Of a stretch of DNA of 64,000 bases, positions 1 to 64,000 are shown one piece after another. The notes below the pieces were generated by a model. It was given only the letters and a program-made list of their open reading frames with translations, was not told the origin of the DNA and ran no database searches. Position 1 is the first letter of the stretch; every line of letters begins with the position of its first letter. The DNA comes from an uncultured Pontibacter sp. (GTDB lineage Bacteria; Bacteroidota; Bacteroidia; Cytophagales; Hymenobacteraceae), in NCBI RefSeq assembly GCF_947499215.1, contig NZ_CANMNI010000002.1:992001-1056000 (forward strand). The letters are read 5' to 3'. The position numbers and the translations under genes are program-made.

Positions 1-206
1 AAGACGGCATGTTTATGGTAGGCCTCGACATTGTAGGCGACAAGTTGATGGAGATCAACGTGTTTAGCCCGGGCGGCATGCCGACTGCCAGCAACTTGGA
101 GGGTGTGGACTTCTCCATACCTCTCATTGAAGCGCTCGAGCGCAAGGTGCATTACAAAAACACCTACGGCACCCAGATTGATAACAAAACGGTGGCGATG
201 ATCTAG
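1..206 (+). CDS. Glutathione synthase-like ATP-grasp protein, 3' end only
   Basis: This is the C-terminal end of a gene that enters from the left edge; the reading frame is open from base 3 (GAC GGC ATG...) to a TAG at 204-206. The visible residues read DGMFMVGLDIVGDKLMEINV followed by FSPGG. That matches the end of the ATP-grasp domain of GshB-type glutathione synthases, where the acidic-Asn pair of the E-I-N motif binds Mg-ATP. The family ligates glycine to gamma-glutamylcysteine in the cytoplasm. Only about 67 residues are visible, so another ATP-grasp ligase cannot be excluded. The internal ATG at base 9 is not the real start. Confidence 0.65.
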   Translation, partial: DGMFMVGLDIVGDKLMEINVFSPGGMPTASNLEGVDFSIPLIEALERKVHYKNTYGTQIDNKTVAMI

Positions 207-414
207 TCTCTAGAGAAGAAACAAATTTAGAAGCGCAGGGCAAGCGGGGAAGCTGTGAAAAAGCAGCGGACCGCTTGCCTTCGTTGCTTTAAAGAGAAAG
301 CAGCAAATTAAGGAGGTTAAGCATCCACTTCCGTGCGACTCGAAACAAGGTATAGAGAAAGGAAGAAAGCCGGCTATTTTTAGGTTACTAAACGAGCCTA
401 CCCATACTTATTTT

Positions 415-449
415 GTCAGGAAATAAAAATTATTCGCCTGACAGTCAGG
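415..449. promoter_or_regulatory. CCTGAC/GTCAGG palindrome, possible operator
   Basis: CCTGACAGTCAGG at 437-449 is a perfect inverted repeat of 6 bp arms around one base. A third half-site, GTCAGG, lies at 415-420. It sits about 60 bp upstream of a TAnnTTTG -7 element, a suitable place for a regulator. No regulator can be named, and the short arms could be chance. Confidence 0.25.
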
Positions 450-486
450 TATATACAAAAAATGCAAAAAAATTTGTTCGCTTTCC

Positions 487-517
487 TTTCTTTTAGGAAA
501 ACAAAATCATAGTTTTG
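487..517 (+). promoter_or_regulatory. Candidate Bacteroidota promoter (TAGTTTTG -7)
   Basis: TAGTTTTG at 510-517 matches the Bacteroidota sigma -7 consensus TAnnTTTG exactly. A weak -33 (TTTC, 487-490) lies 19 bases upstream. Transcription would start near base 522 and run into a region without an open reading frame that ends in a hairpin at 711-742. This is the basis for the small RNA proposed here. Confidence 0.4.
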
Positions 518-521
518 CACC

Positions 522-750
522 CGATTTGAGAGAGACACATAAACGGAAAGCTAATATGTAAAGGCATTTTCATTTATGCAAATCTCACCCAGATTTTCTT
601 GAAAGTTATTGGCTGCGTCCAGCACCGTAATAAAAAAATGATATACGATCTGCCTCGGCAGGTATAAAGATAAGGTTAGTTAAAGTTTAGATTAGTTTGT
701 TTTAAGGTGAGAGAAGGCCCCAGTCATTTTGACGGGGCTTTTCTCATTTT
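522..750 (+). ncRNA. Candidate small non-coding RNA of about 220 nt
   Basis: The 617-base gap between the first gene and the next one has no credible ORF, but it has a perfect -7 element at 510-517 and a GC-rich hairpin at 711-742. Inside is a small stem CTGC-CTCG-GCAG (about 650-661). The length resembles 6S-type regulatory RNAs, which bind RNA polymerase, but I could not confirm a 6S-like long bulged helix by eye. It could equally be an untranslated leader remnant. No family assignment is claimed. Confidence 0.25.
711..750 (+). terminator. Hairpin terminator
   Basis: GAGAAGGCCCC (711-721) pairs with GGGGCTTTTCTC (734-745 approximately) across a 12-base loop, with one bulge, followed by ATTTT. 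It could end a rightward transcript starting near 522. It is less likely to serve the leftward gene ending at 824. Confidence 0.45.
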
Positions 751-823
751 AAGACTTTCCTAGGTCGCACATTCTGTGATACTATCCAATAAAATTTTAG
801 TCTCCGTTTTTTCAGAAAACTGA

Positions 824-1276
824 TCAAGCATAGAGCACATAAGCCACGGCCACGGTCATAGGTATAGCCGCCAACAATAGCTTAAGAATTAATCCCGGAG
901 AAGGAGTCCCTTTCCCCCATGGCAGTTCTGATTTGAAAACAAAGCGCAGACTCGTCATTAAGGTGACCATGGCCAGCAGACCCGCCACCAAATGGACAAT
1001 GGCTATAGCGTTGTCGAATGCCGTGTCCTGTGCCATGCTGTGCTCGGCCGTGCGCAGGTTCCAGTAAATCAGCACCAGTAGAGAAGGTAGAGATATCAGC
1101 GCGCCAATCCGCATAGTGAAAAGCGTAAGCCACGACGAGAAGGCAAATAGTGGCACGGCTGCCGCCAATCCCATGTTTCTGTAAAACAGGGCATCGTCGC
1201 CTGTCAGGTCTGTGTAGAGCAGGATTAGGAGTGCGTGGGCAAAGCCCGTCAGGAAAAGCAGCAGATAGCGCGTCAT
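824..1276 (-). CDS. Hypothetical four-helix membrane protein (150 aa)
   Basis: I do not recognise this family. The 150-residue protein has about four hydrophobic segments: residues 1-22 (first helix, starting at the N terminus), about 36-58, about 60-70 with a charged break, and two in the C-terminal half (near 90-110 and 128-149). It has no cleavable-signal pattern and no catalytic motif, so it is probably a small integral inner-membrane protein. The gene lies 27 bases downstream of the lipoprotein gene 1304-2230 on the same strand, so the two may be cotranscribed. The ATG start is preceded by the end of that gene. Confidence 0.6.
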   Translation of the reverse strand: MTRYLLLFLTGFAHALLILLYTDLTGDDALFYRNMGLAAAVPLFAFSSWLTLFTMRIGALISLPSLLVLIYWNLRTAEHSMAQDTAFDNAIAIVHLVAGLLAMVTLMTSLRFVFKSELPWGKGTPSPGLILKLLLAAIPMTVAVAYVLYA

Positions 1277-1303
1277 ACGCTACTATACTGCAGAAGCCGG
1301 GTT

Positions 1304-2230
1304 TCAGATTTCCTCGAGCGTGTAATAGGTATAGCTACTGCGCAGGAGCGGCAGCTTTTCGGGCAAATTGGTATTGTAGATCAGCACTTGACTGGCTTGG
1401 CCGCTTGCGTTGTAGATATACTCTTCCTGTATGTAAGGATTGCTGCTCCGAAGAATTGTGCGTTTGGATAGTTGTCCGGTTTCGTTGTAGGTAAAGTTTA
1501 TCTTATGGGTTGCTCCATACACCTCTCTGATGCGAATCTCTTTTAAACGCCTAGCTACATCGTAGTCAAACGCCATGTGCTTCTGCAGCAATCCATCTCT
1601 GTGCAGTTCCCGCTCCACCACAAAGCCTTCCTGTTGACGGTGTGTCCAGCCAGCCCCTTTTTCTTTAAGCGTGCGCAAGGTATACGGGTGAATGTAATTG
1701 TTATAAATCACCGCTGCACTTTCATGCATCTCTTCTTTCGCTGTTATCTCTCCCCCCGGACTGAACCGGAGCGACAGCAGTGGATGGAAGGTACCGCTTA
1801 CGGCGTCGTACATCTCTATGTCTTGGGACTTAGGAAGCAAACCTGTATCTAGGTTCTTCTTGTACTTGATGCCTATACCTGATAAGCTGCTTAGGGTTGT
1901 AGTGGTTACCCTGTCCGTGATAATTTTAGTATGCACATCCGAGATTTCCTTCTTCTCCTGAACCAAAATGGCATCAGCACCATAGGCTCTGGCTTTTGCC
2001 TGCAGGCTTTTAATCAATGTAATGTATGCACCTCCACGGGTTTCAAGGGCGGCAACTTTTACATACTCCTCTTTGGGCAACTCGCCTGCGAAGAATAACT
2101 CAACTTCGTTAGCATGTGGTTGAATAGGAATAGAAGTCAGGCGCTCATCTACTTCGGGGTATAAGTCTGAGGCACAGCCACCCAGCATGCCTGTAATCAA
2201 CGCCAGCGCAAAAAGTAATGGGTTTTTCAT
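1304..2230 (-). CDS. Hypothetical lipoprotein (308 aa)
   Basis: The N terminus has a lysine, a hydrophobic stretch and a lipobox L-G-G-C with Cys19, so the product should be exported and lipidated by Lgt/LspA. Residues about 35-110 hold a compact region (ETRGGAYITLIKSLQAKARA, then ADAILV) reminiscent of small domains in outer-membrane lipoproteins that describe an Ala/Gly-rich helix followed by a strand. The C-terminal third is rich in Tyr, Asn and Thr, with a Y-N-E/N-A-S-G pattern similar to short beta-hairpin (YD-like) repeats. No enzymatic motif is visible and the function is unknown. It is probably transcribed with the small membrane protein at 824-1276. Confidence 0.6.
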   Translation of the reverse strand: MKNPLLFALALITGMLGGCASDLYPEVDERLTSIPIQPHANEVELFFAGELPKEEYVKVAALETRGGAYITLIKSLQAKARAYGADAILVQEKKEISDVHTKIITDRVTTTTLSSLSGIGIKYKKNLDTGLLPKSQDIEMYDAVSGTFHPLLSLRFSPGGEITAKEEMHESAAVIYNNYIHPYTLRTLKEKGAGWTHRQQEGFVVERELHRDGLLQKHMAFDYDVARRLKEIRIREVYGATHKINFTYNETGQLSKRTILRSSNPYIQEEYIYNASGQASQVLIYNTNLPEKLPLLRSSYTYYTLEEI

Positions 2231-2371
2231 AGGATTCGCTTTACCAGTTCATAGTGAAACCCCATTCAAACACCGTGCTGTATTTTAGCCAGAGTAGACT
2301 TGCACTTAAAAAATATAACGAAAATCTATATTGTGCTGGCTTGGCTACCGTATGGCTGACACTCTAAACTC

Positions 2372-3205
2372 TTAATGAATTGCGAACCGGATCGGCAAGG
2401 TATAGCGCACTGGCACAGGTTCACCCTCTAATAGGCCGGGCTTCCAAGTGGGCATTCCTTTTACGACACGCAACGCCTCGGCATCTGCATCAGCATGAAA
2501 CCCTTTTATCACTTCCGGATTGCCGATATTGCCCTCTTTGTCTACCACAAAAACGACGAACACCACGCCTTGCGCTTTTGCCTTGCGGGTTGTTTTCGGA
2601 TAGCGCACATAGGTCGCCAGCCATTGCAGCATGCGCTTCTCACCGCCCGGAAACTCCGGCATCACCTGCATCGGGAAAAAGGTAAGCTCTTTGCCGGCTT
2701 CGTCGTATACCTTGCCACTTAGCATCTTGCCATCGGCATATACCTCTTGCCTGCGCAAAACCCCAGTTTCGTGGTAAGCCTTGAGCGTGTCTATGGGCAT
2801 ACCGTTACGATACTTTCGTGTTTGCTGCAACTTACCGCTCTCGTACCAAACGGTATATTTGCCCGACAGTTCGTTGTTAAGATAGTTAGCCTCTGTCACT
2901 AGCTGTCCGTTTTCGTACCACTCCAGACTGGGGCCGTGCTGTACACCATACCCGTACTTGCCTCCATCGATGCTACTATAAGTGGTCAGGCTTAGCTTCT
3001 TATTGGTTCCTATCTGGAACTTGGTGCGGGTACCTCCCCCGAGCGAGTCTTTTTTCGACACGATAAAGTAAGCTGCTTGGTCCGGGCTCACTTCTTTGCC
3101 ATTTTCGCTTATGTATTTTGTGCTGATTTCCGGATACTGGGCCTGTGCATTATGTCCTGTAAGCAGCAAGGCAACAACCCATAGGAAAGAGTAAATGTGT
3201 TTCAT
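2372..3205 (-). CDS. TonB-family protein with MORN-like repeats
   Basis: A Sec signal peptide ending near AQAQ (residues 1-22) is followed by tandem repeats of the YwqK/MORN type at about 85-175, for example GPSLEWYENGQLVTEANYLN, GKYTVWYESGKL and AYHETGVLRR. The C-terminal 85 residues form a TonB C-terminal domain (PEFPGGEKRMLQWLATYVRY, then GVVFVVFVVDKEGNIGNPEV). TonB domains contact TonB boxes of outer-membrane receptors. Here the protein has a cleavable signal rather than an N-terminal anchor helix, so it is probably periplasmic or envelope-associated rather than a classical energy transducer. This domain mix is common in Bacteroidota. The partner is not known. Confidence 0.8.
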   Translation of the reverse strand: MKHIYSFLWVVALLLTGHNAQAQYPEISTKYISENGKEVSPDQAAYFIVSKKDSLGGGTRTKFQIGTNKKLSLTTYSSIDGGKYGYGVQHGPSLEWYENGQLVTEANYLNNELSGKYTVWYESGKLQQTRKYRNGMPIDTLKAYHETGVLRRQEVYADGKMLSGKVYDEAGKELTFFPMQVMPEFPGGEKRMLQWLATYVRYPKTTRKAKAQGVVFVVFVVDKEGNIGNPEVIKGFHADADAEALRVVKGMPTWKPGLLEGEPVPVRYTLPIRFAIH

Positions 3206-3345
3206 CGCCTAAAAATAAAGATAAGTTTGAAAATAGCACCTGTGTGCAGACTTAAATCCTACAGCTTTTGTTATGGTATTGCACCGAGACGAAAACATAA
3301 GCCCATTATTTCGGTATAGGTATAGGTTTCAGGTATAGATTAACG

Positions 3346-5196
3346 ATGAACAGACCAATCAAAGGAGCCCGGGGGGCGAATCAGGCAGACGACAAAAAGA
3401 GCTTCCGCGAGCAGGTGGGCGCCCTGAAAAACCTGCCCAAGTTCTTCCGCCTTATCTGGGAAACGAGCAAGCGCATGACCATCGGCAACCTCCTGCTGCG
3501 CCTCATCAAGTCCGCTATACCTTTAGCCATGCTCTATGTGGGCAAACTGATCATTGATGAGGTGATCGGGCTGATAGCCGAAACCGGCGAGCGCGACCTG
3601 AGCTTTCTGTGGATACTGGTGGCTATGGAGTTAGGGCTGGCCATCGTATCGGACCTGATCAACCGGGGTATCACGCTACTGGACAGTTTACTGGGCGACC
3701 TGTTCTCAAACAGAACCTCCGTGCAACTCATAGAGCACGCCGCGAAACTGGACTTGGCGCAGTTCGAGGACGCCACTTTCTACGACAAATTGGAGCGGGC
3801 CCGGCGGCAGACCATCACGCGGGTAGTGCTCATGTCGCAGGTGCTCTCGCAGCTGCAGGATATGGTGACGATTGCTTTTCTGGCGGTTGGTCTGATCGCC
3901 TTCAACCCGTGGCTCATCCTCATCTTGCTGGTGGCAGTCATCCCTTCTTTTCTAGGCGAGACGCACTTCAACGAGCGCACTTACTCCCTCTCCCGCTCTT
4001 GGACGCCCGAGCGCCGCGAACTTGACTACCTGCGCTACATCGGGGCCTCCGACGAAACAGCCAAAGAAATCAAGACCTTTAATCTTTCGGGCTTCTTGGC
4101 CAGCCGCTTCAAGCAGCTCTCGGACCGCTACTATGCCCTCAACAAAAACCTGATCGTGCGGCGGGCGGTATGGGGCAGCGCCCTGTCTTCGCTGGGGACA
4201 CTGGCTTATTATGGGGCTTACATTTTCATCCTGTTTCAGACCGTAGCAGGAGCTATTACGGTGGGTACGCTAACTTTCTTGGCGGGCTCGTTCAGCAATA
4301 TGCGGGGTTTGTTGCAAGGCATCATGACCCGCTTTTCGCAAATTGCCGAGAGTGCGCTATACCTGCAGGACCTGTTCGATTTTCTAGAGTTGAAGCCGCA
4401 GATTACCCCTCCTACCAATCCGCTTCAAATACCGCGTCCAATACAAGAGGGCTTTACGTTTGAGGATGTCGGCTTCAAGTACCATAACAGCGAGAACTGG
4501 GCGGTGCGGCACCTCTCCTTCCACTTGCGGGCCGGCGAGAAGCTGGCGCTGGTTGGTAAGAACGGTGCCGGCAAAACAACCTTGGTTAAGTTACTGGCCC
4601 GACTCTACGAACCCACCGAAGGCCGCATTTTGCTCGACGGCGTAGACCTGCGTGAGTACGACCTCAATGACCTGCGCCATCAAGTCGGCATTATCTTTCA
4701 GGATTACGTGCGTTTCCAGATGTCGGCCTCCGACAACATTGCTATTGGACAGATTAGTAACATCACCGACCGAGACCGCATACAGGGCTCGGCGCAGAAA
4801 AGTTTGGCCGACCCCGTGATTCAAAGGCTGCCAGACGGGTATGAGCAAGTGCTGGGCAAGCGCTTTAACAAAGGTGTTGAGCTATCGGGTGGGGAATGGC
4901 AGAAGGTGGCGCTGGCCCGCGCCTACATGCGCGACGCGCAGTTGCTTATCCTCGACGAGCCTACCTCCGCATTGGACGCCCGCGCCGAGCATGAGGTGTT
5001 TCTGCGTTTCTCAGAGCTCATTGCCGGCAAAACCGCTGTGCTCATCTCCCACCGCTTCTCGACGGTGCGCATGGCCGACCGCATTCTGTTTCTGGAACAG
5101 GGTCAGCTCAAAGAGCTTGGCTCCCATGAAGAACTCTTGGCCCAAAATGGCAAGTATGCTGAGCTATTCACCCTACAAGCGAAGGGGTATTTGTAA
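3346..5196 (+). CDS. ABC transporter, fused permease and ATPase
   Basis: This is a 616-residue half-transporter of the type I exporter (ABCB/MsbA-like) class. The N-terminal ~340 residues form the transmembrane domain, with hydrophobic helices near 45-75, 90-110, 175-205 and 280-310. The C-terminal nucleotide-binding domain has Walker A G-K-N-G-A-G-K-T-T at about 404, a Q-loop (IFQDYV), the signature L-S-G-G-E-W-Q-K at about 513, Walker B LLILDEPTSALD at about 535 and the H-loop in LISHRFSTVR. It should work as a homodimer exporting a lipid, peptide or drug; the substrate cannot be read from sequence. It is a lone rightward gene between leftward ones. The upstream region (3312-3338) carries three GGTATA words. 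Confidence 0.85.
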   Translation: MNRPIKGARGANQADDKKSFREQVGALKNLPKFFRLIWETSKRMTIGNLLLRLIKSAIPLAMLYVGKLIIDEVIGLIAETGERDLSFLWILVAMELGLAIVSDLINRGITLLDSLLGDLFSNRTSVQLIEHAAKLDLAQFEDATFYDKLERARRQTITRVVLMSQVLSQLQDMVTIAFLAVGLIAFNPWLILILLVAVIPSFLGETHFNERTYSLSRSWTPERRELDYLRYIGASDETAKEIKTFNLSGFLASRFKQLSDRYYALNKNLIVRRAVWGSALSSLGTLAYYGAYIFILFQTVAGAITVGTLTFLAGSFSNMRGLLQGIMTRFSQIAESALYLQDLFDFLELKPQITPPTNPLQIPRPIQEGFTFEDVGFKYHNSENWAVRHLSFHLRAGEKLALVGKNGAGKTTLVKLLARLYEPTEGRILLDGVDLREYDLNDLRHQVGIIFQDYVRFQMSASDNIAIGQISNITDRDRIQGSAQKSLADPVIQRLPDGYEQVLGKRFNKGVELSGGEWQKVALARAYMRDAQLLILDEPTSALDARAEHEVFLRFSELIAGKTAVLISHRFSTVRMADRILFLEQGQLKELGSHEELLAQNGKYAELFTLQAKGYL

Positions 5197-5235
5197 AATT
5201 ACAGGCTGTGTTTCACGTTCTTGAGCAGAAGTTTC

Positions 5236-5337
5236 TTATTTCATGGAATCCTCATCCTCTGCCATAAAATGCCAGATCAGCACCACGCTTACCAGACTCA
5301 GTATCGCCAGAAAGATCAGAAACAGGTCTTCTCCCAT
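5236..5337 (-). CDS. Small single-helix membrane protein (33 aa)
   Basis: This short gene reads MGEDLFLIFLAILSLVSVVL, then IWHFMAEDEDSMK and TAA. It has an acidic N-terminal tip, one continuous ~19-residue hydrophobic helix and an acidic tail, the layout of a single-span membrane microprotein. It lies 66 bases downstream of the SLC13-type transporter gene on the same strand, so it could be cotranscribed with it and act as a small accessory subunit; that is inference. There is no clear Shine-Dalgarno sequence, which is normal for this phylum. Chance ORFs of this length are common, but the ordered composition argues for a real gene. Confidence 0.5.
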   Translation of the reverse strand: MGEDLFLIFLAILSLVSVVLIWHFMAEDEDSMK

Positions 5338-5385
5338 AGGTTTGATGCGGTATGAACTACATGTATACGTTATACCTCTCCTTTC

Positions 5386-5401
5386 TGTCCCACGTGGAAC
5401 A
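5386..5401. promoter_or_regulatory. Degenerate parS-like site
   Basis: TGTCCCACGTGGAACA keeps the CACGTG core and outer arms of the ParB-binding parS consensus TGTTTCACGTGAAACA, with three differences; it is one base from a perfect TGTTCCACGTGGAACA palindrome. It lies just after the stop of the SLC13-type gene (5404). It supports, but does not prove, nearness to the chromosome origin. See also the perfect site at 34511. Confidence 0.4.
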
Positions 5402-5403
5402 GT

Positions 5404-7182
5404 TTAGAAGGGAAAGAAAAAAGGTATAATGAGCGAGGCCACTAGCCAAAACAGTATGTTGAGTGGCGTGCCCACACGCAGGTAGTCCACAAATTTGTAG
5501 TTACCCGGGCCATAGATCATGGTATTAGTCTGGTAGCCCATAGGCGTCATAAAGCTGAGCGAAGCCGCAAAGGTCACTGCCACCAGAAAGGGTCGCACGC
5601 TTACGCCCATTTCTTTGGCCGCCACAATGGCGATGGGCGCCAACAGGGCCGCTGTCGCATTGTTCGACATAAAATTGGTGGACATGAACGTGATAAAGAA
5701 GAAAGCCGACAAGAGCGCATGCGGCCCGTAACTGCCTATTGACTCTACCAGATAGCTGGACAGCAGACCGGCCGCACCGGTCTTTTCGAGAGCCGTACCC
5801 ATCGACAGCACGCCTGCCAGCATAAAGATCACTTTCCATTCAATGGCCTTGTAGAGCTCGTCCAGCCGGATGGATTTAGTTAGCACCAACAGCACCACCC
5901 CTACCAAGGCGCTCAACACGATGTGCGCTATACCTAGGGCAGCCGTCATCACAACACCTGTACCGATCGCCAATACCGGAATAATCTTGCTGAAGTCGTA
6001 CTGGCTGCGTTCGGTTTCGGAAATCAGGAGGATGTCTTCGTTATTGCGCAGGTTAAGCGCCTGATCTTTATCAGCGGATATAAGGAGCACGTCGCCAGCC
6101 GAAAGTCGGGTATGGGTTAGCTTCTCGTGCAGAATCTCGTCGCGGTGCCGGATGGCCACCACCGTAGCACCGTGGTTGTGCGCCCGAAAGTCGAGTTCTT
6201 TCAGAGACTTGTCTACCATGTAGGAACTCGGAGTAACAATAGCCTCATAAAGCTTGGTGTTTGTACTGTTTAGGTCTTCCTCATTGAGTTTCCGCTCCGA
6301 TTTTAGTTTAATGCCCTTCTCCTCCTTCATCTTTTTGAGCTTCTCCACATCGCAGCGCACCTTTAGCACGTCGTTAGCCCGCAGCATGGTATAAGGCGTT
6401 GCATTGAGTCTGTACTTGTCGCGGGTCACCTGCAGTACGTCTATATCGAGGTTCTGCACCAGACTGGAGCTACTCAGCGGCATACCTACCGAGGGTGAGT
6501 CGGGTAGCAGTATAATCTCGGTCAGGTAGTCACCCATGTTGAAGTCATCGGTCAGGTCGTCGGCCACCTTGCGACTCGGCAACAGAAACCTACCCACGAA
6601 AAGCATATATAACACCCCGACAATTAGAAACCAGATTCCGGCTGAAGTAAGCTCGAACATACCGATAGGCGGCTCTCCCTGCGCTTCAGCGATACCGCTG
6701 ACGAGAATGTTGGTAGAAGTACCGATGAGCGTACAGACGCCGCCTAAGAGCGCTCCGAAAGAGAGTGGCATAAGCAGCTTGGCGGGGCTGATGCGCGTAT
6801 CGCGGGCTACCTGAATAACCACAGGCATGAGTAGTGCTACCACCGCTGTGTCGTTGATGAAAGCGGATAGCAGGCCTGCCACCAGCATCACAGCCAGCAG
6901 ACAGAGCAGGTAGTTTTTTCGCCCCACACGTGTCAGTAAATAGCCAACGCTACTCAGTGCCCCCGATTTAAAAATGGCTGTGCTGATTACGAACATGCAG
7001 GCAACCGTGATTGTGGCGGGATTGCTGAAGCCGGCAAGCCCCTCTGCCGGGGTGAGTATGCCGAGCATCATGAAAAGAGACATGACCAGAATAGCCGTCG
7101 TGTCGATAGAGAGCTTCTCGCTTACGAAAAGCACTATAGCTACCGCTATCACAGACAGAACAACGCCAATCTCGAAGGTCAT
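5404..7182 (-). CDS. SLC13/DASS-type anion permease with TrkA-C domains
   Basis: This is a 592-residue membrane protein. The ATG at 7182 (MTFEIGVVLSVIAVAIVLF) is preferred because the upstream in-frame extension is not hydrophobic or conserved-looking. Two blocks of helices, about 1-205 and 395-592, flank two RCK_C/TrkA-C domains at roughly 210-290 and 305-385 (for example EIILLPDSPSVGM and AIVTPSSYMVDKSLKELDFR). Hairpin motifs such as LIGTSTNILVSGIAEAQG and FMSTNFMSNNATAALLAPIA resemble the S-N-T motifs that bind sodium and a carboxylate or sulfate in DASS carriers. It probably imports a divalent anion at the inner membrane, with the TrkA-C domains sensing a ligand. The substrate is unknown. 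A 33-residue protein follows it. Confidence 0.85.
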   Translation of the reverse strand: MTFEIGVVLSVIAVAIVLFVSEKLSIDTTAILVMSLFMMLGILTPAEGLAGFSNPATITVACMFVISTAIFKSGALSSVGYLLTRVGRKNYLLCLLAVMLVAGLLSAFINDTAVVALLMPVVIQVARDTRISPAKLLMPLSFGALLGGVCTLIGTSTNILVSGIAEAQGEPPIGMFELTSAGIWFLIVGVLYMLFVGRFLLPSRKVADDLTDDFNMGDYLTEIILLPDSPSVGMPLSSSSLVQNLDIDVLQVTRDKYRLNATPYTMLRANDVLKVRCDVEKLKKMKEEKGIKLKSERKLNEEDLNSTNTKLYEAIVTPSSYMVDKSLKELDFRAHNHGATVVAIRHRDEILHEKLTHTRLSAGDVLLISADKDQALNLRNNEDILLISETERSQYDFSKIIPVLAIGTGVVMTAALGIAHIVLSALVGVVLLVLTKSIRLDELYKAIEWKVIFMLAGVLSMGTALEKTGAAGLLSSYLVESIGSYGPHALLSAFFFITFMSTNFMSNNATAALLAPIAIVAAKEMGVSVRPFLVAVTFAASLSFMTPMGYQTNTMIYGPGNYKFVDYLRVGTPLNILFWLVASLIIPFFFPF

Positions 7183-7372
7183 GCAACAAAAGTTAAGAAC
7201 AGAACCGGCCTCGTATGCTGCCGGGCAGAGGGTATAGCGCAATTTCACCCTGCAAGGGTGGGCTAATTGGTAGCTATAACTACATTTATACCTAAACGGT
7301 TACAAAAGATAAGGAGAAGAAGACAGGAAAAAAATAGAAGCCTCAAAAAGACGTGTGTCCCGGTATACGGTG

Positions 7373-7810
7373 CTAGGCGCTAGGCTGATCAAGCCACTTG
7401 TCGGCAGCCTCAAAAGTATCAAACGTTTGTATCTGCATATTGCTGCGCAAAACTATTTCGCCTACCTGCAAACTGGCTATTTTATCATCGGGCATGACAT
7501 TAACCACACGGCTTACATGCGCATCTTGGGCCATTTGCATAAACTCTTCATGTAATCCGTTGAGTTCTTGCGGGTGTGTAATCATCGTTCGCATGTCAAC
7601 AAGCACCGTAAAGCCCGGACTTACCAAACTCAGGGCCTTTTCCCAGTCATGCAGCAAGTCAGGTACGCTTTCTTTGTTCTTCCAAAAACCGAGCACGTTA
7701 AAGTATAATCTGTTTTTGGTTTTACTATAGGAGATCTCATAACACTTGTTGCGAGCAATGTGCTTTAGGTTATTAGCCTCGGAAGCGATATTTGGGATGT
7801 TTTCCTGCAT
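7373..7810 (-). CDS. STAS/SpoIIAA-like domain protein
   Basis: The protein is 145 residues from the ATG at 7810; an alternative ATG lies 12 codons upstream. It has the alternating strand-helix order of small STAS/SEC14 (SpoIIAA-like) domains: a strand pair (YEISYSKTKNRLYFNVLGFW), a helix (VPDLLHDWEKALSLV), a central strand ending in V-L-V-D-M-R-T-M, a helix and a final strand. Such proteins are usually cytoplasmic and of unknown role, with a proposed lipid or partner binding function. It is not part of an obvious operon. The family match is from fold-level pattern only. Confidence 0.5.
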   Translation of the reverse strand: MQENIPNIASEANNLKHIARNKCYEISYSKTKNRLYFNVLGFWKNKESVPDLLHDWEKALSLVSPGFTVLVDMRTMITHPQELNGLHEEFMQMAQDAHVSRVVNVMPDDKIASLQVGEIVLRSNMQIQTFDTFEAADKWLDQPSA

Positions 7811-7922
7811 TTGGGGACCTCGTATAGCATACGCAACCTGTTGCAAAACGCTTTATACCTATCTAAGTTTAAATGTGCGATTTCTATGCAATACAATTCC
7901 TAAGTCAATGCAAAGTCTTTAT

Positions 7923-8402
7923 CTAAGGCTGTAAAAAGCCTTCTATTTCCTGTACGATACCATTGCGAAATTCCTTGTCGCCCGCTTGTAATTTCACCCC
8001 ATTCAGCAGGGTACTGCCTTTTCTGCGGCATACGTACAGTGTCTCCCCCCCATAGGTTGGCACCTTGGCTCCTTCCTTAAAATCAGTGGCTTTATACTTT
8101 CCTTTGATGATATGCATGGCCAACACCGAACGAATTTTCTCGGCGGACTGCCCTTTGAGAACCTGCAAACTTGCTTCTGGTGGCGCAAGCAAGGTATAAT
8201 CGGTGCTTCCGGATAGGGCAGGAGCGAGTCCGGCTGTTGTAAGAAGTTCGGCTAGCACTGGCCGCTCGTTTATCACGTGTTGCATTAGCGTGATTCGCTG
8301 AGAACCGGTTTCATCTTGGGCTCTAGCAGACTCAGCGGATAGGAAAAATGCTACTAGTAGCAATAATCCAAGGTATATATAGTACAGTTTTGATTTCATC
8401 AT
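7923..8402 (-). CDS. Secreted fasciclin (FAS1) domain protein
   Basis: A signal peptide (residues about 1-28, ending SARAQ) precedes one FAS1 domain. The visible FAS1 hallmarks are LAELLTTAGLAPALSGSTDY-TLLAPP (H1 region), then SVLAMHIIKGKY and a closing NGIVQEIEGFL, which matches the usual 'hxxNGxIHxIDxVL' end. FAS1 domains mediate adhesion or sugar/protein contacts outside the cell. The protein is 159 residues, short for the family but complete for one domain. It starts with two consecutive Met codons. It appears to be a single gene. Confidence 0.8.
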   Translation of the reverse strand: MMKSKLYYIYLGLLLLVAFFLSAESARAQDETGSQRITLMQHVINERPVLAELLTTAGLAPALSGSTDYTLLAPPEASLQVLKGQSAEKIRSVLAMHIIKGKYKATDFKEGAKVPTYGGETLYVCRRKGSTLLNGVKLQAGDKEFRNGIVQEIEGFLQP

Positions 8403-8501
8403 TATACATGCTTACTTATAGCATATATACGGATTTACACCTCTTGCGTCTTATTTCGGATGAGGTAATAAATCAAATAAAGTACAATTATACCTGATTC
8501 C

Positions 8502-9128
8502 CTAGAATGGTAAACGCCAGTTAGCGATCTGTTCGATGAATAACGGTCCCGCCTTTGGCACCAGCGCCAAACTGATCACCATACCATACACAGCACCATA
8601 AAAGTGGGCATCGTGGTTGATATTGTCGCCCATGCGTTTGCCTTGGAAGTAAGAGTACATCAGATATAAGATACCTAAGATAAAACCGGGAATACACAGA
8701 ATAGCATAGAGGCAGATGTCCTGTGTTGGGTAGAACAGGATACTAGAAAACACCACCGAAGCCACCCCGCCAGAAGCCCCTAGAGCACGATAGGCCGGAT
8801 CATTACGGTGCTTTAGGTAAGTAGGTATATCCGATACGATAATACCGCCCAAATAAATCAGCATGTAGATAAGTATACCTGTCACATCCCCGAAAATAGC
8901 CCCAAACGTCATCTCAACGGCATTTCCAAAGAAGAATAGCGTGAACATATTGAAGAACAGGTGAGTATAGTCGGCATGCAGGAAACCTGAGGTCAGGAAA
9001 CGGTGCCAAGAGTTGTCACGCGCTAGTGAATACGGATGGAAAATCCAGTTTTGCATTAGCTCATGGTTCTTCCAAGCATACCATGATATGCCTACTGTAA
9101 TGATAATCAGGATGACAGTAACGCTCAT
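8502..9128 (-). CDS. Rhomboid family intramembrane serine protease
   Basis: This is a 208-residue membrane protein with six hydrophobic segments. The rhomboid catalytic dyad is visible: Ser119 in G-A-S-G-G and His175 in N-H-D-A-H-F-Y-G. The L1-loop and H-x-x-x-H-L-F-x-N-M motif (HADYTHLFFNM, residues 51-61) is also present. Rhomboids cut single-span membrane proteins inside the bilayer. The length is that of the minimal six-helix bacterial form (GlpG core). Its substrate is unknown. The gene is separated by about 100 bases from the fasciclin gene downstream. Confidence 0.9.
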   Translation of the reverse strand: MSVTVILIIITVGISWYAWKNHELMQNWIFHPYSLARDNSWHRFLTSGFLHADYTHLFFNMFTLFFFGNAVEMTFGAIFGDVTGILIYMLIYLGGIIVSDIPTYLKHRNDPAYRALGASGGVASVVFSSILFYPTQDICLYAILCIPGFILGILYLMYSYFQGKRMGDNINHDAHFYGAVYGMVISLALVPKAGPLFIEQIANWRLPF

Positions 9129-9161
9129 TTTATTTTTGAATGAGTGATTTAGTGAATTAAT

Positions 9162-9193
9162 GGTGAATGATGAATCCGATTCATTAATTCACC
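9162..9193. repeat. Inverted repeat hairpin in the 9129-9386 gap
   Basis: GGTGAATGATGAATC pairs imperfectly with GATTCATTAATTCACC. The stem is A/T-rich and has no T-run, so it may be a weak terminator for the leftward polyprenyl synthase gene or a simple imperfect repeat. Nothing else is visible in this gap. Confidence 0.35.
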
Positions 9194-9386
9194 CTAGAAT
9201 TATGTTGAAACCAGTGTCTTAACTTATGAAGAGCGAATAGTTTCGGGACTCATCAAAGGCTTTCAGGCACAATGCTATAATGGCCAATGCTATACCTGCA
9301 AATATACTACTCCATATCTGAGAATATTTACCTGAGAATTTAATCCCTGCGAATCAACAATTTAACAATACAGCAATTTAGCAATT

Positions 9387-10361
9387 CTACGAATCCCTCT
9401 CCATCAGTTGCAGTGCCAGCCCATGGATGGTTGCTTTGCGCTCCACAGGTACTTGCACGGCGTCCAAGTGGTGCAAAGCCCGCTGGAAATAGAAATCGAT
9501 TTGCTGTTCGGTTTGCTTGCGGATGTTGAGCTGGTCGTAAACGGCTGTGATGGCCTGTACCTTTTCTTCGGCTGTTTCGGCATCGGTGATGTTGCGCCAG
9601 TCGAGAATAGTTTGCAGTTGTTCGTTGTTGGCTTGCTCCAAAGCCGTCAACATCAGGAACGTCTTTTTATCAGACAGGATATCGCCGCCTACCTGTTTGC
9701 CGAATTTGTCTTTATCGCCATACACGTCAAGCAGATCGTCGCGGAGCTGGAAGGCGATGCCTACGTTGTCGCCAAAAGCTTTCAGGTGCTCGGCGTCGCT
9801 ATCAGGGGCTCCCTGCAGGATGGCGCCTAGTTCCAGACTGAAGCCTAATAGCACTGCCGTTTTCAAGGTGATCATCTGGATATACTCCTCAATGCTCACC
9901 TGTTCGCGGCGCTCGAAATTCATGTCGAGTTGCTGGCCCTCGCATACCTCGGCAGCCGTTTTGCTGAACAGCGTGAGTACCTTGCCTAGCTTGTCGGGCG
10001 CTATACCTAACATCATTTCGTAAGCACGCACCAGCATTACGTCGCCGCTTAGAATGGCGGTGTTGGCGTTCCACTTTTCGTGCACGGTTTGCTGCCCGCG
10101 GCGCAGGGGGGCCTTGTCCATGATGTCGTCGTGCATGAGCGTGAAGTTGTGGAAAACCTCCACTGCCGCAGCGGGCAATAGCGCGTTTTCCACATCATCA
10201 GCATACATTTTTGCAGCCAGAAGCACCAGTAAGGGCCTTATCCGCTTTCCGCCCAAGGCCATGATGTAGCGAATGGGCTCGTAAAGTTCCGCCGGCTGAT
10301 CGCCGTAGCGGAGGGTATTCAAGGTTTGGTTAATCTGGGTTGAAAGCTGCGTAATATCCAC
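9387..10361 (-). CDS. Polyprenyl (farnesyl/geranylgeranyl-type) diphosphate synthase
   Basis: This is a trans-prenyltransferase of 324 residues that condenses isopentenyl diphosphate onto an allylic diphosphate. The first Asp-rich motif D-D-I-M-D is at residues 78-82 (LMHDDIMDKAPLRRG) and the second, LRDDLLDVYGD, is near residue 207. The GGKRIRP motif near residue 38 binds diphosphate. Chain length cannot be fixed from sequence; the residues before the first motif (HNFTL) suggest a medium chain product. The start is GTG at 10361, because no in-frame ATG lies near. The gene begins only 7 bases after the RNase R gene ends, so the two form an operon. Confidence 0.9.
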   Translation of the reverse strand: MDITQLSTQINQTLNTLRYGDQPAELYEPIRYIMALGGKRIRPLLVLLAAKMYADDVENALLPAAAVEVFHNFTLMHDDIMDKAPLRRGQQTVHEKWNANTAILSGDVMLVRAYEMMLGIAPDKLGKVLTLFSKTAAEVCEGQQLDMNFERREQVSIEEYIQMITLKTAVLLGFSLELGAILQGAPDSDAEHLKAFGDNVGIAFQLRDDLLDVYGDKDKFGKQVGGDILSDKKTFLMLTALEQANNEQLQTILDWRNITDAETAEEKVQAITAVYDQLNIRKQTEQQIDFYFQRALHHLDAVQVPVERKATIHGLALQLMERDS

Positions 10362-10368
10362 AGGGGTG

Positions 10369-12654
10369 TTAGTGTGTTTTAAGGGTTTCTACCAGTTCCA
10401 TGTCGATGGTGCGCTCGGCCATGTTGGCGCCCACAATCTCGACCATCACCTCATCTCCAAAAGAGATAATGCGCTTCGACTGACGACCAATAATGCGGTA
10501 GTTGTTGGCGTCCAGTTCGTAATAGTCGTCGTTCAGACTCGACAGGCGCACCATACCTTCGCACTTGTTCTCTTCAATCTCCACAAATATACCCCATTCT
10601 GTCACACCAGACACAATTCCTTTGTATTGGTTGCCGATGGTGTCCTTCATGAATTCCACTTGCTTGTACTTAATGGAAGCACGCTCGGCATCGGCGGCAC
10701 GTTTCTCCATTTCGGAAGAATGACGGCAGCGCTCTTCGTAGGCTTCTTTGTCCTCCGACTGACCACCGTCTAGGTAATGCTGCAACAGGCGGTGCGCCAT
10801 CATATCGGGGTAACGGCGAATCGGTGACGTGAAGTGCGAGTAGTGGTCGAAAGCCAGACCAAAGTGGCCCTCGGGCTCGGTGCTATACTTGGCCTTTGCC
10901 ATGGTGCGGATCGCCAGATTCTGCAGCACGCTCTGCTCCGGCTTGCCTTCTATTTCGTGCGTCAGGTTGTTCAGTTCTTCCGAAATGTCGCCATCCGGGT
11001 CTACTTTGTAACCGAACTTGCGAGCAAAGATCGAGAACGTACTCAGCTTGTCTGGATCCGGGGAACCATGCGTACGGTATACCATGGTGGGGCGCTTCTT
11101 GCCTTTGCCCTTGTTGTAGACAAACTCGGCTACCTTGCGGTTAGCCAACAGCATGAATTCCTCAATCAGCTTGTGGGCGTCTTTGCGCTCTTTTACATAT
11201 ATAGAGAGCGGTTTGCCGTTCTCGTCTAACCTAAATTTCACTTCAGTTGTCTCAAAACTGATAGCGCCGTTCTTGAAGCGCTTCTCCTGCAGCTTTTTGG
11301 CGATGTTGTTCAGGATATTGATCTCCTCGGCAAAATCACCCTCACCTGTCTCAATGCGCTCCTGTGCGTCTTCGTAGGCGAAGCGGCGGTCAGAGTAAGT
11401 CACGGTGCGGCCATACCACGTATCGTAGAGCTTACCATTGTCATCAAGCTCAAACACCACCGAGAAAGTGAATTTCTCTTCGTTCGGGCGAAGCGAACAA
11501 AGGCCGTTTGAGAGGCGCTCCGGCAACATTGGGATGGTTCTATCCACAAGGTATACCGATGTGGCTCTGTGGAAAGCTTCCTTTTCGAGCAAGCTGCGCG
11601 GGTGCACGTAATGGGTCACGTCGGCAATATGCACGCCGATTTCCCAGTTACCGTTCTCGAGTTTCTGTATCGACAGGGCGTCATCAAAGTCCTTGGCGTC
11701 GGCAGGGTCGATGGTGAAAGTAGTCACGTCACGCATGTCGCGGCGCTTGGCAATCTCACCCGCAGGTATCTTGTCCGATATCTGATTAGCTTCCTCTTCC
11801 ACTTCCTCTGGGAATTCGAACGGCAGCCCGAACTCGGCCATGATGGAGTGAATTTCAGCTTCGTGCTCACCGGCCGGACCAAATACGCGGATTACTTCGC
11901 CTGTTGGGTTCTTGCCGGGCTCTTTTGGCCACTCCACAATCTTCACCAGCACCTTGTCACCAGACTCGGCTCCGTTTAGACCACGCTCTCCCACGAACAC
12001 GTCGAAATAAAGTTTCTTGAAGTCAGGTACTACAAAGCCGAAGTTTTTCGACAACTGCATAATGCCCACCAGTTCGGTGCGGGAGCGCTCTAACACTTCC
12101 ACCACGATGCCTTCGGAACGGCCGCCCTGCATAGTTGGCAGCACTTCCACTTTTACTTTATCGCCATCCATGGCGTACTTCAGGTGTTCGCGGAACACGC
12201 GCACGTCGTCTTCAGTCTCCTCAGACACAATGTAGGCGTACTTACTATTGGCAAGGTCCACGCGGCCCGTGATGATGTTGACGCGCAGGTTGAGCTGGTA
12301 CTTATCGCCGTCTATCAGCAGCAATTTGTTTTCGCGCACGAGGTTGTTGACAATAACTTGTAGCTCATCGCGGCCTTTCTTATCCACCACACCCAATCGG
12401 CGGTTCATCTGGCGCTGCGTGAATACGGTGTCTGGGCTGCTGGAGAACATCTCTAGCACGATGCCTTTAGCGGATCTGTCTCTTCCGCCTTTGCGGCCTA
12501 AACCTGATGAATCGCGTCTGGATGAGTCTCTGCGGGACGATGAGCCCCCTCTTGGTGATGAATCTCTTTTGGAAGAGTCTCCTCTGCGGGAGCCTCCTTT
12601 TTCGCTGCGGCCTTCGTTATCCTTGCCGCCTTTGCTTGGTCTTTTACTTCTCAT
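10369..12654 (-). CDS. rnr: Ribonuclease R
   Basis: This processive 3'-5' exoribonuclease degrades structured RNA. From the ATG at 12654 it is 762 residues, with a basic, Ser/Gly/Arg-rich disordered N-terminal tail (residues about 1-55), a winged-helix and cold-shock region, the RNB catalytic domain and a C-terminal S1 domain (GNQYKGIVSGVTEWGIFVEI). The RNB active-site motif is TFTIDPADAKDFDDALSI, whose four Asp bind Mg2+. The RNB signature HYSHFTSPIRRYPDMMAHRLL is also present. The longer ORF start 16 codons upstream adds a non-homologous piece. The polyprenyl synthase gene follows 7 bases later. Confidence 0.95.
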   Translation of the reverse strand: MRSKRPSKGGKDNEGRSEKGGSRRGDSSKRDSSPRGGSSSRRDSSRRDSSGLGRKGGRDRSAKGIVLEMFSSSPDTVFTQRQMNRRLGVVDKKGRDELQVIVNNLVRENKLLLIDGDKYQLNLRVNIITGRVDLANSKYAYIVSEETEDDVRVFREHLKYAMDGDKVKVEVLPTMQGGRSEGIVVEVLERSRTELVGIMQLSKNFGFVVPDFKKLYFDVFVGERGLNGAESGDKVLVKIVEWPKEPGKNPTGEVIRVFGPAGEHEAEIHSIMAEFGLPFEFPEEVEEEANQISDKIPAGEIAKRRDMRDVTTFTIDPADAKDFDDALSIQKLENGNWEIGVHIADVTHYVHPRSLLEKEAFHRATSVYLVDRTIPMLPERLSNGLCSLRPNEEKFTFSVVFELDDNGKLYDTWYGRTVTYSDRRFAYEDAQERIETGEGDFAEEINILNNIAKKLQEKRFKNGAISFETTEVKFRLDENGKPLSIYVKERKDAHKLIEEFMLLANRKVAEFVYNKGKGKKRPTMVYRTHGSPDPDKLSTFSIFARKFGYKVDPDGDISEELNNLTHEIEGKPEQSVLQNLAIRTMAKAKYSTEPEGHFGLAFDHYSHFTSPIRRYPDMMAHRLLQHYLDGGQSEDKEAYEERCRHSSEMEKRAADAERASIKYKQVEFMKDTIGNQYKGIVSGVTEWGIFVEIEENKCEGMVRLSSLNDDYYELDANNYRIIGRQSKRIISFGDEVMVEIVGANMAERTIDMELVETLKTH

Positions 12655-12825
12655 GTATCTTGCTATGTATCGCTGGCCTGGTACGATTTGCACCGCAGCC
12701 ATTACAATCTTTAATCCAAATAGTTTAGCTACTATACGCCTACAGCGTATGCTTGGGTTAAAGAGCGCACTAATTTCAGGTGAATTTATATAGAAAGATC
12801 TATATATGAGCTATGATGAGGGGTA

Positions 12826-14667
12826 TTAGTTCGCCACAACGGGCACACCCGCCTTCATAGCTTCCCGCTTTTGCTGGGCTAGGATGATGGCTTCGGGCTC
12901 ACCACTAGGTATGGCGCTGATGAGCGAACGGGTATAGTCATGTTGCGGATTTTGGAAGATTTGGGCAGGTATACCTTGCTCCACAATGCGCCCTTCGTGC
13001 ATCACCAGAATGCGGTCGGCCATGTGCTTGGCCACGGCCAGATCGTGTGTGATGAAGATGTACGTCATGTTGAACTCCCGCTTGAGTTCGTTGAGCAAAT
13101 TGAGCACCTGCGCCTGCACCGACACGTCCAGCGCCGACACGGACTCATCACAAATCAACAGCTTAGGCTGCAGTGCTAAGGCCCTTGCAATGGCAATCCG
13201 TTGCCTTTGTCCACCTGAAAAGGCCTGTAGATAACGCTGTGCATGCTCCGCACTAAGACCCACTTTATCAAGGAGTTCAAACACCTTTCCACGGCGTTCT
13301 TTTTCATTTCCGTATAGCTTATGCACACGCATCGGCTCCAAAATGGCCTCGCCTACGGTATGCATGGGGTTGAGTGAGGTATAAGGGTCTTGGAAGATCA
13401 TCTGGAAATGGCGGCGGTTCTGGCGTAGGGTTTCAGCGTTCATGCTAGCAATGTCGCGCCCCTCAAATAGCACGCTTCCTTTCGTCGGCTCCACAAGTCT
13501 TAGTATAGCTCTTCCCAAAGAAGTCTTACCACTCCCTGACTCCCCTACTAGCGCAATGGTTTCACCATGCTTTACGTCAAAGCTTACTCCATCCACGGCT
13601 TTTACATAGCCTGACACCCGGGAGAAAATTCCTTTCTTGATGGGAAAGTATACTTGCAAGTCCTGCACCTGCAGCAAATGTGGTTTCTGGCTGTTGTCGC
13701 GCTGTTGTTTTATACCGGACACCGTACCCACGTAGGCATTCACCACGTCCACTAAAGACGGCTCGTATACCTGTGGCTTCTTTTCACGGATATTGCCTTG
13801 CTCGTCTTCCTCCATGAAGTCTGCCACCGTGGGCAGCGTGGACTGTGCTTTCGTGGTGAGTTTGGGGCGACAAGCTAATAGTCCTTTGGTATAGGGGTGC
13901 TGCGGATTGGTAAAAATGTCTAGCACTTTGCCTTGCTCTACTATCCTGCCCTTGTACATCACCAGAATGCGGTCGGCGATTTCAGCAACTACGCCTAGGT
14001 CGTGCGTAATGAACAGCACAGCGGTGTTTTCCTTGACTCGTAGCTCATCAATGAGCGACAGCATGTGAGCCTGTACAGTCACGTCCAAAGCGGTGGTCGG
14101 CTCGTCGGCAATCAGGATGGAAGGTTCGCAGGCCATGGCCATGGCGATCATAACGCGTTGCTTTTGTCCGCCTGAAATCTGGTGTGGATAAGTATCGTAA
14201 ATTTGCATGGGCCTTGGGAGCCTAGCCTGCTCAAAAAGCTGTATAGTGCGCTTTTTGGCTTCTTTTTTGGAAATCCGTTTGTGCAACAAAAGTACCTCCG
14301 CCACCTGTTGTCCACAGGTATGTACGGGATTCAGCGACGACATCGGCTCCTGAAAGATCATCGATATTTCATTACCGCGAATTTTCTGCAGTTGCTTTTC
14401 AGGAAGCTGCAGCAAGTCCACCTGCCCCAGCTGAGCCGACTGAAAATCGACCTTCCCTCCCGCTATTATTGCTGGTGGGGTATTTAAAAGCTGCATCAGC
14501 GACAGCGCCGTCACCGATTTCCCTGAGCCCGACTCCCCCACGATAGCCACCGTCTCCCCCGGATATACCGCAAACGAAACCTTATCCACGGCTCGATTTA
14601 TACCTTGGCGCGTTGCGAAAGTGGTTTCAAGATCCGTGACTTGTAATATGGGAGTAGGTATAGGCAA
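12826..14667 (-). CDS. Peptide-type ABC transporter, two fused ATPase domains
   Basis: This is a 613-residue fusion of two nucleotide-binding domains, as in the DppD-DppF/GsiA (oligopeptide and glutathione uptake) family. Domain 1 (about 5-290) has GESGSGKSV, the signature ISGGQKQRV and [14 protein letters not shown]. Domain 2 (about 325-600) has [18 protein letters not shown] and [14 protein letters not shown]. In the second Walker B the usual D-E-P is D-E-S. Each domain ends with the Opp/Dpp-type C-terminal region ([16 protein letters not shown]). No permease or binding protein is next to it, so the partner genes lie elsewhere. No in-frame ATG exists at the N terminus; the likely start is TTG at 14667. 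Confidence 0.85.
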
Positions 14668-14721
14668 GGGGGATGGGCTAGGTACTTTGGTAAAAATAAG
14701 CGATTATGGGTAATTAGCTAG

Positions 14722-15495
14722 CTATTGTGTTATATCTATTTGCTTCCCGTCAGCTGTATAGGCCTGTACTATACCTATGCCTTCTTTTATATAAATGCCT
14801 TTTATATAGTCTAGCGGGTAATGCTTGAGAAAGTATGTTTCATCGGCGGTATACTGCGGGCTGTTCAGGTACAGGTGGTACACATTCTGATGTTGTACAC
14901 CATTTAAAGTTATAATGGGTACAAACTCCTGTGTTATGTCACTGTGCTTATAGATCAAGTTGGTAGGATCTTTAGCTAAAGTAAAGGTGCGGTACAGCAT
15001 CAAATTATCGTAGCTGCCCATTCCGCGCGTTACAGTTGTGGGGAATTTGTTATCAAATCCAACTGTGAATAGAATTACATCAGCTACCTGTTCTTTGTTT
15101 TTAATATCATTAAAACCATGCTGGTTCGCGTCCTTAGTATACCTCATCATGATGCTTACAGGTAGTATACCTTCTACATAAGTCCAGTATGCTCTCTCTT
15201 CCCCAGAGTAATATTCTTTACAATTGTAAGTGCCTAGTTTGCCTGTTGTTTGTGTTTTACCTGTTTCTCTTACAAGTATCTTCATTGGAGAAAAACCATC
15301 TGAGGCATGGTAATACATCAACAGTTTTGTATCCCCTGAGCGAATGACATATTTATTGTCTGGACCAATCTCAGCTGGCAGATAAGGTATTAGCTCACCT
15401 GTCAGTTCCACCTTACCCAAGTGCACGTCTTCACAAGTACAGGAATAAAGGCTGATAGATACTATCAAGGCAGCTACTAGTTTTCTAAATTTCAT
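14722..15495 (-). CDS. Hypothetical lipoprotein (257 aa)
   Basis: The likely start is the ATG at 15495 (MKFRKLVAALIVSISLYSC), because the longer ORF has a non-signal N-terminal extension. A lipobox L-Y-S-C with a Cys near residue 19 predicts lipidation and surface or periplasmic location. The rest is a beta-rich sequence with no recognised motif. A candidate -7 element (CAAAAATA on the plus strand, 15500-15507) lies just upstream, which would give an almost leaderless message. The gene is not obviously cotranscribed with lspA, which has a terminator between. The function is unknown. Confidence 0.55.
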   Translation of the reverse strand: MKFRKLVAALIVSISLYSCTCEDVHLGKVELTGELIPYLPAEIGPDNKYVIRSGDTKLLMYYHASDGFSPMKILVRETGKTQTTGKLGTYNCKEYYSGEERAYWTYVEGILPVSIMMRYTKDANQHGFNDIKNKEQVADVILFTVGFDNKFPTTVTRGMGSYDNLMLYRTFTLAKDPTNLIYKHSDITQEFVPIITLNGVQHQNVYHLYLNSPQYTADETYFLKHYPLDYIKGIYIKEGIGIVQAYTADGKQIDITQ

Positions 15496-15499
15496 TATC

Positions 15500-15507
15500 C
15501 AAAAATA
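15500..15507 (-). promoter_or_regulatory. Candidate -7 element TATTTTTG
   Basis: The minus-strand reading TATTTTTG matches the TAnnTTTG consensus. Its G is five bases before the ATG at 15495, so transcription would start at or near the start codon. A possible -33 (TTTTG, 15524-15527 region) is 16 bases away, shorter than the usual 19-21. Confidence 0.3.
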
Positions 15508-15629
15508 TGGGATTGCTACTGCAGCAAAAAGGCATGAAATATAAGTATTTGTCAAGTAATTGTAACTATAAGATTTGCACGGATTGTATGGACGATGAAG
15601 TCGTAATTCAGTACAGTTAACCTTAAACA

Positions 15630-15664
15630 AAAAAGCGGCTGCTCCACATGGAACAGCCGCTTTT
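15630..15664 (-). terminator. Intrinsic terminator after lspA
   Basis: AAAAGCGGCTG-C-TCC pairs with GGA-A-CAGCCGCTTTT across ACAT. On the minus strand it ends in TTTTTTGTTT, a good rho-independent terminator for lspA; it is symmetric enough to act in both directions. Confidence 0.75.
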
Positions 15665-15684
15665 CTTTTATATTTACTTATACC

Positions 15685-16305
15685 TTAAAACCCCTGTTGT
15701 TCTGCCGCTGGCTTCTTAACAGGCTCTTCGTGGTGCGCAAAAAAGCGCTTCTGATTGAAGAGGATGATCAGTACCCCAACGAAGATGGCCGAGTCCGCTA
15801 CGTTGAAAATAGGCCACAGCGACATCGGCTTGCCACCCAGCAACGGTATCCAGTGGGGAACGATACCTTCCCATATATCCACATAGAACATGTCAATTAC
15901 CTGCCCATGAAACCAAGGAGTTGGCGAGCCATAAGGATGGTTGTCGAACAATACACCGTAGAACGTACTGTCAATCAAGTTGCCAATGGCACCACCCAAA
16001 ATCAAACCAATGCACCAGATCAGACCCTTAGGAGCTTTCGTCTGAACAAGGTGGTAAATGTAGTAAGCGATACCAAACACTGCCACCAATCGGAACAGCG
16101 ACAGCATCAGCTTGCCGTAATCCGAGCCGAGTTCTACACCGAAGGCCATACCCGGATTCAGGGTATAATGTAGCTTCAGCCAGTCGCCTAAGAGCACGAT
16201 TTCGCCCGGCATACCCATTTCCATGTTATAATGCACGATAAGCTTCACAACTTGGTCGATGATGATGACGATAAGGGCCACCAGGTAGTACTTCCAATAT
16301 TTCAT
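15685..16305 (-). CDS. lspA: Lipoprotein signal peptidase LspA
   Basis: This inner-membrane aspartic peptidase removes the signal peptide of diacylglyceryl-modified prolipoproteins. Its four-helix layout is visible. The conserved motifs are GGAIGNLIDSTFYG (first catalytic Asp in N-L-I-D), VIDMFYVD and FNVADSAI (second catalytic Asp). At 206 residues it is longer than the ~165-residue E. coli enzyme because of a longer insertion between helices 3 and 4, typical of Bacteroidota. The abundance of lipobox proteins in this window (1304, 14722, 30055, 41321, 46926, 48364) gives it obvious substrates. It lies downstream of ileS, separated by a hairpin at 16366-16391. Confidence 0.95.
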   Translation of the reverse strand: MKYWKYYLVALIVIIIDQVVKLIVHYNMEMGMPGEIVLLGDWLKLHYTLNPGMAFGVELGSDYGKLMLSLFRLVAVFGIAYYIYHLVQTKAPKGLIWCIGLILGGAIGNLIDSTFYGVLFDNHPYGSPTPWFHGQVIDMFYVDIWEGIVPHWIPLLGGKPMSLWPIFNVADSAIFVGVLIILFNQKRFFAHHEEPVKKPAAEQQGF

Positions 16306-16365
16306 GTTTCGTCAATTAGGCTGCAGGAGTTTTATAAAGCCGCTGCAGGATAATGTATAAGGTAT

Positions 16366-16391
16366 AGCCCCGGCTATTTGCAGCCGGGGCT
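16366..16391 (-). terminator. Hairpin between ileS and lspA
   Basis: AGCCCCGGCT (16366-16375) pairs perfectly with AGCCGGGGCT (16382-16391) around a 6-base loop. The following T-run is weak on either strand, so it may only partly stop transcription from ileS to lspA. Confidence 0.55.
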
Positions 16392-16401
16392 TATTATTCA
16401 T

Positions 16402-19400
16402 CTAAGCTACAATCGCTTCCGTGCGAATGTGGATGTTTACTTGGTAATCGTCCACCTCTAGGATAGTGCCATCTACCACATTATCAGTCAGTTCAAGGCT
16501 CAAAGCCTGTGTCTCGGCCTGTATGTAGTCGCGGAAGTTTTCCACAGCGGCATTGACCTCTTGCACCGACGCCTGCAGCACGATGTGTATCTTGTCCTGC
16601 ACCTCCAGATTGCTGTCTTTGCGCAGGTTCTGGATACGGTTCACCAGTTCGCGGGCGATACCTTCCTGCTTCAGCTCTTCGGTGATGGTCACGTCGAGCG
16701 CAACAGTCAACCTGCCTTCGCTAGCCACCAACCAGCCCGGGATGTCCTCCGAAGAGATTTCCACGTCCTCCGGAGTCAGCACAGCAGTTTCCTCATCGCT
16801 GATTTGCAACTCGATTCCGCCTTCACGCTCCAAATGGGCGATGTCGTCTTGGTTCATTTGCTGCACGGCGGCGGCTACCAGTTTCATCTTCGGACCGAAA
16901 ACCTGACCTAGCTTCTTGAAGTTCGGCTTGATTTTCTTCACCAGAATGCCTGATGTATCGTCGATGTACTCCACGTGCTTGATGTTCACCTCGCTCATAA
17001 TCAGGTCTTCCACCGCCTGAATTTGCTGGCGTGTTCTGTCGTTGAGCACAGGTATAAGGATGCGCTGCAACGGCTGACGCACCTTGATGAAGTGCTTCTT
17101 GCGCAACGAGTGCACCAGCGACGAAATAGTCTGGGCCAGCGCCATGCGCTCTTCCAAATCCTTGTCGATAGCCGAATGCTCTACTTCCGGGTAGTACGCC
17201 AAGTGCACCGATTCCTCTTTGTGCTTGCCGCTCACTAAGTTCAGGTCGCGGTACAATTGCTCGGCATAGAACGGCGCGATAGGCGAAGCCAGCTTGGCGA
17301 TAACTTCCAGACAGGTATAGAGCGTCTGGTAAGCGGCCATCTTGTCTTCGTTATACTCGCCTTTCCAGAAACGTTTGCGGTTCAGGCGCACGTACCAGTT
17401 GCTCAGGTCGTCCACCACGAAATCCTGTATCGCACGGGCGGCACGGGTTGGGTCGTAATCTTCCAAATAGGAATCTACGTCGGCAACCAGCGTGTTCAGC
17501 TTCGAGATAATCCAGCGGTCGCTTTCTGTTCTGCGCTCCAATGGCACTTCGTCCTCGGCAAACGTGAAGTTATCTAGGTTAGCGTATAGCGCGAAGAAAG
17601 AGTAGGTGTTCTGTAGCGTTCCGAAGAATCGGCGCTGTGTTTCCACCACACCCTCTGGGTTGAACTTCAGGTTGTCCCAAGGCGGTGCATTGGCAATCAT
17701 GTACCAGCGCACAGCGTCAGGACCGTACTTGCCAATCATCTCAAACGGGTCGATGGCGTTGCCAAGGCGCTTGCTCATCTTGTTGCCGTTCTTGTCGAGC
17801 ACCAGACCGTTGGCGATTACGTTCTTGTAAGCCACGCTGTCTTCCAGCATCACAGCCAGTGCGTGCAGCGTAAAGAACCAGCCGCGTGTCTGGTCAACAC
17901 CCTCGGCGATGTAGTCTGCCGGGAAGTTCTGTTCAAATATTTCTTTGTTCTCGAGCGGGTAGTGCCACTGTGCATAAGGCATGGCGCCCGAGTCAAACCA
18001 AACGTCAATAAGGTCTGTCTCTCTGTGCATTGGCTTTCCGGAGTGGCTCACCAGCACGATGTTGTCCACATACGGACGGTGCAGGTCGTTTATCTCCACA
18101 GCGGCATCCATCACGCCAGCGTCCACGGCACGGTCTATCTCGTCGCTCAGTTGCTGGATAGAGCCAATACAGATTTCCTCCTCGCCATCTTCTGTTCTCC
18201 AGATTGGCAGCGGCGTGCCCCAGTAGCGCGAGCGCGACAGGTTCCAGTCCACCAGGTTCTCCAGCCAGTTACCAAAACGGCCCGTACCGGTAGATTCAGG
18301 TTTCCAGTTGATGGTCTTATTCAGCTCAATCAGACGGTCCTTCACCGCAGTGGTTTTGATGAACCAGCTGTCCAGCGGATAGTATAACACGGGCTTGTCC
18401 GTACGCCAGCAATGCGGGTAGGTGTGCTCGTATTTCTCTACTTTAAAGGCTCTGCCCTCTTCTTTGAGTTTAATGGCAATCAGTACGTCGGTCGGCTTGT
18501 AGTCAGGTGCTGACTCGTCCTCTCCGGTGTAGTTCTTCACGTACATGCCGGCAAAGTCGGTTACTTCTTTCACGAAGCGGCCTTGCTTGTCTACGAGCGG
18601 CATCGGCTTGCCATTCTCATCCTCTACCATCAGCGCCGGGATGTCGTTCTGGGCAGCTACCCTGAAGTCATCCGAACCGAAGGTTGGGGAGATGTGCACG
18701 ATACCTGTACCATCTTCCGTGGTTACGAAGTCGCCTACCACCACACGGAACGCAGGCTTCTCCGGCTGCACGTAAGGCATCAGCTGGTGATACTCCACAC
18801 CGGCTAAATCAGCACCCGTGAATTCTTCTACTATCTTATAAGGAATCAGCTTGTCGCCGGAGCTGTACTCGGTCAACGGTATACCGTCTGCCTTCGGATT
18901 GAAGAAGCGGCTTACCAAGTCCTTGGCGAGTATCACCGAAATCGGCTCGTAGGTATAGGGGTTGTAGGTACGCACTTTCACGTACTTGATGCCCTTGCCT
19001 ACCGCCAAAGCCGTGTTGGCAGGAAGCGTCCAAGGCGTCGTCGTCCAAGCCAAGAAGAACACTTGCTCCTCCTCGTACTCGAACAGGAACATGTTGCGGG
19101 TGATTTTCTTCACCTCGAACTGCGCCACGATGGTCGTGTCCTTCACCATCTTGTAGCAACCCGGCTGGTTGAGTTCGTGCGAGCTCAAACCCGTACCCGC
19201 GCCTGGCGAGTAAGGCTGGATGGTATAGCCTTTGTATAAGAAACCTTTGTCGTACAGGCGCTTCAACAGGGCCCAAATTGACTCAATGTATTCGTTCTCA
19301 AAGGTGATGTACGGATTGTCAAGGTCCACCCAGTAACCCATCTTCTCAGTCAGGTCGTCCCACTGGCTCTTGAAGCGCATCACCGTTTCGCGGCAGCGCT

Positions 19401-19755
19401 GGTTGTACTCCTCTACCGTTATCGTCTTGCCGATATCCTCTTTCGTGATACCCAGCTCCTTCTCTACCTGCAGCTCTACGGGCAGACCGTGCGTGTCCCA
19501 GCCGCCTTTGCGGTTCACCTGAAAGCCTTTTAGGGTCTTGTAACGGCAGAAAATGTCTTTCACGGCGCGGGCCATCACGTGGTGAATACCCGGCGTACCG
19601 TTCGCCGACGGCGGTCCTTCATAAAACACGAAAGGCTTGTGCCCCTCTCTTGTCGATACTGACCGCTGGAAGATGTTATGTTCTTTCCAGTAAGCCAGTA
19701 CGTCATCGCCTACCTTGGCGTAATTCAGGTTTTTGTATTCGTTATACTTTGCCAT
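16402..19755 (-). CDS. ileS: Isoleucyl-tRNA synthetase, type 2-like, with GIHH motif
   Basis: This enzyme charges tRNA-Ile with isoleucine. The ATG at 19755 leaves a one-base gap after the stop of the upstream gene; the longer start would be GTG. It has 1117 residues. The HIGH motif region reads PPSANGTPGIHHV: the usual H-x-G-H is G56-I57-H58-H59, with the first and third positions swapped. The KMSKR motif is K659-M660-S661-K662-R663. The CP1 editing domain (with WTTTPWTLPANTALAV and a catalytic-type GTGIVHISPTFG stretch) is present. The length and the extended C-terminal domain fit IleRS2 (eukaryote-like) rather than the IleRS1 type. It is cotranscribed with the MMPL exporter gene upstream. 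Confidence 0.95.
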   Translation of the reverse strand: MAKYNEYKNLNYAKVGDDVLAYWKEHNIFQRSVSTREGHKPFVFYEGPPSANGTPGIHHVMARAVKDIFCRYKTLKGFQVNRKGGWDTHGLPVELQVEKELGITKEDIGKTITVEEYNQRCRETVMRFKSQWDDLTEKMGYWVDLDNPYITFENEYIESIWALLKRLYDKGFLYKGYTIQPYSPGAGTGLSSHELNQPGCYKMVKDTTIVAQFEVKKITRNMFLFEYEEEQVFFLAWTTTPWTLPANTALAVGKGIKYVKVRTYNPYTYEPISVILAKDLVSRFFNPKADGIPLTEYSSGDKLIPYKIVEEFTGADLAGVEYHQLMPYVQPEKPAFRVVVGDFVTTEDGTGIVHISPTFGSDDFRVAAQNDIPALMVEDENGKPMPLVDKQGRFVKEVTDFAGMYVKNYTGEDESAPDYKPTDVLIAIKLKEEGRAFKVEKYEHTYPHCWRTDKPVLYYPLDSWFIKTTAVKDRLIELNKTINWKPESTGTGRFGNWLENLVDWNLSRSRYWGTPLPIWRTEDGEEEICIGSIQQLSDEIDRAVDAGVMDAAVEINDLHRPYVDNIVLVSHSGKPMHRETDLIDVWFDSGAMPYAQWHYPLENKEIFEQNFPADYIAEGVDQTRGWFFTLHALAVMLEDSVAYKNVIANGLVLDKNGNKMSKRLGNAIDPFEMIGKYGPDAVRWYMIANAPPWDNLKFNPEGVVETQRRFFGTLQNTYSFFALYANLDNFTFAEDEVPLERRTESDRWIISKLNTLVADVDSYLEDYDPTRAARAIQDFVVDDLSNWYVRLNRKRFWKGEYNEDKMAAYQTLYTCLEVIAKLASPIAPFYAEQLYRDLNLVSGKHKEESVHLAYYPEVEHSAIDKDLEERMALAQTISSLVHSLRKKHFIKVRQPLQRILIPVLNDRTRQQIQAVEDLIMSEVNIKHVEYIDDTSGILVKKIKPNFKKLGQVFGPKMKLVAAAVQQMNQDDIAHLEREGGIELQISDEETAVLTPEDVEISSEDIPGWLVASEGRLTVALDVTITEELKQEGIARELVNRIQNLRKDSNLEVQDKIHIVLQASVQEVNAAVENFRDYIQAETQALSLELTDNVVDGTILEVDDYQVNIHIRTEAIVA

Positions 19756-19756
19756 G

Positions 19757-22249
19757 TTAAGCACTTACTTCTTCAGGTAATTCGTCTTGTAATTTCAACT
19801 TCAGCTGGTTCAGGTCAAGCTCCTCGTCCTCGTGCTCCAGATAAAACTCGTCGTAGTGCTCTATCAGGGCATACGGGTCGCGCTTGTACTTGCCGCTATC
19901 AAAGCTCATCAGCAAAGTTGGCAATATAATCAGGTTTGTGAATAATGCAATCAATAAACTCACCGACATCAGCACGCCCAAGGCCTTGGTTCCGCCAAAT
20001 TCGGAGAAGGCGAATATCACAAAACCGAAGAACAGGATGATGGACGTGTAAATCATACTCGTGCCCGCCTCCGTCAAACTGGTCGTGATGGCGCGACTCA
20101 CGTGGAACCCGTTGCTCAGCAATTCGCTGCGGTACTTGGCCAGAAAGTGAATCGAGTCGTCGATGGCTATACCTAGCGCGATGCTGAAAATGAGCGCCGT
20201 GCTCGGCTTCAGCGGTATGTTGAAAACCCCCATCAGGCCGCCTGCAATCAAAAGCGGTATCATGTTGGGAACCACCGAGATAATCACCACCCTTGCCGAT
20301 TTAAACAACAAAGCGATGACAATAGTTACCAACACAAACGCCAGCAGCAAACTCGAGCGCAGGTTGTTGATTAAGTATTCGTTTCCTTTGATGAAAAGGA
20401 GCGTCGTGCCCGTCAGGCTCACCTTGGTTTCAGCGCCTGTCTCGTCGCGGGTAAAGGTCATCGTGTTGCCCTCTTCCGTCACGGTCACGCCCTCGCCGCC
20501 GTAAATCTCGTGCAGCTCCGGTTTTATTTTGCTGATGATGAGCGTGTCGAGCTCTCTGGAACCCGCGTCAGCCACTTTCAAGGAGATACGGGCCGTCTGC
20601 CCGGTGCTGTCCACGAACGAGCGCAGGAGTCGCTGGTTGTCGCCGCTGTCCTGTTTGGCCAAGTAACTGAACACAAAGTTGCGCTCGGTATTGTCCGGCA
20701 GTCGGTAGGAATTCGGGTCGCCTTCGTAGAAAGCCTGCGTCGCCGTCTTCACCAAGCCCACTATAGAAATAGGCGCTGACAGAATTGGCTGTGTGCGCAG
20801 GAAGTCTTCGAGCTGGTTGAGCTTGTTCAGGTTCGGCAGCCGCATGACGCCTTGCTTTATACCGGTGTCCACGATAATCTCGAGCGGCATCACCCCACTG
20901 AAGTGGTGCTCAAAAAAGGCCAAATCCGCATTCACGCTACTCTCGGCTGGCAGGTCGTCCACCATGTACGAGACTGTCTTCACCTTGTAGATACCCCAGA
21001 ATGAAGCTAGCAACGCCACAATGGTAAAGAAGTAGACCAAGTGTCGCTTGTGGTGCACGATGTGGTCCAGAAACTCCAGAAACTTGTTGAGCGGCTTGGC
21101 ATCGAGGTGGCGCAGCTGCCGTGGCGTTGGCGGCGGCAGGTACGAGAACACCACCGGTATCAGCACGATACTGATGATGTACGTCACAAAGATGTTGATG
21201 CCGGCTACGATACCAAATTCATACAGGATAGCCACATGCGTGAAAGTGAACACGATAAAGCCAATCGCCGTGGTCGTGTTGGTCACCAGATTCACTACCC
21301 CAATTTTGCTGATGACCCGCGCCAGCGCCATGATTTTGTTGCCGTGCCTGCGGTAGTCGTAGTGGTAGCGGGTGAGTAGGTAGGTGGTGTTAGGTATACC
21401 TATCACCACCAGTATAGCAGGTATAAGCCCTGTGAGAAGCGAGATTTTATAGTCGAGTATCGCCAGCGTACCGAGCACCCACACCACCACCATGCTGATC
21501 ATGAGTAACGGGAAGATAACGGCGTAGAACGAGCGGAAGAAGATGAAGAGCGTAATGCCTGTCACCAGCAAGGCCAGCACCAGAAACATCTTCATCTCGG
21601 CCGCCACCTTGGTCGTCATGACGGCACGCACAAAAGGCAAGCCCGCATAATGCAGCTTTATGCCTGTTTTCTTGGCGAAAGCCTCGGTATGCGCCATCAC
21701 ATCGTCCATCACCTGCACCCGCCGTGCGGAATTCAGGTAGGCTGGATCAACTGTAACAGCCAGTAGGGTCGCTCCTGTCTTCTGGTTGATAATCTGTCCG
21801 TCGTAGAAGCCCTGATTGCGCACCACCCGCAGCATGCTGTCGAGCTGCACCTGCGTCTGCGGCATGGGGTTGAAGATGGGTGCCGTGGTGAACTTACGGT
21901 CGGCAGTATCTTTTACGACCTGTATCAGGTTAGGCAGCGAGATAACGGCCTTTACTCCTTCTACCGTGTTCAGCTCGTCCGATAGATTCTTTAGCTCTTG
22001 AAAGTTCTCCAGCTTATAAGCTTTGGTACTTTGCATGCCCACCACGAGAATGTTGCCATCTTCGCCGAAGGTCTCTTTGAAACGCTGGAAATATACCATG
22101 TCAGGGTCATCCGGCGACACGACATTGGCGAAATCATACGACATCTCTGCGTCTTTGGCCTTGTAGCCCATAAACGCAGTAAGCAAAGCAAGCAGGATGA
22201 GCAATCTCAGCCTGTTTTTAATAATGAAAATGGCAATCTTATTCCACAT
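19757..22249 (-). CDS. MMPL/RND-superfamily exporter
   Basis: This is an 830-residue membrane protein of about 12 helices arranged as two six-helix halves. Each half has a large extracytoplasmic loop (about 60-220 and 430-610) and an SSD-like helix bundle (GIPNTTYLLTRYHYD, then NTTTAIGFIVFTFT; second copy IALGIAIDDSIHFLAKY). It belongs to the RND/MMPL superfamily; the best-studied members move lipids or hopanoid-like compounds across the inner membrane by proton motive force. The substrate is unknown. ATG at 22249 is chosen over the TTG further upstream. A -7 element sits at 22267-22274. The stop is one base before the ileS start, so the two genes are an operon. Confidence 0.8.
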   Translation of the reverse strand: MWNKIAIFIIKNRLRLLILLALLTAFMGYKAKDAEMSYDFANVVSPDDPDMVYFQRFKETFGEDGNILVVGMQSTKAYKLENFQELKNLSDELNTVEGVKAVISLPNLIQVVKDTADRKFTTAPIFNPMPQTQVQLDSMLRVVRNQGFYDGQIINQKTGATLLAVTVDPAYLNSARRVQVMDDVMAHTEAFAKKTGIKLHYAGLPFVRAVMTTKVAAEMKMFLVLALLVTGITLFIFFRSFYAVIFPLLMISMVVVWVLGTLAILDYKISLLTGLIPAILVVIGIPNTTYLLTRYHYDYRRHGNKIMALARVISKIGVVNLVTNTTTAIGFIVFTFTHVAILYEFGIVAGINIFVTYIISIVLIPVVFSYLPPPTPRQLRHLDAKPLNKFLEFLDHIVHHKRHLVYFFTIVALLASFWGIYKVKTVSYMVDDLPAESSVNADLAFFEHHFSGVMPLEIIVDTGIKQGVMRLPNLNKLNQLEDFLRTQPILSAPISIVGLVKTATQAFYEGDPNSYRLPDNTERNFVFSYLAKQDSGDNQRLLRSFVDSTGQTARISLKVADAGSRELDTLIISKIKPELHEIYGGEGVTVTEEGNTMTFTRDETGAETKVSLTGTTLLFIKGNEYLINNLRSSLLLAFVLVTIVIALLFKSARVVIISVVPNMIPLLIAGGLMGVFNIPLKPSTALIFSIALGIAIDDSIHFLAKYRSELLSNGFHVSRAITTSLTEAGTSMIYTSIILFFGFVIFAFSEFGGTKALGVLMSVSLLIALFTNLIILPTLLMSFDSGKYKRDPYALIEHYDEFYLEHEDEELDLNQLKLKLQDELPEEVSA

Positions 22250-22266
22250 GGTCCCCAATAATTCGG

Positions 22267-22274
22267 CAAAGGTA
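22267..22274 (-). promoter_or_regulatory. Candidate -7 element TACCTTTG upstream of the MMPL gene
   Basis: The minus-strand sequence TACCTTTG fits TAnnTTTG exactly, 18 bases before the ATG at 22249, giving a leader of about 12 bases. It also carries part of the recurring TATACC-type word. No convincing -33 is visible. Confidence 0.35.
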
Positions 22275-22363
22275 AGGATTTTTAATTTTTTGTGTCGCCT
22301 TACCGTTTACCCTATCTCCCTTTTCTACAATTTCCATGGCAAAAGTATCAACCTGTTATCGAT

Positions 22364-22454
22364 TGTGGATTACTCGGCCTTACTATGAATGTATAATTTT
22401 GTCTATCAGATTCTTAAAAGAATATGGCTTCAAAGGTTAATATCTTAATCCACA
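22364..22454. repeat. Inverted pair of TAATCCACA words (22260-22611 gap)
   Basis: TGTGGATTA at 22364-22372 and TAATCCACA at 22446-22454 form a perfect 9-base inverted pair 73 bases apart. Each differs from the DnaA box consensus TTATCCACA at one position. The surrounding 350-base gap is A/T-rich and otherwise holds only the -7 element at 22267 and a terminator at 22552; the pair might be a DnaA or other protein site. Confidence 0.3.
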
Positions 22455-22551
22455 TATATTATTCACTTAATTTTACATAACAATCCAACTAACTGAGCTT
22501 TTAGGACAGAGTATTGCATGTTTTATAGTAATTAGAAAGGATTCGCCTAAA

Positions 22552-22587
22552 AACAGAATAGCCCAACTGATAACCAGTCGGGCTGTT
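22552..22587 (-). terminator. Hairpin after glyS
   Basis: AGCCCAACTG pairs with CAGTCGGGCT, with one G-U wobble, inside the longer arms AACAG / CTGTT. It lies 25 bases after the glyS stop, so it probably ends the glyS message. The T-run is short. Confidence 0.45.
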
Positions 22588-22611
22588 CCCTATACTTCTT
22601 ATACCTAGACC

Positions 22612-24114
22612 TTAGGCTAGCTTCTCGAATATGCTCTTGAAGTTAACGGCTTTGTCGATGTAACTGTGTAGCTCGCTGATTGGCATGCGCACTTGCTCAC
22701 GAGAGTCGCGGTCGCGCACCGTTACGGTGTTGTCTTCCAGCGTCTGGTGGTCTACGGCGATACAGAACGGCGTACCTATCAGGTCTTGGCGGGTATAGCG
22801 CTTGCCGATTGAGTCACGCTCTTCGTAGATCATGTTGAAGTCGTAACGCAGCGAGTTAAAGATTTCCGTTGCTTTCTCCGGCAGACCGTCTTTCTTTGTC
22901 AACGGCAGGATAGCCGCTTTTACAGGAGCTAAGGCTGGGTGGAACTTCAGGAAGGTACGGCTCTTGGTAGAATCTCCTTCTGTGATTTCTTCTTCGGTAT
23001 ACGCACTGCACAGTGTCATCAGGAACAGGCGGTCGGCGCCTACTGATGTCTCCACCACGTAAGGGATGTAGTTGCCGTATGGCTTGCCGTCCTCGTTCAG
23101 GTCGTTGTCGAAGTACTGCATTTTCTTGCGGCTCAGCTCTTGGTGCTGCGTCAAGTCGAAGTCGGTGCGGGAGTGTATACCTTCAACCTCTTTGAAACCA
23201 AACGGGAACTTGAACTCGATGTCCACGGCGGCGTTGGCGTAGTGGGCAAGTTTCTCGTGGTCATGGTAGCGCAGGCTTTCGGCAGGAATACCGATGGCTT
23301 GGTGCCACTTCTTGCGGGCTTCCTTCCACTGGTTGTACCATTCCATCTCAGTGCCAGGACGTACAAAAAACTGCATTTCCATCTGCTCGAACTCACGCAT
23401 GCGGAAGATAAATTGTCGTGCCACGATCTCGTTACGGAAGGCCTTACCGATCTGCGCGATACCAAACGGCACCTTCATGCGGCCGGTCTTCTGCACGTTC
23501 AGGAAGTTCACGAATATACCCTGAGCCGTTTCCGGGCGCAGGTAAATGGTGCTCGAATCTTCGGCCACAGAACCAACCTGCGTCGAGAACATCAGGTTGA
23601 ACTGACGCACTTCGGTCCAGTTGGTGGTGCCGGAGATCGGGCATTTGATGTCTTCACGGATGATGAGCTCGCGTACCGCGTCTAATTCCTCGGCACCCAA
23701 TAGCTTGCCCATCTCCACGAGCAACTCACTGGCTTTGTCGTAGTGGCCGTCGGCTTCGTACTGGGCGGCTTTCTCTTCAATCAAAACATCGGCACGGTAG
23801 CGCTTCTTCGAGTCCTTGTTATCAATCATCGGGTCGTTGAAGCTGTCCACGTGACCGGAGGCCTTCCAAGTATGCGGGTGCATGAAAATGGCGGCGTCTA
23901 TACCTACCACATTCTGGTGCAGCTGCGTCATGGACTTCCACCACAGGTTCTTGAGGTTGTTCTTCAGCTCTACGCCCATCTGGCCGTAATCGTACACGGC
24001 TTGCAGACCATCATAAATCTCACTTGACGGGAATACGAAGCCGTACTCCTTTGCATGCGAGATGATATCTTTCAATTGTGCGTTTTCTACAGGGGTTTTC
24101 TCTTGTGTCGCCAT
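22612..24114 (-). CDS. glyS: Glycyl-tRNA synthetase (class II, dimeric)
   Basis: This enzyme charges tRNA-Gly. The 500-residue protein from the ATG at 24114 is the single-chain alpha2-type GlyRS. Motif 1/2 regions include FNLMFSTQVG-S, STIYLRPETAQGIFVNF and IAQIGKAFRNEIVARQFIFRMREF; the motif 3 area is PYVVETSVGADRLFLM. A C-terminal anticodon-binding domain begins near residue 400 (AILPLTKKDGLPEKATEIF). Usual length is about 460-510. The upstream 15-codon extension in the longer ORF looks non-homologous, and a -7 element sits immediately before this ATG. Confidence 0.95.
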   Translation of the reverse strand: MATQEKTPVENAQLKDIISHAKEYGFVFPSSEIYDGLQAVYDYGQMGVELKNNLKNLWWKSMTQLHQNVVGIDAAIFMHPHTWKASGHVDSFNDPMIDNKDSKKRYRADVLIEEKAAQYEADGHYDKASELLVEMGKLLGAEELDAVRELIIREDIKCPISGTTNWTEVRQFNLMFSTQVGSVAEDSSTIYLRPETAQGIFVNFLNVQKTGRMKVPFGIAQIGKAFRNEIVARQFIFRMREFEQMEMQFFVRPGTEMEWYNQWKEARKKWHQAIGIPAESLRYHDHEKLAHYANAAVDIEFKFPFGFKEVEGIHSRTDFDLTQHQELSRKKMQYFDNDLNEDGKPYGNYIPYVVETSVGADRLFLMTLCSAYTEEEITEGDSTKSRTFLKFHPALAPVKAAILPLTKKDGLPEKATEIFNSLRYDFNMIYEERDSIGKRYTRQDLIGTPFCIAVDHQTLEDNTVTVRDRDSREQVRMPISELHSYIDKAVNFKSIFEKLA

Positions 24115-24118
24115 GCTG

Positions 24119-24126
24119 CAAAGATA
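24119..24126 (-). promoter_or_regulatory. Candidate -7 element TATCTTTG at the glyS start
   Basis: TATCTTTG on the minus strand fits TAnnTTTG perfectly, with its G five bases before the glyS ATG. The transcript would start at, or within a base or two of, the start codon, so the message may be leaderless. The -33 is weak. Confidence 0.35.
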
Positions 24127-24301
24127 GAAGATATAGGTGTGATTCTGCCATACGTCCATTATAGTTTTTTATTCATACAGGTTGGCACTGTACCCACTCG
24201 TGCTTAGCCATTTACAACGCTATGTCTCCAAACAGGTATATGGTTGCATCTGTTAATAATTTCTTAACATTGGATAGCCTGACCTACACACCAAATTGTC
24301 A

Positions 24302-24309
24302 TAACTTTG
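24302..24309 (+). promoter_or_regulatory. Candidate -7 element TAACTTTG
   Basis: TAACTTTG is a perfect TAnnTTTG match 34 bases before the ATG at 24343, predicting a leader of about 28 bases. The expected -33 position is only partly TTG-like. Confidence 0.4.
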
Positions 24310-24342
24310 CGACGTTTTTAAAATCTCACCCAATTTCAAAAA

Positions 24343-25479
24343 ATGGCTAAGACTAAAAAGGGTAAAAAAGTATCTGTTTCTACCCAGCCTTATAAGTTCA
24401 GAAAGCGCTTTAGCTTACTGGATGTACTTTTCCAGAAAGAGAAGAAGTTCCTTTACTTTATTGCCTTCTCTTTCATTGTAGCCGGTATCGTTTATCCGTA
24501 CGCTTCCATTGCGATGTGGGTAGGCTTCCTGTTCGCCGCTTACTCGGCTATCGCTAACGACAGTATCCAGACCATCGGTACCTTCATCGTTTCCAACGAA
24601 AAGCGGGCTTGGTACTGGCAGTGGCTCTTCATGGGTTTGATATTCCTAGGGACCGTTTTTTACAGCTGGTATATGTTCGACGGTGACGTAACCTATCAGC
24701 GTCTCTCATCGAAAGGATTTGACCAGACACCGGATAACTTTGTGTTCCTGCAACTGGCCGCACCGATCATCCTCTTGCTTCTCACCCGCTTCCGTATACC
24801 TGTCTCGACCACGTTCATGCTCCTAAGCGTGTTTACGGTAAGCTCAGGTGCCATTGTGGGCATGATCAACAAGAGTTTGTTGGGCTATGTGGCTGCTTTT
24901 GGCACGGCACTTATCCTATACCTTATCCTTTCGAAAGTGATCAAGCGCTTTGTAAAGGGCGAGGCACACGGCTTCTGGACCGTTGCGCAGTGGCTTGTCT
25001 CAGGTTTCCTGTGGCACACATGGCTGGCGCAAGATTTGGCGAACGTAGCCGTATACCTGCCACGTTCCCTTAACATCTGGGAGTTTGTCGCTTTCGCCGG
25101 TTTCATTTTCTTAGGTATGGGCTTCCTTTTCTTTAAGAAAGGTGAGAAAATACAGGAGATCATCAATGAGAAATCAGATGTGCGTGACGTGCGCAGCGCC
25201 ACTATCATTGACTTGATATACGCCATCATCCTTTACTTCTTCAAAGAGCTTAACAACATGCCAATGAGTACCACTTGGGTGTTCATCGGTTTGCTGGCAG
25301 GTCGTGAGTTAGGTATGCGTATCAGAGCGCAGGAAGGCAGCGCCAAACTTGCCAAGACTTTCGGCCTGATTGGCAAGGACATCCTGTCTGTAACCATCGG
25401 TCTTGTTATCTCGGTTATCATGGCCATCGCCATCAACCCGGTTATTCAGGAAGAGATCATTAACTTCTTCTTTAACTAA
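24343..25479 (+). CDS. PiT-like multi-pass membrane protein
   Basis: This is a 378-residue protein with about 10-11 hydrophobic segments. Two blocks resemble the inverted repeats of PiT-family phosphate/sulfate permeases: an N-D motif in YSAIANDSIQTIGTFIVSN (about residues 64-82) with a following P-V-S-T-T in RFRIPVSTTFMLLS (about 149-162), and a second block with FKELNNMPMSTTWVFIG (about 299-315). The second copy has lost the clear N-D signature. The N terminus is basic, without a cleavable signal. It may carry an anion across the inner membrane, but the function is inferred from weak motif similarity. The gene has its own promoter (24302) and terminator (25504). Confidence 0.6.
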   Translation: MAKTKKGKKVSVSTQPYKFRKRFSLLDVLFQKEKKFLYFIAFSFIVAGIVYPYASIAMWVGFLFAAYSAIANDSIQTIGTFIVSNEKRAWYWQWLFMGLIFLGTVFYSWYMFDGDVTYQRLSSKGFDQTPDNFVFLQLAAPIILLLLTRFRIPVSTTFMLLSVFTVSSGAIVGMINKSLLGYVAAFGTALILYLILSKVIKRFVKGEAHGFWTVAQWLVSGFLWHTWLAQDLANVAVYLPRSLNIWEFVAFAGFIFLGMGFLFFKKGEKIQEIINEKSDVRDVRSATIIDLIYAIILYFFKELNNMPMSTTWVFIGLLAGRELGMRIRAQEGSAKLAKTFGLIGKDILSVTIGLVISVIMAIAINPVIQEEIINFFFN

Positions 25480-25503
25480 GGTTATACTTTTGTTCTAATA
25501 TTG

Positions 25504-25540
25504 AAAATGCCCGGCGTTTGTCGGGCATTTTTGTTTTATA
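25504..25540 (+). terminator. Intrinsic terminator
   Basis: AAAATGCCCG pairs with CGGGCATTTTT across a small loop and is followed by TTGTTTTAT. It is a good rho-independent terminator for the PiT-like gene. Confidence 0.8.
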
Positions 25541-25592
25541 CCCGTCATAGCTGTGTATAGTGTTTCATAAAATCAGCTTGGAGGCTCTTATA

Positions 25593-25658
25593 ATGGCATT
25601 CCTGTTCCTTTTTTCCACAGCAGTAATTGTTTGCTGTTTCCTCCTTTCATTGGTATAG
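25593..25658 (+). CDS. Possible 21-residue hydrophobic micropeptide
   Basis: An ATG at 25593 starts a 21-codon frame ending with TAG. The translation is almost wholly hydrophobic (M-A-F-L-F-L-F-S-T-A-V-I-V, then Cys-Cys and a Leu/Val-rich end), a single-helix pattern. GGAGG lies about 8 bases upstream, unusual for this phylum. Nothing else supports it and short chance frames are frequent. Confidence 0.15.
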   Translation: MAFLFLFSTAVIVCCFLLSLV

Positions 25659-25744
25659 AGCCAACATGATTTCTTATTAATCCTCTCCTTCCTCAGAAAG
25701 ATCAACTTGACTTTATCGCTATATGCTATCGCCTGATGAAATAA

Positions 25745-25778
25745 AAAATCCCGGCTCCTTTGCAGAAACCGGGACTTG
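25745..25778 (-). terminator. Terminator after the acidic protein gene
   Basis: On the minus strand TCCCGG and CCGGGA arms (plus positions 25749-25754 and 25769-25774) enclose GTTTCTGCAAAGGAG and are followed by TTTTTTAT, a clear intrinsic terminator for the gene ending at 25797. Confidence 0.6.
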
Positions 25779-25796
25779 TGTAGCAGTGTTATTCAC

Positions 25797-26255
25797 TTAC
25801 TTCTCTGGCCAAACAACCTCTAAGTTGTCGTTGATGAAAACACCGAAGTTTACGGCGATGAGCTGGTCTTCATCGAAGTACAGGTCGATCATTTCCTTCT
25901 CGTAGGAAATGCGGGTCTCGCCCGTCTCCATTTCTTCTTCCTCTATGTCTTCGTAGCCGTGGTCAGCGAAAAGCCGTTTCAGTTGTTCTTGGCTCATCTC
26001 AAAAATACGCTCTTCCCAGAGTTTCACTTCGCGGTTGGCCGTTTCAATGCAGCTCAGTTTGTAATCATCTTCTTTGTCGAAGTATAGGGAGTAGCCTTCT
26101 TCCCAGTAGTTCCAAGCCTGATGCTCAAATTCATCTTCTTCATCAGACTCTTCAATCTCCTCAGGCTCGCCTAGTAGTTCCTCTACTTCTTCCATTGTAA
26201 GGCCAAACTTGATCTTTCCAAGCCCTTTGCCTAACCTGATTTCTTTGTTAACCAT
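25797..26255 (-). CDS. Hypothetical acidic protein (152 aa)
   Basis: I do not recognise this family. The protein is 152 residues and very acidic, with Glu-rich runs at about 30-45 and 100-110. It opens with IRLGKGLGKIKFGLTMEEVE-E-L-L-G, a pattern seen in small alpha/beta (BLIP- or SMODS-like accessory) modules, then alternates beta strands with short acidic loops. It has no signal peptide and no membrane helix, so it should be cytoplasmic. A -7 element at 26282-26289 and a terminator at 25745 make it a single-gene unit. A toxin-immunity role would fit the acidity, but nothing adjacent supports it. Confidence 0.5.
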   Translation of the reverse strand: MVNKEIRLGKGLGKIKFGLTMEEVEELLGEPEEIEESDEEDEFEHQAWNYWEEGYSLYFDKEDDYKLSCIETANREVKLWEERIFEMSQEQLKRLFADHGYEDIEEEEMETGETRISYEKEMIDLYFDEDQLIAVNFGVFINDNLEVVWPEK

Positions 26256-26281
26256 GTTGTTCTCTAGTTTTATCTTGTTTG

Positions 26282-26289
26282 CAAAGATA
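26282..26289 (-). promoter_or_regulatory. Candidate -7 element TATCTTTG
   Basis: TATCTTTG on the minus strand fits TAnnTTTG and lies 27 bases before the ATG at 26255, predicting a leader of about 22 bases. No clear -33. Confidence 0.4.
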
Positions 26290-26347
26290 TGTGATTTACT
26301 AATTTCGTCATTAAAAGGTTAATGCAGATCCTTCCTTTTCAATTTTT

Positions 26348-26854
26348 TCAGGACTCATACTTGTCCCTGAATTCCTTCATCAACAGCTGATATTCCTCGT
26401 TCTCTTTTGCCTCCTCCCACTTTGCTTTGAATATCCGTGCTGACTCCGCTTTCACAGGATCCGGGTCCAATGGTAACTGATCCCGCCCATGGGCACCGCT
26501 CTGCCCTTTCTTATCGTCCGGCACAGGTCCCTTGTATTTCTGCCCGGTGCGGTGGTTGGCATAACGGCGGGAGCGCGTATAGCCCATCTGCAAAAACTTG
26601 CGTGCCATGTCAGCGCCTACAAAGTCGTTCTGCCGCACGTAGTCCAGAAACAGCCCGTAGATATGCTCCGACGACTCGCGTGCGATCTCGGGCGTTTTAA
26701 AGCGCCAGTGCGGCAGGATCTCCGACTTATACGGTTCTACCAGTAAAACGCCCTGCTCCCCTTTCCCGATACGGTATAGCTCCGGATTTTTTCTGAAATC
26801 GGTATTATTGAAGTCCAGTTCGTAATTAAAAGTTTTCCTTTTCGGCTGTTTCAC
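26348..26854 (-). CDS. DUF4385 family protein
   Basis: The 168-residue protein carries the DUF4385 pattern: a YRIGKGEQGVLLVEPYKSEI block (about residues 26-45) then LPHWRFKTPEIARES. The middle is basic and the end acidic. It has no signal or membrane helix. The family's role is not known. The start is GTG at 26854, inside the last codons of the antiporter gene (29-base overlap), so the two genes are translationally coupled on one message. No in-frame ATG exists further upstream. A fold similar to YdeI is not visible. Confidence 0.7.
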   Translation of the reverse strand: MKQPKRKTFNYELDFNNTDFRKNPELYRIGKGEQGVLLVEPYKSEILPHWRFKTPEIARESSEHIYGLFLDYVRQNDFVGADMARKFLQMGYTRSRRYANHRTGQKYKGPVPDDKKGQSGAHGRDQLPLDPDPVKAESARIFKAKWEEAKENEEYQLLMKEFRDKYES

Positions 26855-28904
26855 TAGTATACCCTGTCGTCTTTATTTGGTTATCCTGATACAAGTTTGG
26901 GTACTGCTCCGGATAAATGATGATAAAACTGTTGTCTTTGTAGTTACGTGATAGTACGCGCGGCACTGTATCCAGCGTGCCGTTGTAGGACACCGTGGAT
27001 TTGCGCGCTGACACTACCACCACCATGTCATCTTTGCTTATGCCCGTCTGGTTTTTCTCAAATTCGGCCATGGTAGGACGTGGCATGTATGTAGCGTCTA
27101 TGGCAGGCTTGCTATTCTTCACAACTGCCTTAAGCCTATTCAGTGTTCTTCTGCCAGTCATGAACACAACTTTGGCCCCCAATTGTGTTGCCAATAATCG
27201 GATCGCTCTCATCCACCTTAAAAAGCCTCTCTCGAGCTCGGCGTTCGCCGGTACGATTACCACTAATCGATTTGTGGTATTCAGTGGCTGCATGATTTTG
27301 CATACCAGTATCATCTGCTCTGTGTTGTTGAGCAGGTTATCAAGTATAGTACCGAATATCCTGTCTCTGGTAGTGATTTTGGCATTCCATCCTAAAACCA
27401 CCTCTGTGATCATGAGTTCCTTGATAGCGCGGAGTATACCGCTTGCCACGTTGATATCTATTTTTGATACAAGCTGTACGTCATGGTCTGTTGCTGATGC
27501 GTGTTTGATCGCTTCCTGCAGCATTTTGTTCTTCTTGTATATCTCCTCCTCTGCGTGCTCATCGTCTATCACGACCGCCAACGGATATATCGGTTCATGG
27601 TACTGTGGGTTTTTTAGCATGATGGCCAGATCCACCAAGCTCTCGAGTGTTTTCGGATTGCCGATTGGCACCATAATGCGATCTGGCTTATCGCTCAGAT
27701 TCGGCTGTTTCCGGCTTTCAATAATCGCTAGTATCCGTGCCGCTTTTTCTGTAATAAAAGAACTACCCAGCGAGGTGGCCAAGATAAGAACCACAGTCAG
27801 GTTGAGAGCCGTTTCCCCTATTATCTCTAACTCATACCCAACCAGTATCACTGCAAGTGTAGCCGCGGCTCTCGCCGTACTGAGCCCAAACATCAGATTT
27901 CGCTGTGTGATGGTATAGCCATATAACTTTTGGGTAATGTAGGCCGGAACCCATTTGGTAACCAGCGCCAGTACAATGATGACGATGGCCATTAAGATGA
28001 TCTCTACACCCTCGAACAATACTGTCACATCCACTAGCATTCCCACGCTAATCAGAAAAAACGGAACAAAGATATTGTTGCCTACAAACTCCAGTCGGTT
28101 CATCAAAGCTGATGTATGGGGAATGAGTTGGTTTAGCGCTAAACCCGCTAGAAAGGCTCCTAAGATAGCCTCCACACCTGCCAACTCTGCTAGAAACGCA
28201 GCTGCAAATACAAGCGTGAGCACAAAGATGAACTGTGCGCCTTTCTCACTCTCTATTTGCTTAAAGAACCATTTTGCTAGGATGGGAAACACAAATACCA
28301 CTATGGCTACGAAAACGGAAAGCGATACCATCAGCTTTATCCAGTAACCTACTCCGATATTACCTTGGGCTACACCTGCCACCACCGCCAGCACCAGAAG
28401 CACGGCAGTATCCGTAATAATAGTTCCTCCTATCGTTACAGTCACTGCCTCATTTTTTGTTAGTCCGAGTTTACTCACAATCGGATAGGCCAGCAAGGTA
28501 TGGGAAGCAAACATGCAGGAGAGCAGCACTGCTGAGTTTATCTGGTAATCGTACCCATAGAAGAAGAGTATTGTGCCTGATATCATCGGTATTAGAAATG
28601 TGAGGGCCCCGTAGACTATGCTTCTTACTTTTGTCTTCTTGAAGCCTATCATATCCATTTCTAACCCCGCCAGAAACATGATATATAGGATGCCTACCGT
28701 TCCAAACAGAATCATGCTGGCGTCCCGCTGTAACAGGTTAAAACCGTTCGGTCCTACAATCACTCCTGCCAGTATCATACCCACTATGCCCGGTATCTTC
28801 AGCCTGTTCAATAAAATTGGTGCCACTAATATGATCAGGAGCACCAGCGTGAATATCAGAACCGGATCCTCAAAGGGAGGAACCAGTTTTAAAAGTAGTG
28901 TCAT
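26826..28904 (-). CDS. CPA2 cation:proton antiporter with C-terminal USP-like domain
   Basis: This is a 692-residue protein. Residues about 10-390 are a Kef/NhaA-type exchanger domain with roughly 12 helices and the sequence LAGVEAILGAFLAGLALNQLIP, which holds the acidic ion-binding helix crossover region. The C-terminal 290 residues (DRIMVPIGNPKTLESLVDLA onward) are cytoplasmic and resemble tandem universal stress protein folds, which may bind nucleotides and gate the carrier. It probably exchanges Na+ or K+ for H+. The ATG at 28904 is used. The DUF4385 gene overlaps the end. No KefF or TrkA-N domain is visible. Confidence 0.85.
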   Translation of the reverse strand: MTLLLKLVPPFEDPVLIFTLVLLIILVAPILLNRLKIPGIVGMILAGVIVGPNGFNLLQRDASMILFGTVGILYIMFLAGLEMDMIGFKKTKVRSIVYGALTFLIPMISGTILFFYGYDYQINSAVLLSCMFASHTLLAYPIVSKLGLTKNEAVTVTIGGTIITDTAVLLVLAVVAGVAQGNIGVGYWIKLMVSLSVFVAIVVFVFPILAKWFFKQIESEKGAQFIFVLTLVFAAAFLAELAGVEAILGAFLAGLALNQLIPHTSALMNRLEFVGNNIFVPFFLISVGMLVDVTVLFEGVEIILMAIVIIVLALVTKWVPAYITQKLYGYTITQRNLMFGLSTARAAATLAVILVGYELEIIGETALNLTVVLILATSLGSSFITEKAARILAIIESRKQPNLSDKPDRIMVPIGNPKTLESLVDLAIMLKNPQYHEPIYPLAVVIDDEHAEEEIYKKNKMLQEAIKHASATDHDVQLVSKIDINVASGILRAIKELMITEVVLGWNAKITTRDRIFGTILDNLLNNTEQMILVCKIMQPLNTTNRLVVIVPANAELERGFLRWMRAIRLLATQLGAKVVFMTGRRTLNRLKAVVKNSKPAIDATYMPRPTMAEFEKNQTGISKDDMVVVVSARKSTVSYNGTLDTVPRVLSRNYKDNSFIIIYPEQYPNLYQDNQIKTTGYTSETAEKENF

Positions 28905-29460
28905 ATTTTCGTGTTTGTGTATATTCTTTTTGCTGTATAAATATAAGATTTAATTTTTTAGGCTTCTTTCCGCTCTGTCTTCTTCCTCCTTATTCTCTCC
29001 CTAATTTTTCCTTTTCCGGCCCTAGTTTTCCATCTTTCCACATCTTACCTGACCTTATTAATTTTAATTAGATAAATTCTTTAAATAAATCTTCTTTCAT
29101 CATTAAGGCTGTTTAAAAGTTGATAACTGTGGAACATCTCGACTTGTCAACTCTTATATTTTGTATACTTTCTCTCTTCACTTCTTTTCCCACAATTATT
29201 TTTTACACTGTTTTATGGCTATCAGTGTTTTAAGTCTCTTTTCCACTTTTACCCATTCTATGTGTGTATCTTTTTTCACATTGCGCATGCTCCGTGGAAA
29301 AGCTTTTTTTCATGGGGTACTTGTGCACCCCTTTCCACTTTTTTGGTGTTCCATGGGGTCTTTATGCGTAGTGTGGAACATCCACATTTTGAGTTATCAG
29401 ATTTAACCCACCTTTGTCCACACTTATACCCACCAAATATGTGGATTTCTAAACATGTTT
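28905..29460. other. Candidate chromosome origin (DnaA-box-like cluster)
   Basis: This 555-base, strongly A/T- and pyrimidine-rich stretch has no credible gene. It holds six TCCACA/TGTGGA cores: 29037-29042, 29128-29133, 29372-29377, 29381-29386, 29417-29422 and 29440-29445. Chance would give about 0.2 in the 410 bases between the first and last. The best 9-mer is TTGTCCACA (29414-29422), one mismatch from TTATCCACA. Further TTTTCCAC-type words are at 29239, 29294 (inverted) and 29331. An A/T-only-rich run at 29055-29092 would suit a duplex-unwinding element. mnmG and a perfect parS lie about 3-5 kb to the right. The shadow ORFs here are not genes. Confidence 0.5.
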
Positions 29461-30022
29461 TTTGAAATCATCATTCAGCTTAATTTTTCTTCTGTACTGC
29501 TCCTAATTTAAGTTAGTACGGGAGAACCTTTTTATTATTTGCGGCTTCCTACTTTTGTTTACTCGTGTTTTTCACGCACTATGGTTCAGTGTCTGTGTAG
29601 TCAACTAAAGCTACAGGCGTAAGCTAATGTTGAATGGATGCTGGCTTTGAATACGAAGCTTTCTTGTGTTCATGATTTGTGTATGCGCTAAGGAGGACTT
29701 ATCTTATTATAATAAATTTGATGTGCCACCATGTTATTCCAACTGGCATACCTTCCATACTTAATTGATGTCTTTACAACTATGATTTCGTGTCTGAGAG
29801 TATCAGTTCTACTAGTTCTGTGTAACAGTTCATGGGCCACATTTTAGGTCATGCTCCCTGTATACTTAGTTAAGGTTTCTTTCGCTATACGATCTACTAC
29901 GCTTATTCAGGATTTCTCTGCTGTTGACGAACTCGGGGCTTAACAGCTTTCTTTTAGCTTTGAGCTATTTTGCTTCGGTGATATCCACGCATTTTTGGTT
30001 AGACATTCTATAGTTATGGGCA
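29461..30022. other. Noncoding stretch of unknown role
   Basis: About 560 bases follow the DnaA-box cluster without a gene I can support. It is less A/T-rich than the left half and has no long repeat. TAAATTTG at 29713-29720 fits TAnnTTTG but has no properly spaced -33. It may be part of the origin region, or a long leader or remnant. Confidence 0.3.
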
Positions 30023-30023
30023 T

Positions 30024-30053
30024 AAAAAAAGGAGCTTCAGCAGCTCCTTTTTT
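30024..30053 (-). terminator. Intrinsic terminator
   Basis: AAAAAAAGGAGCT and AGCTCCTTTTTT pair around TCAGC. It is a symmetric, strong terminator directly after the stop of the Ig-like lipoprotein gene on the minus strand. Confidence 0.85.
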
Positions 30054-30054
30054 G

Positions 30055-31662
30055 TTAAAACTCGATGTTCTCTTCCATTTCCCAGTTGGCCCTTATTTCT
30101 AAGGGTTTACTATGTATGTATACCTGCTCAGGTTCTTTTAGGAGTTCCGGGTCTCCTCCATCCCACTTACCATTATTGTTGGCATCTAAAATTACACGAA
30201 TGTAGTAGGTACCGGGTTCTATGTTTCTAAAATCATAGGCTTTTATATTGCGTGCCTCCCGCTTTATCCTGAACTGACTGTCAACCAACTGTACGATGTA
30301 GTGTTGCTGCTGCGTCTTAACTGCGCCTCTCACATTGCCGGCTCCTTTCGCTTCGGCCACCGTCACCTGCATGGCAGGGAAGCTGAGTTTTTCGCCTTGC
30401 ACAGGGGCAATTCCTACGCTATCGAGCATAATGGTAGCCTGACGGTTATTGCTTGTCCAGCGCGGCATCACGAATATCAATTCTGTGCCTGTCTGGTCGA
30501 GTATTACCTGATTAGGATAAGTTAAACGGGCCACTTCTATGGAGTCAATAAGTAGCCTAACAGGTTCTTTTGAATTTATCCTGATAGGTGTTTCCAATTC
30601 TATTACCACCCGTTGGCCTTCATTAACTGTGCCGCCGGCTGTTCCATTTGCTTTTAGTTGGGCTCCTCTTACTTGTTGGGCTCTTTTGCCTTCAAAGGCT
30701 ATCTGAACAGTATCCACTGCGCGGTTAGCAGCTGAGTCAAGTGCCGTTAAGATTGCCATGCCTCCTGTAAACCTGTTGTCACCGAATAGATCGACTATCT
30801 TACCGTCTGCTGATATTTTATGAATTAGGGTATCTTTAAGTGACTCTACCGGTCTCGCTAAGAAGCTTTCTACCCCTTCATTGTAATTGGCTATAAAGCG
30901 ATCGGTATACCTTTCGCGACGTTGCAGGATTGGTTTCTTCGTATCTATTCTGACAGTTTGCAGCACTACCTCCTGTGGCTTGCTTGTTACCTGTATAGGT
31001 TCTGACCTGTAGGCTATGCGCTCATCTTCGCTATCGTAAAGTGAGTTATCGTTTTTATCAGTTAATGCGAAGATCCTATACTCTCCGTCTTTTAGGTTTT
31101 CGAAGTTAAACTCTCCGCTAGCATCCGTCTGCGTCTGGTAGTATGGTCGGCTTTTCCGGATACTCAGTGTGTCATTGGTTGGGTACAGCGCTACTACTGC
31201 TTCATTTTCTGGGCTCTGGTTTAACAGCTGCACCACACTCCCGCCTATCCGGCTTGAATCTATGAAGCTGCCTGTGCTAAATGTAAGCAACAGCCCTTCT
31301 GCAGTGTTTTTTTCAGTTATATCTTGGATGCCTTTTCTGAAGTTGAAGGTATAAGTAGTGTTCTGCTCAAACGGCTGATCGAATATTAACTCTAAGGTAG
31401 TGCGACTTGACTTTACGCGGTACTCGTTATCTGTGAAGGGCGTGATGAGAAGCTCCTTGTTTAAATTGTTTGGCTGGACTTCTTCGTCAAAAGTAAGTGT
31501 GATTGTATTGGTGCTTACATTCAATTCCCGTGGTTTTGGATTACTACTCAACAGTTGCGGCGCCTCCTCGTCCTTAGGGCCTCCTTCTGGATTGTTTATA
31601 CTCGCACAGGCTGTAAGTGCCGCGATGGCTGCAGTGGTCAATACGCTGTTGAAAAATTTCAT
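30055..31662 (-). CDS. Ig-like (Big_5) domain lipoprotein
   Basis: This is a 535-residue envelope protein. A signal peptide with the lipobox L-T-A-C (Cys19) leads to PEGGPKDEEAPQLLSSNPKPR, then a Big_5/SbsA-type Ig-like domain at about 30-130 (NTITLTFDEEVQPNN, then TYTFNFRKGIQDI). Several beta-sandwich segments follow, and a C-terminal domain resembles prealbumin-like carbohydrate-binding folds (GEYRIFALTDKNDNSLYDSE; YYIRVILDANNNGKWDGGDP). It is probably anchored to the outer membrane. Proteins of this form are very common and uncharacterised in Bacteroidota. No enzymatic residues are seen. Confidence 0.7.
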   Translation of the reverse strand: MKFFNSVLTTAAIAALTACASINNPEGGPKDEEAPQLLSSNPKPRELNVSTNTITLTFDEEVQPNNLNKELLITPFTDNEYRVKSSRTTLELIFDQPFEQNTTYTFNFRKGIQDITEKNTAEGLLLTFSTGSFIDSSRIGGSVVQLLNQSPENEAVVALYPTNDTLSIRKSRPYYQTQTDASGEFNFENLKDGEYRIFALTDKNDNSLYDSEDERIAYRSEPIQVTSKPQEVVLQTVRIDTKKPILQRRERYTDRFIANYNEGVESFLARPVESLKDTLIHKISADGKIVDLFGDNRFTGGMAILTALDSAANRAVDTVQIAFEGKRAQQVRGAQLKANGTAGGTVNEGQRVVIELETPIRINSKEPVRLLIDSIEVARLTYPNQVILDQTGTELIFVMPRWTSNNRQATIMLDSVGIAPVQGEKLSFPAMQVTVAEAKGAGNVRGAVKTQQQHYIVQLVDSQFRIKREARNIKAYDFRNIEPGTYYIRVILDANNNGKWDGGDPELLKEPEQVYIHSKPLEIRANWEMEENIEF

Positions 31663-31740
31663 CTAATCTTCGTTTAAATGAAAAACAGGCAAACTTTCGC
31701 TTGCCTTGTTCTTATTTATTAACACTCTGGGAATGCTCGC

Positions 31741-32628
31741 TTATTTCTTTTTCGCAACAAATATAAGACTCGAATAGTCATTGCCGTTTTTCTCTGCATA
31801 GCTATTCGACTTATACCCGTTTACCACACTACTGATCATTTTTGTCTTCCCCTCTTTCTGCTTTTCGCTCAGCATGCTTACATAGTAGGCATCAAATTTC
31901 ATTGGTAACACTTCCTCTAGCATCATCTTGTGCTTTTTAAGTAAGCGCTTCATTGTGGGCTGCGTGAAATGGTAAAGGTGGCGCGGCACATCATAGGCTG
32001 CCCAATTTGCTTTGTACTGTTGTGCATCATGTGAATCAGCATTGGGCACGGCTATGATTAATGTGCCGTCGTCCTGCAAAAGGTTGATCAACTCCACCAT
32101 CGTTTCATTTAGCGTATGGATGTGCTCCAGCACATGCCATAAGGTAATAACCTCAAACTTCTCCCCCGCTATTTCACTTAAATCTTTTGCTATCAACTCA
32201 CCCGTCAAGGTAGAGGCTTCCTCGCGGGCGCGTGCATTAGGTTCCACACCTCTTACCTCCCAGCCGTCATTCTTGCAGGCACCTAGAAAAACACCGGTTC
32301 CACAGCCATAGTCAAGTATAGCGCCTTTGGCTGGAGCATATCTGTTTATAAGCTCTACCTTTTGCTTCGTTGTAATGGAGCGTACCACATGATAGGCTCT
32401 GTTGATAATGCCTGTCTTAATGTTGCTGTGCGATATGTATTCCTCGGATTCGTAGTACTTATCAATACTATCGACGTCCGGTCGCGGGTTCGTGAATTTG
32501 AACGAACAGTTCTCGCATTCCACAATTACAAAGCTCTCTTTTGAGACAGCGTTGTCGGTTACTACCAAGAAGTTTTTAAAGTCTTCTTTGCCGCATATCG
32601 GGCATTGCTCCAGTCTTTCGTAGCTCAT
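31741..32628 (-). CDS. SAM-dependent methyltransferase with N-terminal zinc-ribbon
   Basis: The 295-residue protein opens with a Cys4 cluster (C-P-I-C ... C-E-N-C, residues 8-40), typical of methyltransferase type 12 proteins with a zinc ribbon. A class I methyltransferase fold follows, with motif I ILDYGCGTGVFL (about 105-115), the acidic end VEP of strand 2, and VITLWHVLEHIH. A C-terminal region near 230-290 is poorly conserved. The substrate is unknown. The stop codon directly abuts the start of nothing else; the mnmG stop begins at the next base, so the two genes are adjacent with no gap and cotranscribed. Confidence 0.8.
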   Translation of the reverse strand: MSYERLEQCPICGKEDFKNFLVVTDNAVSKESFVIVECENCSFKFTNPRPDVDSIDKYYESEEYISHSNIKTGIINRAYHVVRSITTKQKVELINRYAPAKGAILDYGCGTGVFLGACKNDGWEVRGVEPNARAREEASTLTGELIAKDLSEIAGEKFEVITLWHVLEHIHTLNETMVELINLLQDDGTLIIAVPNADSHDAQQYKANWAAYDVPRHLYHFTQPTMKRLLKKHKMMLEEVLPMKFDAYYVSMLSEKQKEGKTKMISSVVNGYKSNSYAEKNGNDYSSLIFVAKKK

Positions 32629-34491
32629 CTATTTGCCAAGGTATACCATAAGTACCGAAATGTCAGCCGGCGACACACCGCTTATGCGTGATGCCTGTCC
32701 GATTGTTTCGGGCTGTACACGCAATAGTTTCTCGCGTGCTTCAGCCGATAAGGCCGGTATATTACGGTAGTCGATTTTTTCTTTAATGTTATAGTTCTCG
32801 AGTTCGCCCATCTTAGCAGCCATCGTGTGCTCTTTCACGATGTAGCTCTCATACTTTACAGCTATCTCAGCTTGCTCTACGCTATCGGCCTTGAACTTAC
32901 TCAGGTATTCTTTCACGGCAGGAACAGCTTCAGCAATATGCTGAATTTCAATATTCGGTCGTTTGATCAACTGACCGGCGCGCTGCTTTTCTACAATTGG
33001 AGCCGATCCCATCTGCTCCAGCATGCTGTTGATATCTCCCGGCTCGATCGGCTTATTATTTAAGTAAGCGATGATTTCTGCTGTTTCTGATATCTTCTTA
33101 TCCACAGCTTTCAGACGGTTTTCATCGGCCAATCCGAGTTCATATCCTAGCCTTGTTAATCTGATATCGGCGTTATCCTGACGCAGAAGTATACGGTGTT
33201 CTGCTCTTGATGTGAACATACGGTATGGCTCTTCTGTCCCCTTATTCACTAAGTCATCGATGAGCACGCCAATGTATGCTTCGGATCTCTTCAGTATAAA
33301 CGGTGCTTTCTCGTTTATCTTGTTGTGTGCATTTATACCTGCCATCAGACCTTGGCAAGCCGCTTCCTCATACCCTGTTGTACCGTTTATCTGACCCGCA
33401 AAGTATAGGTTCTCCACCAATTTGGTTTCGAGTGTCAGATTAAGCTGGGTAGGTGGGAAAAAGTCATACTCGATGGCATAGCCCGGTCGGAACATTTTGG
33501 CGTTCTCAAAACCTACAATCTTGCGAAGCGCTTTTAATTGCACGTCCTCCGGCAGTGAGCTTGAGAAACCATTCACGTATACCTCTACTGTATTCCATCC
33601 TTCCGGTTCCACAAAAATCTGGTGACGGTCACGATCGGCGAAACGGTTGATCTTGTCTTCTATGGATGGGCAGTAGCGTGGACCTAATCCCTGTATGCGT
33701 CCTTGAAACATCGGCGATTTCTCAAAGCCTGTTTTCAAGATCTCATGTACATCTGAATTGGTATAGGTAATGTAACAGCTTCGCTGCTGAGCCAATGGTG
33801 TAGTTTCGGTATAAGAGAACTTAGATGGGTTTTCATCTCCGAACTGCTCTTCCATTCTAGAATAGTCAAGTGAGCGTCCGTCTACGCGTGGAGGTGTTCC
33901 TGTCTTCATGCGACCCGCCTCAAAGCCAAGTTCGATCAACTGTTCTGTCAGGCCTTTCGCTGATTTCTCTGCTGACCTGCCACCTCCCATCTGCTTTTCG
34001 CCGATGTGGATAATACCATTCAAAAAGGTGCCATTGGTTAAAACAACAGCCTTTCCACGTATAGTTATCCCCAAGCTGGTACGTACGCCAACAGCTCTTC
34101 CATCCTTCACTTCTATACCTGTTATCATTTCCTGCCAGAAGTCCACGTTCGCCGTTTGCTCTAGCGTCAGGCGCCAAGTTTCGGCAAAACGCATGCGGTC
34201 ACTTTGTGCTCTCGGGCTCCACATGGCAGGTCCTTTCGATTTGTTGAGCATGCGGAATTGGATCATCGTCTCATCGGTGATGATACCGCTCATACCACCA
34301 AGTGCATCGACCTCTCGCACGATTTGTCCTTTTGCCACGCCACCCATTGCCGGGTTGCATGACATCTGGGCGATGGTGTTCATGTTCATGGTTGCCAACA
34401 GGACTTTGGATCCCATTTTGGCAGCTGCGGCAGCGGCTTCACAACCGGCATGACCCGCGCCTACAACTATGATATCGTATTCTGGAAACAT
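32629..34491 (-). CDS. mnmG: tRNA U34 modification enzyme MnmG
   Basis: MnmG (GidA) works with MnmE to put a carboxymethylaminomethyl group on U34 of certain tRNAs, using FAD and tetrahydrofolate. The 620-residue protein has the N-terminal FAD motif GAGHAGCEAAAAAAKMGSKV (residues 11-30). CNPAMGGVAKGQIVREVDALGG holds the catalytic-Cys region, and GTFLNGIIHIGEKQMGGGR is conserved. The C-terminal helical domain binds MnmE. Usual length is about 620-630. In many bacteria the gene lies beside the chromosome origin; here a parS site is in its upstream gap. The methyltransferase gene follows immediately. Confidence 0.97.
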   Translation of the reverse strand: MFPEYDIIVVGAGHAGCEAAAAAAKMGSKVLLATMNMNTIAQMSCNPAMGGVAKGQIVREVDALGGMSGIITDETMIQFRMLNKSKGPAMWSPRAQSDRMRFAETWRLTLEQTANVDFWQEMITGIEVKDGRAVGVRTSLGITIRGKAVVLTNGTFLNGIIHIGEKQMGGGRSAEKSAKGLTEQLIELGFEAGRMKTGTPPRVDGRSLDYSRMEEQFGDENPSKFSYTETTPLAQQRSCYITYTNSDVHEILKTGFEKSPMFQGRIQGLGPRYCPSIEDKINRFADRDRHQIFVEPEGWNTVEVYVNGFSSSLPEDVQLKALRKIVGFENAKMFRPGYAIEYDFFPPTQLNLTLETKLVENLYFAGQINGTTGYEEAACQGLMAGINAHNKINEKAPFILKRSEAYIGVLIDDLVNKGTEEPYRMFTSRAEHRILLRQDNADIRLTRLGYELGLADENRLKAVDKKISETAEIIAYLNNKPIEPGDINSMLEQMGSAPIVEKQRAGQLIKRPNIEIQHIAEAVPAVKEYLSKFKADSVEQAEIAVKYESYIVKEHTMAAKMGELENYNIKEKIDYRNIPALSAEAREKLLRVQPETIGQASRISGVSPADISVLMVYLGK

Positions 34492-34510
34492 GTAATTCAG
34501 GATTTAGAGA

Positions 34511-34526
34511 TGTTTCACGTGAAACA
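34511..34526. promoter_or_regulatory. parS centromere site
   Basis: TGTTTCACGTGAAACA is a perfect 16-base palindrome identical to the consensus ParB/Spo0J binding site. It sits in the 66-base gap between mnmG (start 34491) and ybeY (stop 34558). ParB loads on parS near the origin and, with ParA and SMC, helps separate new chromosomes. No parA or parB gene is in the window. Confidence 0.85.
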
Positions 34527-34557
34527 TTAAAGGGAGGTTGGTAATTCCCTTATGCGA

Positions 34558-34986
34558 TTAAAATTTCCGCAAAGATAAGGAAGAATCTTCGAGTTTGCGC
34601 ATAGTGACCTCCTGCTCAGGGGTCTTATCTTTAAAACCGAGTAAATGGAGTACGCCGTGGATTAGGACGCGGTGAAGTTCGTCTTCGAAAGAGGTATGGT
34701 GTGTGGCAGCATTGTCGCGCACACGATCTACGCTTATAAAAATATCACCTTCGATAGTGCCCTTTATGTCGGCATTGTCGAAGGTGATAATATCAGTGAG
34801 TGTATCGTGGTCTAGATACTCCAAATTGATCTGGTGCAAGTAGTCATCGGAACAGAAGATATAAGTCAGACTTACAAGTTCTTGTTCGTGTTGTTCAATA
34901 ATAGCTGCAATCCAGTCGGAGATCTGCTCTGGGTTATCCAGCGAGAAATCAATGTCCTCGCTGAAGAACTCAATTTGATGATCCAT
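34558..34986 (-). CDS. ybeY: Endoribonuclease YbeY
   Basis: YbeY is a metal-dependent RNase acting in 16S rRNA 3'-end maturation. The 142-residue protein has the conserved HRVLIHGVLHLLG motif near the C terminus, whose two His bind zinc. The usual third ligand (His in G-Y-D-H) is absent: the sequence reads GFKDKTPEQE. Bacteroidota homologues often lack this His as well. Upstream DTLTDIITFD is the conserved D-V-L-S-F-P-type region. The ATG overlaps the end of the anti-sigma-type ATPase gene by 17 bases, so the two are translated together. A parS lies directly downstream. Confidence 0.85.
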   Translation of the reverse strand: MDHQIEFFSEDIDFSLDNPEQISDWIAAIIEQHEQELVSLTYIFCSDDYLHQINLEYLDHDTLTDIITFDNADIKGTIEGDIFISVDRVRDNAATHHTSFEDELHRVLIHGVLHLLGFKDKTPEQEVTMRKLEDSSLSLRKF

Positions 34987-35395
34987 TCTGTAATGATTCG
35001 ATGTTGAATATTAGCTGCACCTTTTTGCCGTTATCCAAAAAGTTAACCTCATCACATAAGTTGCGCATCAAAAAGATACCGCGACCGCCCGGGTTTTCAA
35101 GGTTCTCGGGTGCTGTAGGATCAGGAAGCGTGTCATAATCGAAGCCGGGACCTTCGTCCTCAATTTCAAAAAGCAGCTGGTTATTCTCTACCTGAAGCGT
35201 AAGGTATACTAGTTTTTCTTTATCGAATTTATTGCCATGTCGAATGGCATTGTTTACAGACTCCGTAACGGCTACCATGATGTTGCCATATACATCGTCT
35301 TCAAACTCGAATTCTTCCTTTGAATTGTCTATGAAGCTTTCTATTACTCGGATGTTCTCGATTAAGGAAGGAATCTGAATTTTAACCTGATTCAT
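34970..35395 (-). CDS. Anti-sigma-type ATP-binding protein (RsbW-like HATPase)
   Basis: This is a 141-residue GHKL ATPase without a His-kinase dimer domain. It has the N-box ESVNNAIRHGN (about 52-62), the G1 box DEGPGFD (about 100-106), and the G2 region GGRGIFLMRNLCDEV. Such proteins (SpoIIAB/RsbW type) bind and inhibit a sigma factor, or phosphorylate a STAS-type antagonist. The STAS-like protein at 7373-7810 is far away, so no partner is evident here. It overlaps ybeY by 17 bases and follows the DUF4175 gene by 31 bases, so the three form an operon. Confidence 0.8.
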   Translation of the reverse strand: MNQVKIQIPSLIENIRVIESFIDNSKEEFEFEDDVYGNIMVAVTESVNNAIRHGNKFDKEKLVYLTLQVENNQLLFEIEDEGPGFDYDTLPDPTAPENLENPGGRGIFLMRNLCDEVNFLDNGKKVQLIFNIESLQNGSSN

Positions 35396-35426
35396 ATTAC
35401 TTGTTAGTGTAGCTATAAGGTGCGTA

Positions 35427-38400
35427 TTAGTTACTCATATTCTGGAAGTACTCGCTGACCTTCTGTTTATAATAAGGCGACAGTGCCGGTGGTACGGTCT
35501 GCAGTAATTCCGTTTGTTTTTCTTTTGTTCTTAAATATTTCTCAAATGATGGGGGGACCTGTCGGGCAACATCCTGAGCGCTCTTTGCCTCACGTTTGTT
35601 ATCCAATTCCCGCTCCTTCATTGACTTCTCAGTTTCCAACAGGCGGGTCAGTATTTCGCGCTGTCGCATGATGGTCTGCTCAGTCAAACGTTTATTAACG
35701 AGATCAGTCTCGCTTTGTTCCATCATCTTGCTGATATTTCCCAACTCGCCGTTACCGCCTTTTTCGCTAGGTTTCTGGCCTTGTTTCTCCAGTTCCTTCA
35801 GGGCGTTCCGCAAAGCCTCCTGCTCCGCAGCTAATTTAGCTAATTCTTCAGACAGTGCCTTACCTGATTTGCCACCTTTTTTCAATTCTTCAATTTTTTT
35901 GTTCAAGGCGTCCTGCATCTGTCCAAAATCGCCCGGCTGTGGCTTGCTTCCCTTCTGTTTGCTGGCCATACTGCCCTGCATTTGCTGCATCGCCTGCTGC
36001 ATCTGCTTAAGGGCATCGTTGAGCATAAGCGCCAGATTGTTCATGGAGGTCATGGCCAGTTGCTGCTGACCGGTGGCACGGCCCACGTTGCGATCGCGCA
36101 GTTCTTTCATGCTGTTGTCCATGCTCTGATTCATTTGGGCTACTTCGCGCGTGACAAAAGACTCTAACTGGAACACTTTTTTTGCAAGAGCAAACAAACT
36201 ATCCTCAATTACTTTGGCATTATCGCGGAGGGATAGCTGTTGCTGAGACAAGGAGATAAAGCGTGGATCGCTCTGGCTGACTCCTCTGAAGGATTTCATG
36301 AGCTCTTCCTGATCAAAGGAAAGTTTGATAAGATTCTCCAGTATGTCGCGCAGGCCGTCAAGGTTTTGCTGCATACCGTCCATACTCATGCTGCTTTGCA
36401 TCTGCTCCATTTGTTGAGCCATCTGCTTCATCTTCTCCCCTGCCTTCTGCTGTGACTCGCTTGCTTTTTTGTTCTGGTTCTTTTCGAGCTGCTGCTGGCC
36501 TTGCTCCATGTCCTGCTCTATTTGCTCCTGCTCTTGCTGCATTTGCTCTTCATCCATCTGGTTCGGATGCTGCATCTTATCGTTCAGGTCCTTTAAGTCT
36601 TTTAGGTCCTGCTTTAAGTTCTCGAAGTCCTGCTTAATACTTTCTTGCTCTTGCTGCAATTGTTTGTTGTCCTCTTTCTTCTGTGCGGTCTTTTCAGCTA
36701 GCTCTTCTTGGTCTTTGGCCATTTCCTCTAGCTTGTTGGTGATGTTATCGAGCTTCTGTTCGAACTGCAGTTGCTTAAAGAGCTCCAAAGCCCGTTCCAA
36801 TTCCCGCTCTAGGTTTCGTTCTCGGTTATCAAGTTTGCTCAAAAGCTTTTGCAGTTCGTCATCCTTTGGCCTTTGCTCCTGCAGTAGCTTCTCTAGCTCT
36901 TCGTAAAGTTTTTTCGTCTCCTCATCCAGCAGACTTTCCATGAGTTTCTGCAGCTCCTGTGCTTTTTCGGCCAGTTGCTTATCCTGCTCGCTCAGCATGT
37001 TCTGCTTCTTATTAAGCTCGTCAAAGAGTTCTTTCATGGAGGAGATGTCCTGCTCTAGCTGTTTGCGTTTCTCGGTGAGTTCCTCCAGCTGCTTTTTGTC
37101 TTGCCAGTTCATGTCTCGCTTCGTTTTCATCTTCTCTTCAGAGCGGGCCAGCTCTTCTTTCAGCTTGGTGCTCTTTTCCAAAGATTTGCTTAGATGGCTC
37201 TCTACGGATTGCGCATTGCTGACCAACTCCTTCTCTAAGTCGCGCTTGCTTGGTACCTTTAGCTCATAAGTGCGGGAACGGGCGCTCTTAGGGCCCTGCA
37301 GTCCGTCATTGTCCCATACCTGCACAAAGTACTCCAGTTTGTCACCGGGGTTGAGTTGTAAGCCGGCTGTATTCCACTGATGATAATAGGTCTGGTTAAG
37401 CTGTTGCTTGTTCAGACCAAGAGCAACGCTTTTATATTTTGACTGCGGATTCTTGTCGTTCGTAATCTTATAGTTGAGGACTAATCGGGTAAGGCCATAG
37501 TCATCTGCTACCTCTCCCGCCAACACAACAAAGCGGTACAGGGCTGAGTCGTGGTATTGCTCCAGCGTAATCTGGGGATTACGGTCAGGTATAGCCGTAA
37601 TTTGGTAGTTGATCTTATCCTTGTTTGTGCTGTGCGCATTGCGCAGGTCAACACCATAAGTCAGACTTTCTTTAATCTCTTTGCTGGCCTTAAATTCGGA
37701 ACCTTCTTGTTTGGCTTCCAGCAACTGATCCTGATTTTCAAAGTTAAGCTCTATACGCTCCGTCTCAGTGGCATCAAATTTCCACGTAATCGTGCTGCCT
37801 GCGGGTACGGTAGCATTGCCTGTGTTCTGGATAAGGTCGGGCTTACGTTTTAGGTAAGCAGGATAGGCCACTTCCATGTAGAAGTTCTTCAGGTTAGGAC
37901 GTGACAACAAACGCAGAGTATAGTCATCAGACATGAAGCCAGAGCCCTCCAACTGAAATTCTACCGGTTTTTGAAGTTGCTTAAAGGTATAGGCATAGCC
38001 ATTGTTGCCATCCTTTTGGAGGCGCTGTCGCCTGCCGTTATAGTGAATGTATACCTCATTGGGTATGGCATTTCCCTCCAAATGTACCTTTAGCTGAAAG
38101 TCTTCTCCCCTGTAGGTCTGTAAGGACTCATTCTCGACTACAAAACGGAAAGGAGCCAGCGGGGTATAGTGTTTCTTGTAATTAATGATGCGCTCCGTAC
38201 CCTGTACAAAGATGGTGGGGTAAATCACCGCGATAAGAAGCAAGATGATAGCCGGAAGGGCAATGTATTTCAGAAGGGGTTTGTTCTCTCGGTAAGTGAC
38301 AGCCTCCTCAAAAGGATAATTTACCAATTGGCTGGAGCGCTGCGCTATACTGGCGGCAATCAATTCGTTGGTGCGGTCAAAATATTTTAACTGAATGGCA

Positions 38401-38738
38401 TTCAGCAACTTGTCTTTTATTTCAGGGTAATGCTGCCCTACCCTTAATGCAGCTTGTTCGTCAGAGAGAAGCTTGCGCAGGTTGGCAAGAGCAGACAAAG
38501 GCATGATGATCCAACGGACTAAGGCATAGATCACTAAAGCAACAAAAGAGAAAAGAAAGAAGGCGCGTACAAATGCCGGGAAATAGAAAATGTACTCCAG
38601 AAGGCTGTAGACAATATAGATGGACATGAGCAAGCCGACCGCGAAAATGCTCCCTCTCAACAAAAGGTTGAGATAGAACTTCTTCTTGAAGGCCTGCAGC
38701 TGTTTCAATAGCTGATCCAACGCATCATGCTGACTCAT
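35427..38738 (-). CDS. DUF4175 family large coiled-coil membrane protein
   Basis: This is a 1103-residue protein. Two N-terminal helices (about 20-45, 48-72) and a third (about 150-172) anchor it, then a beta-rich region to about residue 490. The middle (about 500-980) is a very long Gln/Glu/Lys-rich coiled coil with runs such as E-Q-M-Q-Q-E-Q-E-Q. The C-terminal region (about 1030-1103) has a conserved segment near PPSFEKYLRTKEKQTELLQT. This is the DUF4175 architecture found across Bacteroidota. It may act as an envelope-spanning scaffold, possibly linked to gliding or secretion; the role is unknown. The protein sits at the head of the operon with the anti-sigma-type ATPase. Confidence 0.8.
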   Translation of the reverse strand: MSQHDALDQLLKQLQAFKKKFYLNLLLRGSIFAVGLLMSIYIVYSLLEYIFYFPAFVRAFFLFSFVALVIYALVRWIIMPLSALANLRKLLSDEQAALRVGQHYPEIKDKLLNAIQLKYFDRTNELIAASIAQRSSQLVNYPFEEAVTYRENKPLLKYIALPAIILLLIAVIYPTIFVQGTERIINYKKHYTPLAPFRFVVENESLQTYRGEDFQLKVHLEGNAIPNEVYIHYNGRRQRLQKDGNNGYAYTFKQLQKPVEFQLEGSGFMSDDYTLRLLSRPNLKNFYMEVAYPAYLKRKPDLIQNTGNATVPAGSTITWKFDATETERIELNFENQDQLLEAKQEGSEFKASKEIKESLTYGVDLRNAHSTNKDKINYQITAIPDRNPQITLEQYHDSALYRFVVLAGEVADDYGLTRLVLNYKITNDKNPQSKYKSVALGLNKQQLNQTYYHQWNTAGLQLNPGDKLEYFVQVWDNDGLQGPKSARSRTYELKVPSKRDLEKELVSNAQSVESHLSKSLEKSTKLKEELARSEEKMKTKRDMNWQDKKQLEELTEKRKQLEQDISSMKELFDELNKKQNMLSEQDKQLAEKAQELQKLMESLLDEETKKLYEELEKLLQEQRPKDDELQKLLSKLDNRERNLERELERALELFKQLQFEQKLDNITNKLEEMAKDQEELAEKTAQKKEDNKQLQQEQESIKQDFENLKQDLKDLKDLNDKMQHPNQMDEEQMQQEQEQIEQDMEQGQQQLEKNQNKKASESQQKAGEKMKQMAQQMEQMQSSMSMDGMQQNLDGLRDILENLIKLSFDQEELMKSFRGVSQSDPRFISLSQQQLSLRDNAKVIEDSLFALAKKVFQLESFVTREVAQMNQSMDNSMKELRDRNVGRATGQQQLAMTSMNNLALMLNDALKQMQQAMQQMQGSMASKQKGSKPQPGDFGQMQDALNKKIEELKKGGKSGKALSEELAKLAAEQEALRNALKELEKQGQKPSEKGGNGELGNISKMMEQSETDLVNKRLTEQTIMRQREILTRLLETEKSMKERELDNKREAKSAQDVARQVPPSFEKYLRTKEKQTELLQTVPPALSPYYKQKVSEYFQNMSN

Positions 38739-38894
38739 ATGCCTACTGGTTTACTGTTACTGGTTCATGCCTGCAGTGAAGGATTAACCCTTGTGGGGTA
38801 AGTTGTTAAAATATAGAAATTTAAGGCAAGCTCCTAGCGCTATACCTATTTAACTGTCTGCACGGCCCGTTTAGTATACGGAAAGTACAGTCTA

Positions 38895-39656
38895 CTATAT
38901 AATATCCAATAAAACCGGGCAGTGATCGGAATGTTTGGCTTCTGGCAGGATGGCGGCACGCTGCATGCGCTCCTGCAGATTGCCGGACACCATGTTGTAA
39001 TCGATGCGCCAGCCCAGATTCTTTCCTCTTGCCCCGGCTCGGTAGCTCCACCAGCTGTAGTTGTGCGGCTCCTTGTTAAAGTGACGGAAGCTGTCCACAA
39101 AACCACTTTCAATGAACTTGGTCATCCAATTGCGTTCCTCAGGCAAAAACCCTGAGCTGTTGGCATTGGATTTTGGGTTATGGATATCGATGGCCTGATG
39201 GCAAATGTTGTAATCGCCACTGATCACGATACCGGGCAACGTTTCTTTTATATCGCCGACATAGCCGTAAAAATCGTCGAGCCACTGCATCTTAAAGCCC
39301 TGTCGCTCCTCCCCGCTCGAACCGGAAGGCATGTATACGCTCATTACAGAAAAATCGTCGTAGTCTGCCCGGATGACACGGCCCTCGTTGTCGTAGCACT
39401 CCATGCCACAGCCAATCTCTACGTGTTTTGGTTTTTCCTTAGACAGTATGGCCACACCACTGTATCCTTTTTTGACAGCCGGATGCAGGTATACGTTATA
39501 ACCCAAGTCCTCAAAAATGGCGCGGTCAAATTTATCTTCGCAGGCCTTAATTTCCTGCAGGCAAAGAACATCGGGGTTGGCGGCCTTCACCCAATCCTGA
39601 AAGCCTTTAGAAATAGCGGCGCGGATGCCGTTTACGTTATAACTGATAATCTTCAT
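38895..39656 (-). CDS. xth: Exodeoxyribonuclease III (AP endonuclease)
   Basis: This 253-residue base-excision-repair enzyme cuts at abasic sites and trims 3' ends. Visible motifs of the EEP fold: ISYNVNGIRA (residues 4-13), LCLQEIKACED (metal Glu), SGVAILS, VISGDYNICHQAIDIHNP (Asp-Asn active site) and the C-terminal SDHCPVLLDI (catalytic His). It matches the xthA/exoA family (usual length 250-260). The start ATG overlaps by one base the stop codon of the next upstream gene, indicating translational coupling. About 150 bases separate it from the DUF4175 operon. Confidence 0.93.
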   Translation of the reverse strand: MKIISYNVNGIRAAISKGFQDWVKAANPDVLCLQEIKACEDKFDRAIFEDLGYNVYLHPAVKKGYSGVAILSKEKPKHVEIGCGMECYDNEGRVIRADYDDFSVMSVYMPSGSSGEERQGFKMQWLDDFYGYVGDIKETLPGIVISGDYNICHQAIDIHNPKSNANSSGFLPEERNWMTKFIESGFVDSFRHFNKEPHNYSWWSYRAGARGKNLGWRIDYNMVSGNLQERMQRAAILPEAKHSDHCPVLLDII

Positions 39657-40006
39657 TAAAACTCTTCGCTTCGATCAAAATACTCTATAATGTGCCACTT
39701 TAGCATGCGGTCCTGTTCTTTCAGGTTGGCAAAAGGTATAGGTTTTACAGAACGGTAATGCGGCCAGCCCTCTTCGTCAACCCGCTCCAGCTCATAGAAA
39801 CCTGATAAACTGAATACCTTGCAGGTGGCAATGTGCATCAGATCCTGTTTCTCTTCCTTTGTGAAATTGGTAACGCCTTTACCAAGCTCCTGTATACCTA
39901 TCAAAAACAGAATGGCATTCAGGTCAGGCTTCTTTCCGAAAGTCTTCATCATAGAAGCCCGCAGGTTAGTCCATCTGTGCTCAATATTTGATGATTCTTC
40001 AGACAT
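39656..40006 (-). CDS. Hypothetical conserved protein (116 aa)
   Basis: I do not recognise a named family. The 116-residue soluble protein has a helical N-terminal region (IEHRWTNLRASMMKTFG, then KPDLNAILFLIGIQELGKGV) and a Trp/Tyr-rich end (GWPHYRSVKPIPFANLKEQD, then WHIIEYFD). It has no signal or membrane helix. Its stop overlaps the xth start by one base, so it is coupled to the repair gene and may share its regulation. The pattern looks conserved in Bacteroidota, but I cannot link it to a pathway. Confidence 0.6.
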   Translation of the reverse strand: MSEESSNIEHRWTNLRASMMKTFGKKPDLNAILFLIGIQELGKGVTNFTKEEKQDLMHIATCKVFSLSGFYELERVDEEGWPHYRSVKPIPFANLKEQDRMLKWHIIEYFDRSEEF

Positions 40007-40111
40007 ATATTTAATTGTTAAATGGCTGAGTTGTTCAATGGCTTATCCGCAGAAAGTCTGCCTAGTAGAGGAAAGCAACAGTTGAACAACCCAGCATTTG
40101 AATCACTTTTT

Positions 40112-40465
40112 TTAGGAAGCGCTTTCCTGCGCTTTAAGTTCCTCCCAGTACTCCACCGCTCTTCTAAAATGTGGGATAACGATAGAGCCACCTACCAGAT
40201 TGGCAATAGAGAACACCTCGAACACCTGCTCATCACTCACACCCTCTTCGAAACATTTACCTAAGTGATATTTAATGCAATCGTCGCAGCGAAGCACCAT
40301 GGAGGCCACCAAGCCGAGCATTTCTTTTGTCTTTACATCGAGGGAACCCTCCATGTAAGTATTGGTATCAAGGTTAAAAAAGCGCTTGATCACTTTGTTG
40401 TCGTATGACATGATGCGCTCGTTCATGCGGGTACGATATTCGTTGAATTCTTCTATCTGACTCAT
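40112..40465 (-). CDS. AhpD-like carboxymuconolactone decarboxylase family protein
   Basis: The 117-residue protein carries the CMD/AhpD hallmark C-D-D-C-I-K-Y-H (C-x-x-C-x3-H), which in AhpD is the redox-active site. MLGLVASMVLRC precedes it and helices follow with IANLVGGSIVIPHFRRAVEY. The length is that of a single compact CMD domain. It may act as an alkylhydroperoxidase-type thiol peroxidase or in thiol disulfide exchange; the sequence does not settle it. The gene is separated from the neighbouring genes by about 95-105 bases, so it is probably monocistronic. Confidence 0.8.
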   Translation of the reverse strand: MSQIEEFNEYRTRMNERIMSYDNKVIKRFFNLDTNTYMEGSLDVKTKEMLGLVASMVLRCDDCIKYHLGKCFEEGVSDEQVFEVFSIANLVGGSIVIPHFRRAVEYWEELKAQESAS

Positions 40466-40559
40466 TGTTGTGTGTGCTATTACTGTTTTATGCTTTTAAA
40501 AGTATAAGAGATAAAGTTAAGTCAAAATATCTAGAATACCTTAATTAGACCTCTGTGCC

Positions 40560-41246
40560 ATGCTGCAGGATTTTCTGTCGTTGCTTTTTCCTGAGATATG
40601 CCATGCTTGCGACCAACCGCTGGCTCGTGGTGAGCGGTTCATCTGCACAGAATGTAATGTGAAGCTCCCCTATACTGACTTACACGTGCATGGCGCAACC
40701 GAGCAGAACATGCTGCAACAGCGCTTTTGGGGCAAGGTACCCGTTCGCTTTGCGTTTGCTTATCTGCATTTTCGCCCGAAGGGAAGAGTGCAAAGACTGT
40801 TGCACAAGCTCAAGTACAAAGGAGCTCAGGAATTGGGTGAGCACTTAGGCAAACGGTATGGTGCGTTGCTTTCCGACCATCAGTATGCTGAGCACTTTGA
40901 CCTCATTCTGCCCGTTCCCCTGCATCGCCTGAAGCTTCGGCGGCGTGGCTACAACCAGTCCGATGGATTTGCGAAGGGATTAGCCGGAGCTATGGAGCTA
41001 GAGTGGAGCAATCGGTTACTAGTGCGGAACATAGACACTGACTCACAGACTAAGAAGAGCCGACTTGATCGCTGGCAGAACGTGGAGAGTGTATTTGAGG
41101 TGAAAAGCCCTGAGAAAGTGAAAGGGAAACGAGTGCTGTTAGTTGATGATGTGCTAACCACGGGGGCCACATTGGAGGCCTGCGCACAAGCCTTGCTTAA
41201 CAGTGGTTGTGAGGAAGTAAGTGTGGTTACGATTGCAGCGGCCTAA
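40560..41246 (+). CDS. ComF family phosphoribosyltransferase-like protein
   Basis: The 228-residue protein has an N-terminal zinc ribbon (C-H-A-C ... C-T-E-C, about residues 13-36) and a type I PRTase domain with the PRPP loop RVLLVDDVLTTGATLEAC (about 193-210). Earlier motifs include HKLKYKGAQELGEHL and DLILPVPLHRLKLRRRGYNQSD. In naturally competent bacteria ComF acts in DNA uptake; in Bacteroidota its role is not proven and it may be a salvage enzyme. It is the first rightward gene after a leftward block and ends in the hairpin at 41273. Confidence 0.85.
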   Translation: MLQDFLSLLFPEICHACDQPLARGERFICTECNVKLPYTDLHVHGATEQNMLQQRFWGKVPVRFAFAYLHFRPKGRVQRLLHKLKYKGAQELGEHLGKRYGALLSDHQYAEHFDLILPVPLHRLKLRRRGYNQSDGFAKGLAGAMELEWSNRLLVRNIDTDSQTKKSRLDRWQNVESVFEVKSPEKVKGKRVLLVDDVLTTGATLEACAQALLNSGCEEVSVVTIAAA

Positions 41247-41272
41247 ATATCAACTTGACCTAAAAAGAAAAA

Positions 41273-41290
41273 GCCCGGGTAAACCCGGGC
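41273..41290. terminator. Bidirectional terminator between comF-like and gldJ-like genes
   Basis: GCCCGGGT and ACCCGGGC pair around AA, with CTTT after it on the plus strand and A-rich flanks upstream. It lies between two converging genes (41246 and 41321), so it can end both transcripts. Confidence 0.8.
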
Positions 41291-41320
41291 CTTTAGCATA
41301 TTAGTATTAACTGTTAGTTC

Positions 41321-42556
41321 TTATTTGTTAGAACCGGCGTTGATCATCGCGCAACGGAAACCGATTGTTGCAGTAGATGAATCCTGTGCCATGAATCTTC
41401 TAGTACCTGGAGACAGCCAGTAAGCTACGTCTTTCCAAGAACCGCCTTTGAAAACACGAACCTCGTTGTTGATCAAAGAGTGGTAGCCTTCGCTAGAGTC
41501 ATACTGATCAGCCTCGTCCAAGTAACCGTCTCTACGGAATGGATTCAAGTCTTCCACGTCTTGGAAAGAAAGCGGACGGTAGATGTCCTGTACCCACTCG
41601 TTTACGTTACCAGCCATGTTGTACAGACCGAAGTCGTTTGGAGGGTAGCTGTAGATATAGTCCGTAATCATGGCGCCATCGTTCAGTGAGCCAGCCACAC
41701 CGGCATAGTCACCACGGCCACGCTTAAAGTTAGCTAGGAACTGGCCCATCTGCTTGCCGTGCGGGTTACGCAGTTGGTGTCCATCCCAAGGGTAAAGTCT
41801 TCTATTATTCTGGTTTTCGTCTTCGTTGTACTGTGTACCGATCAAAGCCTGTGCAGCATACTCCCACTCAGCCTCCGTTGGGAGACGGTAGTTCGGAAGC
41901 ACGTAACCTGACTCGATAGAAAGTGCGGTAGGCTCGGTAGGCTCTTGTGCGGCTCTTCTGCCGAACAAGCCTCTTCTTTCGCTGCTAGCACCACCAGCTT
42001 CTTTAGCTAGGTTTTCGTTTACCTTAGCCGTACGCCAAGTACAGTAGTCGTTAGCCTGCAACCAGCTTACACCCACAACCGGGAAGAAGCGGAAACCAGG
42101 GTAACGCAGGTAGTACGTTACATAAGGGTCATTGAAAGAAAGCTGACGGGACCATACGGTTGTATCAGGCAAAGCGGCCGTGTATACCTCCGGAATAGAG
42201 TCTCTCTTCAGGTAATGCAGGTACTCCAGCCAGTGGATGTTAGCCACTTCTGTTTCGTCCATGTAAAACGAAGCAACAGTCACCGTGCGCTCAATGTTGT
42301 CACGGGTCATGGCGATGTCTTCCTCCATGGAGCCGAGTGTGGTGCGACCACCCTCAATAAATACAAGACCCGGAGCCTGAGGGAAGTCTTCGTAATCGTT
42401 TACCTGAAACGCGGTTTCATCCTCGTTGTACTCTATACCCGTGGCCGAGCTGTAATCGCCTGGGTCAGTGCTCGTTGGATAGCCGCCCCCTCTACCGCAC
42501 GATGCAAGGAGAGCTCCCCCTACAACAACTGCTGATACATACTTAATAAGCTTCAT
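41321..42556 (-). CDS. gldJ: GldJ-like gliding motility lipoprotein (SUMF1 fold)
   Basis: This is a 411-residue protein. A lipobox L-L-A-S-C (Cys20) marks it as an envelope lipoprotein. It carries a formylglycine-generating (SUMF1/FGE) fold with GLVFIEGGRTTLGSM at the start, FYMDETEVANIHWLEYLHYL, GVSWLQANDYCTWRT and NEVRVFKGGSWKDVAYWL. The opening (IEYNEDETAF, then EVYTAALPDTTVW) is closer to GldJ than to GldK. GldJ is needed for gliding and for stability of the type IX secretion machinery. The FGE fold here is thought to be structural rather than catalytic. A PorP/SprF gene lies just upstream. GldK cannot be fully excluded. Confidence 0.7.
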   Translation of the reverse strand: MKLIKYVSAVVVGGALLASCGRGGGYPTSTDPGDYSSATGIEYNEDETAFQVNDYEDFPQAPGLVFIEGGRTTLGSMEEDIAMTRDNIERTVTVASFYMDETEVANIHWLEYLHYLKRDSIPEVYTAALPDTTVWSRQLSFNDPYVTYYLRYPGFRFFPVVGVSWLQANDYCTWRTAKVNENLAKEAGGASSERRGLFGRRAAQEPTEPTALSIESGYVLPNYRLPTEAEWEYAAQALIGTQYNEDENQNNRRLYPWDGHQLRNPHGKQMGQFLANFKRGRGDYAGVAGSLNDGAMITDYIYSYPPNDFGLYNMAGNVNEWVQDIYRPLSFQDVEDLNPFRRDGYLDEADQYDSSEGYHSLINNEVRVFKGGSWKDVAYWLSPGTRRFMAQDSSTATIGFRCAMINAGSNK

Positions 42557-42619
42557 AGATTAGGACCTACTAATGATAAGGTTCTTTTAATGTAATTTAA
42601 CGTGCAATTATAACTAAAT

Positions 42620-43636
42620 TCAGAATGCCGGACAAACAATGTTATGGTTTATTTTGGACAAGCGGCGGCCTGTGAACAAATTATTTAGATCAAGTTGTTC
42701 AAAAACCAGCGAAATTTCGTTCGCACCTCCTGCCTGCCGACCGAATCCCCTCACTCCCACGTCGTGGCTAAAGCCTATGCGGAGTTGATTTAGGCTAATA
42801 CCGGCGATCAGGGCTAGGCTTTGGTCCTGCTCTGCACCACCGGTTACTGGTACTCCTTTATATATTACTCCTAACGCTAAGGGCGAGTAGATAGTATACA
42901 AGGCAAGGTCAACACGACTAAAATTTTGCTGATGTGTGAAATTAACGGCAGGGCTGATGCTAAACTCCTTATTACCGCGCCCTAAGCCAGTTGGTATGTA
43001 GAACTTATAACCTGCATTGGCGACAAAACGCAGGGGCTGCTTTGTAGTCTCATCGAAGCCGAAAGAGGGTTGGTTGAGATGCGATACACTCAACCCAGTC
43101 CAGAACTGATTATTATACAAAATGCCGCCCACGGCAAAGCTCAGGTAGGAAGCCGGGTCAAAATGAAGCGCTTCTGCCGAACTCAAAGCTGTCTGGCCGT
43201 TGTCTGTTAGCTGATCCCCGAATACCAAGTTGTCGTAATTGACACGCAGTGAGGCGAGAGAGGATTGCAAACCGGCTGAAAAGGCGAGATTTTCCGTTAA
43301 ACCAGTATGGTAGGCATAGGCCAACGAGGCCTGTAGTTTTTGTAATCCGCCAATACCGGCTCGGTCTTGCTGTAGTACCATCCCGATTGCACTTTTAGTG
43401 CCCTCGAAACGATAGTCGCCGGCAACTTGGTTGGTAACAAAAGACCCATTGAGGGAGGGCCATTGGTTTCGGTGGGCCACCGCCACGCTCCAGCTGCGCC
43501 CTAGCCCATTAAAGGCCGGGTTTAGGTATAGCCGGTTGGCGTACTGCTGCGTGAAAAGCGCATCCTGCCCTGTCGCCTTTAAGCTACACAGGCAGACGAA
43601 CATGCAAAAAAGAAATTTTGTCAGGGCTTTACGCAT
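42620..43636 (-). CDS. PorP/SprF family type IX secretion outer-membrane protein
   Basis: From the ATG at 43636 the protein is 338 residues. The upstream start would be TTG, and the ATG gives a proper signal peptide (MRKALTKFLFCMFVCLCSLK ending ATGQ). The mature N terminus, DALFTQQYANRLYLNPAFNG, is the PorP/SprF signature. The rest is amphipathic beta strands of an outer-membrane barrel with the typical SFVTNQVAGDYRFEGTKSAI. These proteins anchor or assist secretion of surface adhesins by the type IX system, often next to the adhesin. No large adhesin gene is next to it; the neighbour is the GldJ-like gene, so it may serve the core machinery. Confidence 0.85.
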   Translation of the reverse strand: MRKALTKFLFCMFVCLCSLKATGQDALFTQQYANRLYLNPAFNGLGRSWSVAVAHRNQWPSLNGSFVTNQVAGDYRFEGTKSAIGMVLQQDRAGIGGLQKLQASLAYAYHTGLTENLAFSAGLQSSLASLRVNYDNLVFGDQLTDNGQTALSSAEALHFDPASYLSFAVGGILYNNQFWTGLSVSHLNQPSFGFDETTKQPLRFVANAGYKFYIPTGLGRGNKEFSISPAVNFTHQQNFSRVDLALYTIYSPLALGVIYKGVPVTGGAEQDQSLALIAGISLNQLRIGFSHDVGVRGFGRQAGGANEISLVFEQLDLNNLFTGRRLSKINHNIVCPAF

Positions 43637-43741
43637 ACTTTTGTAGCTCTTCAACGATTAAAGATTGAGAGCGTGATAAATTCCGCATGGTTTTCGCTAT
43701 AAATTATCATAGCTTAGCTTTTACTAAACGCAACCACCTAT

Positions 43742-46700
43742 ATGAAAAAAGTAGTTATTGGTTTCTTCGTCTTCCTAGCGATTTTACTTGCGGCGGCGGC
43801 ACTGGTGCCCCTGCTGTTCAAAGATAAAATTAAAGAGGCCCTTGACAAAGAGATCGCCAAGAATATCGATGCTTCCGTTTTTTACGAAACGGATGACGTG
43901 AGTCTTTCGCTTTTCCGCGACTTCCCGAACATGTCCCTAGGGGTTGAAAATCTGCTGGTAGTGGGACAGGACTCCTTCGCCACCGATACACTCGCCAAAA
44001 TTCCTTCGTTTCGGATGGGCTTGGATCTGATGAGCGTGATCAGCGGAAACCGTCTGAAAATAAACAACATTAAGCTAGATGATCCAACCATCCGCCTGCT
44101 GGTGCTTGAAAGCGGCAAGGCTAACTGGGATATCTTTATTGCCGATACCACTGCGGCAGCCGAGGCCGACACTGCGGCCAGCGATTTTCGGATGGCTATA
44201 AAGAAGTGGGACGTTAACAATGGAACGCTTTATTACGATGACCTGAGTATACCTTTCGGACTGGCTGCTTACAACGTGCGCCATACCGGTAGCGGCGATT
44301 TCGAAAAAAGCGTGTTCGACATGAAGTCGCAGACCCAAGCTGACCGCTTCGTAATGACTTATGATGGGGTGAATTATATCGAGAACGCCGTGCTGGATGC
44401 TGACGTGACCATGGCGATGGACCTTGATCGTTACCTCTATACCTTCAAAGACAATAACATCCGCATCAACGAACTGCCTGTTCAGTTTGCCGGCACTATT
44501 CTGATGCCGGAAGATGACATTGACATGGATCTGACCTTCAAAGCCGCTAACACAGACTTCCGCAGTGTGCTGTCGGTGGTACCGGGTATGTTCCAAGAAG
44601 ATTTCAAAGACATTAAAACAGAAGGTAGCCTAAGTTTTGACGGTTACCTGAAAGGCCGCATGAACGACACGCTTATGCCGGGATTCGGGACAGAGCTAAA
44701 GGTAGTGGATGGTATGTTCAAGTACCCGGATCTGCCGCAAGCCGCCCGTAACATCAACGTAGATATGCGCATAGACAACCCGGACGGAGACATGGAGAAT
44801 ACCGTGATCGATGTGCGCAGCTTCCACATGGACATGGGCAAGAACCCGATTGACGCCCGTGTGCTGGTGAAAGGTATGGAAGTGATGCAGGTGGAGGGCA
44901 ACGTGAAAGCCAATATCGATCTTGATGAGATGACCAAGGTTTTCCCGGTGGAGGGTATGACCCTGCGTGGTTTGCTGAAAGTGGACGCCGATGCAAAGGG
45001 CACCTACAGTGAGAAGAGCATGCCGGTAATTAATGCGGATATGCGCCTGACCAACGGATATGTGAAGTCCGCGGACTTCCCCGCCCCTATCCAGAATTTG
45101 AATGCGGTGATTAATATATTGAATAAGACCGGAAACACAGACGATACTCGCATCAACATAGAGCGCTTTAACATGACCTTGGACGGTGAGCCGCTTGAAG
45201 GCCGCATGCTGGTGCAAGGTATAGAGCACCCGGCTTTTGATGGGCAGATAAAAGGTATACTGGATCTGGAGAAGCTGACCAAAATCTTCCCGCAGGAAGG
45301 TATGACGGTGACGGGCCGCATCAATGCCAACGTGGCCGCCAAGGGCAAGATGTCGGATATCGAGGCTGAAAGGTATAATAATGTGACCGCCAATGGCACC
45401 ATGGGTATAAGTAATCTGAACTTTGTAAGCACGGATATGCCACAGGGTATCAAGATCAGCAAAGCCGATGCCGTGTTCAACAATGAGCGTGTTCAGCTCA
45501 ACAATATGAACGGCTTCTTGGGTGAAAGCGACTTTAGGGCCAACGGTTCGGTGTCGAACTACATTGGCTATGCCATGTCCGATAACCAGTCGCTGCGAGG
45601 TAACTTTAACCTGAGCTCTAACAACTTCAATGTGAACGAGTGGATGGTGGATGAGAATACCGGACAGACGACGGATGCCAGCACAGAGGCAGAAGGCGTG
45701 GTGGAGGTGCCTGCCAATTTGGACATCACACTGAATGTGGATGCTAAGCAGGTGCTTTATGACAATCTGAAGCTGAGTAACGTAGGCGGCCGTGTACTGT
45801 TAAAAGACAAGATAGCACGCTTAGATGGTGTGAAGTTCAATACATTGGGAGGCGCATTTGTGACTAGCGGTAGCTATAATACCCAGAACTTGAAGCAACC
45901 GCTCTTTGATATGAAATTGGACGTGCAAAACCTGAGCTTCAAGGAGGCTTTCAATGCCTTTAACACGATCAAGGTAATTGCTCCGATAGCCGGTTTGCTG
46001 GACGGCACTTTCTCCACTAACTTTAACTTCGCCGGTGAGATCGGTGAGGATATGACACCGGTGTTTAAGACGATGGATGGGCAAGGTATAATACGGGTGG
46101 TGAAGGCGGCTGTGCGTGATGTTAAAATATTGGAGCAGATCAGCGCGCTGACTCGATTTGATGAGTTAAGCAACTTCGTGATTGAAAACAGAAAGATAGA
46201 TGCCCAGATCATTGATGGCAGTCTGGTGATTCGCCCGTTCGACTTGAAAGTGGGAGATATTGAAATGACTGTAGGCGGCTCTAACAATGTAGATGGCAAT
46301 ATCGACTACGTAACAGCGCTTAACGTACCGGCTGGCAAAGTAGGTCGTGAGTTGAATACCCGATTGGGCAGTCTCATAGGGAACGAGGCACTTAAAGCGT
46401 CAGAGCGCATTACGCTTAACCTGAACATCGGTGGCACGCTGGCAAGTCCGAAAGTAGCGCTAGCTGGTGGTAGTGCCAAAGGGCAGGCTAGGGATCTAGT
46501 GGAAAGTGTCGTGAAAAGCAAAGTGGACGATGCAAAACTGCAACTAGAGCAGCGTAAGCAACAACTACAGGATAGTGTGAAAAACGAGCTGGACCGGAAG
46601 AGACTAGAAGCCGAAGATAAAGCCAGACAAGAGTTGGAGAAAAAGCGGCAGGAAGCAGAGCAACAGATAAAAAAACAGGCAACAGACAAAATTACGGACT

Positions 46701-46771
46701 TCCTGAGGCCAAAAGCCAAACCTGCCACGCAACCGGCTAAGCCAGATACTACTAAGTCAGTGAATCAATAA
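43742..46771 (+). CDS. Large AsmA-like protein
   Basis: This is a 1009-residue protein of the AsmA family. An N-terminal anchor helix (about residues 3-25) leads to the AsmA N-terminal motif DVSLSLFRDFPNMSLGVENL, then long repeats of beta strands with recurring phrases such as AKGTYSEKSMPVINADMRLT and LNLNIGGTLASPKVALAGG near the end. The last ~75 residues (about 930-1005) are a Glu/Lys/Gln-rich coiled coil. AsmA-type proteins are thought to bridge inner and outer membranes for lipid transport. This is much longer than E. coli AsmA (617 aa), as usual in Bacteroidota. A strong terminator follows it. Confidence 0.85.
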   Translation: MKKVVIGFFVFLAILLAAAALVPLLFKDKIKEALDKEIAKNIDASVFYETDDVSLSLFRDFPNMSLGVENLLVVGQDSFATDTLAKIPSFRMGLDLMSVISGNRLKINNIKLDDPTIRLLVLESGKANWDIFIADTTAAAEADTAASDFRMAIKKWDVNNGTLYYDDLSIPFGLAAYNVRHTGSGDFEKSVFDMKSQTQADRFVMTYDGVNYIENAVLDADVTMAMDLDRYLYTFKDNNIRINELPVQFAGTILMPEDDIDMDLTFKAANTDFRSVLSVVPGMFQEDFKDIKTEGSLSFDGYLKGRMNDTLMPGFGTELKVVDGMFKYPDLPQAARNINVDMRIDNPDGDMENTVIDVRSFHMDMGKNPIDARVLVKGMEVMQVEGNVKANIDLDEMTKVFPVEGMTLRGLLKVDADAKGTYSEKSMPVINADMRLTNGYVKSADFPAPIQNLNAVINILNKTGNTDDTRINIERFNMTLDGEPLEGRMLVQGIEHPAFDGQIKGILDLEKLTKIFPQEGMTVTGRINANVAAKGKMSDIEAERYNNVTANGTMGISNLNFVSTDMPQGIKISKADAVFNNERVQLNNMNGFLGESDFRANGSVSNYIGYAMSDNQSLRGNFNLSSNNFNVNEWMVDENTGQTTDASTEAEGVVEVPANLDITLNVDAKQVLYDNLKLSNVGGRVLLKDKIARLDGVKFNTLGGAFVTSGSYNTQNLKQPLFDMKLDVQNLSFKEAFNAFNTIKVIAPIAGLLDGTFSTNFNFAGEIGEDMTPVFKTMDGQGIIRVVKAAVRDVKILEQISALTRFDELSNFVIENRKIDAQIIDGSLVIRPFDLKVGDIEMTVGGSNNVDGNIDYVTALNVPAGKVGRELNTRLGSLIGNEALKASERITLNLNIGGTLASPKVALAGGSAKGQARDLVESVVKSKVDDAKLQLEQRKQQLQDSVKNELDRKRLEAEDKARQELEKKRQEAEQQIKKQATDKITDFLRPKAKPATQPAKPDTTKSVNQ

Positions 46772-46795
46772 TATTTTTCTTTAACAAATTCTTTA

Positions 46796-46830
46796 AATAG
46801 CCGCTATTACATAGATAGCGGCTATTATTT
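46796..46830 (+). terminator. Terminator after the AsmA-like gene
   Basis: AATAGCCGCTAT (46796-46807) pairs with ATAGCGGCTATT (46815-46826) around seven bases, then ATTTTTAT. A perfect 12-base stem with a T-run makes it a strong intrinsic terminator for the gene ending at 46771. Confidence 0.85.
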
Positions 46831-46843
46831 TTATATAGCGATA

Positions 46844-46851
46844 TACTTTTG
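46844..46851 (+). promoter_or_regulatory. Candidate -7 element TACTTTTG
   Basis: TACTTTTG fits TAnnTTTG. Transcription would begin near 46857, so the earlier possible start at 46851 is unusable and the ATG at 46926 is favoured, with a leader of about 70 bases. The -33 is weak. Confidence 0.4.
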
Positions 46852-46925
46852 TGCAACAATATCCCGTTTATCCGTATAATGGTTGCCATTTGGCGCCAAA
46901 GAGGTTTAAACTTAATCCAATTTCT

Positions 46926-47717
46926 ATGAGAACCAAATTCTTGATTCCTTTTATGATGTGCGGCCTTGTATGGTTCAGCTCATGCGACAGTGAAACTGAA
47001 GGTACCGGCACGGCCAAAATGGAAGTCCGTATGACCGACGCTCCTGGCGACTACGAAGAAGTTAATGTAGACGTCCGTTCCGTGCAGGTTCATAAGGAAG
47101 ACACAGACAGCGAAAGCGGCTGGATGACACTCGACCACATCAATCCGGGCGTATACAACCTGCTCGACTTCGCAAACGGCCGCGATACGCTGCTTGCTAG
47201 TGCAAGCCTCCCGGCTGGCACCATTTCCCAGATTAGACTGGTACTTGGCGATAACAACTCTCTTAAGTTGAAGAACGGTGACGTTGTAGACCTGAAAACG
47301 CCAAGCGGGCAGACATCCGGCCTGAAGGTGCAGATAAATGCTGAGCTGAAAGAAGACGTGACGTATGTAGTGCTGCTGGACTTTGATGCAGCAAAATCGG
47401 TAGTGGCCAGAGGCAACGGGCAGTATAACCTGAAGCCAGTAATCCGCACGATTACGCAGGCTATCGCTGGAGGTATCAAAGGCAAGGTTACGCCTGCTGA
47501 GTATAAGCCGGGTATCTATGTGATCTCCGCAGCCAACGATACTATTGGTGGTTTCGCCAATGAGAACGGTGACTTCCTGATCAAAGGTGTGAAGGCAGGT
47601 ACTTATACTGTGAAGTTCTACACGGAGAACAGTGAGCACGATAAAACGCTCGAAAACATCAGCATCTCACAGGACGAAATCAAAGACCTCGGCACAGTAG
47701 ACCTGTCGCACGAGTAA
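46926..47717 (+). CDS. DUF4382-type lipoprotein
   Basis: From the ATG at 46926 the product is 263 residues. The signal peptide ends in a lipobox-like W-F-S-S-C (Cys near residue 20). The domain from about 30 to 160 (MEVRMTDAPGDYEEVNVDVR, then TLLASASLPAGTISQIRLVL) matches DUF4382. The end (GGIKGKVTPAEYKPGIYVIS and GDFLIKGVKAGTYTVKFYTE) is a carboxypeptidase-regulatory (CarboxypepD_reg-like) fold. It is likely an outer-membrane lipoprotein of unknown role. It starts downstream of its own -7 element (46844), so the ORF's earlier start at 46851 is not used. The perfect palindrome at 47823 ends the gene. Confidence 0.75.
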   Translation: MRTKFLIPFMMCGLVWFSSCDSETEGTGTAKMEVRMTDAPGDYEEVNVDVRSVQVHKEDTDSESGWMTLDHINPGVYNLLDFANGRDTLLASASLPAGTISQIRLVLGDNNSLKLKNGDVVDLKTPSGQTSGLKVQINAELKEDVTYVVLLDFDAAKSVVARGNGQYNLKPVIRTITQAIAGGIKGKVTPAEYKPGIYVISAANDTIGGFANENGDFLIKGVKAGTYTVKFYTENSEHDKTLENISISQDEIKDLGTVDLSHE

Positions 47718-47750
47718 TTTGAGGGCTAGAGACACAAGATGCAGGAAGTA

Positions 47751-47801
47751 GTTTCAAGCCGCTGGCTCATTAACTGGGAAACTCGATTTGTGGCTTGAAA
47801 C
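47751..47801. repeat. 10-bp perfect inverted repeat with 31-base loop
   Basis: GTTTCAAGCC (47751-47760) and GGCTTGAAAC (47792-47801) form a perfect inverted repeat 50 bases after the lipoprotein stop. It has no T-run, so it may be an RNA-stability hairpin or a protein site. It is otherwise unexplained. Confidence 0.4.
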
Positions 47802-47822
47802 CTAGAAACAACAATCTGCCTT

Positions 47823-47865
47823 AAACAAAAAGGAGCGCTTCATAATGAAGCGCTCCTTTTTGTTT
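47823..47865. terminator. Long bidirectional terminator (perfect 21-bp palindrome)
   Basis: Arms of 21 bases (47823-47843 and 47845-47865) are perfectly complementary around a single A. The outer ends are AAACAAAAA and TTTTTGTTT, so each strand has a terminal T-run. It ends both the rightward lipoprotein gene and the leftward DinB gene. Confidence 0.9.
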
Positions 47866-47880
47866 ACAAGCCTAATATCT

Positions 47881-48357
47881 CTAATATACCTGACCCATCA
47901 GTTCACGAACGTAGGTCACATAATCGGTGTTAGGTGGTGTATGGCCGCACTTGCGCAGATCAGTGGCTACCTGAGCGCGGTGGTATGTGGCGTGGTTAAA
48001 AGCATGCGTTAGGATGTCGAGCACCCGGGTGCTGTATTTGTTGCCTTGGCTGTTGGTATAGTCTATCAGTCGGTTGAACTCAGCTTCATCGCTATTGGCC
48101 ACCAGTTCGGCTATTTTATAGGAGGCGTACTGATGCAGTTTATGCAGTTCTTCGAGCGTGTGCTCTTGCCATACCTTCACGGGGCTTTCGGTGCCGGTGA
48201 TACGGGCAATCCAAATAGCCTGTGCATTGAGCGCGTGGCTGAACAGGCGAGCAGAATTGGAGGGCAACTCTGGGAGGCTGTCAAACACGTTAAGCATGGT
48301 CTGGTTTGCCCAGATATTATATTCTGAAAGATTCTTTAATACGTCGTTTCCTGTCAT
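47881..48357 (-). CDS. DinB-family protein
   Basis: This is a 158-residue protein of the DinB four-helix fold. The metal-binding histidines are visible: the helix-1 His at FSHALNAQAIWIARI and the C-terminal pair in HAFNHATYHRAQ. WANQTMLNVFDSL precedes them. The family often binds zinc or nickel and includes thiol-dependent detoxification enzymes; a particular substrate is not given by sequence. A lipoprotein gene lies directly upstream, 6 bases before the ATG, so the two are cotranscribed. Terminated by the 21-bp palindrome. Confidence 0.85.
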   Translation of the reverse strand: MTGNDVLKNLSEYNIWANQTMLNVFDSLPELPSNSARLFSHALNAQAIWIARITGTESPVKVWQEHTLEELHKLHQYASYKIAELVANSDEAEFNRLIDYTNSQGNKYSTRVLDILTHAFNHATYHRAQVATDLRKCGHTPPNTDYVTYVRELMGQVY

Positions 48358-48363
48358 CTTTAA

Positions 48364-48753
48364 TTAGCTTTCTCTTTTATCTTCCCAAATTAAGGTCTCG
48401 TTTGTGCGGACATCTACAAAATCGGGGCAGCGTCCATCGCCTTTGCCCGTAATACCACCGTCTGGCTCGCACAGCAGGTTACCTTCCACATCATACAATT
48501 TGCCGGGAATGTCGCAGCAGCGACCGGTGAGGTAGTATACCTCCTGCTCGTTGTAAAGGTAGCGGTATACTCTTGCAGGCGGGTTAGCCACTGGCTCTTG
48601 CTCCAACTCGCGTACAAGTTCACTAAGCCAAGCCGTTTGTGCCATATCTTTGTCCTTCTGTTCTGTGTTAGGGGCCGACTTTTCAGAAGTCTGGCAGCCA
48701 GTGGCCAAAATCAAAAGTGCAAGCACTAGGCCCGATGGTATGTATGCAGCCAT
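48364..48753 (-). CDS. DUF6970 lipoprotein
   Basis: The ATG at 48753 gives a 129-residue protein with a lipobox L-A-T-G-C (Cys near residue 20). It is supported by the -7 element at 48775 just upstream; the longer ORF start is not. The remainder has several conserved Cys (GRCCDIPGKLYD, then LLCEPDGGITGKGDGRCPDF), the DUF6970 pattern, which may be disulfide-bonded or metal-binding in the periplasm. The role is unknown. It is followed at once by the DinB gene. Confidence 0.75.
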   Translation of the reverse strand: MAAYIPSGLVLALLILATGCQTSEKSAPNTEQKDKDMAQTAWLSELVRELEQEPVANPPARVYRYLYNEQEVYYLTGRCCDIPGKLYDVEGNLLCEPDGGITGKGDGRCPDFVDVRTNETLIWEDKRES

Positions 48754-48774
48754 TCGATTTTTTAAAACGGAGCG

Positions 48775-48782
48775 CAAAGGTA
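48775..48782 (-). promoter_or_regulatory. Candidate -7 element TACCTTTG
   Basis: TACCTTTG on the minus strand fits TAnnTTTG, 22 bases before the ATG at 48753. It supports this ATG over the longer ORF start. The -33 is unclear. Confidence 0.4.
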
Positions 48783-48862
48783 TAGATTTAATTCTAAATG
48801 CTAGCATCATGCCCAACAGGCGTACCGTGCAGCTGTATCAGGCTAGAACTATTTTGCGCTGA

Positions 48863-49249
48863 TTACAACTCAATGTTTACGTAGGAGATCCAATAAGGTA
48901 TAAAGACGAACAGGCCAACAGCCACAGCGGTAATGGCTGCCATAAGGACGGCTCCTGCGGCTAGATCCTTGGTTTTGCCCGCCCAGATGTTGTGTTCCGG
49001 CGATACCAAGTCGGTCAGCGTTTCGATGGATGTGTTAAAGATCTCGGCCACCCACACCATGCCGATGCAGAGTATGAGCAGGCACCACTCCACCCGTGTC
49101 ACTTCAAAACGATAGGCCATTACCAGCACCACAATGCTGGCCAGCACATGCAGGTGCATGTTCGGCTCAGAGCGAAAAACAGCAGACAAGCCTTTGAAGG
49201 CAAAGCGGAAGCTGTTGTAGCGGCTTTTGATAAACGATGGACGGCTCAT
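48863..49249 (-). CDS. Undecaprenol/diacylglycerol kinase (DgkA family)
   Basis: This 128-residue integral membrane kinase phosphorylates undecaprenol (Gram-positive type) or diacylglycerol (enteric type), recycling lipid carriers. Hallmarks: EPNMHLHVLASIVVLVMA, AEIFNTSIETLTDLVSPEHN (catalytic E-x-x-N-T-x-x-E) and a lysine-rich motif near AGKTKDLAAGAVL. Three hydrophobic helices are visible. The length (128) is typical. The gene stands apart from its neighbours by about 90-110 bases. Confidence 0.9.
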   Translation of the reverse strand: MSRPSFIKSRYNSFRFAFKGLSAVFRSEPNMHLHVLASIVVLVMAYRFEVTRVEWCLLILCIGMVWVAEIFNTSIETLTDLVSPEHNIWAGKTKDLAAGAVLMAAITAVAVGLFVFIPYWISYVNIEL

Positions 49250-49336
49250 AGGGCACTGTATAGAGGTGAGAATATTCAGATTTCGCTATCGTATACTGCA
49301 GACTGCGCCATAAAGTTAAAAGGGAAGAGAATCTCG

Positions 49337-49642
49337 CTATACTTCAAATCGTAACGAGTCAGCGTTGATGCAGTAGCGCACCTGCGTGGGTGTGCGGTTG
49401 TCTTGAAACAAGTGCCCTAAATGCTGCCCGCATTGGCTGCAGAGGAGCTGTATGCGATGCCGATCGTAGGTATAGAGCGGCTTATGGATTACGTTCTCCT
49501 CTATCTGCTCCCAAAAGCTCGGAAAGCCGGAACCTACCTCAAACTTACTGCTGGCTTCGAATAAGGGATGCCCGCAGCAGGAGCAGGTATAGGTGCCATG
49601 ATGTTGGCTGTTCCTTGATACCTTGCCTCTGTGCTTAAACAT
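49337..49642 (-). CDS. Short MsrB-type methionine sulfoxide reductase
   Basis: MsrB repairs methionine-R-sulfoxide using thioredoxin. This copy is 101 residues, shorter than usual (about 130-145), lacking the N-terminal helical region. It keeps the zinc ribbon (C-S-C-C-G and C-S-Q-C-G), the G-S-G-F-P-S-F-W region, the LGHLFQDN loop and the R-Y-C-I-N active site with the catalytic Cys. It lies 22 bases downstream of a second msrB, so the two are translated from one message. The truncation does not remove the catalytic residues, so it could be active. Confidence 0.8.
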   Translation of the reverse strand: MFKHRGKVSRNSQHHGTYTCSCCGHPLFEASSKFEVGSGFPSFWEQIEENVIHKPLYTYDRHRIQLLCSQCGQHLGHLFQDNRTPTQVRYCINADSLRFEV

Positions 49643-49664
49643 GTGGAGGAAATCAATGCAAGTG

Positions 49665-50069
49665 CTACACGTCTTCCTTTTCCAAGTCTTCCACGGCCAC
49701 GAACTTCATCGAAAGCGAGTTGACGCAGTGGCGGATATTCTTGGGAGTGAGGTACTCGCCTTCAAACACGTGGCCAAGGTGTGCTCCGCAGTTGGCGCAT
49801 ACAATCTCGGTGCGGTGCCCGTCTGGGTCTGGCACGCGCTTCACGGCGCCGGTTATCTCGTCGTCAAAGCTCGGCCATCCGCAATTCGACTCAAACTTAT
49901 ACTCAGAGGTATAGAGCGGGGCATTGCAGCGGCGGCACAGGTATACCCCCTCCCCTTTGAAGTTATTGTATTCTCCTGTACCGGGATACTCGGTGCCTTT
50001 GCGCACGATAATGCGCTCTTCTTCCGGTGTCAGTTTGTTATATTCTGATGGGTCTTTCGCGATTTTCAT
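49665..50069 (-). CDS. msrB: MsrB methionine-R-sulfoxide reductase
   Basis: This is a full-length (134 residues) MsrB. It has the N-terminal [25 protein letters not shown], the zinc Cys pairs C-R-R-C and C-A-N-C, the GWPSFD motif and the catalytic [11 protein letters not shown]. It should reduce methionine-R-sulfoxide in cytoplasmic proteins. It lies directly upstream of the shorter MsrB at 49337 on the same strand, so the operon encodes two related enzymes with possibly different substrates (free versus protein-bound). Its upstream region has no clear -7. Confidence 0.93.
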
Positions 50070-50175
50070 AAACTGTGAGTTTCTGTTAAGACAGTTTTGT
50101 TAGGAATATACACATAAACAAATAGTGAGCCGCTAAGGTTTGGGCTGACAGAGTGGCTGATCATGCTGATTCACT

Positions 50176-50952
50176 TTAGGCCCCCTGCCCCACATGCTGA
50201 GAAAGGCCACCGTCCATAAAGTAGCTTGAGCCGGTTACATAATCAGAATCAGCAGAGGCCAAGAAAACAGCCACTTTGGCAATCTCTTCGGGTTTGCCAG
50301 CCCGTTTCATTGGTATGTTCTGCTCGCTCTCTTTGCGGGCTTCCTTATCATCCATTGCCTCTTGGTTCATAGGTGTCAGGATCATGCCGGGGCATATGTT
50401 GTTTACGTTAATGCCGTCTTCCGCCAGCTCCAGTGCCAGTGTACGGGTAAGGTTACGCACCCCTGCTTTGGACGCGCAGTAGTCTGCCGTGCCAGCTGAT
50501 ACTATTTCTTCGTGCACAGAAGAGACGTTGATGATCTTTCCCTTGCCGCCTTTTTGTTTTCGATGCCTTATAAATGCGCGGCAGCAGAAGAAGGTGCCGT
50601 ACAAATTAGTCTTGATCGTTCTGTCGAAAACCTCCGTGTCCATATCGGCTACGTTGATTCCAGAGCCGTTTACCGCCGCGTTATTCACAAGTATATCTAA
50701 AGAGCCGAACTCTTTAAGGGCCTGCTCAAACAGCTTTTCCACACTCTGCTCATCACTGATGTCCACCTTTAGGACAAGGCCTTTCCTGCCCTGCTTCTCC
50801 ACCTCTTTCAGGGTTTCTTCCGCTCCTTCTTTGTCCGTGTGGTAGGTAATAACTACATCTGCCCCTTCCTTCGCGAAATCAATTGCAGTTGCTCGTCCTA
50901 TGCCAGAGTCAGAGCCGGTTATTAAGGCTACTCTTCCTTTTAATTTATCCAT
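50176..50952 (-). CDS. SDR-family oxidoreductase (glucose dehydrogenase-like)
   Basis: This is a 258-residue short-chain dehydrogenase. The nucleotide-binding T-G-S-D-S-G-I-G motif (about residues 12-19) is close to the usual T-G-x3-G-x-G. NNAAV, the catalytic Ser in INVSSVHEE, and the Y-C-A-S-K motif (YxxxK) are all present. The C-terminal YVTGSSYFMDGG fits 'classical' SDRs of the glucose 1-dehydrogenase/3-ketoacyl reductase group. The substrate is unknown. The gene appears monocistronic. A related SDR lies at 54064 on the other strand but is not a close copy. Confidence 0.85.
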   Translation of the reverse strand: MDKLKGRVALITGSDSGIGRATAIDFAKEGADVVITYHTDKEGAEETLKEVEKQGRKGLVLKVDISDEQSVEKLFEQALKEFGSLDILVNNAAVNGSGINVADMDTEVFDRTIKTNLYGTFFCCRAFIRHRKQKGGKGKIINVSSVHEEIVSAGTADYCASKAGVRNLTRTLALELAEDGINVNNICPGMILTPMNQEAMDDKEARKESEQNIPMKRAGKPEEIAKVAVFLASADSDYVTGSSYFMDGGLSQHVGQGA

Positions 50953-51249
50953 GAGTTTACAATTTGGTATAGTGATGGCCTGCTATCAAAGCAGACAGAA
51001 AGCTTTAATAAACATACTGCCTGTGCCACTCATTGGTTAGAAGAGAGTTCCCGATTTGGATAAATAATTTATATTAATCAAATAATTTTTATACGTAAAT
51101 AAAGAACAAGAGCAAAGTAGGCTTCGTTTTAATAGAGTATCAGCAATAAATCAATATAGATGAGTTGATGGATGAATCGGGCAATCTGGCGACTGCCTGC
51201 GAGGGATGATCCTTTTATATTATTTATTCATATCTAAAGTTTTAATGCT

Positions 51250-51690
51250 ATGAGCTCTTTCACTTCCTTTTTCAGAAATTTATTTGGCCTTCAGGATCAA
51301 CCTTCTGGAGCCAGAGAGCCACGCCGGGTAGTAGTTACTTCTTCTTCACAACCAGAGGTTCTGCAGAAAGTAATGCGGGAAGAAAAACTATCACATGGGG
51401 AGACAGTGATGGCAAACCTGTCTCCTGTACGCCTTGAGAAAAAACGGGGTAAGATGGTGCTGTACTTTTGCCCGATGAAGTCTTTGGAGATAACCGATAC
51501 ACTTACTGCAGGTGATGGAGGAAGCCTTCCTAACCAAGTGACGGTAGAGGACTTGTCTATACCTAGAGAATTGGAAGAAGGGCTGTATTCTCTCCATAAT
51601 GTGACAGTGACCTCAAACGGCACAATGCAGGTAAAAGCAACGAATGAAACCGATTGGAAAGCTTTTCACTCTGATTTATACAGTTGGTAA
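51250..51690 (+). CDS. Hypothetical protein (146 aa)
   Basis: I do not recognise this family. It has a short hydrophobic/basic N-terminal helix (SFTSFFRNLFGLQ), not a clear signal peptide, and a Ser/Arg/Pro-rich linker, then a beta-rich C-terminal domain (about 50-146) with EKKRGKMVLYFCPMKSLEIT, then IPRELEEGLYSLHNVTVTSNG. A single gene with no clear operon partner. The 297-base upstream gap (50953-51249) holds no other gene and no convincing promoter. A hairpin (51762-51807) follows. Confidence 0.5.
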   Translation: MSSFTSFFRNLFGLQDQPSGAREPRRVVVTSSSQPEVLQKVMREEKLSHGETVMANLSPVRLEKKRGKMVLYFCPMKSLEITDTLTAGDGGSLPNQVTVEDLSIPRELEEGLYSLHNVTVTSNGTMQVKATNETDWKAFHSDLYSW

Positions 51691-51761
51691 GGGAGAGTGT
51701 AATAGGTTTGGAAGAAGTACGAAACACAGGTATAACCTGATCAAAACGAAATTCAAATTTA

Positions 51762-51807
51762 AGCTAAAGGAAGAGTAGCCCCTTCCGGAGCTGCCCTTCC
51801 TTTAGCT
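51762..51807. terminator. 12-bp perfect inverted repeat, possible terminator
   Basis: AGCTAAAGGAAG (51762-51773) pairs with CTTCCTTTAGCT (51796-51807). No T-run follows on either strand, so its termination strength is uncertain. It lies between converging genes, a suitable place to stop both. Confidence 0.45.
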
Positions 51808-51851
51808 GTACAAGTATAAACTTGCGGGATAGTTAGCGTGATATGCAGGAC

Positions 51852-52223
51852 CTACGCCTCACTTACCTGTACTTTCTCTTTCGCTTTGCGTTTGCCCCGG
51901 AAGAACAGGTATAAGTTTAGGAAAAGCATGATGCCGAGGTAGATAGAAAAGCCGCCAAGCTTGTAGCTGAGCGCTTCTATAAGATCTTGCGCCGTAAAAA
52001 TCCTGTTCATCCTAAGTATGAGCAGGGCCGCCCCTATATTCATGAGGTAGAAACCGATCTCGAAGAGCCTGTTGGTGGCGAAAGCGATTTCTTCGCGTCC
52101 TCCGAAAATATCAAGCATAAAGATCTGGCTGTTTTTGAAAAGCGTGCGGGCTACCAGCACGGTCATCAATAAGGCGATTGGTAGATAAATCAGGTACCCT
52201 TTTACCATTAGTGCATTTTCCAT
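51852..52223 (-). CDS. Hypothetical membrane protein, twin copy B (123 aa)
   Basis: The protein has four hydrophobic segments (about 7-28, 48-66, 74-96, 92-112 with a charged break) and a basic C-terminal tail (FFRGKRKAKEKVQ). It shares the overall pattern 'YLIYLPIALLMTVLVARTLFKN ... NRLFEIGFYLMNIGAALLIL ... DLIEALSYKLGG' with the gene just upstream, so the two are tandem paralogues with the same topology. The family is unknown; a four-helix partner or carrier is possible. It is the second gene of an operon controlled by the site at 52622. Confidence 0.65.
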   Translation of the reverse strand: MENALMVKGYLIYLPIALLMTVLVARTLFKNSQIFMLDIFGGREEIAFATNRLFEIGFYLMNIGAALLILRMNRIFTAQDLIEALSYKLGGFSIYLGIMLFLNLYLFFRGKRKAKEKVQVSEA

Positions 52224-52242
52224 GGCTTTGTCTGTTTATGGT

Positions 52243-52608
52243 TTAAGTATGTTGTATGGTTTGGTTTTTCCGATTGATAAAGTAGAGCACTGAGAGGTTG
52301 AAAAAGTGAATGCAGCCTAGCGAGATCAGGATGATACCCACCCTGCTGCTCAGCACTTCAATGAGTTGGTGATAGGTATAGATCGGCAGCTGCTGCACCA
52401 TCAGCACAAACACATATCCCACATTAAGCAGGTAATAGCCCGTGAGCAACAGCTTATTGATGGGATCGATCAGCTTTTCATTCTGCTGAAAGATCTGTTG
52501 CAGGTATAGGCGACCGTTTTTGTACAGACTCTTGCCGACCCAGTAAGTCACAAAAACACCTATCGGTAGGTAGATGGAGTAAGCGAGTATGGTCAGATCT
52601 GTGTTCAT
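52243..52608 (-). CDS. Hypothetical membrane protein, twin copy A (121 aa)
   Basis: This 121-residue protein has four hydrophobic segments and matches the downstream neighbour in order of features: IYLPIGVFVTYWVGKSLYKN, NKLLLTGYYLLNVGYVFVLM, then IEVLSSRVGIILISLGCIHF. The sequences are related but divergent. Its start is 13 bases after the palindromic site at 52622, which is in turn next to the GbsR-like regulator gene. A regulated inner-membrane function is therefore likely, but the biochemical role is not known. Confidence 0.7.
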   Translation of the reverse strand: MNTDLTILAYSIYLPIGVFVTYWVGKSLYKNGRLYLQQIFQQNEKLIDPINKLLLTGYYLLNVGYVFVLMVQQLPIYTYHQLIEVLSSRVGIILISLGCIHFFNLSVLYFINRKNQTIQHT

Positions 52609-52621
52609 GATTATTCAGTAT

Positions 52622-52639
52622 TTTCAATAATTATTGAAA
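52622..52639. promoter_or_regulatory. Operator TTTCAA-N6-TTGAAA before the twin membrane genes
   Basis: TTTCAATAATTATTGAAA is a perfect 18-base palindrome located 14 bases before the start of copy A (52608). A matching TTTCAA-N6-TTGAAA site (53185-53202) lies upstream of the regulator gene. The pair suggests that the GbsR-like protein binds both. Confidence 0.6.
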
Positions 52640-52655
52640 CATATAATCAAAAAAA

Positions 52656-53156
52656 TTAGCGCGTTATTTTGCCAAGGATCTTGAAGAACCAGTTTGAGTT
52701 AGACTGTATAAAAGTATTGATAACGGAATCAGCCTGCTTAGCAAAGCCTTTCAGGTCAGCAGTAACCTTCTTGAACTCCTTTACTTCTTTGCCTTCGCCC
52801 TGCACGGCAGAAACCTCCTCCAACAGTCTAATGATTGGGTCAAGCTCACGTTTTTTGCGCTCTTTGGCTACCTGCGTGGCGAGTACCATCGGGTCTTTAT
52901 CAGTAGCGAAATACTCTTTCCGCTCACCCGGCTTCAGCACTTTCTTGGCAAGCCCCCAATCAAGCAGCGCCCGAATGTTCATATTGGCGTTACCTCTGGA
53001 GATTTTAAGGTCCTCCATGATTTCCTCTGTGGAGAGCGGTTCTGTTGCGATCATCAAGAGCGCGTGTATCTGGGCCATGGTGCGGTTCACCCCCCAGCTT
53101 GATCCTAGGCTGCCCCAAGCCTCAATGTATCGCTCTTTTGCCTCGCTGTATTCCAT
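52656..53156 (-). CDS. GbsR/MarR-like transcriptional regulator
   Basis: This is a 166-residue winged-helix regulator of the GbsR/MarR group. The HTH lies at about 28-85 (ALLMIATEPLSTEEIMEDLKIS, then NANMNIRALLDWGLAKKVLKPG), and a helical dimerisation region follows (VLATQVAKERKKRELDPIIRLL). GbsR-type proteins control choline/glycine betaine genes in Bacillus, but many relatives have other roles. No choline gene is here; the neighbours are the twin membrane genes. An 18-base site precedes both units, so it probably represses itself and the operon. Its gene lies between the two sites. Confidence 0.85.
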   Translation of the reverse strand: MEYSEAKERYIEAWGSLGSSWGVNRTMAQIHALLMIATEPLSTEEIMEDLKISRGNANMNIRALLDWGLAKKVLKPGERKEYFATDKDPMVLATQVAKERKKRELDPIIRLLEEVSAVQGEGKEVKEFKKVTADLKGFAKQADSVINTFIQSNSNWFFKILGKITR

Positions 53157-53184
53157 GACACAATGTTAATACTTATTTCATAAC

Positions 53185-53202
53185 TTTCAAATATTATTGA
53201 AA
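53185..53202. promoter_or_regulatory. Operator TTTCAA-N6-TTGAAA before the regulator gene
   Basis: TTTCAAATATTATTGAAA has the same arms and six-base spacing as the site at 52622. It lies 29 bases upstream of the regulator ATG (53156) and overlaps a degenerate -7 element (AATATTTG on the minus strand), consistent with autorepression. Confidence 0.6.
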
Positions 53203-53292
53203 ATTAAATCACTCTGGATACGGACTATCATTAATTAAGATGCAAAGCACATTCATAAAATATAATGTCGCTATACTTATGAGATGTAGCTA

Positions 53293-53775
53293 TTACTTCT
53301 CGTGCAGCTTCTGGTTGCTGAGGAGTTTTTCGATAGTTTGGACAATTCTCTCTACTTTGGTTTCGTCGGTTTTAGCAGAATAGATCCAATCTACAAGGGC
53401 TTTCTGTTCGCCGTCGGTGCAGTTTCGGAATTTGTCGTAGGCGGCGGGTTCATCCTGCAGGCACAGCAGCAGTTCTTCCGGCACTTCCTGCGGGGTGTTG
53501 TCGGCATAAAGTATAATCTGTACCCAGTCGCCTGCCTGCTTCTTTATCTTCTTCCTGATCTCCGCTCTTACCGGTAAAAACAGTTGCCCATTCCCCATTG
53601 GCATCAGGTGGTAGCCTTTTAGCTCATAGCCACCAATGGTGCCTTTTACCCTAACCCAACCAAAGTGGGCATGCTTGTCAGGTAAGATCTCCGGGAGAGC
53701 AGCATAAGTCCAGCCGCCTTTGCCGGGGAACTTCTCGAGTAGGTAATATTTATCGGTAAGTGGCTGATCTTCCAT
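53293..53775 (-). CDS. YdeI/OmpD-associated family protein (DUF1905)
   Basis: The 160-residue protein has an N-terminal DUF1905 domain (GKGGWTYAALPEILPDKHAH, then FGWVRVKGTIGGYELKGYHL) and a C-terminal YdeI-like region (TDGEQKALVDWIYSAKTDET). This is the usual two-part architecture of the 'YdeI/OmpD-associated' group, whose function is not known but includes a proposed bacteriocin protection role. It has no signal peptide and is probably cytoplasmic. It is monocistronic. Its stop is 83 bases upstream of the operator at 53202. Confidence 0.85.
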   Translation of the reverse strand: MEDQPLTDKYYLLEKFPGKGGWTYAALPEILPDKHAHFGWVRVKGTIGGYELKGYHLMPMGNGQLFLPVRAEIRKKIKKQAGDWVQIILYADNTPQEVPEELLLCLQDEPAAYDKFRNCTDGEQKALVDWIYSAKTDETKVERIVQTIEKLLSNQKLHEK

Positions 53776-53804
53776 GCTTTAGATTTGATATAACTGTACT
53801 TAAT

Positions 53805-53939
53805 TTATAAAAAAAGCAGCTCCTCTTTCAGCTTGCGGTGCAGGTGGTACGGAGAATAGCCGGTTACCTTTGCCAGTTCCTAAAGCGAGATGTTCCCGTT
53901 CAGGTGGCTGTTGATGTATGCAAGAACAGAATGTAGCAT
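53805..53939 (-). pseudogene. Decayed AraC-family DNA-binding fragment
   Basis: On the minus strand the frame from ATG 53939 reads MLHSVLAYINSHLNGNISL-stop-ELAKVTGYSPYHLHRKLKEE and ends at TAA 53805. This is the first helix-turn-helix of an AraC/XylS regulator (the typical 'INxHL ... SLEELA ... GYSPYHLHRKFKE'), with an in-frame TAG at 53880-53882 where Glu is expected. No sensor domain or second HTH is present on either side. It is a remnant of a lost regulator gene, next to the YdeI-like gene; no function is implied. Confidence 0.75.
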
Positions 53940-54063
53940 GGCCTTCAATTATTTATAACAAAGTTAAGCAGGCACAGGCAGATAAAATGTGCAGATCTTG
54001 CGGTTCTGTCATAACCCCCATCTCCAGCGGCAAGTATAAAAAGCTTTACGAAACTAAAAAACT

Positions 54064-54804
54064 ATGAAGCTGAAAGACAAAGTAGCCATTGTAACCGGAG
54101 GATCGCAGGGAATCGGAAGAGCCACTGCGCTTGCACTAGCCGATGCAGGTGCCAAAGTGGTGCTGGCTGCCCGCCACACAGACGATCTGAAGAAAGTAAA
54201 GCAGGAAATAGAAGGCAAAGGCGGCGAAGCCACTATAGCCGAAACCGATGTAACAGACCTGAAGCAGGTGGAAGCCATGGCCCAAACCGCTCTGGATAAG
54301 TATGGCACCATTGACATACTTGTGAACAGCGCCGGACTAATGCCGCTATCTTACATGAAAAACCGCCACCTAGAAGAATGGGAGAAGATGGTAGACGTAA
54401 ACCTGAAGGGTATTTTGAAAGCTGTTTACGCGGTGCTCCCGACCATGATCAAGAACAAAAGCGGCCATATTGTGAACATGGCATCTATAGATGGACGTGT
54501 GATGTACCGCGGCGGAGCTGTGTACGGAGCTACCAAAGCCGCTATCATCGCGCTCTCGGAGGGGCTACGCATGGAGCTTTCTCCTGATTACAACATCCGC
54601 ATCACGTCTGTTGAGCCCGGCACAGTTGATACCGATCTACGTGAGTCTATAACGGACAAAGAGTTGCTAAACGATATGGATTGGGGTGACGGCGAATCGA
54701 AGATAGAACCGGAAGACATTGCAGATTCTATACTTTATGCGCTTACCTTACCAGCGCGCGCTAATGTAAATGAGATTTTGCTGAAGCCTGTCGGGAAGCA
54801 GTAA
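54064..54804 (+). CDS. SDR-family oxidoreductase
   Basis: This is a 246-residue classical SDR. The Rossmann motif is T-G-G-S-Q-G-I-G (about 12-19), followed by NSAG and YxxxK at Y-G-A-T-K. The Ser before it is in NMASIDGR. The loop LMPLSYMKNRHLEEWEKMVD is typical of YdfG-like/3-hydroxy acid dehydrogenases, which act on serine-like or carbonyl substrates with NADP+. The start ATG is at 54064. It has no operon partner. The AraC remnant lies immediately upstream, so it may once have been regulated by that gene. Confidence 0.85.
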   Translation: MKLKDKVAIVTGGSQGIGRATALALADAGAKVVLAARHTDDLKKVKQEIEGKGGEATIAETDVTDLKQVEAMAQTALDKYGTIDILVNSAGLMPLSYMKNRHLEEWEKMVDVNLKGILKAVYAVLPTMIKNKSGHIVNMASIDGRVMYRGGAVYGATKAAIIALSEGLRMELSPDYNIRITSVEPGTVDTDLRESITDKELLNDMDWGDGESKIEPEDIADSILYALTLPARANVNEILLKPVGKQ

Positions 54805-54908
54805 GGTGTTTTACAGTTTCTAAAGAGTGCTCATTCCGCAAGTTTGAGTGTATCAGTAGCCTACGGGGTGATGGTGTGAAGTTTAATTATAGCCGAACCC
54901 TTTTTGCA

Positions 54909-55886
54909 TCAATGTTTCGATTCCACCCAGCGCGACTCTCTCCATAATTTCTGCTGCTCTTCGTCCAGGAAAGTCCAGGCAACGATGCGGCTGATTTTGT
55001 TGCCTTGGCCCATTGGTATGGTTTCTATAGTTTTAGCGCCGGCTTTTTTTAAATTATAAAGCACACTTTTCAGGTTGGCTGCTTTAGAGATAAGTGTAGT
55101 GAACCAGAAACACGAGGTGGCAAACTGCCGGCTCTCTTTTACCACGTTCTCCACGAACCTGGCCTCGCCTCCTTCGCACCATAGTTCGGTATTCTGGCCG
55201 CCGAAATTCAGTGTTAGCTTGGCTGTTTTCTTTTGCTGCAGGTTCTTGAGTTTGCGCATCGTTCCGGCCTGTGCCTCCGCCAGCGAACTATGGAACGGCG
55301 GATTACAGATGGTCAGGTCGATGTGCTCGTTTTGTTTGATAATGCCCTTGAAGATATGCTTTGGATCTGGCTGCAGCCGTAGTTCTACGTTTCCTTTCAT
55401 CGATGGATTGGAGCTTACTATACTCTGAGACGACTTAACAGAGACAGGATCTATATCAGCCCCAATAAAAGCCCAGCCATATTCTTTGTTCCCGATGACC
55501 GGGTAAATACAGCTGGCACCAACACCCACATCCAGACACTTTACTTTATTGCCTGTCGGTATTTTGCCTTGGTTTGATGCAGCCAACAGGTCGGCGGCAT
55601 AGTGTATATAATCTGCGCGGCCGGGTATGGGCGGTGTGAGGTAATGCTGTGGAATATCCCAGTGTTTGATGCCGTAAAAGTGCGCTAACAAAGCTTTATT
55701 AAGTGTTTTCACAGCTTTTGGGTCGAAGAAATCCACAGAGGCATCGTTATACTCATTCAGCCTTACAAAAGGCTTTAGCTCCGGGCAACTGGCTATAAGC
55801 TGCATAAAATTATAGCGTCCGCGGTGCCTGCTGCGTGGGTGCAGCTCCGATTTCTCTTTGGGATGTTCTTTCTTTTTAGGAAGCAT
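54909..55886 (-). CDS. rlmF: 23S rRNA (adenine-1618-N6)-methyltransferase RlmF
   Basis: RlmF methylates A1618 of 23S rRNA. The 325-residue protein has the basic opening with [20 protein letters not shown], the class I fold motif [16 protein letters not shown] (about 120-135), the D-I-D-P strand-2 end ([15 protein letters not shown]), and the catalytic N-P-P-F in [15 protein letters not shown]. This matches the family from end to end (E. coli protein is about 308 aa). It is an isolated gene. A 239-base gap upstream contains only a repeat at 56055. Confidence 0.9.
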
Positions 55887-56054
55887 TATACTGCAGGTGG
55901 TGTACTTGTGATTACGGCGGTTTTAGAGAATCTATAGTTGCTGCTATAGTTTATGAGGGGATACTTCTAGTGGCTTTAATGTAAGTTTTAGTTAGCACTA
56001 GCTTATAGCTTGTGTCTATATTTTTGCACATTCTATACCTTTTGTGCGAGTAAC

Positions 56055-56068
56055 AGTACGAACTACAA
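56055..56068. repeat. AGTACGAACTACAA repeat, left copy
   Basis: This 14-base word occurs again at 56776-56789. The two copies are 707 bases apart and flank the YkgJ-like gene (56126-56629). Around the right copy there is a partial inverted repeat (GAGTTTGTAGTTCGTACT versus AGTACGAGCTTCAATCTCGT). They may be members of an interspersed REP-like element. Confidence 0.4.
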
Positions 56069-56125
56069 GCTGGCACAATCAAGGAAATGTATCATATCTT
56101 TTACTCAGTAAATAATCTTTTATTA

Positions 56126-56629
56126 TTAAAATAATGTGACACCAAATTGCTTTGACAGCAAACTATCAAGTTGCTTAATGTCCGCTATCAGATCTTTGAA
56201 GTCCTGTGTTGATGCTAATTCAAGCTCGTTTTTCTGATGGAGCTTTTTTATCTCGGCCATCTTAAAGTAAAATGATTGGGATTGTAGCTTGAGCTGTAGT
56301 AGCGCTAACTTTTCTTCAATAGCGCTCTTTCTCTGTTTAGCCACATCAATTATTTCAATAGCCGAAGTATGATCCAGTTCCTTTCGTAGGACATATTCCA
56401 GAAGTTTGCAATTGTAGCTGGCACACTGTTTCGGTCTGTCTAAGTAAATAGAGCAACCATCACAATATTTTTCGCAGGGCTGAATAAAAATCCCATCACT
56501 ACTTGCCTCCTCAATATCCATTAATTCTCTTATCGCAGGCAACTCTTCATGGCTAAGCTGTACAAAGCCAATCAGGGTGCCGTCGCAACACAACCCACAA
56601 GCCAAACAGATATTGGTTGAATCAATCAT
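56126..56629 (-). CDS. YkgJ-type cysteine-cluster protein
   Basis: The 167-residue protein has the zinc/iron-chelating Cys cluster (C-L-A-C-G-L-C-C-D, then C-E-K-Y-C-D-G-C-S, then C-A-S-Y-N-C) of the YkgJ/flagellin N-methylase-like group in its first ~80 residues. The second half is a helical region with YKLL-like coiled segments (KQRKSAIEEKLALLQLKLQ). It probably binds a metal; the role is unknown. It is flanked on both sides by the 14-base repeats at 56055 and 56776, unlike any other gene here. Confidence 0.75.
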   Translation of the reverse strand: MIDSTNICLACGLCCDGTLIGFVQLSHEELPAIRELMDIEEASSDGIFIQPCEKYCDGCSIYLDRPKQCASYNCKLLEYVLRKELDHTSAIEIIDVAKQRKSAIEEKLALLQLKLQSQSFYFKMAEIKKLHQKNELELASTQDFKDLIADIKQLDSLLSKQFGVTLF

Positions 56630-56699
56630 ACTTACTGAATTTAAGCACTCCTTTCATGTGCTGTTTGAAGGTAGCTTAAATTACAGCTAGCAATTGTAT

Positions 56700-56800
56700 A
56701 AACGAGCCGCGACTACTTTTAGCCGCCATTACTTTCACGAGATTGAAGCTCGTACTAATATTTCTTGATTTTTAGAGTACGAACTACAAACTCGCGCTAG
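56700..56800. repeat. Repeat-rich gap with right AGTACGAACTACAA copy
   Basis: The gap holds ACGAG-N6-CTCGT (a hairpin near 56739-56755), then AGTACGAACTACAA (56776-56789), then CGCTAGCG. The arms GAGTTTGTAGTTCGTACT and AGTACGAGCTTCAATCTCGT form an imperfect inverted repeat. This resembles a small palindromic extragenic element. Confidence 0.35.
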
Positions 56801-56809
56801 CGGGTACAG

Positions 56810-57652
56810 CTATTTTCTTTGTAACTCATCAAGAGTTATTCCACTTTTGTCTTTCCAGCTTGTCCAACCGTTGGTTGCCCTTCCTAATACGACACCACCA
56901 GCCGTACTTGGAGAATTGAAAATATAATCTTCCATAAATCTATACTTGCCATTAACGTTCATAACGATCTGCTCTTCTATCAGCTTTTTTCTCAGGTTTA
57001 CCAAATAATCATGGCAAGAAGCAGTAGTGTTTGGCTTTAACCCTGATCCTTTAAAAACGACAAAACCATCGTCAATTAAATCTCCTTCCGCATAAAGATT
57101 GTCACCTTTAAGCATTAGAAGTTCTTTTTTAGTGATGGATTCTTTATTTATTTTATCAAACACAGGGAAGCCTAATGTAGAGAGCAAAATCTTAATTGTA
57201 TCGAAGCTGTCTAATAAATCAGCCTCCATAGATTCAGTTACAAAAGGTTTGCTTGGAACTACCGTATTTTCTGCATCGAAGCGGTTCGCTTCTTTGGCTT
57301 CTGCCACAGCAACATGTTCCAAGTATTTAGCATGAGACTTAGTGAAAGCATTAATTTTAGAAACCATCACAACTGCATAGTTCCAAAATTCCTTTAACCT
57401 GTTGTGCTGCTTAATCCGATCCAGACAGTCTTCAGCTTCACCTATATAAACCATAGGTTTTGCTTTATCAGCACTTTCTCCGAATAGAAAATATACGCCA
57501 ACATTTTTCAACTCGTCTCTACTAGCTATATACTCTAACTTATTTCTTGGAACCAGAACAGCCTTTACGACTCTGTTAGTTATTTCGGCAATTTTTACGC
57601 TACGTGGAGATCCATCAGGTAGAAAGATTTGAATCGTTTGTGGTCTGTTCAT
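56810..57652 (-). CDS. GIY-YIG nuclease with DUF4357 domain
   Basis: From ATG 57652 the protein is 280 residues. A GIY-YIG nuclease fold occupies about 45-130 (GVYFLFGESADKAKPMVYIG, then EAEDCLDRIKQHNRLKEFWN), and the C-terminal ~80 residues are DUF4357 (NSPSTAGGVVLGRATNGWTS, then WKDKSGITLDEL). The family occurs as stand-alone nucleases in accessory regions and may act on DNA as a defence or repair enzyme. The chemistry is inferred from family. No restriction or toxin partner is adjacent. The longer ORF start adds a region rich in Cys/Phe that looks non-genic. Confidence 0.8.
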   Translation of the reverse strand: MNRPQTIQIFLPDGSPRSVKIAEITNRVVKAVLVPRNKLEYIASRDELKNVGVYFLFGESADKAKPMVYIGEAEDCLDRIKQHNRLKEFWNYAVVMVSKINAFTKSHAKYLEHVAVAEAKEANRFDAENTVVPSKPFVTESMEADLLDSFDTIKILLSTLGFPVFDKINKESITKKELLMLKGDNLYAEGDLIDDGFVVFKGSGLKPNTTASCHDYLVNLRKKLIEEQIVMNVNGKYRFMEDYIFNSPSTAGGVVLGRATNGWTSWKDKSGITLDELQRK

Positions 57653-57716
57653 AGTCAAAGCTGTTACTGTATGAGCATAAATATAGCAAAACCTACATAA
57701 ACCTGTTTGAAACAAA

Positions 57717-57745
57717 AAAAGCAGCCCCAAACGGAGCTGCTTTTC
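57717..57745 (-). terminator. Terminator after fumarase
   Basis: AAAAGCAGC and GCTGCTTTT pair around a 10-base loop. On the minus strand it ends in TTTTTTTGTTT, directly after the fumC stop, a good intrinsic terminator. Confidence 0.75.
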
Positions 57746-57767
57746 CTTTATCTGTTAAAGTATAAGC

Positions 57768-59165
57768 CTACTTCTTCAAGCTGCCGATCATGTCTTCTGG
57801 CTTCACCCACTCGTCGTACTGCTCGTTGGTAAGCAATTCGAGAGCGATAGCAGCTTGACGAAGCGTTGTACCTTCCTTATGTGCCTTCTTCGCGATCTTG
57901 GCGGCATTGTCATAGCCGATGTGCGGGTTCAGGGCTGTTACCAGCATCAAGGAGTTCTCGAGGTTCTCTTTAATGCGAGCCGTGTTTGGCTCTATACCTA
58001 CGGCGCAGTGCTTGTCGAACGAGTCGCAGGCATCACCGATCAGTTGGGCGCTCATGAGCAGGTTATAGATCATCACCGGCTTGAACACGTTCAGTTCGAA
58101 GTGGCCGTTCATGCCACCAACTGAAATGGCTACGTCGTTACCAATCACCTGCGCGCATACCATGGTCATGGCCTCCGCCTGTGTCGGGTTAACCTTGCCC
58201 GGCATGATAGAAGAACCCGGCTCGTTTTCAGGTATAAGAATTTCGGCTATACCTGAGCGCGGACCAGAGGCCAGCAAACGAATGTCGTTGGCGATCTTCA
58301 TCAGCGATACGGCCAGCTGCTTTAGGGCGCCAGATGTTTCCACCATGGCATCGTGTGCAGCAAGCGCCTCGAATTTGTTAGGCGCCGTACGGAAGTCGTG
58401 ACCAGCGTATTTAGAAATCTTTTCAGCTACCAGTTCAGCGTAACCAGCCGGTGTGTTTAGGCCAGTACCAACGGCTGAGCCGCCCAGTGCGAGGTCCTTC
58501 AGGTGGTCCAGCGTGTTGTTTAAGGCTTTCATGCCATACTCCAGCTGCTTCACGTAGCCAGACAGCTCCTGACCCAGTGTAAGCGGCGTGGCGTCCATCA
58601 GGTGCGTGCGACCGATCTTCACCACATCCATAAACTCCTCCGACTTAGCCTTCAGGGTGTCATGCAGTTTCTTCACCATAGGCAGCGTGTGCTCTACCAC
58701 CTTCTTGTAAGCGGCAATGTGCATGGCTGTCGGGAAGGTATCGTTAGACGACTGCGACTTGTTCACGTCATCGTTCGGGTGGATCTTCTTTTTCTCATCC
58801 ATTAAGTCGCCGCCTAGCACCACATGCGCACGGTTGGCCACCACTTCGTTCACGTTCATGTTCGACTGCGTGCCTGAGCCTGTCTGCCATACCACCAGCG
58901 GGAACTGGTCGTTCAGTTTGCCTTCCAAGATCTCGTCGCATACCTGCGAAATAACATCGGCTTTGTCCTGTGCGAGCACACCCAGCTCAGCATTGGCCTG
59001 CGCAGCTGATTTCTTCAGAATAGCGAAGGCTTCAATTACCTCCTGCGGCATCTGCTGACCACCGATGGTGAAGTTTTCTCTTGAACGCTGCGTCTGAGCG
59101 CCCCAGTATTTGTCGGCAGGCACCTCGATAGGGCCCATCGTGTCTTTCTCTACGCGAACTTGCAT
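57768..59165 (-). CDS. fumC: Class II fumarate hydratase FumC
   Basis: This enzyme interconverts fumarate and malate in the TCA cycle. The 465-residue protein has the fumarase/aspartase superfamily signature [17 protein letters not shown] and other family motifs: [40 protein letters not shown] and the C-terminal [13 protein letters not shown]. The length is typical. The ATG at 59165 is preceded by the -7 element at 59206, with a leader of about 36 bases. The gene is monocistronic. Aspartate ammonia-lyase is less likely because of the FumC-type N terminus. Confidence 0.97.
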
Positions 59166-59205
59166 ATCGTTTATACTTAGGTTTAAAGAATCAATTTAAC
59201 TGTGG

Positions 59206-59213
59206 CAAAACTA
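59206..59213 (-). promoter_or_regulatory. Candidate -7 element TAGTTTTG for fumC
   Basis: On the minus strand TAGTTTTG fits TAnnTTTG exactly, 41 bases before the ATG. The expected -33 position shows no TTG; the promoter may rely on the -7. Confidence 0.4.
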
Positions 59214-59276
59214 CGAAAAATATTCATTTACGGCCGTTCCGTAGGTATAATCAAATAGTAGTGGAAGCCCTCCCCC

Positions 59277-59993
59277 CTATCGGATCACCCGCTTGCCGGA
59301 GCGGTCTGCCATAAGGGCGATCATGTCCAGCGAAACAGGCTTAAGAAAAGCCGTGTTTAAAGCTGTCTGGTCATCGAAACGAATTAAGTACTCCCCTTCC
59401 TTACCTAAATAATGGATGCTCTCAATTGATGCATGGGGGTATGAACGCTCCTGATTGAGCAGATTCGTAATCTTGACCTCGTTTTCATCTACCTTGATAT
59501 GCCAGCGCATGGCAAACCAGAGTACCACGATCGACAACCCCATCATAATACCGAACAAGATGCTGTAAGCGCGAGTGGAGCGAGCGCCTTCCTGCTGTTG
59601 GAGGTACTGTTTGTAAAGCTCAAAATCTTGGTTGAGCAGGGTGCGCTGCGACATCCGGAGCGGCAAAAGAGCCATGGTAAGACCTAGCAAAAGCCCCGGC
59701 GCAAAGAAAGCGCGGAAATTGGGCGTCATGACAAACAGGTGCTCCTGCGATAGGTGCATGATGCTGGAGAGCATGGCCAGTGCGCCGGCAAAGAAGACGG
59801 AGAGCACAGAGGCGAAGAAGTAATAAGCAAGCGTGAGCTGCCATTCTTTTTTCTGCAGGTACTTGGACTCCTCGGGGTCCAGCTGCTGCAAATCATGCGC
59901 AGGCGACATTTTGCGCAGGGCGTAGCGCACCACCGGCAATAAAATGGCCACTGCAACAAAGCTAATCAACAGGCTCTTCAGGATATCTATCAT
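59277..59993 (-). CDS. Hypothetical membrane protein (238 aa)
   Basis: I do not recognise this family. It has about five hydrophobic segments (near 5-25, 52-82, 88-112, 145-165), with basic and acidic loops between, and a C-terminal soluble domain of about 70 residues (KVDENEVKITNLLNQERSYP, then YLGKEGEYLIRFDDQTALNT) that resembles small PH-like beta folds. It is likely an inner-membrane protein with a cytoplasmic end. The role is unknown. It lies between fumC and the divergent sensor kinase gene. Confidence 0.5.
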   Translation of the reverse strand: MIDILKSLLISFVAVAILLPVVRYALRKMSPAHDLQQLDPEESKYLQKKEWQLTLAYYFFASVLSVFFAGALAMLSSIMHLSQEHLFVMTPNFRAFFAPGLLLGLTMALLPLRMSQRTLLNQDFELYKQYLQQQEGARSTRAYSILFGIMMGLSIVVLWFAMRWHIKVDENEVKITNLLNQERSYPHASIESIHYLGKEGEYLIRFDDQTALNTAFLKPVSLDMIALMADRSGKRVIR

Positions 59994-60140
59994 GCGGTAA
60001 GGGGTAAGTGGTGTAAAATTAATACGCTATTCCCAATTTTGTATTAATAAATGTAAAAGCATCTGGCGTAGGTCTCTGAAGGCATGGAGCCGGCAAGCCT
60101 CCCCAGTACCGAAGCTGTCCCATATTATGGTTCTGAAATA

Positions 60141-60172
60141 TTGGAATTGATGCAAAGTTTTAGTTATTTTTG
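60141..60172 (+). promoter_or_regulatory. Strong candidate promoter of the sensor kinase
   Basis: TTG (60141-60143), a 21-base spacer and TATTTTTG (60165-60172) match the Bacteroidota -33/-7 consensus, the best spacing found in the window. Transcription would start near 60177. Confidence 0.55.
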
Positions 60173-60201
60173 AAGAACTAATCATTGAACTAAGTACTTC
60201 T

Positions 60202-60237
60202 ACCGGCCGTTGTCATGCTCAGGGCCGGTGTTTTTTT
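60202..60237 (+). terminator. Terminator-like hairpin inside the kinase leader
   Basis: ACCGGCC (60202-60208) pairs with GGCCGGT (60223-60229), then G and seven T (60231-60237). It is a textbook intrinsic terminator, but lies between the promoter and the ATG at 60261, so it may be an attenuator that controls readthrough. The longer ORF start at 60210 (a TTG) lies inside the hairpin and is rejected. Confidence 0.55.
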
Positions 60238-60260
60238 GTAGAAGGCCGTTCATTTCATTT

Positions 60261-63182
60261 ATGAAACTTTCCAAGTTGGTGTCGTTTGTTCGGGAGTATC
60301 TGATTGCGATAGCGTCTTTTCTGCTGATCTTTTTGCTGACGCTTTTCATTTATTCAGAGACCAGAAAGAAGGCGCTCGAGCGAAACGAAAAACTGTTTGA
60401 GCTAAAGGCCGCACAAGCTACGCAGGCGCTTGACTTGCGCATGCGCGACTACATGCAGATACTGGTGGGGGCGAAAGCACTGTTCGTTGCCTCCGACACG
60501 GTCAGTCGTGAAGACTGGGCGCAGTACTATGCCACTCTCAATCTGGAAGAGAATTACCCGGGCATTCAAGGTGTGGGTTATACCCATTTTATACATCCAA
60601 ACCGACTTGACGCGCACATCCGCCGCATCCGTAAAGAAGGCTTCCGTGACTATTCCGTGCGTCCCGAGGGGGATCGGAGTATGTACACAGCCATTGTGTA
60701 CATAGAGCCTTTTGATGATCGCAACAAGCGGGCCTTCGGCTACGACATGTTTAGCGACACGATCAGACGCTCTGCTATGCAGATGGCTCGCGATACGCGC
60801 AAGCCTGCCATGTCCGGCAAGGTGCGATTGGTGCAGGAAACCGGCGTGGATGAGCAGTCGGGTTTCTTGGTTTATCTGCCTATCTACGAAGACAATGCGG
60901 AGCCTGAGTCCATCAAGGAGCGACAGCGCCTCATCAAAGGCTTCGTGTACAGCCCCTTCCGAGCCAAAGACCTGATGGAGGCTACGCTGGGCAGCAACTA
61001 CGCCGACCTTGACATAGAAGTGTACGACGGCACCAGTCTCGAGCCGAACTCCATACTTTTCAGTACCGACACTACCCTGCACTACCATGCAGACAAAAAA
61101 CGAAAGCTCGATCTAATGAGCACGCTGAGCATCGGCAACCATACATGGCGTATCTATTGCTCAGCTAAGCCGTCATTTCAGCAGTCGGCTGATACGCAGC
61201 TACCATTCTTCATCCTGTTGGGAGGTACCATTATCAGTTTGCTGATGTTCTTTATCATCTGGTCGCTTATCAATACGCGCCGCTCCAATAGCCTGAAGCA
61301 GACTATTACAGACAATGCAACGGCGGCGCTTTTTATGATGGACGCCAAGGGCTACTGTACTTTTATGAATCCCGCTGCGGAAGAGATGACGGGCTATACC
61401 TTAGAGGAGATAATCCAAAGGCCGCTCCACAACATGATCCACCATACCCGCCCGGATGGTAGCCCATACCCGTTGGAGGAATGTCCGCTTGACAAGGCGC
61501 TGCCGACTAATAATAACATGCGCGCGCACGAGGATGTGTTTATTCGCAAAAACGGCGAGTTCTTCAGCGTGACAGTGGCAGCCCACCCGATCATTGAAAA
61601 CGGCGTCCCGACTGCTACGATTATCGAAGTGCGCGACATCACCGAGGAGAAGCGCGCCCAGCAGGCGATCATAGAAAGTGAGGCGCGCTTCCGCACCATG
61701 GCCGACAATGCACCGGTAATGATCAGCATTCTCGACATCTGGAAGCAAAGCGTGTACGTGAACAAGCAGTGGCTTGACTTCTCGGGCCGTACTTTCGAGG
61801 ATAGCATTAACTTTGGATGGCAGCAACTCATCCATCCGCAGGATTTGGCCGGTTTCGAGGAGCTCTATACCAATGCACTGGCAACAGAGAGCGGATTCCG
61901 GGCCGAGGTGCGCATGCGCCGCTACGATAAGCAGTACCGCTGGATGGTGGCTACCTGCACGCCGCGCTTCGGTGCCAATGGCGGTTTCCTTGGTCACATC
62001 AGCTCTACTATTGACATCACCGACATTAAAGAGGCAGACCGCAAAGTAAAACAGAACGCGGAGCTCCTGCAGAAACTCTTTGTTGAGGTGCCGGCTTTGG
62101 TGGGACTTGTGCGTGCTTCGGATCAGCAGTATCTATTGGCCAACCCATTGTATCGCAAACTGTTTGGCAATAGACTACTGGTAGGTAAAAACCTGCGCGA
62201 AGCGCATGCCGAGTTGCTCCACCAAGGTATTTTCGAGGAAATAGACAAAGTGTTTGAGACCGGCACGCCTTACGTGGGCAAGGAAGTGCCGCTCATAATC
62301 GATCGTCACAACAATGGCACCCTGACGGAAAGCTTCTTTAACATAGCGGTACAGCCGCTCCTCGATAGTAAAGGCAAGCCTGAGGCGGTGCTCATCTTTG
62401 CGGTGGAAGTGACCGAACTGGTGCAGGCCCGTACCAAACTGGTGTCGACCAACGAAGAGCTGAGTTACAAGAATGTGGAACTGCAGCGCACCAACAACGA
62501 CCTCGACAACTTCGTGTACACGGCTTCGCATGACCTGAAGTCCCCGATCGCCAACATGGAGGGGCTCACGAACCTGCTGCGCGATATACTGCCGGGCAAG
62601 TTAGACGATGAAGACCAACAGGTGTTGGACATGCTGGCCGACGCCATCGACAAACTCAAGCAAACTGTAGCCGACCTCGCCGAGATAACCAAAGTGCAGA
62701 AGGAGCTGCATGCCAAGGTGGAGCCACTGGTCTTTGAGCAGGTGCTGCAGGACGTGATGGATGACATCGACGGGCTGATCAAAGAAACGGACGCGACAGT
62801 TCAGGCAGATTTCAAAGTGAAAGAACTGCTCTACGCTCGCAAAAACCTGCGCAGCATCGTCTACAATCTGGTGTCCAATGCCATTAAGTACCGGGACCCT
62901 CAGCGTGATCCGGAAGTGCGCATCAACACCTTCGCAGAAGGCGACTTCGTGGTGCTGCAGGTACAGGATAATGGTCTGGGTATCAAAAAAGGGCAGCAGC
63001 ACAAGCTGTTTAACATGTTCAAGCGCCTGCACAACCACGTGGAAGGTACCGGTATCGGACTTTACATTGTGAAGCGCATCATCGAGAACAACGGTGGGCG
63101 TATAGAAGTGGAGAGTGAGCTGGGCGAAGGCACCACTTTCAGGGTTTATTTCCGACAGGAGCCGGTGCAGATAATGGCATAA
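60261..63182 (+). CDS. CHASE/PAS sensor histidine kinase
   Basis: This is a 973-residue membrane sensor kinase. TM1 is at about residues 10-32; a CHASE extracytoplasmic domain follows (about 40-310, with LNLEENYPGIQGVGYTHFIH); TM2 is near 320-345. Three PAS domains follow (about 360-480, 485-600 and 610-720). A HisKA domain has the phosphorylatable His757 in YTASHDLKSP. The HATPase domain has the N box SIVYNLVSNAIKYRD, the G1 box QDNGLGIKKG and the end GTGIGLYIVKRIIENNGG. CHASE domains sense small extracellular ligands. No response regulator gene is adjacent, so the partner is encoded elsewhere. Expression may be attenuated by the leader hairpin at 60202. Confidence 0.9.
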   Translation: MKLSKLVSFVREYLIAIASFLLIFLLTLFIYSETRKKALERNEKLFELKAAQATQALDLRMRDYMQILVGAKALFVASDTVSREDWAQYYATLNLEENYPGIQGVGYTHFIHPNRLDAHIRRIRKEGFRDYSVRPEGDRSMYTAIVYIEPFDDRNKRAFGYDMFSDTIRRSAMQMARDTRKPAMSGKVRLVQETGVDEQSGFLVYLPIYEDNAEPESIKERQRLIKGFVYSPFRAKDLMEATLGSNYADLDIEVYDGTSLEPNSILFSTDTTLHYHADKKRKLDLMSTLSIGNHTWRIYCSAKPSFQQSADTQLPFFILLGGTIISLLMFFIIWSLINTRRSNSLKQTITDNATAALFMMDAKGYCTFMNPAAEEMTGYTLEEIIQRPLHNMIHHTRPDGSPYPLEECPLDKALPTNNNMRAHEDVFIRKNGEFFSVTVAAHPIIENGVPTATIIEVRDITEEKRAQQAIIESEARFRTMADNAPVMISILDIWKQSVYVNKQWLDFSGRTFEDSINFGWQQLIHPQDLAGFEELYTNALATESGFRAEVRMRRYDKQYRWMVATCTPRFGANGGFLGHISSTIDITDIKEADRKVKQNAELLQKLFVEVPALVGLVRASDQQYLLANPLYRKLFGNRLLVGKNLREAHAELLHQGIFEEIDKVFETGTPYVGKEVPLIIDRHNNGTLTESFFNIAVQPLLDSKGKPEAVLIFAVEVTELVQARTKLVSTNEELSYKNVELQRTNNDLDNFVYTASHDLKSPIANMEGLTNLLRDILPGKLDDEDQQVLDMLADAIDKLKQTVADLAEITKVQKELHAKVEPLVFEQVLQDVMDDIDGLIKETDATVQADFKVKELLYARKNLRSIVYNLVSNAIKYRDPQRDPEVRINTFAEGDFVVLQVQDNGLGIKKGQQHKLFNMFKRLHNHVEGTGIGLYIVKRIIENNGGRIEVESELGEGTTFRVYFRQEPVQIMA

Positions 63183-63293
63183 CAACCTGCGTAAAAAACA
63201 AGGTCTTTGTTCGTTAGAAGCAGAAGCGTTTTTTAATTCAATTATTGTTTTCAAAGCCTGCTTGCAATCAATGCGGGCTACATATAAAGCTGA

Positions 63294-64000
63294 ATGGCTA
63301 AGATCAAAACCTCTTATTTCTGCCAGAATTGCGGGGCGCAATCCGCCAAGTGGATCGGCAAATGCCCTGCCTGCGGGGAGTGGAACACCTATGTGGAGGA
63401 AGTAGTGCAGCGCGAAGAGCTCACGCCCACCAGCGTGTGGAAAGTAGGCAACACCAGCAGTTCGGCACAGGTGGCGAACAAGCCAAAACCAATCGCTGAT
63501 ATCAGTTACCAGGAGCAGCAGCGCATCCAGACAATCGATCAGGAGTTGAACCGAGTGCTGGGCGGCGGCATTGTGCCGGGTTCTATGGTACTCATCGGTG
63601 GCGAACCGGGTATAGGCAAATCCACGCTTATGCTGCAAATCGCACTGAGCCTATCCGGCCTCCGGGTATTGTACGTGAGCGGTGAGGAGAGTGAGCATCA
63701 GATCAAAATGCGGGCCGAGCGCCTCAATGCCCAAACCTCCGACTGCTTTATCCTGACCGAGACCGGCACACAGAACATCTTCAAGCAAATAGAGCAGTTG
63801 CGACCGCAGGTGCTCATTATCGACTCCATTCAAACGCTGCACTCCTCTTTTATAGAGGCGGGGGCAGGCAGTGTAAGTCAGGTGCGGGAGTGTACCGCTG
63901 AGCTGCTCAAATTTGCCAAGGAGAGCGGTACGCCGGTTTTCCTGATCGGCCACATCACCAAAGAAGGCAACTTGGCCGGTCCTAAGATATTGGAGCACAT
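63294..64000 (+). CDS. radA: DNA repair protein RadA, 5' part
   Basis: The gene starts with ATG at 63294 and stays open to the window edge (235 codons). The zinc ribbon is C-Q-N-C near residue 10 and C-P-A-C near residue 24. The P-loop G-G-E-P-G-I-G-K-S-T and the following MLQIALSLSGLRVLYVSGEE match RadA/Sms, a RecA-like helicase that helps process recombination intermediates. The rest (Lon-like C terminus and the KNRFG motif) is outside the window. It lies 111 bases after the kinase gene on the same strand, with no clear terminator, and could be in one transcript. Confidence 0.9.
   Translation, partial: MAKIKTSYFCQNCGAQSAKWIGKCPACGEWNTYVEEVVQREELTPTSVWKVGNTSSSAQVANKPKPIADISYQEQQRIQTIDQELNRVLGGGIVPGSMVLIGGEPGIGKSTLMLQIALSLSGLRVLYVSGEESEHQIKMRAERLNAQTSDCFILTETGTQNIFKQIEQLRPQVLIIDSIQTLHSSFIEAGAGSVSQVRECTAELLKFAKESGTPVFLIGHITKEGNLAGPKILEH

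Follow-up and report, generated by a model that had tools for sequence, protein, structure and literature searches.

A probable chromosomal replication origin in an intergenic gap near mnmG in Pontibacter

Introduction

In many bacteria, the dnaA gene marks the origin of chromosome replication (oriC). Cytophaga hutchinsonii belongs to the same order as the genome analyzed here, which is that of a Pontibacter (Hymenobacteraceae, Cytophagales). In C. hutchinsonii, plasmids labeled oriC reportedly serve as replicating vectors (PMC5288383). In the Flavobacteriaceae, oriC was predicted beside mnmG by Ori-Finder 2022 together with skew, both in Mariniflexile litorale (PMC11278836) and in Algorimicrobium (PMC12843772), as stated in the excerpts available of the two papers. 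The excerpt on Mariniflexile adds that dnaA did not fit the skew, and the legend of a figure in it labels oriC and ter in reverse (PMC11278836). The locus described here resembles these origins, as they are presented in the excerpts, in lying beside mnmG and in being consistent with skew (PMC11278836; PMC12843772); they come from another family of the phylum, and the comparison is one of position, without the box layout or the unwinding core.

With respect to layout, the locus resembles the basal unwinding system (BUS) of bacterial origins. The BUS search rule of Pelliciari et al. (PMC8287927), in the accessible part of that paper, calls for a box and three or more 3′-NAN-5′ trinucleotides, separated by no more than 16 nt, and the spacer lengths peak at 10–13 nt. 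The order of box, spacer and trinucleotides given in the accessible parts of the BUS literature (PMC8287927; PMC6669920) is also found at the locus described here, with a spacer of 11 nt and three trinucleotides.

The E. coli oriC also neighbors mnmG, but E. coli mnmG runs away from oriC, whereas here mnmG runs toward the origin and two genes lie between them. The E. coli elements to be compared are the R1 box and the right 13-mer. In the E. coli sequence (NC_000913.3), TTATCCACA is followed after 13 nt by CTAATAAGAG, and in the consensus obtained here TTATCCACT is followed after approximately 11 nt by CTAATAAC.

Literature searches on Pontibacter “replication origin”, Cytophagales oriC and mnmG/oriC in Bacteroidetes returned no description of the present origin, which DoriC may list, and no title among the matches listed for Hymenobacter/oriC/DnaA concerned a Hymenobacter origin. 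The DNA analyzed here, termed the window, is a stretch of 64,000 nucleotides corresponding to positions 992001–1056000 of contig C2 in an assembly of 4.31 Mb and 6 contigs (G000), and all positions below refer to the window unless a contig is named. A preliminary description of this stretch, made from its letters, proposed that one of its intergenic gaps holds the replication origin. The GC skew, the conserved boxes near mnmG and the lack of a better box cluster at dnaA support this interpretation, and on these sequence-based grounds we regard the region 29034–29448 with high confidence as oriC.

Genomic setting of the gap

The features of the locus are summarized in Table 1. No ORF of at least 90 amino acids is contained in the gap, which agrees with its earlier description as ORF-free; the end of an antisense frame (28618–28953) overlaps the gap by 49 bases. 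Within the genus, the length of the gap ranges from 913 to 2750 bp. The stretch of approximately 570 bp that separates the array of boxes from the lipoprotein gene (29450–30020) is without a gene-like ORF, and a perfect 12-bp inverted repeat, AAAAAAGGAGCT/AGCTCCTTTTTT, which is probably a two-way terminator, is located at 30025–30053, beside the end of the lipoprotein gene. The dnaA gene is found at 274.4 kb of contig C2, approximately 747 kb from the gap.

Table 1. Positions of genes, predicted sites and conserved elements in the window
Feature	Position	Strand	Remarks
Na/H exchanger gene	26826–28904	−	PF00999; runs away from origin; this neighbor changes outside genus
Intergenic gap with probable oriC	28905–30054		Na/H exchanger gene start to Big_5 lipoprotein gene end; equivalent gap in 12/12 same-genus genomes
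Left flanking predicted box CTTTCCACA	29034–29042	+	Points into A/T-rich core; identical in 11/13 Pontibacter
A/T-rich unwinding element (predicted)	29055–29106		88% A+T; among best conserved 20-nt blocks of gap
Conserved core, match of model R1	29063–29135	−	Tandem boxes, spacer, trinucleotides and A/T-rich tract; E 2.6e-12; 42-row alignment
Three DnaA-trio-like trinucleotides TTA ATG ATG	29098–29106	−	3′-AAT TAC TAC-5′ on other strand; 11-nt spacer
G/C spacer GCC	29107–29109	−	Separates boxes from trinucleotides
Second, degenerate box TTTTAAACA (putative function)	29110–29118	−	Order consensus TTATnCACA; one-base overlap with first box
First tandem box (predicted) TTATCAACT	29118–29126	−	Order consensus TTATCCACT; variants in genus
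Predicted box TTTTCCACT	29239–29247	+	TTNTCCAC in 13/13 Pontibacter
Predicted box TTTTCCACG	29293–29301	−	TCCAC kept in 12/13 Pontibacter
Predicted box CTTTCCACT	29331–29339	+	TCCACT in 13/13 Pontibacter
Predicted box TTGTCCACA	29414–29422	+	Nearest consensus; TTNTCCACA in 13/13, perfect TTATCCACA in 4/13
Right-end predicted box AAATCCACA	29440–29448	−	ATCCACA in 9/13 Pontibacter
Big_5 (bacterial Ig-like) lipoprotein gene	30055–31662	−	PF13205; 3′ end borders origin in compared loci; found in 75/80 mnmG loci
SAM methyltransferase gene of conserved block	31741–32628	−	PF13489
mnmG (gidA)	32629–34491	−	PF01134, E 4.1e-164; runs toward origin
parS TGTTTCACGTGAAACA	34511–34526		Perfect; only perfect site in assembly; 5.4 kb from oriC

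The best matches of mnmG in named genomes are from Pontibacter (P. lucknowensis, 97%; P. ramchanderi, 96%; and others). Both mnmG and the perfect parS site reported earlier in this neighborhood were recovered, the latter being a further feature expected close to an oriC. The sequence TGTTNCACGTGNAACA occurs once in the assembly and once in 5 of 6 other searched genomes, always just upstream of mnmG, and the remaining genome (G001) carries a one-mismatch copy of parS in the same place. A perfect parS within 400 nt upstream of mnmG was found in 48 of 74 loci, and perfect parS was rejected on this count as a mark of the origin throughout the order.

In 73 of 80 loci, the lipoprotein, methyltransferase and mnmG genes form a block with the same arrangement and orientation, running toward the origin and against the fork; two further loci miss this count only because their matches touch. 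The preliminary description had raised the leftward direction of the genes at 30–40 kb, toward the proposed origin, as an objection, and this arrangement is real. The lipoprotein gene is missing from five loci. In four of them no more than 4.2 kb of contig is left beyond mnmG, and the remaining locus (L167) extends for 10 kb without the gene. Further to the right, at 41321–43654, the window encodes GldJ (a gliding lipoprotein) and a type IX secretion protein of the PorP/SprF family, 12–14 kb from the origin.

The predicted DnaA-box array and the conserved core

Six TGTGGA/TCCACA hexamers, at 29037, 29128, 29372, 29381, 29417 and 29440, are present in the region 28905–29460, compared with a mean of 0.30 in dinucleotide shuffles, and none of 5000 shuffles reached six. 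For the TCCAC/GTGGA pentamers, the corresponding numbers are 9 and 0.97, and again 0 of 5000 shuffles reached the observed count. The earlier count of six hexamers thus stands, as does their marked excess over chance, which is approximately 20-fold rather than the 30-fold previously given. The cluster is the densest in the examined 663 kb of contig C2, with six hexamers in 420 bp as against at most three elsewhere (overlaps included). As had been noted, the best 9-mer of the gap, TTGTCCACA, is one base from the DnaA box TTATCCACA; most boxes of the array deviate from TTATCCACA by one or two bases, and the three perfect copies in the window (14183, 33098 and 34005) all lie outside the gap. A cluster of DnaA boxes above chance in intergenic DNA, albeit one in which most boxes are one or two bases off the consensus, is a property expected of oriC.

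An alignment of the first 620 nt of 13 gaps, from which G016 was left out, shows the boxes and the A/T-rich segment as conserved blocks, with weaker conservation between them, and TCCAC boxes recur at nearly fixed spacing in the equivalent gap of 12/12 same-genus genomes. Of the six hexamers, just those at 29037, 29417 and 29440 are located in boxes that are conserved across the genus. The hexamers at 29128, 29372 and 29381 are common to 5, 4 and 1 of 13 species, respectively, and degenerate boxes at 29118, 29239, 29293 and 29331, which were not counted in the preliminary description, are kept in the genus. The six hexamers were therefore dropped as a functional set in favor of the conserved, degenerate array.

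The A/T-rich run previously observed beside the boxes is present and conserved, and adjoins the boxes as would be expected of an unwinding element, while the left box at 29034 faces this segment from the opposite side. On the mnmG strand of the window, the best conserved block reads TTATCAACT-TTTAAACA-GCC-TTAATGATGAAAGAAGATTTATTTAAAG. An alignment of 42 rows was made from the window and 41 of the 63 loci in which the core was detected; L174 was excluded manually, and the other 21 were not selected. Its consensus is TTATCCACTTATnCACAGCC CTAATAAC, with A/T-rich DNA after it. When the BUS rule was applied with up to two mismatches allowed in the box, a spacer no longer than 16 nt and a minimum of three NAN trinucleotides, it recognized the core of the window (TTATCAACT, 11 nt, TTA ATG ATG). 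This strict form was recognized in 18 of the 42 aligned cores, compared with 304 of 4200 mononucleotide shuffles (7%); in contrast to the three trinucleotides of the rule, mostly only the first two are well conserved here (CTA/TTA, then ATA and variants). The rule is permissive, since the opposite, T-rich strand of 14/14 gaps also conforms to it.

Conservation of the core in the order and in the class

Profile searches were seeded with 13 Pontibacter rows and iterated, and 80 mnmG loci were fetched, 75 of which contain the lipoprotein gene. In the first pass, for which only Pontibacter was used in training, 30 matches with E < 0.01 were obtained, all at the expected place and including Rufibacter, Adhaeribacter and Hymenobacter. 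The core was finally detected in 63 of the 75 Cytophagales-type loci, on the mnmG-sense strand and 278–3521 nt beyond the point where the lipoprotein match stops, and the model detected no core in the other 12; six more profile matches with E < 0.01 lie on the opposite strand. A cluster of at least three hexamers in 450 bp, located within 4 kb behind the lipoprotein gene, qualifies by itself in 67/75 loci, and the cluster is the densest of its locus in 68/75. Either the core or such a cluster is found in 71 of the 75 loci, and neither in the four from Nafulsella, an “uncultured Bacteroides” MAG, Ohtaekwangia and Dawidia. The word cluster, whose recurrence near mnmG in related genomes had been proposed as a check, does recur there. 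The origin proposed here is of an ordinary kind, and its position is common to most of the relatives compared.

These comparisons also bear on a reading in which the gap is the promoter or leader of the Na/H exchanger gene, furnished with conserved sites for a transcription regulator. The gap directly precedes the start codon of that gene at 28904 and is kept upstream of it in the genus, as such a reading would predict. However, an exchanger homologue is present in the fetched flank of only 11 of the 80 mnmG loci (10 from Pontibacter and one from Botryobacter), compared with the 63 of 75 that have the core. In Adhaeribacter, the next gene is a homologue of a DUF4385 gene (judged by eye against window 26348–26854), and the core stays. 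Since the gene on the far side changes, the conservation of the core and cluster does not follow the exchanger gene. Two promoter-like matches were obtained, no more than in shuffles (3.4 on average), and in 28000–30500 all Rfam families stay below their gathering scores; a promoter or structured RNA was rejected on these two results. Taken as a whole, the exchanger-promoter reading appears extremely improbable, and the origin reading is retained in what follows.

In a genome-wide search, the best match of the sequence-only core model falls at this gap in 13/13 Pontibacter genomes, and the next best match in the assembly containing the window has an E-value of 0.147 (150 of 894 first-look candidates scored). 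The strength of the model in Pontibacter is not independent evidence because the model was partly trained on this genus; its uniqueness within the genome is informative despite that training. Among six genomes of the same order but from other families, only G014 has its best match behind the lipoprotein gene (E 0.003); in G016, the second-best match is found there (E 0.31), and in G013, G015, G017 and G018 the best match lies away from the gene block.

A sample of the class was also searched, comprising 149 genomes (144 from other orders, the present assembly, one of the same family and three of the same order), 80 of which have a core-model match at E 0.1 or better. The position of mnmG was looked up in the 16 other-order genomes whose matches ranked highest (E up to 0.0021). 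Seven of them have the match on the contig carrying mnmG, in every case less than 18 kb from the gene (G034, G037, G053, G094, G103, G115 and G128). The other nine have it on a different contig, and in at least four of these (G160, G028, G155 and G161) the distance from mnmG exceeds 20 kb, judging by the lengths of the contigs. In the four same-order or same-family genomes of the sample, the match is located 2.8–3.6 kb past mnmG. An opening module of the form TTATCCAC-TTATnCACAG-CC-CTAATAAC, followed by A/T-rich DNA and laid out like the R1 box and right 13-mer of E. coli, may thus have been inherited across the class as defined in GTDB, mostly near mnmG and parS and with dnaA elsewhere. We put this forward tentatively, having lowered our estimate from an even chance to somewhat below even because of the four genomes in which the match lies more than 20 kb from mnmG.

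Replication polarity and the position of the origin

The preliminary description had named the cumulative GC skew as a test of the proposed origin. The skew was calculated from sampled stretches, mostly of 20 kb, with 20 stretches each in the relatives G001 and G002, and its sign was found to change in the window and not at dnaA. Of the 19 stretches of contig C2 sampled from 22 kb to 1.036 Mb, a range that spans dnaA, 18 have a negative skew (the exception, near 414 kb, has a value of +0.0008), and the five sampled from 1.036 to 1.28 Mb are all positive. In G002, the skew turns between 4.08 and 4.33 Mb, with the core at 4.206 Mb and dnaA at the start of the contig, and in G001 it turns between 1.78 and 2.01 Mb, with the core at 2.006 Mb and dnaA at 2.83 Mb. 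The change in the sampled stretches is from negative to positive in all three genomes, as is characteristic of oriC. The skew of G016 is weak, with a raw minimum after 2.91 Mb and a mean-centered minimum after 4.26 Mb (core at 3.67 Mb), and G128, which belongs to another order, has two raw minima of almost the same depth, one after 1.64 Mb and one after 3.67 Mb, so that only the mean-centered minimum fits its core at 3.71 Mb.

Gene direction was used alongside the skew. The 16S genes run away from the core in G001 (4/4), G002 (6/6) and G128 (1/1), that is, in all 11 cases from three relatives, and rplB does so in 5/5 genomes; the search for 16S genes gave none in G000 or G016. Such outward orientation is expected at an oriC, and the directions of the 16S genes and rplB therefore identify the turn of the skew as the origin and not the terminus.

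The same data weigh against an origin at dnaA, with the gap serving as a secondary DnaA-binding site. Besides the association of dnaA with the origin in many bacteria, the G002 contig starts beside dnaA, as would suit this arrangement, but that start may merely reflect rotation of the assembly. In none of G000, G001 and G002 does the skew change sign at dnaA, and a fork coming from dnaA would meet three of the ten 16S genes in G001 and G002 head-on. A better box cluster beside dnaA, which the preliminary description had regarded as grounds for abandoning its proposal, was looked for, and only four scattered TGTGGA words were found in the surrounding 19 kb. An origin at dnaA was rejected on the basis of the skew, the box count and the direction of the 16S genes, and we attach practically no probability to it.

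Finer mapping raises a different question, namely whether the true origin is located 10–12 kb to the right of the core, at approximately 38.9–41.3 kb, with the box cluster acting as a DnaA-titrating or regulatory site. A breakpoint fit of the third-position skew, in which gene strand was allowed for, places the turn in G000 at 1030.9–1033.3 kb of the contig, which is the interval in question, and the raw skew minimum of this genome (1032.4 kb) lies 11 kb from the core on its mnmG side; in G002, the raw minimum is on the same side at 9 kb. The fitted interval is, in our judgment, too narrow because the fit ignores the correlation between neighboring genes. In G002, moreover, the fitted interval (4194–4208 kb) includes the core and its box cluster. 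In the interval at 38.9–41.3 kb, TGTGGA occurs once and the ORFs are separated by no more than short gaps, and the one strong match of the conserved A/T-rich core is at 29.06–29.14 kb. From the lipoprotein gene to approximately 40.5 kb, the genes point at the core and thus oppose the fork, and a block of this kind can shift the skew, so the displacement toward mnmG may be an effect of it. An origin at 38.9–41.3 kb is consequently considered very unlikely, and the region 29034–29448 is preferred.

Proposed mode of initiation and implications

If the region 29034–29448 acts as oriC, initiation would be expected to proceed as follows. DnaA, encoded approximately 747 kb away, would bind the right-hand array of TTNTCCAC-like boxes as well as the tandem boxes at 29110–29126, and would extend from there across the G/C spacer of 3 bp to reach the trinucleotides in the neighboring A/T-rich DNA. 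The duplex would probably open within 29055–29106, the helicase would be loaded at the opened DNA, and two forks would leave. ParB, presumably bound to parS at a distance of 5.4 kb, would then move the new origins apart.

This assignment places oriC for Pontibacter and, through the gene block that they have in common, for the majority of the Cytophagales loci compared, and is relevant where sequences may be rotated to dnaA, as that of G002 appears to be. It would fix the replication arms, and with them gene dosage and the estimation of growth rates from read depth. The region also offers a compact fragment for the construction of replicating plasmids, and the conserved core provides a natural test of which parts of the unwinding module are essential.

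Domain IV of the DnaA of this organism keeps the stretch GGRDHSTV near the C-terminus, which has a role in recognition of the box. At the Adhaeribacter locus (L131:14456–15400), the core is kept and TCCAC/GTGGA words are scarce, with 3 in 2.5 kb, words resembling TTATCAAC, TTGTGAAC and GTTCACAA being found instead; judging from these words, a shift in box preference is possible.
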